Below the pieces are notes generated by a model. The model made no database searches. It saw only the letters and a program-made list of their open reading frames with translations, and was not told the DNA's origin. A DNA stretch of 34,332 bases from Pseudomonadota bacterium (GTDB lineage: Bacteria > Pseudomonadota > Alphaproteobacteria > Rhizobiales > JAKPQE01): positions 1-34,332 of the forward strand of contig JAKPQE010000140.1 of NCBI GenBank assembly GCA_029572955.1, in the 5' to 3' direction. The translations under genes and the position numbers were made by a program. Each line of letters begins with the position of its first letter. Position 1 is the stretch's first letter. Of the stretch, positions 1 through 34,332 are shown piece by piece.

Positions 1-33
1 CGAACCCCACACCGACCCACGGAGACCAGACCC

Positions 34-288
34 ATGAAGACCATCACCGCCATCGCCGCCGCCGGCATCGTCGCCCTGACCTCGACCGTCGCCTTCTCCG
101 CGACGACCGTCGTGCGCACCCCCGGCCCGACCGACACGGACACGATCGTCTCCTTCTACGACGGCAAGGGCGGCAGCTCGGTGCACGTCAAGCAGATGGC
201 CGGCAAGCAGATGAACGATGTCGGCAGCTACTCGGGTTACGACGGCGTGACCGCCGCCGACTACCTCAAGGGCGACGCCAAGTTCTGA
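34..288 (+). CDS. small secreted protein of unknown function
   Basis: 84-residue protein that I do not recognise. Residues 1 to about 22 form a clear Sec signal peptide (Lys2, then an Ala/Val/Leu-rich core ending in AFSA), so the mature product is a roughly 60-residue periplasmic or secreted peptide. It has no cysteine and is rich in Gly, Asp, Thr and Tyr, which suggests a soluble polar protein. The ATG is preceded by an ACGGAGACC ribosome-binding site. No partner gene is visible: the upstream side lies outside the window and the next gene is convergent. Base composition matches the surroundings. It is real by signal peptide, RBS and codon use; function unknown. Confidence 0.7.
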   Translation: MKTITAIAAAGIVALTSTVAFSATTVVRTPGPTDTDTIVSFYDGKGGSSVHVKQMAGKQMNDVGSYSGYDGVTAADYLKGDAKF

Positions 289-545
289 TCGCGTCTCGGC
301 GCCAGCCGAAACGCTCCGATCCCTTCCGTGGGCATTGCGGCGAGCCGGTTCGCCGGCCGCCCGTGCCCGCGGGATGGGCCTCGGACCTCGCCGACCGCCA
401 AAGCAGCCGCGACGTCCGACCCTCCAGCGCAACGATCCCCTCCCACATCCCAGTCAAACCGATCGGCCGCCGCGAGCCCCCCTCCGGCGGCCTCGTTGCG
501 TTCGCCGCCCCGGTGCTTCGACGGGGAATGGCGCAGCCGTCCGGG
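289..545. other. intergenic gap between convergent genes, no gene seen
   Basis: GC-rich spacer between the small secreted gene and the 3' end of the histidine kinase gene. Overlapping open frames exist on both strands but have no RBS, signal or family resemblance. A short inverted repeat (CGGCGA/TCGCCG, near 343-360) is the only structure seen, without a T-run. Confidence 0.5.
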
Positions 546-1922
546 TCAGGCCGGGACGCGGACGGTGGCCCGGAGGCCGCCCTTCGGGCTTTCCGAAAGT
601 TCGATGTTGCCGCCATGGCCGCGGGCGATATCGCGGGCGATCGCCAGGCCGAGGCCGGTGCCGCCGGCGTCCTGATTGCGCGCCTCGTCGAGCCTCAGGA
701 ACGGCCGGAAGACGAGGTCGCGCTTGTCGGCGGGAATGCCCGGGCCGTCGTCGTCGATGACGATGGTCAGCCAGTCGGAGGCGTGGCGGGCTGAAATCTC
801 GATGTTCCTGCCGTAACGCACCGCATTGGCGACGAGGTTGGCAAGGCAGCGCTTGAAGGCGGCGGGCCGGAGCGTCGCGGCGTCGGGCCCCTCGAACGCG
901 ACCGTCACGGTCTCGGCGCCCTGACGCTCGGCGTCGCTCTTCAGCTCGTCGAGGAGGGCGGAAAGGCTCAGTTCCTCGGGCTGCTCGCCGCCGTCGCCGC
1001 GGCTGAAGGCGAGATAGGCCTCGAGCATGCGGGTCATCTCGTCGACGTCGCGGGCAAGCTCGGAGACGTCGGCCTTGCCTTCGAGCAGCGCGAGTTCCAG
1101 GCGGAAGCGGGTGAGGATGGTCCTCAGGTCGTGCGAGACGCCGGCGAGCATCGTCGTGCGCTGCTCGATCTGGCGCTCGATGCGGGCGCGCATCTGGATG
1201 AAGGCCTGGGCGGCGCGGCGCACCTCGCGCGCACCGGACGGGCGGAAATCGCCGATCGGCCGGCCCTTGCCGAAGCCCTCGGCGGCCTCGGCGAGGCGCT
1301 GGATCGGGCGGACCTGGTTGCGCAGGAAGATCATCGCCACGCCGATGAGGACGAGCGAGGTGCCGACCATCCAGACGAGGAAGATGTGGGAATTCGAGGC
1401 GTAGGTCTGGCTGCGCCGGGCAAAGACGCGCAGCACCCGGCCGTCGAGCTGGATGCGGATTTCGACGAGATTGGAGCGGCCGACGGTGTCGACCCAGAAC
1501 GGCTTGCCGATCTGGCGGGTGATTTCCTCCGAGAGGGTGCGGTCGAGCAGCGAGAAGAACGGCTTCGGGCCGGCCGGCGGCAGCGGGTCGGGCGGCAGGA
1601 TCGAGACGGTGAGGCCGAGGCGATCGCGGGCGATGCGGGTGATCGTCGTGTAGTCCTCGTCCTGCGGGTACTGCTCGACGACGTCGATGACGGCGGCGAT
1701 GTCCTGGGTGACGGCGGCCGAGAGGCGCCGCGTGACGGTCTGCCAGTGGCGCTCCATGAAGACGAAGGCGACGACCGACTGCAGGATGAACATCGGCGCG
1801 ACGATGATGATGAGGGCGCGGCCGAAGAGGCCCTTCGGCAGGCGGCGCGACAAGCCCCTCGCGAAGCGCCGCCAGAGGCCGCGGATCGCGCCGAATGCCT
1901 TGCTGATTTCGGCGAGGGCCAT
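546..1922 (-). CDS. two-component sensor histidine kinase (EnvZ-like)
   Basis: 458-residue inner-membrane sensor kinase. Order of parts: cytoplasmic N-terminus, transmembrane segment near 37-56, periplasmic sensor region about 57-178, second transmembrane segment near 180-200, HAMP linker, then the HisKA dimerisation helix with phospho-acceptor His264 in GVSHDLRT. The HATPase_c domain carries the N box (Asn366), the G1 box DDGPGIP (391-397) and the G2 box GGTGLGLAI (420-428). All catalytic motifs look intact. It starts 12 bp after the response regulator stop on the same strand, so the two should be a cognate pair transcribed together with the MarR gene upstream. The periplasmic signal is not identifiable from sequence. 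Confidence 0.93.
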   Translation of the reverse strand: MALAEISKAFGAIRGLWRRFARGLSRRLPKGLFGRALIIIVAPMFILQSVVAFVFMERHWQTVTRRLSAAVTQDIAAVIDVVEQYPQDEDYTTITRIARDRLGLTVSILPPDPLPPAGPKPFFSLLDRTLSEEITRQIGKPFWVDTVGRSNLVEIRIQLDGRVLRVFARRSQTYASNSHIFLVWMVGTSLVLIGVAMIFLRNQVRPIQRLAEAAEGFGKGRPIGDFRPSGAREVRRAAQAFIQMRARIERQIEQRTTMLAGVSHDLRTILTRFRLELALLEGKADVSELARDVDEMTRMLEAYLAFSRGDGGEQPEELSLSALLDELKSDAERQGAETVTVAFEGPDAATLRPAAFKRCLANLVANAVRYGRNIEISARHASDWLTIVIDDDGPGIPADKRDLVFRPFLRLDEARNQDAGGTGLGLAIARDIARGHGGNIELSESPKGGLRATVRVPA

Positions 1923-1934
1923 CGCGGGCGGCCG

Positions 1935-2669
1935 TCAGTCGGTGGCGAGACGGTAGCCGATGCCGCGGACCGTCTGCAGATAGATGGGATTGGCCGAGTC
2001 GGGCTCGATCTTGCGGCGCAGCCGGTTGATCTGGACGTCGATCGTGCGCTCGCCGAGGCCGCCGTCCTCGCCGGCGAGGTCGGCGCGCGCGATGGTCTCG
2101 CCGGGCCTGGCCGCGAAGGCGGCGAGCAGCTCGCGCTCGCGATCGGTCAGCCGGATCTGCTCGCCGCCGCGGCTGAGTTCGCCCCTGGCGAGGTTGAAGG
2201 TGAACGGGCCGAAGCGCACGTCGGGGCTCGCCGCGGCTTCCGGCCGCGCGCCGCGGCGCAGGATGGCGTTGATGCGCAGGAGCAGCTCGCGCGGCTCGAA
2301 GGGCTTGGGCAGATAGTCGTCGGCGCCGGCCTCGAGGCCGAGGATGCGGCTCTCCGATTCACTGCGGGCGGTGAGGATGAGGATCGGGATGTCCGAGCCG
2401 GCGCGCAGGCTCTTCGTCAGCTCGATGCCGTTCTCGCCCGGCATCATCACGTCGATGACGAGGAGATCGAAGGCGAGGCCCTCGAGGGTGCGGCGTGCCT
2501 CGGCGGCGTCGGCCGCGGCGGTGACGCGGAAGCCGTTGTCGCCGAGATAGCGCGCGAGCAGGCTGCGCAGCCGCGCGTCGTCGTCGATGACGAGGAGGTG
2601 GGCCGCCTCGTCGGGGGGCGGTGCTCCGGCGCCCTGTCGCTCTGCGGCACCCGAGGGAGCGGTGGTCAT
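1935..2669 (-). CDS. petR: OmpR-family response regulator, PetR-like
   Basis: 244-residue DNA-binding response regulator. The receiver domain (about 24-140) shows the acidic pocket Asp29/30/31, phospho-acceptor Asp73 in LLVIDVMMPG, Thr100 and Lys122. The C-terminal winged helix (about 150-240) ends in the typical RTVRGIGYRL pattern. I chose the ATG at 2669, which has an AAGGAC site upstream; an in-frame TTG 18 bp further out would add six residues. It lies between a MarR gene (37 bp upstream) and a histidine kinase gene (12 bp downstream). The MarR-OmpR pairing matches petP-petR, known from Rhodobacter capsulatus to be needed for cytochrome bc1 gene expression. The PetR name rests on this context and overall resemblance; the family call is secure. 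Confidence 0.88.
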   Translation of the reverse strand: MTTAPSGAAERQGAGAPPPDEAAHLLVIDDDARLRSLLARYLGDNGFRVTAAADAAEARRTLEGLAFDLLVIDVMMPGENGIELTKSLRAGSDIPILILTARSESESRILGLEAGADDYLPKPFEPRELLLRINAILRRGARPEAAASPDVRFGPFTFNLARGELSRGGEQIRLTDRERELLAAFAARPGETIARADLAGEDGGLGERTIDVQINRLRRKIEPDSANPIYLQTVRGIGYRLATD

Positions 2670-2706
2670 CGTCGGTGTCCTTCGCAAGTGTCGGATCGGG
2701 CGCGTC

Positions 2707-3246
2707 TCAGACCGGGTCGGTCAGCTGGTGGGCGATCAGTCGCGCCGCCTGCGGCCTATCCTCGGCATTGATCATGTCGGAAAGAAAGCGGGCGACGATC
2801 GCCTCGCCCTCCGGGCCGAGATCGCGGATCGCCGCCTCGATGCGCCGGGTCTGCGGCTCGGTCAGGCGGGCGGCGAGCTCGCGGCCCTTGCGCGTTGCGA
2901 ACAGCAGGCGCTGGCGGCGGTCGCGCGGGCCGGTGCGCTGCTCGATGAAGCCGGAATCGACGAGCTGCTTCAGGACGCGGCCGAGGCTCTGCTTGGTGAT
3001 CTTGAGGATGTCGAGAAGGTCGGTGACGCGGATGCCGGGGTTGCGGTCGACGAAATGCAGCACCCGGTGATGGGCGCGGCCGAAGCCGTAAGTCTCCAGA
3101 ACGGCGTCCGGATCGCCGACGAAGTCGCGATAGGCAAAGAACAAAAGCTCGATCAGCTCGACATGGGAACGCGGCCCCCCGGCGGCACCGTCGCTTCCCA
3201 CGAGGCGATCGGGCGCCAGCGAGGCTTTGAAATTTACGTCAGTCAT
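2707..3246 (-). CDS. petP: MarR-family transcriptional regulator, PetP-like
   Basis: 179-residue winged-helix regulator. The MarR core spans about 30-165; the recognition-helix region is near 82-105 (TDLLDILKITKQSLGRVLKQL), followed by the wing with a TGPRDRRQRLL-type sequence. The first gene of a minus-strand operon with petR and a histidine kinase. The AYRDF...GFGRAHHR N-terminal segment fits the PetP subgroup as I remember it. ATG at 3246. The start codon region carries an interrupted dyad GTCATATTGAC (3243-3253) that could be a self-binding site, though it is short. It is divergent from ilvE, so the 227-bp gap must contain both promoters. Confidence 0.87.
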   Translation of the reverse strand: MTDVNFKASLAPDRLVGSDGAAGGPRSHVELIELLFFAYRDFVGDPDAVLETYGFGRAHHRVLHFVDRNPGIRVTDLLDILKITKQSLGRVLKQLVDSGFIEQRTGPRDRRQRLLFATRKGRELAARLTEPQTRRIEAAIRDLGPEGEAIVARFLSDMINAEDRPQAARLIAHQLTDPV

Positions 3247-3473
3247 ATTGACATATTTCTGTTCGATCGTTACTGATTACCCCGGCTCGGCGAAAGGATC
3301 GTTCGTGCACGCCCCTCGGGGCTTGCCGGACCGACCGCAAAAGCCGACCGATTGGGCACGGCGAACATACCGGCAGTTTCGCCGCGACGCAAAAGATACC
3401 AACAAGACATGGCCGCACCGAGCGGCGACAACTGGCGCCCGACGGGGGCGCGAACCACACAAGGAGAAGGAAC

Positions 3474-4364
3474 ATGGCGGGCCTGCCTTTCGACCAGCGG
3501 GAAGGTTACATCTGGTATGACGGCGCCTTCGTGCCGTGGGCGGATGCCAAGCTCCATGTACTTTCGCACGGCCTGCATTACGGCTCCTGCGTGTTCGAGG
3601 GCGAGCGGGCCTATGGCGGCGAGATCTTCAAGCTCGACGAGCATACCCGGCGCCTGCACGAGTCGGCGCGGCTGCTCGGCTTCGACATTCCCTATTCGGT
3701 CGAGACCATCAACGACGCGTGCAACGAGCTGCTGGTCAAGCAGGGCTATCGCGACGCCTATGTCCGCCCGGTCGCCTGGCGCGGCAGCGAGATGATGGGT
3801 GTTTCGGCGCAGCAGAACACGATCCATTGCGCGATCGCGATCTGGGAGTGGCCGAGCTATTTCGATCCGGCGGAGCGGCTGAAGGGCATTCGTCTCGACA
3901 TGGCCGAATATCGCCGGCCGGACCCGAAGACGGCGCCGACCAAGTCGAAGGCGGCAGGTCTCTACATGATCTGCACGATCTCCAAGCACGCCGCCGAGCG
4001 CAAGGGCTATGCCGACGCGATGATGCTGGACTGGCGCGGCCAGGTGGCCGAATGCACCGGCGCCAACATCTTCTTCGTCAAGGACGGTGCGATCCATACG
4101 CCGAAGCCGGACTGCTTCCTCGACGGCATCACCCGTCGCACGGTGATCGACCTGGCCAAGCGGCGCGGCTTCGAACTCATCGAGCGGGCGATCATGCCGG
4201 AAGAGCTCGAGGGCTTCGAGCAGTGCTTCATCACCGGCACGGCGGCCGAGGTGACCCCGGTCTCCGAGATCGGCCCCTACAGGTTCGAGGTCGGCACCAT
4301 CACCAAGACGCTGATGGACGACTACATGACCGAGGTGCAGCCGAAGGCCGCCGCCGCGGAGTGA
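3474..4364 (+). CDS. ilvE: branched-chain amino acid aminotransferase
   Basis: 296-residue fold-type IV PLP enzyme that transfers the amino group between glutamate and the 2-keto acids of Leu, Ile and Val in the cytosol. Visible family features: the N-terminal HGLHYGSCVFEGERAY segment (32-47), the Schiff-base lysine Lys159 in TKSKAAGLY, the catalytic-site segment ECTGANIFF (193-201), and the phosphate-binding FITGTAAEVTPV (252-263). Length is normal for IlvE. Preceded by a strong AGGAGAAGGA site directly before the ATG. It is monocistronic: a rho-independent terminator follows within 30 bp. Divergent from petP. D-amino acid aminotransferase and ADC lyase share the fold, but the pattern here is IlvE. 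Confidence 0.93.
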   Translation: MAGLPFDQREGYIWYDGAFVPWADAKLHVLSHGLHYGSCVFEGERAYGGEIFKLDEHTRRLHESARLLGFDIPYSVETINDACNELLVKQGYRDAYVRPVAWRGSEMMGVSAQQNTIHCAIAIWEWPSYFDPAERLKGIRLDMAEYRRPDPKTAPTKSKAAGLYMICTISKHAAERKGYADAMMLDWRGQVAECTGANIFFVKDGAIHTPKPDCFLDGITRRTVIDLAKRRGFELIERAIMPEELEGFEQCFITGTAAEVTPVSEIGPYRFEVGTITKTLMDDYMTEVQPKAAAAE

Positions 4365-4390
4365 TCCGCAGCAGGGCAGACCGAACGAAT

Positions 4391-4427
4391 GCCGCCGCGG
4401 GCCGAAAGGTGCGCGGCGGTTTTCGTT
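4391..4427 (+). terminator. rho-independent terminator after ilvE
   Basis: Perfect 8-bp stem CCGCCGCG (4392-4399) / CGCGGCGG (4412-4419) with a 12-nt loop, followed by TTTTCGTTT. It sits 27 bp after the ilvE stop and just before the 3' end of the convergent B3/B4 gene. Confidence 0.85.
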
Positions 4428-4434
4428 TGCGGGG

Positions 4435-5166
4435 TCAGGGCAGGGCGAGGGTCGCCGTCGGGCGGGCGGCGTCGAGCCGGGTGACGGCGGCGCGGGCCTC
4501 GCAGAAGCGGGCGGCAAGGTCGAGGAGGTCGGCAACGGCCGCATCGAGATCGCCGTAGCCGTTGGCCTGCAGGGTGAGGACGACGCGCCGCGTCTCCGGG
4601 GTCACCAGCGAGCGCACGTCCTGGCGCCAGTTCCAGCGCCGGCACAGCACCTTCTCGGCGTCGGCATAGACGACCTCGCCGGGCTTCGGCGGGTCGTCCC
4701 TGTCGTCTCTGTCGACTCCGGCGCCTTCGCCGTCGCCGGCCATGTCCCTGAAACTGTCGTCGGCGCGGGCATAGCGAAAGGCGATATCACCGACGACCTT
4801 GTCGAGATCGTCGGCACCGAGCGGCAGCACATGGCTGAGCGAGACGGTGTTGTAGGCGTCGACGAAACTGTTGATGCGGGCCAGCTCGCGCTCGGCGAGG
4901 ACGTTCTTGACGAGGCGTTCGACCGATGAGCGATAGCTCGTCTTCTTGATGCCGAAGGCGCGATAGGCGCGGCGCCAGGCGGCGATCCCCGGAATGGCCG
5001 ACAGCTCCATGCCGGCATGTTCGGCGCGGCAGGCGGCCTCGCGTTCGGCGACGAGGGCATCGAGTTCGGCCGGCCGCTCGACCGGGTTGCGGCCGAGTTC
5101 GAAAACCACGGCGGCAAGGGCGAAGTCGGGAAAGGCGGGGGCGATTTCGGAGATGTCGATCTGCAT
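4435..5166 (-). CDS. free-standing B3/B4 (phenylalanyl-tRNA synthetase beta-like) domain protein
   Basis: 243-residue cytosolic protein resembling the B3/B4 editing-type domain of phenylalanyl-tRNA synthetase beta, found alone in many bacteria. Supporting segments are the conserved YRAFGIKKTSYRSSVERL (68-85) and INSFVDAYNTVSLSHVLPLGADDLD (98-122). In PheRS this domain binds or edits mischarged Tyr-tRNA; the free-standing versions have no settled function that I know of. An acidic, Gly/Asp-rich insert (about 139-163) interrupts the domain and is encoded by a locally repetitive stretch near 4680-4745. Monocistronic, ATG at 5166. Family call good, role unknown. Confidence 0.8.
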   Translation of the reverse strand: MQIDISEIAPAFPDFALAAVVFELGRNPVERPAELDALVAEREAACRAEHAGMELSAIPGIAAWRRAYRAFGIKKTSYRSSVERLVKNVLAERELARINSFVDAYNTVSLSHVLPLGADDLDKVVGDIAFRYARADDSFRDMAGDGEGAGVDRDDRDDPPKPGEVVYADAEKVLCRRWNWRQDVRSLVTPETRRVVLTLQANGYGDLDAAVADLLDLAARFCEARAAVTRLDAARPTATLALP

Positions 5167-5300
5167 TCCACCCGGTTAGCCGATTTGGCCGCGAACCTCC
5201 AGATCGAACGCGACTGTCGGCATCGCCGGCCGGTTGCGGATGTGCGAACGGGGGCCCGGCACCGGCGGGAGGTGCGCCGGGCCGGGGCAGGTGGCATGCG

Positions 5301-5744
5301 TCACTTCACCGTGATGTTGATGACCGGCGAGACGACCGGCGGGTTGTGCGGGATGTGGTTGAGGTCGCCCATCACGAGCTGAAGCGTGTGGGGCCCCGGC
5401 GACAGCTCGACCATCGTTTCGGTCTGGCCGCCACCGAAGTGGATGTGATGCTCGTCGGCCGGGAGGCTGTAGTCGAGTTCGCCGGCGCCGTCGGCGGTCT
5501 TGCCGAGCGCCGGCCGATCGATCAGCAGATGGTGGTGGCCGGTCTTTTCCTTCTCGACGCCGGCGGGGGCGACGCCCATGCCCGACAGGCCGAAAACGAC
5601 CTTGAGCGGGCTGGTGAGGACGGCACCATCCTCGATGTTGACGAAGTAGACCTTGGCGTCGGGGGGCGAGGGGGTCTCACCGGCGAAGGCGCCGCCGGCA
5701 CCGCCGATGACGAGGGCGGCGGCGATCAACAATCCGTGTCTCAT
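5301..5744 (-). CDS. secreted histidine-rich DUF4399 protein
   Basis: 147 residues with a clean signal peptide (1-21, cut after AFAG). The mature part matches the DUF4399 pattern: VYFVNIEDGAVLTSP (32-46), a GHHHLLID element (69-76), DEHHIHFGGGQTET (98-110) and a C-terminal LMGDL-type segment around HIPHNPPVVSP. Nine histidines cluster in these motifs (70-72, 99, 100, 102, 119, 130, 133), which suggests metal binding in the periplasm; that is inference. I placed the start at the ATG at 5744, behind AAAGGAAG, because the longer open frame upstream has no signal peptide in the right place. It is divergent from an ECF sigma/anti-sigma operon with only 81 bp between, so a shared control region is likely. 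Confidence 0.85.
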   Translation of the reverse strand: MRHGLLIAAALVIGGAGGAFAGETPSPPDAKVYFVNIEDGAVLTSPLKVVFGLSGMGVAPAGVEKEKTGHHHLLIDRPALGKTADGAGELDYSLPADEHHIHFGGGQTETMVELSPGPHTLQLVMGDLNHIPHNPPVVSPVINITVK

Positions 5745-5825
5745 GCATTTCTTCCTTTCTCGTGAGCTTCGGCCGCGACAAGCTGCGGCCGCAATCACAA
5801 CACCCGAGGGCAGGGATTTATTCGG

Positions 5826-6347
5826 ATGGCTTGGCGGAGATCCGCTGAGAGCGAGGTGAGGCATGGCCTCAAGGCCGTGTTCGCGCGGCTGTGGCGCTAT
5901 TGCCTGGTGCTGACCGGCAGCCGCGACCGCGCCGACGACCTTGCCCAGCTGGTCTGCGTCCGGGCGCTGGAGAAGGCCGCGCATTTCACGCCCGGCAGCC
6001 ATCTCGACCGCTGGCTCTTTCGCATGGCCCAGCGGGTCTGGTTCAACGAGCTGCGATCGGATGCCGTCCGGCGCGGTGGCGGCCTGGCCTCGGTCGACGA
6101 TGTCGACCTGCCGGATCACGGCGCCGACCCGGAAGCGAGCCTGATGGCACGCGAGGTGCTGCGCGAGGTGCTGACGCTACCGGAGGCGCAGCGCTTTGCC
6201 GTGGCGCTGGTTTATGTCGAGGGCTACAGCTACAAGGAGGCGGCCGAAATTCTCGATATTCCGATCGGGACGGTGATGAGCCGGCTGGCGGCGGCGCGCA
6301 CGCGGATCGCCGGACGGTTCGAACACGAAAGACGTGGCCTCGGATGA
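5826..6347 (+). CDS. ECF RNA polymerase sigma factor
   Basis: 173-residue extracytoplasmic-function sigma factor. Region 2 (about 15-80) includes LVLTGSRDRADDLAQLVCVRALE and the -10-melting part ending WLFRMAQRVWFNELR. Region 4 (about 115-165) contains the helix-turn-helix GYSYKEAAEILDIPIGTVMSRLAAAR that reads the -35 element. Its TGA overlaps the ATG of the anti-sigma gene (ATGA at 6344-6347), the standard coupling of a sigma factor with its membrane-bound inhibitor. A GAGGGCAGGGA purine block precedes the ATG. Divergent from the DUF4399 gene, which is a reasonable candidate target. Confidence 0.92.
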   Translation: MAWRRSAESEVRHGLKAVFARLWRYCLVLTGSRDRADDLAQLVCVRALEKAAHFTPGSHLDRWLFRMAQRVWFNELRSDAVRRGGGLASVDDVDLPDHGADPEASLMAREVLREVLTLPEAQRFAVALVYVEGYSYKEAAEILDIPIGTVMSRLAAARTRIAGRFEHERRGLG

Positions 6348-7096
6348 ACGGGACGCAGAGGTTCTCCGACGAAGAACTGGTCGCTTTTCTCGACGGGCAG
6401 GCCGAGCCCGAATCGGCGCGTGCGATCGAGCGGGCGCTTGCCACGGATGCCGATCTTGCCGCGCGGCTCAACGGGCTGCACATCGACATGGCCGGCATCA
6501 GGGAGGCTTTCGACGGGCTTTTGCCGCTGGCGCCGGCTTTCGACGAAAAGGTCGAAGGCCTCCTGCCGCCGGCCGGCGGCAGGAAGCGCCTGCCGATGGC
6601 CGTTGCCGCGACCGCCCTCATGTGCCTGATGGCCGGCGCCGGTGCCGGCTGGTTCGCCGGCACGCGGCAGGACGAGGGCTGGCAGTCTTTCGCTGCGACC
6701 TATCACAGCCTCTATGTCAACGACACGCTGGCCTCGGTCCATCAGCCGGATGCCGAAATCGCCGCCGATCTGGCACGCAGCTCGAAGGCGCTCGGCAGGG
6801 AGATCGGCGAAGGTGCGATCCGCCGGGTCGCCGGGCTCGATTTCCGGCGGGCCCAGATTCTGGGTTTCGGCGATCAGCCGCTGATCCAGCTCGCATTCCT
6901 GTCGAATGCCGGCGCGCCGGTGGCGCTTTGCATCACCCGCGCAGGGCCTGCTTCGCGGTCCGGAATCGAAATGAAGAGGCTGCGCGGGATGAGCGCGGCG
7001 TCCTGGATCAAGGGCGACTACGAATATCTGCTGATCGGCGGTCACGACGACGGGCTCATCGAGCGCGCCGCCGCGACCTTTGCCGAAAGCCTTTGA
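6344..7096 (+). CDS. membrane anti-sigma factor
   Basis: 250 residues. The cytosolic N-terminus (1 to about 83) has the anti-sigma pattern FSDEELVAFLDGQAEPESARAIERAL. It lacks the zinc-binding HxxxCxxC motif, so it belongs to the zinc-free class. One transmembrane helix (about 84-106, Ala/Met/Gly-rich) leads to a periplasmic domain of about 145 residues with one cysteine (Cys in ALCITRAG). Translationally coupled to the sigma gene by a 4-base overlap. It should hold the sigma factor at the membrane until a periplasmic signal releases it. The signal is not evident; the neighbouring histidine-rich secreted protein is a possible clue. Confidence 0.88.
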   Translation: MNGTQRFSDEELVAFLDGQAEPESARAIERALATDADLAARLNGLHIDMAGIREAFDGLLPLAPAFDEKVEGLLPPAGGRKRLPMAVAATALMCLMAGAGAGWFAGTRQDEGWQSFAATYHSLYVNDTLASVHQPDAEIAADLARSSKALGREIGEGAIRRVAGLDFRRAQILGFGDQPLIQLAFLSNAGAPVALCITRAGPASRSGIEMKRLRGMSAASWIKGDYEYLLIGGHDDGLIERAAATFAESL

Positions 7097-7132
7097 CCGA
7101 AAAGCCCCGTGCGCCGCCGCTGCCGCGGCAGG

Positions 7133-8221
7133 TCACGAGACCTGACGTTCGTTGCGCCAGCCGACGAAGATGACACTGGCCGACTTCTTCGACAGCGCGT
7201 CGAAGCGGGCGAGGGCCTGGGTGCGCATCTCGCGCGACAGGCGGCGCTTCCAGGGGCCGATCTCCAGCAATGCGGCGACGAGATCGCGCGACAGGCCATG
7301 GGCGCGCGCGGCGATGATGAAGGCGCGGGGGTCCGACGCGGTCATCCAGTGCAGCGCGTCCTCGAACGGTACGCCGGTGAGCATACCGAGGGCGCAGACC
7401 ACCTCGGCGAAGCGGTCGGCCTCGACGAGGCGGGCGACGACGTCGAGATTGAGGCCGCGCTCCACGGCAAGGGCCGAGACGCGCCGCCAGGCGTCGTCGA
7501 AATCGTACTGGGCGCGCCAGTAATCGCGCACGACCCGGTCGCGGGCGAGGTCGGCGGCCTCGTCGAGGCGCTTCAGGTCGTCCCTGCGATCCTGTTCGAC
7601 GAGGCGCGTGCGGACATTGGCGGCGGCCTTGTCGACGAGGACCTCGATGAAGCGCTCGGGCACATCGGTGCGCGCGCCGAGGTGGCGACGGAGCTCGTCG
7701 TCGTTGTCGGCCATCTGGATCAGCTCGGCAAAGCCGTTCTCGGAGAAGGCGGCGCCCTTGTTGGCGGCGAGCAGACGGCGCACCGCCTCGCCGCTGCGCG
7801 GCACCATGGCGTCGGTCACCGGGATCGACAGCGACCGCCGCCGGGCGATCGCGGCCAGATGCTCCTCGCCGCGCGTCTCGACGATCCAGACCAGATCGTC
7901 GTCGGAAAGGGCCGGCGAGGTACTGAGGATCGGTTCGGCCACCGCGATCTCGTCGCGGGCGAGGCGCACCAGCGTATTGCCGGGGGCACGCTCCAGACGG
8001 GCCAGCATTTCGGCGACCTGACGGCGGAACTCGACCTCGACGAGACCGGCGAGGCGGAACAGGACCGAGTCGTAGATGCCGAGTTGTTCGTCGGTGCAAG
8101 TGCTCGACGTCATGCTGAACAGTGCAGCGACGTTGAAGAGCAGCTCGCGGTGCCTTTCGGAACCGACTGTCTGGTCGAGATCCCTCTGGTCGACAAGCTC
8201 GGACGTGAAGTTCGAGATCAT
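7133..8221 (-). CDS. DUF2336 domain protein (paralogue 1)
   Basis: 362-residue all-helical cytosolic protein of the alphaproteobacterial DUF2336 family, function not established. Recognisable core: LVRLARDEIAVAEPILSTSPALSDDDLVWIVETRGEEHL followed by IARRRSLSIPVTDAMV and a GAAFSENGFAELIQMADNDDELRRHLGARTDVPE segment. I chose the ATG at 8221 (AGGG eight bases upstream) over a GTG 15 bp earlier whose RBS would lie too close. With that start it has exactly the same codon count as the second DUF2336 locus at 23326-24414, and the two align along their length. Convergent with the anti-sigma gene. Confidence 0.85.
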   Translation of the reverse strand: MISNFTSELVDQRDLDQTVGSERHRELLFNVAALFSMTSSTCTDEQLGIYDSVLFRLAGLVEVEFRRQVAEMLARLERAPGNTLVRLARDEIAVAEPILSTSPALSDDDLVWIVETRGEEHLAAIARRRSLSIPVTDAMVPRSGEAVRRLLAANKGAAFSENGFAELIQMADNDDELRRHLGARTDVPERFIEVLVDKAAANVRTRLVEQDRRDDLKRLDEAADLARDRVVRDYWRAQYDFDDAWRRVSALAVERGLNLDVVARLVEADRFAEVVCALGMLTGVPFEDALHWMTASDPRAFIIAARAHGLSRDLVAALLEIGPWKRRLSREMRTQALARFDALSKKSASVIFVGWRNERQVS

Positions 8222-8415
8222 GATATTACCCTGCACTCTCTAACGGCAGCCGGCCCCCCGGATGCGGCGTCAGACGGCAAGATAACAACGCCCCGTTTCG
8301 AAAGAAGTAATCCAGACGCTTGGATTTTACTTGAATTTAGCGCGATTTCCGAGACGACGACGGCCGCCGCGAGGGTGTCGCGACGGCCGCTACGGTCGGT
8401 CTCCTGCCGGTGTGC

Positions 8416-9444
8416 TCAGGCGGGTCCGCCGGCGGTGTCCTGGGCGAAATAGCCTTCGGTGTGGATCAGTTCGTCGCGGGCGCCGAGGCGCCGGGCGGCG
8501 GCAACGCAGGCCTCGACGAATTCCGGCGTGCCGGCGGCAAAGACGCTGTGGTCGGACAGGTCGGGGAAAAGCCCCGGCAGGATGTCGGGGACGCGGCCGG
8601 TGAGGACGCCGTCCTTCTTGTCGCGGGTCAGCGTCGGCCGGTAGCGGAAGTTGCGATGCTTCATCTGCCAGTAGGCCATGAGGCCGCCGTCGTAGAGATC
8701 GTCGACGGTGCGGGCCGAGAAGACGAGGGTGACGCGCTTCTTGTAGCCGCGGCGCAGGGCGGCCTCGGCAAGGGCGAGGATCGGCGCGAGGCCGGAGCCG
8801 GCGGCCATGCACAGCACCGGCGTGTCGACCGAGGGGTCGCCGATGAAGGTGCCGTAGGGGCCGTTGACCTTGACCATCTCGCCGGTGACGAGGCGCTCGT
8901 GCACCCAGCGGCTGGTGCGGCCGTCGTCCTTCCGGGTCACCTGCAGGGAGATCTCGCCGTCCGGGCGCGGGGCGTTGGCGATCGAATAGGAGCGCAGCGG
9001 CACCCCGGCGGCCGGATCGCCGAGCTGGACATACTGGCCGGGCCAGTAGCGCATCACCTCGCCGAGCGGGCGCAGGCGGATTTCCAGAATGCGCGGGGTG
9101 CGCTCGATGCGGTCGGTGACGGCGAACAGCATGCGCTCGCGCGGCGGAAAGAGCTTGGGCTTGGCGTCCTCGGTGCCGAACTCGATCTCGAGGGTTTCCG
9201 ACAGCGGCTTGGCCATGCACATGAGGCCGAAACCGGCCTCGCGCTCTTCCGGAGAGAGCGCCATGTCGAGCACCATGCCCTGGTCGAACTCGCCGGCAAG
9301 CACCTTGGTCTTGCACTCGCCGCAGGCGCCGGCCCGGCAGTTGTTGGGCAGCGCGTAGCCGGCGCGCTCAAGGGCGGCGAGCACCGTGTCGCCGGGCTCG
9401 CAGGGCACCTCGCGGCCGGAGGGCTGAAGGCGGATGACGGTCAT
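8416..9444 (-). CDS. 2Fe-2S ferredoxin / FAD / NAD(P)H oxidoreductase, likely oxygenase reductase component
   Basis: 342-residue three-domain electron-transfer protein. The N-terminal plant-type ferredoxin domain has Cys36, Cys41, Cys44 and Cys76 in the C-x4-C-x2-C...C pattern. The FAD domain carries R151-S-Y-S154, and the NAD(P)-binding domain starts with CMAAGSGLAPILAL. This layout is that of reductases serving diiron or Rieske oxygenases (phenol hydroxylase P5, MMO reductase type). I start at the ATG at 9444; the longer open frame adds an Ala/Glu-rich leader overlapping the divergent Kazal gene and has no family match. Its probable partner is the diiron protein gene 0.5 kb upstream on the same strand, though a gene on the opposite strand lies between. 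Confidence 0.9.
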   Translation of the reverse strand: MTVIRLQPSGREVPCEPGDTVLAALERAGYALPNNCRAGACGECKTKVLAGEFDQGMVLDMALSPEEREAGFGLMCMAKPLSETLEIEFGTEDAKPKLFPPRERMLFAVTDRIERTPRILEIRLRPLGEVMRYWPGQYVQLGDPAAGVPLRSYSIANAPRPDGEISLQVTRKDDGRTSRWVHERLVTGEMVKVNGPYGTFIGDPSVDTPVLCMAAGSGLAPILALAEAALRRGYKKRVTLVFSARTVDDLYDGGLMAYWQMKHRNFRYRPTLTRDKKDGVLTGRVPDILPGLFPDLSDHSVFAAGTPEFVEACVAAARRLGARDELIHTEGYFAQDTAGGPA

Positions 9445-9557
9445 GGGCTTGTCGGCTCCCTCGTTCGCCGCGGCGGCCCCGGCGGGCTGCGGCGCTTTTG
9501 TTCTTTCGCAGGTGTCGTGCCGGCCCCTAGAATCGCTGCATTCCATGGGAGGTCGAC

Positions 9558-9872
9558 ATGCGCGTTCCCGTCTTTCTAGCTTCTCTCGTCGTCGCGGTCA
9601 GCAGTCTCGCGGCGCCCGCCCTGGCCACCGCCTTCGGCGGGCCGGAGAACGTCGCCTGCGCGGCCGACGAATATTGCAGGTTCCCGGATGGCAATGCCTG
9701 CGGTCGCGGCGGGGTCTCCGGAACCTGCCAGAAGCGGCCGGAGATCTGCACCAAGGAGTTCATGCCGGTCTGCGGCTGCGACGGCATGTTCTACTCGAAC
9801 CGCTGCATGGCCCATATGGGCGGTACGGACGTCGATTTCGAAGGCTTCTGCGGCGACAAGCCGAAAGAGTGA
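9558..9872 (+). CDS. secreted Kazal-type cysteine-rich protein
   Basis: 104 residues. Signal peptide 1-23 (ends PALA-TA), then a two-part Cys-rich region: Cys34, Cys40, Cys48, Cys57, followed by a Kazal-like domain with Cys64, Cys72, Cys74, Cys83 and Cys98. The signature is PVCGCDGMFYSNRC (71-83) and a closing EGFC. Kazal domains are disulphide-bonded inhibitors of serine proteases; the reactive loop would lie around residues 64-72. Such small secreted Kazal proteins occur in alphaproteobacteria, but target proteases are unknown. Strong RBS (GGGAGG, 9547-9552). Located on the plus strand between a reductase and a diiron gene, both minus; no functional link is implied. Confidence 0.87.
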   Translation: MRVPVFLASLVVAVSSLAAPALATAFGGPENVACAADEYCRFPDGNACGRGGVSGTCQKRPEICTKEFMPVCGCDGMFYSNRCMAHMGGTDVDFEGFCGDKPKE

Positions 9873-9877
9873 GCGAC

Positions 9878-9907
9878 GGGCCGGACCGGATGACAGGCAC
9901 CCGGCCC
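9878..9907. terminator. GC-rich hairpin between convergent genes
   Basis: Inverted repeat GGGCCGG (9878-9884) / CCGGCCC (9901-9907) in the 45-bp gap between the convergent Kazal and diiron genes. Position suits a bidirectional terminator, but there is no T-run on either side. Confidence 0.35.
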
Positions 9908-9917
9908 GGCGCGCCGA

Positions 9918-10946
9918 TCAGAAGACCGGGATGATCTCGTCCATCTCGATGTCGAGGATCTCCTTGCCGGAGATGCCGACCTCGGGAATGGCCGGGAAGG
10001 GGATGCCGTAGCGGTCGAGCACGCCCTTCATGTTGAGCATCGCCTTCTTCCAGTTTTCCTTCTTCATCTCGTATTCGGGAATGTGGAAGCCGGCGCCGCG
10101 GGCGATCTCCTCGCCCTTGCGCTGGACCTCGATGAAGTCCGGCGGCAGGTCCCAGAAGTCGGTCGGCGGCTCGAACAGGACGGCCGACAGGAACAGGTAG
10201 CCGGCGCGGATCTGCTTGGTGATGATGTCCTTGTTCTCGGTCTCGAGCTTGGGATAGTCGCGCTCCATGACGGCCATGCAGATCGCCATGTGACGACCCT
10301 CGTCACGGCCGATGTTGCGGAAGGCTTCCTTGAAGACGGGCTCGGTGCAGCCGGCGGCCATCTGGTGGAAGATGGTGGCAGCGGCGATCTCGCCCATCAG
10401 GAACGAGGAGAAGAGCACCGAGAGCGGGTATTTCGGCACCGCCTTCTTGTAGCCGGTCCAGTAGCGGCCGCCGTTGAAATAGAGCCAGTGGGCGTTGCGC
10501 TGCAGCTTCTTGCCGATCTCGGTCTTGGGCTCGTAGGTGAGCGGATCGGGATGCTCGAGCAGCTTGGTGATCGACAGGCCGCACATCTGCTCGTGGTTCT
10601 GCTCGTCGCGCGTCACCGAGAAGAAGCAGCGGCGGACGGCGTCCTCCTCGTGCACCTCGTAGGTCTTGATCAGCGCCTCGGCGAAGACCGGCGGGGCGGA
10701 GGCGTCGAAGACCGAGAGCAGGGTCCACCAATAGGCGATCGATTCACGCTCTTCCCAGGTGTAGGAGGACGGATCGAAGGTGTCCCAGGGCAGCTTCTTG
10801 GGGTCCCAGACCTCGCGCTGCGAGGCGTCCCAGATCTCCTCGAGCTTGCCGGTCTTCTGGTGCCAGGAGAGCGGATAGACGTTCGGCTGCGGCGTCTCCG
10901 GCGGGTATTCCATGGTATGGGCGATCTTCTCGTCCCTCGTCGACAT
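9918..10946 (-). CDS. ferritin-like diiron-carboxylate protein, putative oxygenase
   Basis: 342-residue helical protein with a diiron signature. The second half shows Glu186 followed 30 residues later by Glu216-x-x-His219 (GRDEGRHMAIC), the classic E-x29-ExxH spacing. The first half has Glu115-x-x-His118 (TRDEQNHEQM) with a candidate first ligand at Glu90. Such four-helix proteins activate O2 in oxygenases, desaturases and R2-type oxidases. I cannot assign a subfamily or substrate. It has no signal peptide and many Trp/Tyr residues. A ferredoxin reductase of the right type follows on the same strand, which argues for an oxygenase. The upstream region has two symmetric sequence elements typical of repressor control. 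No R2-type tyrosyl radical or ribonucleotide reductase context is seen. Confidence 0.82.
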   Translation of the reverse strand: MSTRDEKIAHTMEYPPETPQPNVYPLSWHQKTGKLEEIWDASQREVWDPKKLPWDTFDPSSYTWEERESIAYWWTLLSVFDASAPPVFAEALIKTYEVHEEDAVRRCFFSVTRDEQNHEQMCGLSITKLLEHPDPLTYEPKTEIGKKLQRNAHWLYFNGGRYWTGYKKAVPKYPLSVLFSSFLMGEIAAATIFHQMAAGCTEPVFKEAFRNIGRDEGRHMAICMAVMERDYPKLETENKDIITKQIRAGYLFLSAVLFEPPTDFWDLPPDFIEVQRKGEEIARGAGFHIPEYEMKKENWKKAMLNMKGVLDRYGIPFPAIPEVGISGKEILDIEMDEIIPVF

Positions 10947-11054
10947 CGGCGTTCCTCACTCCTCGGCGGGCACTTCGTTCAGGCCGCGCACGCCCCGGTC
11001 GCTGTGTTTGCCCGGTGCGCCGTGGGGCATTCTGTCGCACCGGTTCGTGGGCTT

Positions 11055-11084
11055 TCATTATTGTTACGAGAGCTGGCCGTCAAA
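11055..11084 (-). promoter_or_regulatory. candidate promoter for the diiron gene
   Basis: Reading the minus strand: TTGACG (11084-11079), 18-bp spacer, TAATGA (11060-11055). The -35 hexamer is good, the -10 is weak. It lies about 110 bp before the diiron start codon and falls inside the 9-bp inverted repeat at 11061-11101. Confidence 0.4.
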
Positions 11085-11101
11085 CCAAATTTTCGTAACA
11101 A
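11061..11101. promoter_or_regulatory. perfect 9-bp inverted repeat, candidate operator
   Basis: TTGTTACGA (11061-11069) and TCGTAACAA (11093-11101), 23 bp apart, so the arm centres are 32 bp or about three helical turns apart. The arms bracket the candidate -35 element of the diiron gene. Confidence 0.5.
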
Positions 11102-11119
11102 GTCATTTTCCGCGAATAT

Positions 11120-11137
11120 AAGCCGACCGGTCGGCTT
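11120..11137. promoter_or_regulatory. 18-bp perfect palindrome, TetR-type operator candidate
   Basis: AAGCCGACCGGTCGGCTT, symmetric about 11128/11129, with outer TTTTCCG/CGGAAAA arms extending the symmetry imperfectly. The ACCGGT-centred form is common for TetR-family operators. It lies between the lysE stop and the diiron promoter; a hairpin terminator for lysE is the other reading, but no T-run follows. Confidence 0.5.
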
Positions 11138-11213
11138 GTAAACCGGAAAATGCGGCCGAGCTTGCGCAAAGCGTGGTTTTGTGCGGGCGGATGGCCGGTG
11201 CCGGCGGCCCGTG

Positions 11214-11825
11214 TCAGCGGCGCGAGAGGGCGAGCCAGGCGCTGGTGCCGACGAGGCAGAGCGCGGCGAAGCGGCCGCGATAGAAGGCGGCGCGCGGCGT
11301 CGAGAAGACACCGCGCAGGCGTCCCGAGAGGAGCGCGTAGCTGGCGTCGATCGAGAACAGCACGGCAAGGAAGGTGGCGCCGAGGACGAGGAACTGCGGC
11401 AGCACCGGCCGGCTGGCGTCGACGAACTGCGGCAGGAAGGCCGCGAGGAAGGCGATCGTCTTCGGGTTGACGGTGGCGATCAGCATGCCGCGGCCGAAGA
11501 TGCGGGCCGAGCGCGGGGCGTCCGGCATCACCAGGCTGCCGGGACGGGCCGCGCGCCATTCCTTGACCGCAAGATAGAGAAGGTAGGCAACGCCGCCCCA
11601 GCGCAGCACCTCGCCGAGCCAGGCGGCGCTGGCGAGCAGCGGGGCGAGGCCGGCGATGACGACGACGATCTGGACGAGGAGCGCAAGGCTCGCGCCCGAC
11701 GCGAGCAGCAGGCCGCGGCCGACGCCATGGGCAAGGCTCGTCCCGATGACGGCGGTGACGTTCGGCCCCGGAATGAGGGCAAGGATCAGCGTGGCGAGGA
11801 CGAAGGTCGGGTAGGCGGGCGGCAT
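11214..11825 (-). CDS. LysE/RhtB-family amino acid exporter
   Basis: 203-residue integral membrane protein of the LysE superfamily, which exports amino acids or related small molecules. Family markers are the N-terminal LALIPGPNV (15-23) with the conserved Pro-Gly-Pro-Asn, the small-residue stretch GLLLASGASLALLVQ, and the second-half NPKT motif (ATVNPKTIAFLAAFLPQF). About six hydrophobic segments are visible. The substrate cannot be told. A purine-rich GAGAGAG site precedes the ATG. It ends 76 bp before the palindrome upstream of the diiron gene and diverges from a lipoprotein gene. Confidence 0.9.
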   Translation of the reverse strand: MPPAYPTFVLATLILALIPGPNVTAVIGTSLAHGVGRGLLLASGASLALLVQIVVVIAGLAPLLASAAWLGEVLRWGGVAYLLYLAVKEWRAARPGSLVMPDAPRSARIFGRGMLIATVNPKTIAFLAAFLPQFVDASRPVLPQFLVLGATFLAVLFSIDASYALLSGRLRGVFSTPRAAFYRGRFAALCLVGTSAWLALSRR

Positions 11826-11986
11826 CGGCGTCTCTCTCTCGGGCCGCCACTCTCCTACACCCGGCGCCCGGGCCTTGGGAAGCGCGCCGATCCGCCGCTC
11901 TCAAAATCTTGCCACGATGCCGTGCGAGGAGGGCGCCGTCCCCCGCGCGCCGCATCCGGCGCCGCTGCCTCCAGGAGCCGCCTTCC

Positions 11987-12607
11987 ATGCCGTCTCGCGC
12001 AATCGTCCGCCTGCTTCCGGCGCTCGCCGTGGCGACCATGCTCGGCGGCTGCATGACGCTCTGGGGCAAGGAGCCGGCGGTCGTCGACGCGGCCGTGCCG
12101 GCCGGGCCGAGCTATCAGCCGGTGCCGTTCACCGAGGAAGAGTTCGAGCGGCTCGCCCGCGACGAGGCCGATCTGCGCGACGACCTCGCCGACATCACCA
12201 CGCTCGTGGATGGCGGCCGCGGCGGCCGCATGGTCGAATACACCATGGCCGACGGCCGGGCCTATCTCTGGGCGCCGGGCGCGCGCGACGTCCTCGTCGG
12301 CCAGTGGAAGATCGAACCGGCGAGCCGGCCGGCCAAGGTGCATGTGCGCACCGACAAGGGCGTCGACCTGCGCGAGATGCCGATTTCCAATCTCTGCCTG
12401 CGCTACCAGTCGTCGGCGACGAACCCGGCCTCCGGCATCGCTTCGGGCAACTGGTCCTGCCGTCTCTTCACCGAGGCCGCCAAGACGCGGCTCGAGAGCC
12501 GCAGCGGCGACATCTTCCGCCTCGCCGAGCGGGCCGCCGTGCCCTATCCGCTGAGCCCGGAAAAGACCAGCCTCGGCGCGCTCCTCTCCCGCTGCGGCGA
12601 CTGCTGA
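11987..12607 (+). CDS. lipoprotein of unknown function
   Basis: 206 residues. The signal peptide ends in a lipobox MLGGC with Cys22 as the lipidated residue. The mature part begins with a proline/valine-rich linker, then an acidic helix (EEEFERLARDEADLRDDLADITTLVD) and a beta-rich region with three further cysteines plus the terminal CGDC. I do not recognise a named domain. I selected the ATG at 11987, preceded by CCAGGAGCCG, because it puts the signal peptide at the N-terminus; the frame stays open 78 bp upstream without coding character. The protein is expected at the inner leaflet of the outer membrane. Divergent from lysE. Confidence 0.8.
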   Translation: MPSRAIVRLLPALAVATMLGGCMTLWGKEPAVVDAAVPAGPSYQPVPFTEEEFERLARDEADLRDDLADITTLVDGGRGGRMVEYTMADGRAYLWAPGARDVLVGQWKIEPASRPAKVHVRTDKGVDLREMPISNLCLRYQSSATNPASGIASGNWSCRLFTEAAKTRLESRSGDIFRLAERAAVPYPLSPEKTSLGALLSRCGDC

Positions 12608-12731
12608 GGCGGCGCCGGCGGGGCAAGTATCCCTGAAGCCCTGCTTGCTCTGCCTATCAGCGCAATCTTTCCGTGTGCTTGAATGGCGATAGGACTATGA
12701 TCCTTTCGGATTCGAGCGACGGACAAGATCG

Positions 12732-13558
12732 ATGGAGCCTTCGACGGCAGTTCTGGCAAGGGCGCGGAGCGACTGGCAGCTTGCCGCGCTCAATGTCTCG
12801 TGGAAGGCGAGGCGCCTGAAGCTCGCCTTCAAATACAACTTCGATGCCGCTCTGCTCGCTTGTTTCTGCGCGTATTCTCGCCCGAAAACCGGTTCCCACT
12901 TTTCGGGAATACGCTCCAACCACGGGTCGCCGCCGGCAGTTCGGAGGGCGGCCAATGGACCGACTCCGGCGGGCGGTACATTCCAGTCTCCGACGCGGAT
13001 CGCGCGTTCATCGGCGATCGCTCCGGCGAATCCGACCATTCGGGCGCCTATCGTGTCGCCGTCATCGACGGCCCGCAGCAATATTCGGTCGATCTTGCCG
13101 AGGAGGAGGTGCAGGGCGGACATACGATCGCCAGGCATGTCGGACAGCCGGGGAAAGCGCTAGTCGCACGTTTGCGGGCCGTACGTCCGAGATACATACC
13201 GGACGGGTTTGGCTATGAAGTCCGAGCCAAATCTGCGGATGGCTCGTTCGTCGACATTTACCAGGCCAATGACTTCGTCAACGAGGTCATTCGGGCGAAT
13301 GCACCGATGGTTGCGCTGGTTTCGTAAGGCCAGTTCGGCTCGAGGGACATCGCCATCGAGAAACGGTTCGGCTACCAGACCGGCATAGAGGCCTATCGGG
13401 AGATCGGCATATTCGAAGGGTTTTCGGTCCGAAAGACCTACTGGGTTCGCGTCGTCATCAGATACAACGCGAATCGTAAGCGTAGCTACACGGTTGTTAC
13501 GGCGTTTCCAGCCAATGGTAGTATTATTGACCGAATGAAAATCGTGGATCCAGAATAA
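12732..13558 (+). pseudogene. broken CdiA-CT-type RNase A-like toxin
   Basis: A contact-dependent-inhibition style toxin domain in pieces. From 12732 one frame reads an N-terminal leader ending KLAFKYNFD. After a palindromic insert the coding continues in another frame from about 12915 with QPRVAAGSSEGGQWT, a linker common before toxin domains in alphaproteobacteria. The toxin core follows: EEVQGGHTIARHVGQPGKAL, with the two histidines expected for the bacterial RNase A-like (CdiA-CT) fold. At 13325-13327 a TAA stops the frame, yet the same frame continues with plausible domain sequence ending in VRVVIRYN...SYTVVTAFPANG, the family's C-terminal strand. TAA is one C-to-T change from CAA (Gln). 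The second stop (13556-13558) overlaps the next gene's ATG. Composition is poorer in GC than the flanks from about 13340. Probably inactive. Confidence 0.68.
12870..12914. repeat. 45-bp Rhizobiales-type palindromic element inside the toxin gene
   Basis: Outer inverted repeat GCGTATTC (12870-12877) / GAATACGC (12907-12914) and inner CCCGAAAA (12881-12888) / TTTTCGGG (12900-12907) around ACCGGTTCCCAC. The core is one I recognise from dispersed palindromes in Rhizobiales genomes. It separates the two frames of the toxin gene's N-terminal region. Confidence 0.65.
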
Positions 13559-13874
13559 TGTCGCGCCGAGAGATAGATATACCCCCAGCTTTGGTCGATT
13601 TTCCCGAGGTTTTCTTCCGAATGTTCACGAGGAACACGGTGGGATTGCACAGGCCGTTCCATTCATTGTCAGTCTATGCATGCCGGAAGACAGGGAAGAA
13701 CTCCGGCAGTTTCTGACAATGATGTTGGAAGACAACTATTCCGACAAGACTCTGGAAAGGGTCTGGGATGTCTGCGAACCGAGCTGGCTTATCGGGTTGG
13801 GTGGTCACCGGGTTCTCTATGGCATGGCACTCGAAGCGCTGGAGAAGAAGATTGCCGAGGGCGGTCAGGAGTGA
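13558..13874 (+). CDS. CdiI-like immunity gene, copy A, with internal frame change
   Basis: The ATG overlaps the toxin stop (TAATG). The first 18 codons (MSRREIDIPPALVDFPEV) are in one frame. From nt 54 the homologous sequence continues one base back, reading FLPNVHEEHGGIAQAV and then EELRQFLTMMLEDNYSDKTLERVWDVCEPSW...GGHR, ending at 13874. The unbroken part alone starts at an internal ATG at 13680. The acidic, Leu-rich character and position directly after an RNase toxin fit a CdiI-type inhibitor that binds the toxin in the cytosol. It aligns without gaps to copy B over all 317 bases. No classical slippery heptamer is visible at the change point. Either a pseudogene or a recoded gene. Confidence 0.6.
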
Positions 13875-13936
13875 CGGCGTTTCCGGCCAATGGATCCATC
13901 AAAGGGCGCCCAGAGCTTTTCGAGGTGGAGCCATGA
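13871..13936 (+). pseudogene. remnant of a second toxin C-terminus
   Basis: Reads VTAFPANGSIKGRPELFEVEP then TGA. The 20 bases at 13874-13893 match 13499-13518 (the end of the toxin gene) with one mismatch, and in the same frame. Its stop overlaps the ATG of immunity copy B, just as the larger toxin gene overlaps copy A. It is what remains of a displaced toxin-immunity cassette. Confidence 0.65.
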
Positions 13937-14249
13937 CCCCGCGCAAAATCCACATTCCCGACTGGTTTGCACGCTTCGTTGGAACTTCCTGCCCGATCTC
14001 GAAGACGACTACGAGGACATCTATGAAGCGCTTCCGGACGTGGTCACGGCCTTTCTCCCTCATGAGCAAGGGGAACTCCGAGAGTTCTTTGTGCTGCTTC
14101 TCGAGGACGACTATTCCGATGCGACCCTGAAGGGGGCTTGGGACGTCTGCGGTCCGACCTGGAATTTCTCGCTCGGTGGCCATCGGCGCTTCTTCCGCAC
14201 GGCGTTGGCCGAAGTCGAAAAAGCGATTGCCGAGCGCCGCGAAGGGTGA
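13933..14249 (+). CDS. CdiI-like immunity gene, copy B, with internal frame change
   Basis: Paralogue of copy A, 375 bp downstream and also 317 bp long. Codons 1-18 (MTPRKIHIPDWFARFVGT) share 6 of 18 residues with copy A. From nt 54 the match shifts one base back: FLPDLEDDYEDIYEAL, then ELREFFVLLLEDDYSDATLKGAWDVCGPTW and GGHRRFF, with stop at 14247-14249. In the shifted frame an ORF is open from 13890, so a gene caller would pick that start inside the toxin remnant. The N-terminal residues encoded from 13890 do not resemble copy A, whereas those from 13933 do, so 13933 is the ancestral start. Function as for copy A. Confidence 0.6.
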
Positions 14250-14336
14250 GGTGGCGTCGAGCGACGGCATCGGTTCGGTGCGCCGGAAAATGGCGCTATG
14301 ATCTCTGCCGGTACGATGGATCGAGGGAGGCCGGAG

Positions 14337-14654
14337 ATGATCGTCACCGTGGTGCAGTTCAGGATGTCCAACCCGGTGTCGCTGGCGGATGCGCGGCGCA
14401 TGTTCGAATCGAGCGCGCCGAAATATGTCGGGCTCGCCGGGCTCCTGCGCAAATATTACATCCGCGCCGAGGACGGCAGCACGGCCGGCGGCGTCTATCT
14501 CTGGGAAAACCGGGCGGCGGCCGAGGCGGTCTATAGCGGCGAGTGGCGCGAGCGGGTGGAAAAGCTCTACGGCACCACGCCCGAGATCCTCTGGTTCGAT
14601 GCGCCGGTCGTTGTCGACAATGCGGCGGGCGGGGCGGTCCTGAAGGACGGCTGA
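14337..14654 (+). CDS. YdhR-like putative monooxygenase / dimeric alpha-beta barrel protein
   Basis: 105 residues with the ferredoxin-like fold of small dimeric ABM-type proteins. The pattern MIVTVVQFRM, then SSAPKYVGLAGLLRKYYI, GGVYLWENRAAAEAVYSGEW and a closing LWFDAPVVVDN matches the YdhR family, annotated as putative monooxygenases without a confirmed substrate. I start at the ATG at 14337, with GGGAGG six bases upstream, rather than 39 bp earlier where there is no RBS and the extra residues do not fit. It lies downstream of the immunity island with normal GC content and so marks the island's right edge. Confidence 0.8.
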   Translation: MIVTVVQFRMSNPVSLADARRMFESSAPKYVGLAGLLRKYYIRAEDGSTAGGVYLWENRAAAEAVYSGEWRERVEKLYGTTPEILWFDAPVVVDNAAGGAVLKDG

Positions 14655-14716
14655 GGGGCCCTGCGGGCGGGGGCGCTCTTCGGTTCACCTCCTGCCGTGT
14701 TCTTTTTGCGAGAAAG

Positions 14717-14758
14717 TCCCCCTCACCCTGTCCCTCTCCCCCAAGGGGGCGAGGGGAC
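14717..14758 (+). repeat. GC-rich hairpin repeat R1 (TG type)
   Basis: Starts CCCTCACCCTGTCCC and folds CCCTCTCCCCC against GGGGGCGAGGG. Its reverse complement recurs at 20472-20509 (R4). Confidence 0.7.
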
Positions 14759-14912
14759 GAAAGCAGCTTGCGCTTCGATGCTCGCCGGCGGCGAGCCGGG
14801 TCGGGAAGCGCTGGCGCCGTGTTCTCGTTGCGGCTGTCGAAGGTGGCGCATGGCGCCTTTGCCGAGACGTCCCTCGGGTAGGTTGAGGGAGCGGCAACTC
14901 ATTGACTCAAAA

Positions 14913-14950
14913 AGCCCTCTCCCCTTGGGGGGAGAGGGTTGGGTGAGGGG
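14913..14950 (-). repeat. GC-rich hairpin repeat R2 (AA type)
   Basis: CCCTCTCCCC/GGGGGAGAGGG hairpin followed by TTGGGTGAGGGG, with AAAAAG in front. Its reverse complement recurs at 20407-20446 (R3), including the flanking AAAAAGCCCTCTCC block. Confidence 0.7.
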
Positions 14951-15016
14951 GGCGACCGGTTGGCCCGCGCTTCGTTGGACGAGGGGGGCGACAGGATAGC
15001 CGGCGTTCCGTTGGCC
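14945..15016. repeat. imperfect tandem repeat, 2 x 36 bp
   Basis: Two adjacent 36-bp units beginning GAGGGGGGCGAC and ending CGTTGGAC / CGTTGGCC. It abuts R2. Confidence 0.6.
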
Positions 15017-15041
15017 AGGCGCGATGGGCCGGGCCGCGCGA

Positions 15042-16694
15042 TTACCGCGAGAACTTCTTGTACTTGATGCGGTGCGGCTGGGCGGCGTCGGCGCCGAGGC
15101 GGCGCTTCTTGTCTTCCTCGTAGGCCTCGAAGTTGCCCTCGAACCACTCGACATGGCTGTCGCCCTCGAAGGCGAGGATGTGGGTGGCGAGGCGGTCGAG
15201 GAACATGCGGTCATGGCTGATGACCACGGCGCAGCCGGCGAAATCCTCCAGCGCATCCTCGAGGGCGCCGAGCGTCTCGGTGTCGAGGTCGTTGGTCGGC
15301 TCGTCGAGCAGGATGACGTTGGCGCCGGACTTCAGCATCTTGGCGAGGTGAACGCGGTTGCGCTCGCCGCCGGAGAGGCCGCCGACCTTCTTCTGCTGGT
15401 CGCCGCCCTTGAAGTTGAAGGCCGAGACATAGGCGCGCGAATTGACCTCGCGCTTGCCGAGGAGGATGACGTCGTTGCCGCCGGAGATCTCCTCCCAGAC
15501 GGTCTTCTTGGCGTCCATGTCGTCGCGGCTCTGGTCGACATAGCCGAGCTTGACGGTGTCGCCGAGGCGGAAGCTGCCGCCGTCGGGCGCTTCCTGGCCG
15601 GTGATCATGCGGAAGAGGGTCGACTTGCCGGCGCCGTTCGGGCCGATGACGCCGACGATGCCGCCGGGCGGCAGCTTGAACGAGAGGTCGTCGATCAGCA
15701 GGCGGTCGCCATAGCCCTTGGAGAGGTGGTCGGCCTCGATGACGACGTCGCCGAGGCGCGGGCCGGCCGGGATGACGATCTGCGCGTTGCCGAGGGTGCG
15801 CTCCTCGTTGCGCTTGAGGAGTTCGTCATAGGCCTTGATGCGGGCCTTGGACTTGGCCTGGCGGGCGCGCGGCGAGGAGGCGATCCACTCGCGCTCGTGC
15901 GACAGCGCCCGCTGGCGGGCGGCTTCCTCGCGGCCTTCCTGCTCGAGGCGCTTGGCCTTGGCTTCGAGATAGGCCGAGTAGTTGCCCTCGTAGGGGATGC
16001 CGCGGCCGCGGTCGAGCTCGAGGATCCAGCCGGTGACGTTGTCGAGGAAGTAGCGGTCGTGGGTGACGATCAGGATCGCGCCCGGATATTCGCGCAGATG
16101 CGCCTCGAGCCACTGCACGGTCTCGGCGTCGAGATGGTTGGTCGGCTCGTCGAGGAGCAGGAGGTCGGGCTGCTCGAGCAACAGGCGGCAGAGCGCGACG
16201 CGGCGCTTCTCGCCGCCCGAGAGCTTCGATATGTCGGCGTCCGGCGCCGGGCAGCGCAGGGCGTCCATCGACTGCTCGACCTGGGCGTCGAGGTCCCACA
16301 GGTTCTTCGCGTCGATCTCGTCCTGGAGCCTGGCCGCTTCCTCCGCCGTCTCGTCGGAGTAGTTCATCATCAGCTCGTTGTAGCGGTCGATGATGGCCTT
16401 CTTCTTGGCGACGCCGTCCATGACGTTGTCGAGCACCGAGCGGGTGCCGTCGAGTTCCGGCTCCTGCGGCAGATAACCGACGGTCGCGCCCTCGGCGACC
16501 CAGCCGTCGCCGGTGAACTCCTTGTCGAGGCCGGCCATGATCTTCAGGAGCGTCGATTTGCCCGAGCCGTTCGGGCCGAGCACGCCGATCTTGGCGTCCG
16601 GGTAGAACGACAGGTTGATGTTGTCGAGCACCTTCTTGCCGCCCTGGTAGGACTTGGTGAGCCCGCGCATGTGATAGATGAACTGACGCGCCAT
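15042..16694 (-). CDS. ettA: ABC-F ATPase EttA (energy-dependent translational throttle)
   Basis: 550-residue soluble tandem ABC ATPase without membrane segments. The first domain has Walker A GPNGSGKST (40-48), signature LSGGEKRRVA and Walker B LLLLDEPTNHLD; the second has GPNGAGKST, LSGGERNRVH and VILLDEPTNDLD. EttA binds the ribosomal E site and gates entry into elongation according to the ATP/ADP ratio. The arm in the first domain and the linker with GNYSAYLEAKAKRLEQE fit EttA rather than Uup or YheS. Length is typical (about 555). Start ATG 16694, with AGGAGA at proper spacing; the frame is open a further 41 codons upstream but lacks family residues. Confidence 0.93.
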   Translation of the reverse strand: MARQFIYHMRGLTKSYQGGKKVLDNINLSFYPDAKIGVLGPNGSGKSTLLKIMAGLDKEFTGDGWVAEGATVGYLPQEPELDGTRSVLDNVMDGVAKKKAIIDRYNELMMNYSDETAEEAARLQDEIDAKNLWDLDAQVEQSMDALRCPAPDADISKLSGGEKRRVALCRLLLEQPDLLLLDEPTNHLDAETVQWLEAHLREYPGAILIVTHDRYFLDNVTGWILELDRGRGIPYEGNYSAYLEAKAKRLEQEGREEAARQRALSHEREWIASSPRARQAKSKARIKAYDELLKRNEERTLGNAQIVIPAGPRLGDVVIEADHLSKGYGDRLLIDDLSFKLPPGGIVGVIGPNGAGKSTLFRMITGQEAPDGGSFRLGDTVKLGYVDQSRDDMDAKKTVWEEISGGNDVILLGKREVNSRAYVSAFNFKGGDQQKKVGGLSGGERNRVHLAKMLKSGANVILLDEPTNDLDTETLGALEDALEDFAGCAVVISHDRMFLDRLATHILAFEGDSHVEWFEGNFEAYEEDKKRRLGADAAQPHRIKYKKFSR

Positions 16695-16836
16695 GGCGTT
16701 TCTCCTGAAGCCCGGACGAGGGGCACCCGCGAATTGGGGGAACTGTCGTGGAAAGGGTCGGCGCTTACTTAAGCGAGAAGGGCCGGGGCGGCAAGGGCGG
16801 CGTTGGCAACGCGGCATCGCGGGGTCGCCGATCCGC

Positions 16837-16864
16837 TTGACGACTTGATCGGCATCCGTATAAA
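16837..16864 (+). promoter_or_regulatory. candidate sahR promoter
   Basis: TTGACG (16837-16842), 16-bp spacer, TATAAA (16859-16864). It is 44 bp before the sahR ATG and its -10 hexamer lies inside the palindrome at 16858-16877. Confidence 0.6.
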
Positions 16865-16877
16865 CATATCTTTATGT
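16858..16877 (+). promoter_or_regulatory. candidate SahR operator
   Basis: GTATAAACATATCTTTATGT, an imperfect palindrome (7 of 10 paired positions) covering the -10 hexamer. AT-rich against a GC-rich background and placed for autorepression by the ArsR-type protein encoded just downstream. Confidence 0.55.
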
Positions 16878-16907
16878 CTTGAATGGGCCATCCGGACGGT
16901 GGGCGAC

Positions 16908-17903
16908 ATGACGGCAATCGGATTTCCGCGGGCGCTGCAGGCGCTTCGCGCAGCGGGCGAGCCGACGCGGCTGCGCGTCGTCGCGCTGCTGAAGCGCGGC
17001 GAGCTGACGGTGAAGGACCTGACCGCGGTGCTCGGCCAGAGCCAGCCGCGCATCTCGCGCCATCTGAAGCTCCTCACCGATGCCGGGCTCGTCGAGCGCG
17101 CGCCGGAGGGCGCCTGGGCCTATTATCGCCTCGCGGGCGAGGGCGGCGAGGCCGAGCTGATGCGCGCCGTGCTCGCGCTCGTCGATGCCGGCGACGAGGT
17201 GCTGAAGCGCGACGAGGAGCGCTATCTCGAGGTGCGCGCCGCGCAGGCCGAGGCGGCGGCCACCTATTTCAAGGAAAACGCGGCCGAATGGGACCGGCTG
17301 CGCTCGCTGCACGTCGCCGAGGCGGCGGTCGAGGTGGCGATCCGGGCGGCGGTCGGCGAGCGGCCGTTCGGCTCGATGATCGATCTCGGCACCGGCACCG
17401 GGCGCATGCTCGAGGTGCTGGCGCCGCTCTACGAGCGGGCGGTCGGCATCGATTCCAGCCCGGACATGCTGGCGGTGGCGAGGGCCAATCTCGCCAAGGC
17501 CGGCATCGCCCATGCCCGCGTGCAGCACGGCGACATCTTCCACCCGCCGGTCGCGGGCCAGACCTTCGAGCTCGTGGTGCTGCACCAGGTGCTGCACTAT
17601 CTCGACGATCCCGGCCGGGCGATCGCCGAGGCGGCGCGGCTGGTGCGTCCCGGCGGGCGGCTGCTGATCGTCGACTTCGCGCCGCATTCGCTCGAATTCC
17701 TGCGCGAGGAGCATGCCCACCGCCGGCTCGGCTTTTCGCACGAGCAGATGGCCGGCTGGCTCGGTACCGCCGGTATCGACGTCGTCTCGGCGAACGATCT
17801 TGCCGCGCCGGGCGGGCGGGCCGACGGCCTCACCGTGACGGTGTGGCTCGGGCGCGACCGGCGCATGCTCATTGCCGGCGCGGCAGGCGGGGCGGCGGCC
17901 TGA
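16908..17903 (+). CDS. sahR: ArsR-family regulator fused to a methyltransferase-like domain (SahR-like)
   Basis: 331 residues. N-terminal ArsR winged helix (about 5-95) with AGEPTRLRVVALLKRGELTVKDLT and recognition helix SQPRISRHLKLL. The C-terminal class I methyltransferase-like domain has a SAM/SAH-binding motif I MIDLGTGTGRML (157-168), with ERAVGIDSSPDML after it. No metal-binding cysteine motif is seen, so it does not sense arsenic or zinc. This fusion beside metF and metH matches SahR, described as an SAH-responsive repressor of methionine genes in Proteobacteria. Start chosen at the ATG at 16908, since the longer open frame runs back through the promoter. First gene of the sahR-metF-metH unit. 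Confidence 0.87.
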   Translation: MTAIGFPRALQALRAAGEPTRLRVVALLKRGELTVKDLTAVLGQSQPRISRHLKLLTDAGLVERAPEGAWAYYRLAGEGGEAELMRAVLALVDAGDEVLKRDEERYLEVRAAQAEAAATYFKENAAEWDRLRSLHVAEAAVEVAIRAAVGERPFGSMIDLGTGTGRMLEVLAPLYERAVGIDSSPDMLAVARANLAKAGIAHARVQHGDIFHPPVAGQTFELVVLHQVLHYLDDPGRAIAEAARLVRPGGRLLIVDFAPHSLEFLREEHAHRRLGFSHEQMAGWLGTAGIDVVSANDLAAPGGRADGLTVTVWLGRDRRMLIAGAAGGAAA

Positions 17904-17953
17904 CGCGAAGAGCCGAGAGACAAGGTCGAACGATTGCGTTATCGGGTTCCCGG

Positions 17954-17979
17954 CGCGCCGCCCGAACGGGCGCTGCGCG
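17954..17979 (+). promoter_or_regulatory. GC-rich stem-loop upstream of metF
   Basis: CGCGCCGCCCG (17954-17964) pairs with CGGGCGcTGCGCG (17967-17979) apart from bulges. It lies in the 99-bp sahR-metF gap. I cannot match it to the SAM-II or SAH riboswitch consensus; it may be an attenuator or chance. Confidence 0.25.
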
Positions 17980-18002
17980 GACCCGCCAGAGGGAGAGTTG
18001 AA

Positions 18003-18902
18003 ATGTCCGTTGCCAGCCTCGGCGCCGATCCATTGCTCGGAACGGCCGAGATCTCCGTGTCCTTCGAGTTCTTTCCGCCGAAGACGGAGAAGATGGAGGA
18101 GACGCTCTGGGCGGCGATCCGGCGCCTCGAGCCGCTGGCTCCGCGCTTCGTGTCGGTGACCTATGGCGCCGGCGGTTCGACGCGCGAGCGCACCCACGCG
18201 ACGGTGGCGCGCATCGTCAAGGAGACGAGCCTCAAGCCGGCGGCGCACCTCACTTGCGTCGCCGCGACGCGCGCGGAAATCGACGACATCATCCGCGCCT
18301 ATTACGAGGCGGGCGTGCGCCACATCGTGGCCCTGCGCGGTGATCCGCCGGAGGGCGTCGGCGCCAGCTACTGCCCGCATCCGGGCGGCTATGCCAATGC
18401 CGCTGAGCTTACCGCCGGCATCAAGCGCATCGCCGATTTCGAGGTCTCGGTCTCGGCCTATCCGGAGCGGCACCCGGAATCGCCGAGCGTCGAGGCCGAC
18501 ATCGACATGCTCGCCGCCAAGGTCGATGCCGGCGCGAGCCGGGCGATCACCCAGTTCTTCTTCGACAACGCGCATTTCTATCGCTATGTCGACAAGGTCC
18601 GGGCGCGCGGCATCGATATCCCGATCGTGCCGGGCATCCTGCCGGTGGTGAACTTCCGCCAGGCCGCGGCCTTCGCGACGCGCTGCGGCACCTCGGTTCC
18701 GGCCTGGCTCGCCGACCGCTTCGAGGGCCTCGAGGACGACGCCGAGACGCGCAAGCTGATCGCCGCGGCCTTCGCGGCCGAGCAGGTGTTCGACCTCGTC
18801 AATCACGGCGTGAAGGACTTCCACTTCTACACCATGAACCGGGCCGACCTCGTCTACGCCATCTGCCGGCTGCTCGGCATCAAGCCGAAGCCCGCCGCCT
18901 GA
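18003..18902 (+). CDS. metF: 5,10-methylenetetrahydrofolate reductase
   Basis: 299-residue FAD-dependent TIM-barrel enzyme that reduces 5,10-methylene-THF to 5-methyl-THF, the methyl donor for methionine synthase. Family motifs: [15 protein letters not shown] with catalytic Glu22, [51 protein letters not shown] and [17 protein letters not shown]. Length normal. Start at the ATG at 18003 behind GAGGGAGAG; an upstream in-frame GTG/TTG extension has no conserved sequence. 99 bp after sahR and 20 bp before metH part 1, so co-transcription with metH is likely. Confidence 0.95.
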
Positions 18903-18922
18903 CAAGCCCGTCTGGAGCCGTC

Positions 18923-19993
18923 ATGACCGACACAGTGTTTTGCGAGACCGAGAAGCGCCTGAGGGCCCTCGCCGCGGCCCGTATCCTCGTCCTCGACGGG
19001 GCGATGGGCACGATGATCCAGCGCCTGAAGCTCGACGAGGCCGGCTATCGCGGCGCGCGCTTCGCCGACTGGAAACAGGACGTGCGCGGCAACAACGACC
19101 TGCTCAACCTGACGATCCCGGCGGCGGTGCGCGACATCCACGTCGAGTATCTCGAGGCCGGCGCCGACATCGTCGAGACCAACACCTTCTCCTCGACGAC
19201 GATCGCCCAGGCCGACTACGGCATGGAAGACCTCGTCTACGAGCTCAACTACGAGGGCGCGCGGCTCGCCGCCGAGGCCTGCCGCACCGTCGAGGCGCGC
19301 GATCCGTCGCGGCCGCGTTTCGTTGCCGGCGCCATCGGCCCGACCAACCGCACCGCCTCGATCTCGCCGGACGTCAACAATCCGGGCTTCCGGGCGATCA
19401 CCTTCGACGAGCTGCGCATCGCCTATGCCGAGGCGGCACGCGGCCTCATCGACGGCGGCGCCGACATCATCCTGATCGAGACGGTGTTCGACACGCTGAA
19501 CGCCAAGGCGGCGATCTTCGGCGTCGAGGAAATCTTCGTCGAGAAGGGTCGCCGGCTGCCGCTGATGATCTCGGGCACGATCACCGATCTTTCCGGGCGC
19601 ACGCTTTCCGGCCAGACGCCGGAGGCGTTCTGGTATTCGCTGGCGCACGCCAGGCCGTTCTCGATCGGCCTCAACTGCGCCCTCGGCGCCAAGGAGATGC
19701 GGGCCCACATCGCCGAGCTTTCGCGCGTCGCCGATACGCTGGTCTGCGCCTATCCGAACGCCGGGCTGCCCAACGAGTTCGGCGAATACGACGAGAGCCC
19801 GGAAGCGATGGCCGCGCTCGTCGGCGAGTTCGCCCGCTCCGGCCTCGTCAACATCGTCGGCGGTTGCTGCGGCACGACCCCGGATCACATCCGGGCGATC
19901 GCCGGGGCGGTCGCGGGCGTCGCGCCGCGCGTCGTGCCGGTCATCGAGCCGAAACTCAGGCTGTCTGGGCTGGAGAGCTTCGTCACCGTGTAG
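18923..19993 (+). CDS. metH: methionine synthase, homocysteine-binding module (split MetH part 1)
   Basis: 356 residues equal to the N-terminal homocysteine-methyltransferase barrel of cobalamin-dependent MetH. Zinc ligands are visible as Cys252 (GLNCALG) and Cys315/Cys316 (VGGCCGTTP). Start motif [13 protein letters not shown] and [16 protein letters not shown] are typical. In one-piece MetH the sequence runs on from KLRLSGLE..F into the pterin domain; here the gene stops after SFVTV, in the natural linker. The other three modules are encoded 0.6 kb downstream. It would need to work in trans with part 2. A GGAG site precedes the ATG and the gene follows metF by 20 bp. Split metH is, to my memory, also found in some other alphaproteobacteria. 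Confidence 0.92.
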
Positions 19994-20049
19994 GCCGCGA
20001 TTGCTGTCGCGGGTGACGGGGCGAAATCGACGGGCGGGGGAGACGATCG

Positions 20050-20397
20050 GTGCGCGGCAGGAAGAACCCGCTGACAGGAATGGCGCGGGTGCTGAGGCGG
20101 CGACCGACCGATGCTGAACAGAAATTGTGGTTCGAGCTCCGGGACCGACGATTGCGGGGTTTCAAGTTCCGCAGGCAGATGCCGAAAGGGAACTACGTCG
20201 TCGATTTCGTGTGCGAGGACCGCAGGCTCGTCATCGAACTCGACGGCGGGCAGCATGGGGACCGCAAAGCCGCGGACGCGGAACGTTCGGCCTATCTCGT
20301 GGCCGAAGGGTATCGGGTGCTGCGGTTCTGGAATAACGAGGTGACGGAGAACGTCGAGGGCGTGTTGTCGGTCATCGTCGAAGCATTGGAAGACTAG
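20050..20397 (+). CDS. DUF559 endonuclease-like protein (Vsr/PD-(D/E)XK fold)
   Basis: 115 residues of the DUF559 family, related to very-short-patch-repair type nucleases. Visible motifs: RRRPTDAEQKLWFELRDRRL (17-36), FKFRRQMPKGNYVVDFVC with Asp52 (38-55), LVIELDGGQH with Glu63 and Asp65 (60-69), and GYRVLRFWNNEV (87-98). These are consistent with an active metal-dependent nuclease, though activity of the family is inferred. GTG start at 20050 with a GGGGGAGA site; ATG at 20080 is the alternative. It lies exactly between the two halves of metH and is followed within 10 bp by hairpin repeats R3 and R4. It has no methionine-related role and looks like an inserted gene. Confidence 0.85.
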   Translation: MRGRKNPLTGMARVLRRRPTDAEQKLWFELRDRRLRGFKFRRQMPKGNYVVDFVCEDRRLVIELDGGQHGDRKAADAERSAYLVAEGYRVLRFWNNEVTENVEGVLSVIVEALED

Positions 20398-20406
20398 GAA
20401 CGAATA

Positions 20407-20446
20407 TCCCCCTCACCCAACCCTCTCCCCTAGGGGGGAGAGGGCT
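20407..20446 (+). repeat. GC-rich hairpin repeat R3 (AA type)
   Basis: Begins CCCTCACCCAACCC, folds CCCTCTCCCC/GGGGGAGAGGG and ends GGGCTTTTT. On the plus strand the hairpin plus T5 could also terminate DUF559 transcription. Reverse complement of R2. Confidence 0.72.
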
Positions 20447-20471
20447 TTTTCGGGGACGCGAGTGCTGGCGT

Positions 20472-20509
20472 TCCCTCTCCCCGGCGGGGAGAGGGACAGG
20501 GTGAGGGGG
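20472..20509 (-). repeat. GC-rich hairpin repeat R4 (TG type)
   Basis: CCCTCTCCCCGGCGGGGAGAGGG hairpin arms (loop GC) then ACAGGGTGAGGGG. Reverse complement of R1. It ends 72 bp before the start of metH part 2. Confidence 0.72.
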
Positions 20510-20580
20510 CGTCAGTCAGGTGCGGCGCATCCGCTGGATTGCGCCCGGTTCGGTTGAAGGCGACAGGCAGGAACTCCAAA

Positions 20581-23253
<2,673 letters not shown>

Positions 23254-23325
23254 TGGGCCAAGCTTAAGAACTTATTCGCAAAGACATGTTTAATTCGGCA
23301 TCAAAGACAGCCACCGAGCGAAAAG

Positions 23326-24414
23326 ATGCCGAATACAAGCCTTCTCGACCAGCTGACTGCACTTGCGCGTGAAGACAGCAGCGATCGCCGTCGCGATCTT
23401 CTCAGGGCGCTGACGGACCTCTACCTGTCCGACAGCGTCGATCCGGACGAGCGGGCCGGCATGCTCTACGGCGAGATCGTCGTCAAGGTGGCCGACCAGG
23501 TGGCGATCGACGCCCGTATCGAGCTCGCCCAGCGCCTGGCGCCGGCCGAGCATGCGCCGCATGCCGCCGTCTACAAGCTTGCCACCGACGAGATCGCCGT
23601 CGCCCGCGAGGTGCTGCGGCAGTCGAGCGTGCTTTCGGATGCCGATCTCGTCGCGATCGCCGAGACCCACGGCGACGATCACATGATGGAAATCGCCGCC
23701 CGGCCGGAACTCTCGGCGACCGTCACCGACGTTCTCGTCGACCGCGGTTCCAGCGGCGTGCTGCACACGGTGTCACGCAACAGCGGCGCGCGGTTTTCGG
23801 ATTTCGGCTTCCAGACGCTGGCCACCAAGGCCGACGGCGACGAGGCGCTGCAGGAGATCCTCGTCGGTCGGCGCGACATGCCGGAAGCGGCGCGCAGCCA
23901 GCTGATGACGGTCATGTCCGACGCCCTCAAGGTGCGTCTCGCCGAAGAGGGCAAGTAGGTCGACCAGAAGGCGCTCGCCGCGCTCGCCCGCACGGCGGTC
24001 GACCAGGTCAACCAGGACGCCGCCCAGAGCGAGGGCCTTCGCTCGCGGGTCGCGGTGATGATCGAGGAAGTCAAACTCGGCAAGCGCCGGGTCGACAGCA
24101 TCGTGCTCTTGATCTGCCGCGAGGACCGGGCGCTCGATCTCGGCTGGGCCCTCGCGATGCTCGCCGACGTGCCGGAGAACGGTGTCGCCAAGGCGGTGCT
24201 GAGCGCCGACCCGGGACCGCTCGCCATGCTGTGCAAGGTGCTTGGCGTCTCCAGCGAGGCCTATCGCAAGATCGCCGAAATGCGGCGCAAGCGCCTGCGT
24301 CTCGGCGACAGCGTGGTGATGCGCGAGACCGAGCAGTACAACGCGCTTTCCGAGGCCGACGCGCAGCGCGCGTTCCGCTTCCTCAAGGTGCGGCGCACGG
24401 CCGCCGCGAGCTAG
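23326..24414 (+). pseudogene. DUF2336 domain protein (paralogue 2) with in-frame amber codon
   Basis: The frame reads 210 residues with DUF2336 features (YKLATDEIAVAREVLRQSSVLSDADLVAIAETHGDDHM, IAARPELSATVTDVLV, GARFSDFGFQTLATKADGDEALQEILVGRRDMPE) to a TAG at 23956-23958. The same frame then continues with no further stop for 151 codons (VDQKALAALARTAVDQ ... FLKVRRTAAAS) to 24414. The whole stretch is 363 codons including the final stop, identical to paralogue 1. So a single base change (for example CAG, AAG or GAG to TAG) splits an otherwise intact gene. Downstream codon use is unchanged, so the change is recent, read through, or a sequencing error. It follows metH by 72 bp. Confidence 0.85.
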
Positions 24415-24434
24415 GTCGCGGGAAAGGTATCGAC

Positions 24435-24469
24435 AAAAAAGGCCGGGCCGCAGGGGACCGGCCTTTTCC
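24435..24469. terminator. bidirectional rho-independent terminator
   Basis: AAAAGGCCGG (24437-24446) pairs with CCGGCCTTTT (24458-24467); T-run on plus and A-run on the other side. It separates the convergent DUF2336 and amidase genes. Confidence 0.88.
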
Positions 24470-24499
24470 GTTTCCGGGCATGATGCCGGGCCGGCAGGC

Positions 24500-25768
24500 T
24501 CAGCTCTTGGCCTTCAGCACGCCTTCGAGCCAGTTTGCGACGGCGAGCGTCTTGCCGTCGCGGCCGTGGTGGCCGACGACCTGGATGCCGAGCGGCAGGC
24601 CGCTCGCCGCATGCAGGCCGGGGACATTGACGGCGGGCACGCCCATCAGCGTCCAGAGGCGATTGAAGATCGAGGAACCGGTGGAGGCGAGGCCCTCGGG
24701 CGCCGCGCCGGTGGCGCTCGGCGTGACGATGACGTCGGCATCGCCGAGGGCGTCGCGCAGGGCGAGGCGGGCATGGCGCACGGTGCGCCGGGCGGTGTCG
24801 TAGTCCTCGACCGAGATCGAGCGGCCGTAGTCGAGCGTGTCGCGCAGCAGCGGGCTCAAGAGATCGCGGTGGTTGTCCATCTCGTAGGCGAGGGCCATCG
24901 CGGCCTGATGGTCCTGGATGACCTGATGGGCGGCGAAGGCTTCCGAGAAGATGCCGGGCAGATCGACGGAAACGACGCTCGCGCCGGCGGCGGTGGCGAG
25001 GCGCTCGACCGTGTCGATGGCGGCGCGCATCTCGCCGGTCGCCTCGTGCCAGAGGTGGGTGCGCACGACGGCGATGCGCGGTGCGGCCGTTTCCTTCGCC
25101 GTCACCTCGAGGCTGCGGCCGGTGATGGCGGCGGCGAAGAAGGCGACGTCGGCGACGGTCGGGGCGAAGAGGCCGACGGTGTCGAGGCTCCAGGCGAAGG
25201 CCTTGAGGCCGACCGTCGGCAGGATGCGGAAGCTCGGCTTGTAGCCGGCGACGCCGCAATAGGCGGCGGGACGGATGACCGAGCCGCCGGTCTGGCTGCC
25301 GATGGCGAAGGGCACCATGCCGGCGGCGACGGCGGCGGCCGAGCCGGACGAGGAACCGCCCGGCGTGTGGCCGGGATTGGCCGGATTGCGGGTGCGGCCG
25401 GGCTCGAAGAAGGCGAGTTCGGTCGTCACCGTCTTGCCGAGGACGACGCCGCCGGCGCGGCGGACCATCGAGACGACGGCGGCATCGGAGACCGGATGGT
25501 GGCCGGCATAGATCTGCGTGCCGTAGGAGGTCGGCATGTCGGCGGTGTCGAAGACGTCCTTGACGCCGACGGCGAGGCCGCGCAGCGGCCCGGCGGCGTC
25601 GTGGCTCCTGGCGATCGCGCCGTCGAAATCGAGGTGCTCGAAGGCGCCGACGATCGGCTCGGCCTCGGCGATGGTGTCGCCGCAGGCGCGCAGGATCGCG
25701 GCGGCGCTGGTGCGGCCGCTTTCGATATCGGCGAGGAGGCCGAGCGGGGAAAGCGGACGGGCGAGCAT
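24500..25768 (-). CDS. amidase-signature family amidase
   Basis: 422-residue amide hydrolase with the Ser-cisSer-Lys triad: Lys70 (LAVGVKDVFDT), cis-Ser in GGSSSGSAAAVAAG (137-150), and nucleophile Ser163 in GSQTGGSVIRPA. Length is slightly below the common 450-500, mostly through a short middle section. No signal peptide, so cytosolic. Substrate unknown; GatA is unlikely because GatB/GatC are absent and the length is short. ATG at 25768 sits next to the start of the amidase signature without a leader. It is downstream of ppk2 on the same strand but separated from it by a terminator hairpin, so it is probably transcribed on its own. Confidence 0.9.
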   Translation of the reverse strand: MLARPLSPLGLLADIESGRTSAAAILRACGDTIAEAEPIVGAFEHLDFDGAIARSHDAAGPLRGLAVGVKDVFDTADMPTSYGTQIYAGHHPVSDAAVVSMVRRAGGVVLGKTVTTELAFFEPGRTRNPANPGHTPGGSSSGSAAAVAAGMVPFAIGSQTGGSVIRPAAYCGVAGYKPSFRILPTVGLKAFAWSLDTVGLFAPTVADVAFFAAAITGRSLEVTAKETAAPRIAVVRTHLWHEATGEMRAAIDTVERLATAAGASVVSVDLPGIFSEAFAAHQVIQDHQAAMALAYEMDNHRDLLSPLLRDTLDYGRSISVEDYDTARRTVRHARLALRDALGDADVIVTPSATGAAPEGLASTGSSIFNRLWTLMGVPAVNVPGLHAASGLPLGIQVVGHHGRDGKTLAVANWLEGVLKAKS

Positions 25769-25802
25769 GGCGGGTCTCCGGATTGGCGGGCGAGCGTCAT
25801 GT

Positions 25803-25830
25803 GAAAAGCCGGCGGCCGTGGCCGCCGGCT
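25803..25830 (-). terminator. rho-independent terminator after ppk2
   Basis: Perfect 10-bp stem AGCCGGCGGC (25807-25816) / GCCGCCGGCT (25821-25830) with a 4-base loop; on the minus strand it is followed by TTTTCAC. It lies 18 bp after the ppk2 stop. Confidence 0.85.
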
Positions 25831-25847
25831 CGTCTCGTCATCGGCGA

Positions 25848-27041
25848 TCAGCGCGGGGACTTCTGGTCCGGGTGCATGGTCTTGCCGAGGATGTGCTGGT
25901 CGGTGCCGATCACGTGGGCGCTGGAGCCGACGATCAGCGGGTCCGGGCCGCGCACGACCGAGAGGTTCTTGTTCGGGTAGGGCAGCGTCGACAGGAAATG
26001 CTGCATGCAGTTGAGGCGGGCCCGCTTCTTGTCGTCGGACTTGACGATCGTCCACGGCGCATCGGCGGTGTCGGTATAGAAGAACATCGCCTCCTTGGCC
26101 TCGGTGTAGTCGGACCACTTGTCGAGCGAGGCCTTGTCGATCGGCGACAGCTTCCACTGCTTCAGCGGATCGTGCTCGCGCGCGTTGAAGCGGCGGCGCT
26201 GCTCCTGGCGGCTGACCGAGAACCAGTACTTGAACATGCGGATGCCGGAGCGCACGAGCATGCGCTCGAGTTCCGGCGTGGTGCGCATGAATTCGAGATA
26301 TTCGTTGGGCGAGCAGAAGCCCATGACGCGCTCGACGCCGGCGCGGTTGTACCAGGAGCGGTCGAACATGACGATCTCGCCGACGGCCGGCAGATGCTCG
26401 ACATAGCGCTGGAAATACCACTGGGTGCGTTCGCGCTCGGTGGGCTTGGGCAAGGCCACGACGCGGGCGGCGCGCGGATTGAGGTGCTCCATGTAGCGCT
26501 TGATGGTGCCGCCCTTGCCGGCGGCGTCGCGACCCTCGAACAGCATGATGATCTTCTGGCCGGTCTCCTCGACCCAGCGCTGGACCTTCAGCAACTCGAC
26601 CTGGAGCTCCGCCTTGTGCTTCTCGTAGGGTTCGCGCTTCATGCGCGTGTGGTAGGGGTATTCGCCGCTCTCGAAGACCTGGCGGATGGCGTCCGGATCG
26701 TGGCGCATCTCGGCGAGCTGGTGGCGCGCCGCGGCGGCGGACTCGACCGCGGCCCCGCGCTTGGCGGTACGCGGCTTCTTCGCCTTCGGCTCGCTCGCCG
26801 CTTCGGGGCTCGCCTCGGGGCTGTCCGCGGCAGCGGCTTCGGTGCCGGCCTTCTTGGCTGCTGCCGGCCGTTTCGCCTTGGCGGGCTTCTCGGTGGCGGG
26901 CTTCTCGGTGGCGGGCGCGGGCGCGGGTTCGGCGGCGGGCGCCGCCGCGGTCGTTTCGGCCTGAGCTTTCTCGCCGGTATCAGCCACCTTCGCCGCAGCG
27001 GCCCCGTCGGCCGCGCGGGCGTCGTCTTCCATACGGATCAT
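25848..27041 (-). CDS. ppk2: polyphosphate kinase 2 with histone H1-like N-terminal tail
   Basis: 397 residues. The catalytic part (about 106-397) is a PPK2: Walker A EGRDAAGKGGT (169-179, Lys176), lid-region arginines (TERERTQWYFQRYV) and Walker B VMFDRSWYNRAGVE with Asp227. It transfers phosphate between polyphosphate and nucleotides (usually making GTP or ATP from the diphosphate). Residues about 8-105 form a disordered Ala/Lys/Pro/Glu-rich tail with TEKPATEKPAKAKRPAAAKK-type repeats like histone H1, which could bind DNA or polyphosphate. I start at 27041 (ATG ATC CGT ATG) with AGAGGAA upstream; the frame is open to an ATG at 27107 without RBS. Single gene with its own terminator. Confidence 0.92.
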   Translation of the reverse strand: MIRMEDDARAADGAAAAKVADTGEKAQAETTAAAPAAEPAPAPATEKPATEKPAKAKRPAAAKKAGTEAAAADSPEASPEAASEPKAKKPRTAKRGAAVESAAAARHQLAEMRHDPDAIRQVFESGEYPYHTRMKREPYEKHKAELQVELLKVQRWVEETGQKIIMLFEGRDAAGKGGTIKRYMEHLNPRAARVVALPKPTERERTQWYFQRYVEHLPAVGEIVMFDRSWYNRAGVERVMGFCSPNEYLEFMRTTPELERMLVRSGIRMFKYWFSVSRQEQRRRFNAREHDPLKQWKLSPIDKASLDKWSDYTEAKEAMFFYTDTADAPWTIVKSDDKKRARLNCMQHFLSTLPYPNKNLSVVRGPDPLIVGSSAHVIGTDQHILGKTMHPDQKSPR

Positions 27042-27166
27042 CGTCGTGCGTTCCTCTGCTCGAAACGAACCCCAGTAAATTGCTGCTCCGAACAGCTTAA
27101 AATGCATTGATTTCAGTCAACTTAACGTCGACTGCGACAGAAAAACGACAGTCCGTGCGAAAGCCG

Positions 27167-27658
27167 TCACAGGCGTTTGCGCAAAAACAGCTCGGTGGCG
27201 TCGTCGAGCGTCAGGTCGTCGAGCCGCGCGGTCTCGTCGAAGCCCTGACGGCGATAAAAGGCGCGGGCCGCCTCGTTGAAGTCGGAGACGCAGACCCAGA
27301 GATTGCGGTCGCGGCCGGCGACCTCGCGGCCCATCCAGTCGATGACCGCGGCGCCGATGCCCTTGCCCTGGGCGGCCGGCAGGACGGCGAGGAGTTCCAG
27401 ATAGGGGCCTTTCAGAAACGGGTGGCGCACGGAAACGGCGCCGACGACGGCGCCGTCGCGATCGATCGCGAACTTGTAGGTGCCGGCGTCGAGGCGGCGA
27501 AAGAACGCCTCGATGCTGCTCTCGGGGTATCCGAGGCGGGCCCAGGGATCGATCGCCGCAATGGCGGCGGCGAGGGGGGCGATCTCGTCGGCGGCGAGGC
27601 GGCGCAGGCGCGCCGGCCCGAGATCGTATTCCGCCTCGGTGAAGGGGCCGAGCGTCAT
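27167..27658 (-). CDS. GNAT-family N-acetyltransferase
   Basis: 163-residue acetyl-CoA-dependent acyltransferase. The fold's motif A is visible as YLELLAVLPAAQGKGIGAAVIDWM, with the Q/R-x-x-G-x-G acetyl-CoA loop, followed by LWVCVSDFNEAARAFYRRQGF, the usual C-terminal helix and strand. It resembles RimI-type members but the substrate is open. Its ATG overlaps the stop of the polysaccharide deacetylase gene (ATGA, 27655-27658), so the two are translationally coupled and may modify the same class of molecule, for example amino sugars. That link is inference. Confidence 0.9.
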   Translation of the reverse strand: MTLGPFTEAEYDLGPARLRRLAADEIAPLAAAIAAIDPWARLGYPESSIEAFFRRLDAGTYKFAIDRDGAVVGAVSVRHPFLKGPYLELLAVLPAAQGKGIGAAVIDWMGREVAGRDRNLWVCVSDFNEAARAFYRRQGFDETARLDDLTLDDATELFLRKRL

Positions 27659-28680
27659 GGTTTCCGGGCTCCCGTCGGCTCCGATGCGGCGCCGGGTCTC
27701 GCGTCGCCGGCAAGCGGCCGGCCGTCGGCGGTCGCCGGCTTGTCGTAGCGGGCATTGTCGCCGGGCTTCAGCTCGTAGCAGGTATCGGCGACGACGGGCG
27801 TGCCGGCGGCGAGGAGTTCGCCGACGGTGACGAGGCGATAGCCCTTCTTGCGCAGGCCCTCGATCAGGCGCGGCAGCGCCTCGGCAGTGTGGACGCCGCG
27901 GCCGTTGGCGTGGGCGACGACGATCGAGCCCGGCTGCACGGCGGCAAGGACGCCGCGCACGATGGCGTCGGCCGACTGGCCGGGGGCCGGGTCGCCGGAG
28001 ACGACATCCCACTGCACGGCGACGAGGCCGGCCTCGGCGACGGCCTCGAGGGCGGCGGGATTGCAGACGCCGAAGGGAAAACGGAAAAGGCGCGGACGCT
28101 GCGGGGCGTGGCCGAGATCGAGCCCGGCGGCGCATTGGCGGGCGGCGAGGGCCTCGCGGGCGGCGGCGTAGGTCGCGAGCGGCGCGCGGATCTCGCCGGC
28201 AAGGCGATCGGCCGCGAGCTTCCTCAGATTGCGGTGCGACCAGGAATGGGTGCCGATCTCGAAGCGCGGGTCGGCGACGAGCTGGGCGAACCGTTCGGGA
28301 TGGGTCGCCATCCAGTGGCCGCCGGCAAAGAAGGTGGCCCGGGCATCGGCGGCGCGCAGCGCTTCGACCACGCCGCCGTCGTAACCGGCGATCTCGCCGG
28401 CCGTCTCGCAGAGGTCGAAGGTGAGGGCGACGAGCTTCTCGCCCGCCGGCAACTCGACGCGGCGCACGGTGCCGAGGATCGGCGCGCGGGCGGCGGTGTC
28501 GGCGGCGGTGTCGGGCATCGCGACGGTCGAACCGGGGGCGCCCTTCACCGCCCGGGCCTCGCCCGGCCGGGCGGCGAGATCCTCGGCGCGCCAGCAGGCG
28601 GCAAGGGGCTCGCCGGCGGTGGCGGGAGCGCAGAAAAGCCCGGCAAGGGCGAGAAGGGCGAGGGCGGTGGTGCGGATCAT
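27655..28680 (-). CDS. secreted polysaccharide deacetylase (NodB-type) with altered motif 1
   Basis: 341 residues. Signal peptide 1-22 (MIRTTALALLALAG..CAPATA). The NodB domain begins VALTFDLCETAG: the usual TFDDG motif is here TFD89-L-C-E, so the second aspartate, a metal ligand in classical enzymes, is missing. Motif 2 is intact as H145SWSH149, and FRFPFGVCNP and QWDVVSGDPAP correspond to motifs 3 and 4. ADANGRGVHTAEALPRLI is the last histidine-bearing segment (motif 5-like). It would act on N-acetylated glycans in the periplasm if active. I chose the ATG at 28680 because the signal peptide starts there. Coupled by ATGA to the GNAT gene. Confidence 0.88.
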   Translation of the reverse strand: MIRTTALALLALAGLFCAPATAGEPLAACWRAEDLAARPGEARAVKGAPGSTVAMPDTAADTAARAPILGTVRRVELPAGEKLVALTFDLCETAGEIAGYDGGVVEALRAADARATFFAGGHWMATHPERFAQLVADPRFEIGTHSWSHRNLRKLAADRLAGEIRAPLATYAAAREALAARQCAAGLDLGHAPQRPRLFRFPFGVCNPAALEAVAEAGLVAVQWDVVSGDPAPGQSADAIVRGVLAAVQPGSIVVAHANGRGVHTAEALPRLIEGLRKKGYRLVTVGELLAAGTPVVADTCYELKPGDNARYDKPATADGRPLAGDARPGAASEPTGARKP

Positions 28681-28917
28681 GGTGCCGGAACTCCGAACGG
28701 GCGCCGATCTGGTGCGCGCGCCGGGCGGCGTTGTCAATCCACTTCGCGTCGCGGCCCGTCGGCCGCTTCCGGCCGGGATTGTCCGGCATTTTAGCAATTT
28801 TCTTCAGGCTTCGTTGCCCGTCGAAAGTCAAACCTGCGACGATTGCAGATCACCCCGGTCGGTTTTTAATGAAATTGAACGGTTGTCGTCCGATATGGCC
28901 TTCTCGGAGGTCCCGTC

Positions 28918-29364
28918 ATGCTGCAATTGATCTACTGGAGCAAGCCGACGTTTTCCCTGAACAAGGAAACGCTGGCCAGGGAAGTCAAGGCGGTTCTGGA
29001 AGCGGCACGGCGCAACAACGGCCCGTTGCAGATCACCGGCGCGCTGGTCTTCAGCAAGGACAATTTCATCCAGGTGCTCGAAGGGCCGACCGACTTCGTG
29101 CGGCGGGTGTTCGAGCGGATCGCGGTCGACGAGCGGCATCGCGACGTGCTGGTGCTCGGCCGGCGCGAGCGGGCGGTGCGCGATTTCCCCTCCTGGGAGA
29201 TGGCCTTCGTGCCGGACACGCCGGACAATCAGGCGCTGATCGAGAGCTATTGCGGGGAGGCCGGCTTCGACCCGCGAGCGATCGCTCCGGAAAAGCTGTT
29301 CGAGCTGATGAAGGCGCTCGTCGTCAAGAACGCCGCGGCCTCGGTGAAGCCTCTCGTCGCCTGA
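28918..29364 (+). CDS. BLUF-domain blue-light photoreceptor
   Basis: 148 residues: a BLUF domain (about 2-97) binding FAD, plus a C-terminal helical cap (about 98-148) and no output domain. The photocycle residues line up with AppA numbering: Tyr6 (Y21), Asn34 (N45), Gln52 (Q63) in FIQVLEG, Trp93 (W104) and Met95 (M106) in FPSWEMAF. All are present, so light sensing by the Tyr-Gln switch is expected. Short BLUF proteins act through partner proteins, none of which is visible here. CGGAGG lies at proper distance before the ATG. Monocistronic; neighbours are a deacetylase (divergent) and an SRPBCC protein. Confidence 0.93.
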   Translation: MLQLIYWSKPTFSLNKETLAREVKAVLEAARRNNGPLQITGALVFSKDNFIQVLEGPTDFVRRVFERIAVDERHRDVLVLGRRERAVRDFPSWEMAFVPDTPDNQALIESYCGEAGFDPRAIAPEKLFELMKALVVKNAAASVKPLVA

Positions 29365-29597
29365 TCCGCTCCGTCCTGGGTCCCGCAGGATCTCCGCTTC
29401 CCTCCTCCCGCCGCGAAATGCCGCCTTTTTTCGTCGCCGGCTCGACGTCTTCGTCGTCGGCGCGTGCTACCCCATTGCCCGAACGGGCAAGCGGCGCCAC
29501 CTTGCAGGGAGGCTCGCGGAGGGCTGGCGCGACGCTCTGATACGAGTCAACAATCGCGGCAGGCTGCTCGCCGCGATCAACGGAACGGGAGAAACGA

Positions 29598-30101
29598 ATG
29601 AAGGCCGATCTGCAGTTCGAATTCCTCGTCGACGCGGACAGCAGCACGATCACGGTGCGGCGGGAATTCGCCGCCAGGCGGCAGCTCGTCTGGGACTGCT
29701 ACACGAAAAGCGATCTGCTCGACCAATGGTTCGCGCCGCCACCGCTGGCGACCCGGACGAAGGCGATGGCCTTCCGCGCCGGCGGTGCCTGGCATTACGT
29801 GATGACGGCGCCGGACGGCGAGGAGTTCTGGGGCCTCACCCAGTATCTCACCGTCGATCCGATCGACGGCTATACGGCAGTCGACGGCTTTGCCGACGCA
29901 TCCGGCGCGATGAACACGGCGCTGCCGATCGCCGGATGGGACGTCTCGTTCCTCGATGCCGGTGACCGCACCGTCGTTCGCACCGTCGTTTCCTACGAGT
30001 CCGCCGAGGACATCGAGAAGGTCATCGCCATGGGCATGGAGGAGGGCGTCGCCACGACGCTCGAACGCCTCGACGCGCTGCTGGCGACGATGGGCAATTG
30101 A
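29598..30101 (+). CDS. SRPBCC / AHSA1-domain protein
   Basis: 167 residues of the START-like fold. Typical features: VRREFAARRQLVWDCYTKSDLLDQWFAPP near the N-terminus, FRAGGAWHYVMTAPDGEEFWGLTQYLTVDP in the middle and the C-terminal helix EKVIAMGMEEGVATTLERLDALLA. AHSA1-like proteins have a hydrophobic ligand pocket; in bacteria their role is seldom known. Good GGGAGAA site before the ATG. It lies 233 bp after the BLUF gene on the same strand; a joint transcript is possible but nothing proves it. Convergent with the 5-oxoprolinase gene. Confidence 0.88.
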   Translation: MKADLQFEFLVDADSSTITVRREFAARRQLVWDCYTKSDLLDQWFAPPPLATRTKAMAFRAGGAWHYVMTAPDGEEFWGLTQYLTVDPIDGYTAVDGFADASGAMNTALPIAGWDVSFLDAGDRTVVRTVVSYESAEDIEKVIAMGMEEGVATTLERLDALLATMGN

Positions 30102-30133
30102 ACCGATCGTCGTCCGCCCGCGCGACTTAGCGG

Positions 30134-33733
<3,600 letters not shown>

Positions 33734-34025
33734 CGATGGCTCCTCATCCTGCGACCCGAGGCCGGCATGATCGGATCGAAGCCGGGGCAAGGGCAAGGCC
33801 GGTATTGGCCGGCGCGCGGCAGCGTTGTCGACCGCGAGATTTCGCCAGCGGCGCGACAATGTCACACAACACTTTGGACGTATTCGACTTTACGTCGCCA
33901 CAATCGGTCCCCACTTTAGGCGGCGCCGTAGAGGGGACATTTGCGGCATGACAGGGATGAGCGCGCAGAGTTCGCGAAATCGCGGACCGGGCGGTCGTTG
34001 CTCGTACGGAACCAGGAGACTTACA
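33734..34025. other. divergent promoter region, no gene seen
   Basis: 292 bp between the 5-oxoprolinase and lipoprotein starts. It contains an inverted repeat GTCCCC (33907-33912) / GGGGAC (33933-33938) and a less GC-rich stretch near 33855-33905 that could hold promoters. An overlapping ORF from 33941 runs in another frame across the lipoprotein start and is not supported. Confidence 0.45.
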
Positions 34026-34332
34026 GTGAAGATGATTCTGCCGATCGCGCTCCTCGGAGCGCTGATGGTCGCTGGCTGCGACCAGAAGACCGAAGAAAGC
34101 AAGGCCCCGGCGACGCCGCCGGCCGGTGAGCAGAGCGGCATGTCCGGTATGTCCGGCATGGGCGGCATGTCCGGCGAGCAGAGCGGCATGTCCGGCATGA
34201 GCGGCATGGGCGGCATGTCCGGCGAGCAGAGCGGCATGTCCGGCATGTCCGGCATGGGTGGCATGTCCGGCGAGCAGAGCGGCATGTCCGGCATGTCCGG
34301 CATGGGTGGCATGTCCGGCGAGCAGAGCGGCA
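34026..34332 (+). CDS. methionine-rich tandem-repeat lipoprotein (3' end beyond window)
   Basis: Partial gene, at least 102 codons. Starts at GTG (AGGAGA six bases upstream; an ATG two codons on is poorly spaced). Signal peptide MKMILPIALLGALMVAGC with lipobox VAGC, Cys18 being the lipidated residue. A short linker DQKTEESKAPATPPAG is followed by 16-residue repeats EQSGMSGMSGMGGMSG, four complete copies plus part of a fifth when the window ends. Each repeat has four methionines in M-x-x-M-x-x-M-x-x-M spacing, a pattern that in other proteins binds Cu(I) or Ag(I). Metal binding here is inference. The protein would be periplasmic, outer-membrane anchored and unstructured. No copper genes are seen in the window. 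Confidence 0.82.
   Translation, partial: MKMILPIALLGALMVAGCDQKTEESKAPATPPAGEQSGMSGMSGMGGMSGEQSGMSGMSGMGGMSGEQSGMSGMSGMGGMSGEQSGMSGMSGMGGMSGEQSG
34128..34332 (+). repeat. 48-bp coding tandem repeat, >=4.3 copies
   Basis: Units at 34128-34175, 34176-34223, 34224-34271, 34272-34319 and 34320-34332 (cut). Units begin GAGCAGAGCGGCATGTCCGG and differ only at a few positions (GGT/GGC and one TCC/AGC), so the array is young or kept uniform by recombination. Confidence 0.93.

Follow-up and report, generated by a model that had tools for sequence, protein, structure and literature searches.

A DUF559 nuclease gene and PIT hairpins in the gap of a split metH: a candidate two-part system of the REP/RAYT kind

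In the genome studied here (G000), the methionine synthase gene metH is divided into two reading frames, and the gap between them holds a gene for a small Vsr-like nuclease of the DUF559 family together with two palindromic hairpin units. It is more probable than not that this insert represents a copy of a REP/RAYT-like system with two parts, the nuclease gene and "potential intrastrand triplex" (PIT) units, and that it is lodged in a permissive metH gap. Within such a system, and with similar probability, the PIT units would both surround the nuclease gene and be scattered as inverted doublets of two types, A and B. Nuclease and hairpins go together in three respects, namely their location, their presence in genomes and the match between the left and right hairpins of a locus.

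The split metH locus and its insert

The window, i.e., the whole stretch of 34,332 nucleotides that was analysed, is contig C97 of G000. In it, metF (PF02219, 322.3 bits) precedes the split metH. Part 1 (18923..19993, plus strand, 356 aa) encodes the homocysteine S-methyltransferase domain (Pfam S-methyl_trans, PF02574, 327.8 bits) and ends with the stop codon TAG at 19991-19993. Part 2 (20581..23253, plus strand, 890 aa) starts with GTG at 20581 and carries the folate, B12 and activation domains (Pfam Pterin_bind, B12-binding_2, B12-binding and Met_synt_B12). The methionine synthase model PRK09490 is covered from position 7 to 353 by part 1 and from 355 to 1233 by part 2; thus, no metH sequence is missing at the cut. 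The first-pass annotation had described metH as split in its linker with a DUF559 gene and the repeats R3-R4 in between, on which open reading frames, coordinates, Pfam and PRK09490 now agree. Its remark that the joined ends resemble the continuous linker of one-piece MetH is borne out by relatives such as G001, whose metH is uninterrupted across the site of the join. The gap between the halves measures 590 bp and contains the DUF559 gene as well as R3 and R4, about 139 bp lying outside both the gene and the doublet.

The DUF559 gene (20050..20397, plus strand, 115 aa) has a GTG start at 20050 and a stop at 20397, and its reading frame looks intact. Its product matches PF04480 with 142 bits, compared with a curated cut-off of 20.6, and has a solved relative in PDB 3hrl, an "Endonuclease-Like Protein" (E 2.7e-28). 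The positions D52, E63, D65, H69, D76, R79 and R92, which are 99-100% conserved in 82 aligned DUF559 proteins, are all kept, so the protein retains the residues of its predicted nuclease family. The Pfam entry for DUF559 still gives the function as unknown.

The window holds four hairpin units, whose strand is given as plus when the tail CCCTCACCC comes first on the plus strand: R1 (14718..14756, plus, type B), R2 (14915..14951, minus, type A), R3 (20408..20444, plus, type A, followed by CTTTTT) and R4 (20473..20509, minus, type B, inverted relative to R3). They share one plan, in which CCCTCTCCC..GGGAGAGGG form the stem and the third block, GGGTGAGGG, stands on one side. The motif CCCTCWCCC occurs 11 times in the window, against 1.09 expected and with none of 100 shuffles reaching 11, and all 11 occurrences lie within R1-R4. 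This plan is that of the E. coli TM_ECO elements, for which the consensus CCCTCNCCCN3-6GGGNGAGGGN3GGGNGAGGG has been given (Holder et al. 2015, PMC4666352). R1 and R4 match the consensus in full, R2 and R3 only with a two-base instead of a three-base second linker. By this plan, the hairpins of the window are probably PIT/TM_ECO elements. Folded as single strands, R2 (z -2.87), R3 (-3.46) and R4 (-2.43) do better than their shuffles, R1 (z -0.52) no better. Rfam returned three weak matches, all under the gathering scores; two of the three fall on PIT units, and all were taken as chance.

R3 and R4 form an A+B doublet with tails pointing outward. A second such doublet, R1-R2, also with outward tails, is located 5.5 kb from the DUF559 gene. 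The exact pattern finds 14 units in G000, four of them in the window, and ten of the 14 make five doublets, all five being +-, A+B and tails outward. Each of these, R1-R2 and R3-R4 included, pairs a 20-base type (A) with a 21-base type (B). On the other side of the nuclease gene, a candidate decayed hairpin was read by eye at 19994..20021 (no strand assigned), with the stem CCGCGA/TCGCGG and the degenerate tail GGGTGACGGGG; the inverted-repeat score of this DUF559 copy is 17, which is not above control. R3 and the CTTTTT that follows it (20421-20449) are terminator-like by scan and could stop transcription before a metH part 2 that lacks a promoter of its own; a sigma-70 scan of 19900-20700 found no promoter for part 2. 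Close to the end of the window, head-to-tail 48-base units (GGCATGTCCGGCGAGCAGAGC...) occupy 34075-34323, and their plus strand would read Gly-Met-Ser-Gly-Glu-Gln-Ser.

Association of DUF559 genes with PIT units

The surroundings of DUF559 genes were surveyed at 80 loci (77 distinct) from three sets: 31 loci made up of the two of G000 itself and the 29 matches with the greatest similarity to the DUF559 protein of the window, 20 loci picked by hand further down the same ranking, and 29 loci that were the best of a phylum search, eight of them from the window's order. At 63 of the 80 loci, the motif CCCTCNCCC is present no more than 300 bp away (30/31, 12/20 and 21/29, respectively). Its density near DUF559 is 6.88, 4.50 and 7.70 per kb in the three sets, compared with 0.136, 0.353 and 0.464 further out. 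It flanks both sides in 43 of the 80, with tails inward in 36, and the window has it on one side only. Within 300 bp, the motif was not found at 17 of the 80 loci, including eight of the 20 picked by hand; some of the motif-free loci carry other hairpins (L246, L280, L287).

Since the "far" DNA is mostly coding, controls based on PIN genes and on intergenic DNA only were added. The PIN control comprised 30 loci in 22 of the same 30 genomes, the remaining eight being without a PIN match. The motif was near one of the 30 PIN loci versus 30 of 31 DUF559 loci, and on both sides of none of the PIN loci versus 21 of 31. For the intergenic null, units were spread over intergenic DNA only in genomes with at most 20 units, 12% non-coding DNA being assumed. 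In these low-copy genomes, 14 units lie within 300 bp of 27 DUF559 loci where 0.28 would be expected, and nine of the 27 loci have at least one unit. A measure that does not depend on the motif points in the same direction: scored against 612 shifted-frame controls, the inverted repeat formed by the flanks passes the 99th percentile at 54 DUF559 loci out of 77 and is not above control at 23. Left and right flanks match better within a locus (median 44.5) than between loci (21; p 7e-14). As the hairpin type varies among loci (CCTTCTCCC, CCCTCCCCC, ACCTCTCCC and others), this match is not a trivial effect of one fixed sequence.

Whole genomes were compared as well, for 397 members of the order; 128 contain both units and DUF559, 47 units only, 39 DUF559 and no exact unit, and 183 neither, all PIT counts resting on one exact pattern that misses variant hairpins. 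The association holds within families (OR 8.4, p 6e-11, 21 informative families), and each of the 21 genomes with at least 50 units carries DUF559. Thirteen of the 47 unit-bearing genomes without DUF559 at the threshold used have 10-49 units, and a different search turned up a decayed match in one of these 13, G077. From these comparisons of sequence, DUF559 genes and PIT units belong together. The RAYT family (Y1_Tnp, PF01797) was detected in six of 22 genomes (the 21 with at least 50 units plus G000); G000 and 15 of the 21 gave no match. With Y1_Tnp undetected in 16 of 22, RAYT was rejected as the PIT partner in most of these genomes.

The arrangement of units and genes was followed in several genomes. 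On contig C1 of G382, neighbouring units at most 1 kb apart are 24 times +-, three times -+ and never ++ or --. One -+ pair, 370 bp apart, encloses a DUF559 gene, and the other two are 79 and 298 bp apart, with no DUF559 seen inside the 298-bp pair. Among the matches listed, one of three DUF559 genes of G382 thus sits in an exact -+ unit pair, and the other two (L271, L279) have flanking inverted repeats of different make. DUF559 genes also lie within both -+ pairs of G346 that span about 370 bp, corresponding to two of its four DUF559 matches among those listed, and two other -+ pairs of this genome are less than 65 bp apart. The reverse arrangement occurs in G001, where DUF559 lies inside a + ... 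- doublet with tails outward. On pSymB of S. meliloti Ak57 (L345), the gene is placed between two doublet copies with an inverted-repeat score of 162. At the end of metF in L098, the tail GGGTGAGGG can, by eye, supply both the TGA stop of the preceding gene and the GTG start of DUF559. There are also 28 plasmid records with a DUF559 match; of seven taken, five have a nearby motif of this class (one of them from Deinococcus), and two have no motif.

The association extends to Escherichia coli K-12 MG1655, in which ycjD (1351407-1351760) is annotated as DUF559. TM_ECO no. 9 of 23 (1351204-1351239) lies 168 bp from the 3' end of ycjD, which is itself overlapped by a degenerate unit recognised by eye. 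The pairs formed by TM_ECO elements in E. coli are always A+B (five of five) according to the portion of the earlier study available to us (PMC4666352). Matches to the ycjD locus were obtained in 5375 of 5426 E. coli genomes, 3333 of which cover at least 80%. In strain MRSN346647, which is without ycjD, homology to K-12 ends at base 264 and restarts at base 916 of the 1101-base query, and no such motif occurs in 24 kb around the locus; hairpin and ycjD are therefore missing as one block in this one strain. One E. coli control genome gave no PF04480 match. As a separate observation, ycjD and its PIT units (L238, about 1351163-1351814 in MG1655; L342) occupy the site of the efflux operon of other E. 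coli, between fabI and sapF. The presence of ycjD instead of an efflux operon in phylogroups A, B1 and C has been described in a paper whose main text, as far as available, does not mention repeats (PMC12817139).

Breaks in the metH linker and their contents

The first-pass annotation suggested that a nuclease/repeat cassette had landed in the linker without destroying either half of the enzyme, and proposed a comparison with relatives. The association is real and both halves are whole, but the cassette as the cause of the split is unsupported. Ninety metH loci of the order were compared, split loci and co-locations with DUF559 being over-sampled on purpose; 71 are split, 16 fused and three undecided. 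A first set of relatives (30 loci) comprised 16 fused loci, 12 split loci and two with part 1 outside the locus. A tblastn search with the window's DUF559 protein found DUF559 in the gap of three of the 71 split loci (G000, G012 and G232) and not in the other 68. A fourth case is G003, where the contig ends inside a DUF559 gene and a hairpin stands before metH part 2. The comparison returned all three states (16 fused, 68 split without DUF559, three split with it), and metH is fused in G001, the sister of G000. Split metH with unrelated spacers, which the first-pass annotation had named as a refutation if found across the whole clade, is common, and the idea that the cassette created the split is not supported on this point.

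Of the 68 spacers without DUF559, 49 are no longer than 200 bp (median 64), and the longer gaps hold PIN genes with a partner ORF, methyltransferases, a GIY-YIG nuclease or DUF6508. The gaps of L006, L119, L120, L124, L126, L130 and L147 contain PIN-like genes, in many cases accompanied by a small partner ORF. Pfam, run on two of these, scored PIN at 31.3 bits in L006 and at 23.3 in L124, just below the cut-off of 23.6; a separate PIN search placed matches in L119 too, and one partner ORF had no Pfam match. In three families (L011, L018, L028 and L148; Pfam on L011 and L018), the two parts of metH are separated by the gene of a methyltransferase with about 230 aa, which may act together with the split enzyme. 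Even a single genus can harbour two cargoes, GIY-YIG in the gap of L094 (G059) and DUF559 with a 228-aa ORF of unknown kind in that of L093 (G012). The gap of L096 (G310) is filled by another palindromic repeat (CGTCATCACCGGGCTTGTCCCGG and a near inverse), and its congener G232 has DUF559 there.

DUF559 also occurs in the metF-metH1 gap of five loci (G346, G382, G292, G094 and G226), positions of metH and DUF559 being compared where both were among the matches listed. In G077, a decayed DUF559 match with one TGA (C4:353065-353217) is found about 1.3 kb ahead of the part-2 match of a fused metH and probably lies in the metF-metH gap. The DUF559 copies of the metF/metH region are scattered over several places of a weakly resolved DUF559 tree (110 columns, 47 of 79 inner branches open, G000 and G012 unseparated). 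A single old insertion inherited in this region was rejected on the basis of this scatter.

At least ten transitions between the fused and the split state fall on a metH tree built from 69 part-2 sequences, and ten remain when three rows for which no part 1 was observed are omitted. G001, the one genome of the same family that was compared, is sister to G000 with an SH-aLRT of 99, both on long branches (0.36-0.40); in the same tree, G024 pairs with Rhizobium sophorae and G036 falls among Bradyrhizobium, from which the order would be Hyphomicrobiales. The best metH match from a named organism has 74% identity. The 68 of 71 split loci without DUF559, together with the ten or more state changes, led us to reject the cassette as a general cause of the metH split. 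Because the linker often breaks without DUF559, and DUF559 is found in metF-metH1 gaps as well, its presence does not require the break. For the window's lineage, the evidence leans toward the split having come first, as the roughly 139 bp of non-cassette DNA has the size of an ordinary spacer.

An origin of the split on the G000 branch through the cassette, which would have interrupted a fused metH and supplied both the part 1 stop and the part 2 start, is unlikely. This would suit the fused metH of the sister genome, the end of part 1 right at the conserved linker and the identical GTG on either side of the insert (19988-19990 and 20581-20583), yet three-base matches are frequent by chance, and the non-cassette DNA in the gap, the 68 split loci without DUF559 and the repeated changes of state all speak against it. 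A precise empty site or a target-site duplication was not found among congeners compared by eye, the intergenic DNA of the relatives being too diverged; G370 has an apparent single unit, G320 a decayed unit and G277 none, and G226 and G262 are too far apart for comparison.

Proposed mobilisation and relation to known systems

In the proposed two-part system, the DUF559 nuclease would recognise PIT hairpins and nick or cut there, and the subsequent repair would move or copy the nuclease gene, and likewise the non-autonomous doublets, to permissive intergenic sites. Among these would be the metF-metH1 gap and a metH gap that is already split. The linker between the homocysteine and folate domains presumably tolerates breaks, with the two halves functioning as separate proteins, because both are so often found open; a tolerant linker would in turn allow the gap to gather cargo of many kinds. 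In this model, DUF559 would mobilise the PIT units. The more general version of this proposal is plausible, if somewhat doubtful. In it, the spread of PIT/TM hairpins would be the work of DUF559, in taxa ranging from Hyphomicrobiales to E. coli and perhaps Deinococcus, and would represent a second and unrelated type of REP mobilisation, in which a Vsr-like nuclease takes the place of the HUH transposase. Hairpin types would co-evolve with nuclease lineages, and the linkers of split genes would be among the landing sites.

Vsr-like nucleases occur as homing enzymes, and the PIT units may be landing sites rather than cargo: DUF559 would cut PITs that are free of the gene, repair would copy the gene in between or beside units, and the units would not be spread by the nuclease. 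With movement confined to the gene and the PITs serving as its targets, this version agrees with the data almost as closely as the moving-unit model. If every PIT is a potential target, the gene should turn up in varied positions, and it does lie inside a doublet (G001), beside one (the window and E. coli) and, on pSymB of S. meliloti (L345), between two. Nevertheless, we consider this version unlikely, since few sites are filled (among the matches listed, 11 of 12 genomes with at least 100 units have one to three DUF559 matches, and G246 has eight) and the matching of left and right hairpins within a locus is a better fit to a moving unit.

Alternatively, DUF559 could be a structure-processing or repair nuclease that stabilises PIT-bearing DNA, so that selection keeps both while the units are spread by something else. 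PIT sites have been linked to instability in E. coli in the available part of one study (PMC4666352), and the VsrA protein of Caulobacter, which carries a DUF559 domain, has been tied to DNA damage in the accessible portion of another (PMC12907096). Functional selection of this kind requires no physical adjacency, however, and adjacency is the strongest signal of all, which makes a pure repair role quite unlikely. It is very improbable that the hairpins are ordinary terminators of transcription placed behind small genes by coincidence, despite the terminator-like R3 with its T run: PIN genes in the same genomes are without units, the units stand on both sides of DUF559 genes and in doublets, and PIT motifs gave neither promoter nor terminator activity in a previous study, according to PMC4666352.

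The DUF559-PIT pair can be compared with several known systems. In REPIN/RAYT (TnpA-REP), short palindromes occur genome-wide in inverted pairs, and one enzyme gene is framed by the same palindromes. The pairs spread over the genome recur here, and the motif stands on both sides of the enzyme gene in 43 of the 80 DUF559 loci but on one side only in the window; repeated inverted palindrome pairs, the criterion for REPINs, were found in G000 (five of five doublets +-, A+B) and on contig C1 of G382 (24 +-). The enzymes differ, as a PD-(D/E)XK Vsr-like DUF559 nuclease is present here and an HUH Y1 transposase there. The DUF559-PIT pair is therefore of the REP/RAYT kind by architecture and not a member by enzyme, given that the HUH transposase was not found in most of these genomes. 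Split inteins and Vsr-like homing nucleases likewise accompany fractured genes, in which a nuclease gene separates the two parts of a housekeeping gene. The likeness ends with the intein: neither metH half has an intein domain, as Pfam finds MetH domains only. The split MetH of Paracoccaceae and relatives (L175, L179, L182, L187 and L188) is cut at the same linker with the homocysteine domain apart, whereas its spacers of 38-59 bp are too short for a nuclease gene.

The PIT/TM_ECO elements of the earlier study share the sequence plan, the A and B types and the A+B inverted pairs with those described here; the main text available to us (PMC4666352) names no enzyme for them, the word "endonuclease" occurring zero times, whereas DUF559 is the likely partner here. 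The VsrA/ScmA system of Caulobacter likewise has a DUF559 Vsr-like nuclease that acts on the host genome, but in the portion of the paper at hand it is read as mismatch repair tied to a methyltransferase and directed at one methylated motif, with no link to hairpins (PMC12907096). In the open-licence literature of PubMed Central, no paper was found that links DUF559 to REP, REPIN, PIT or triplex repeats.

The linker between the MetH domains emerges as a place where breaks recur and selfish genes dock, a point of relevance to the way in which multi-domain enzymes separate. Of greater importance than the metH split is the likely role of DUF559, a widespread small nuclease family, as the PIT partner. 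The data suggest that DUF559 may be the missing partner that spreads or uses PIT hairpins, and pairing the two makes both open questions testable, one of them in E. coli K-12 by means of ycjD.
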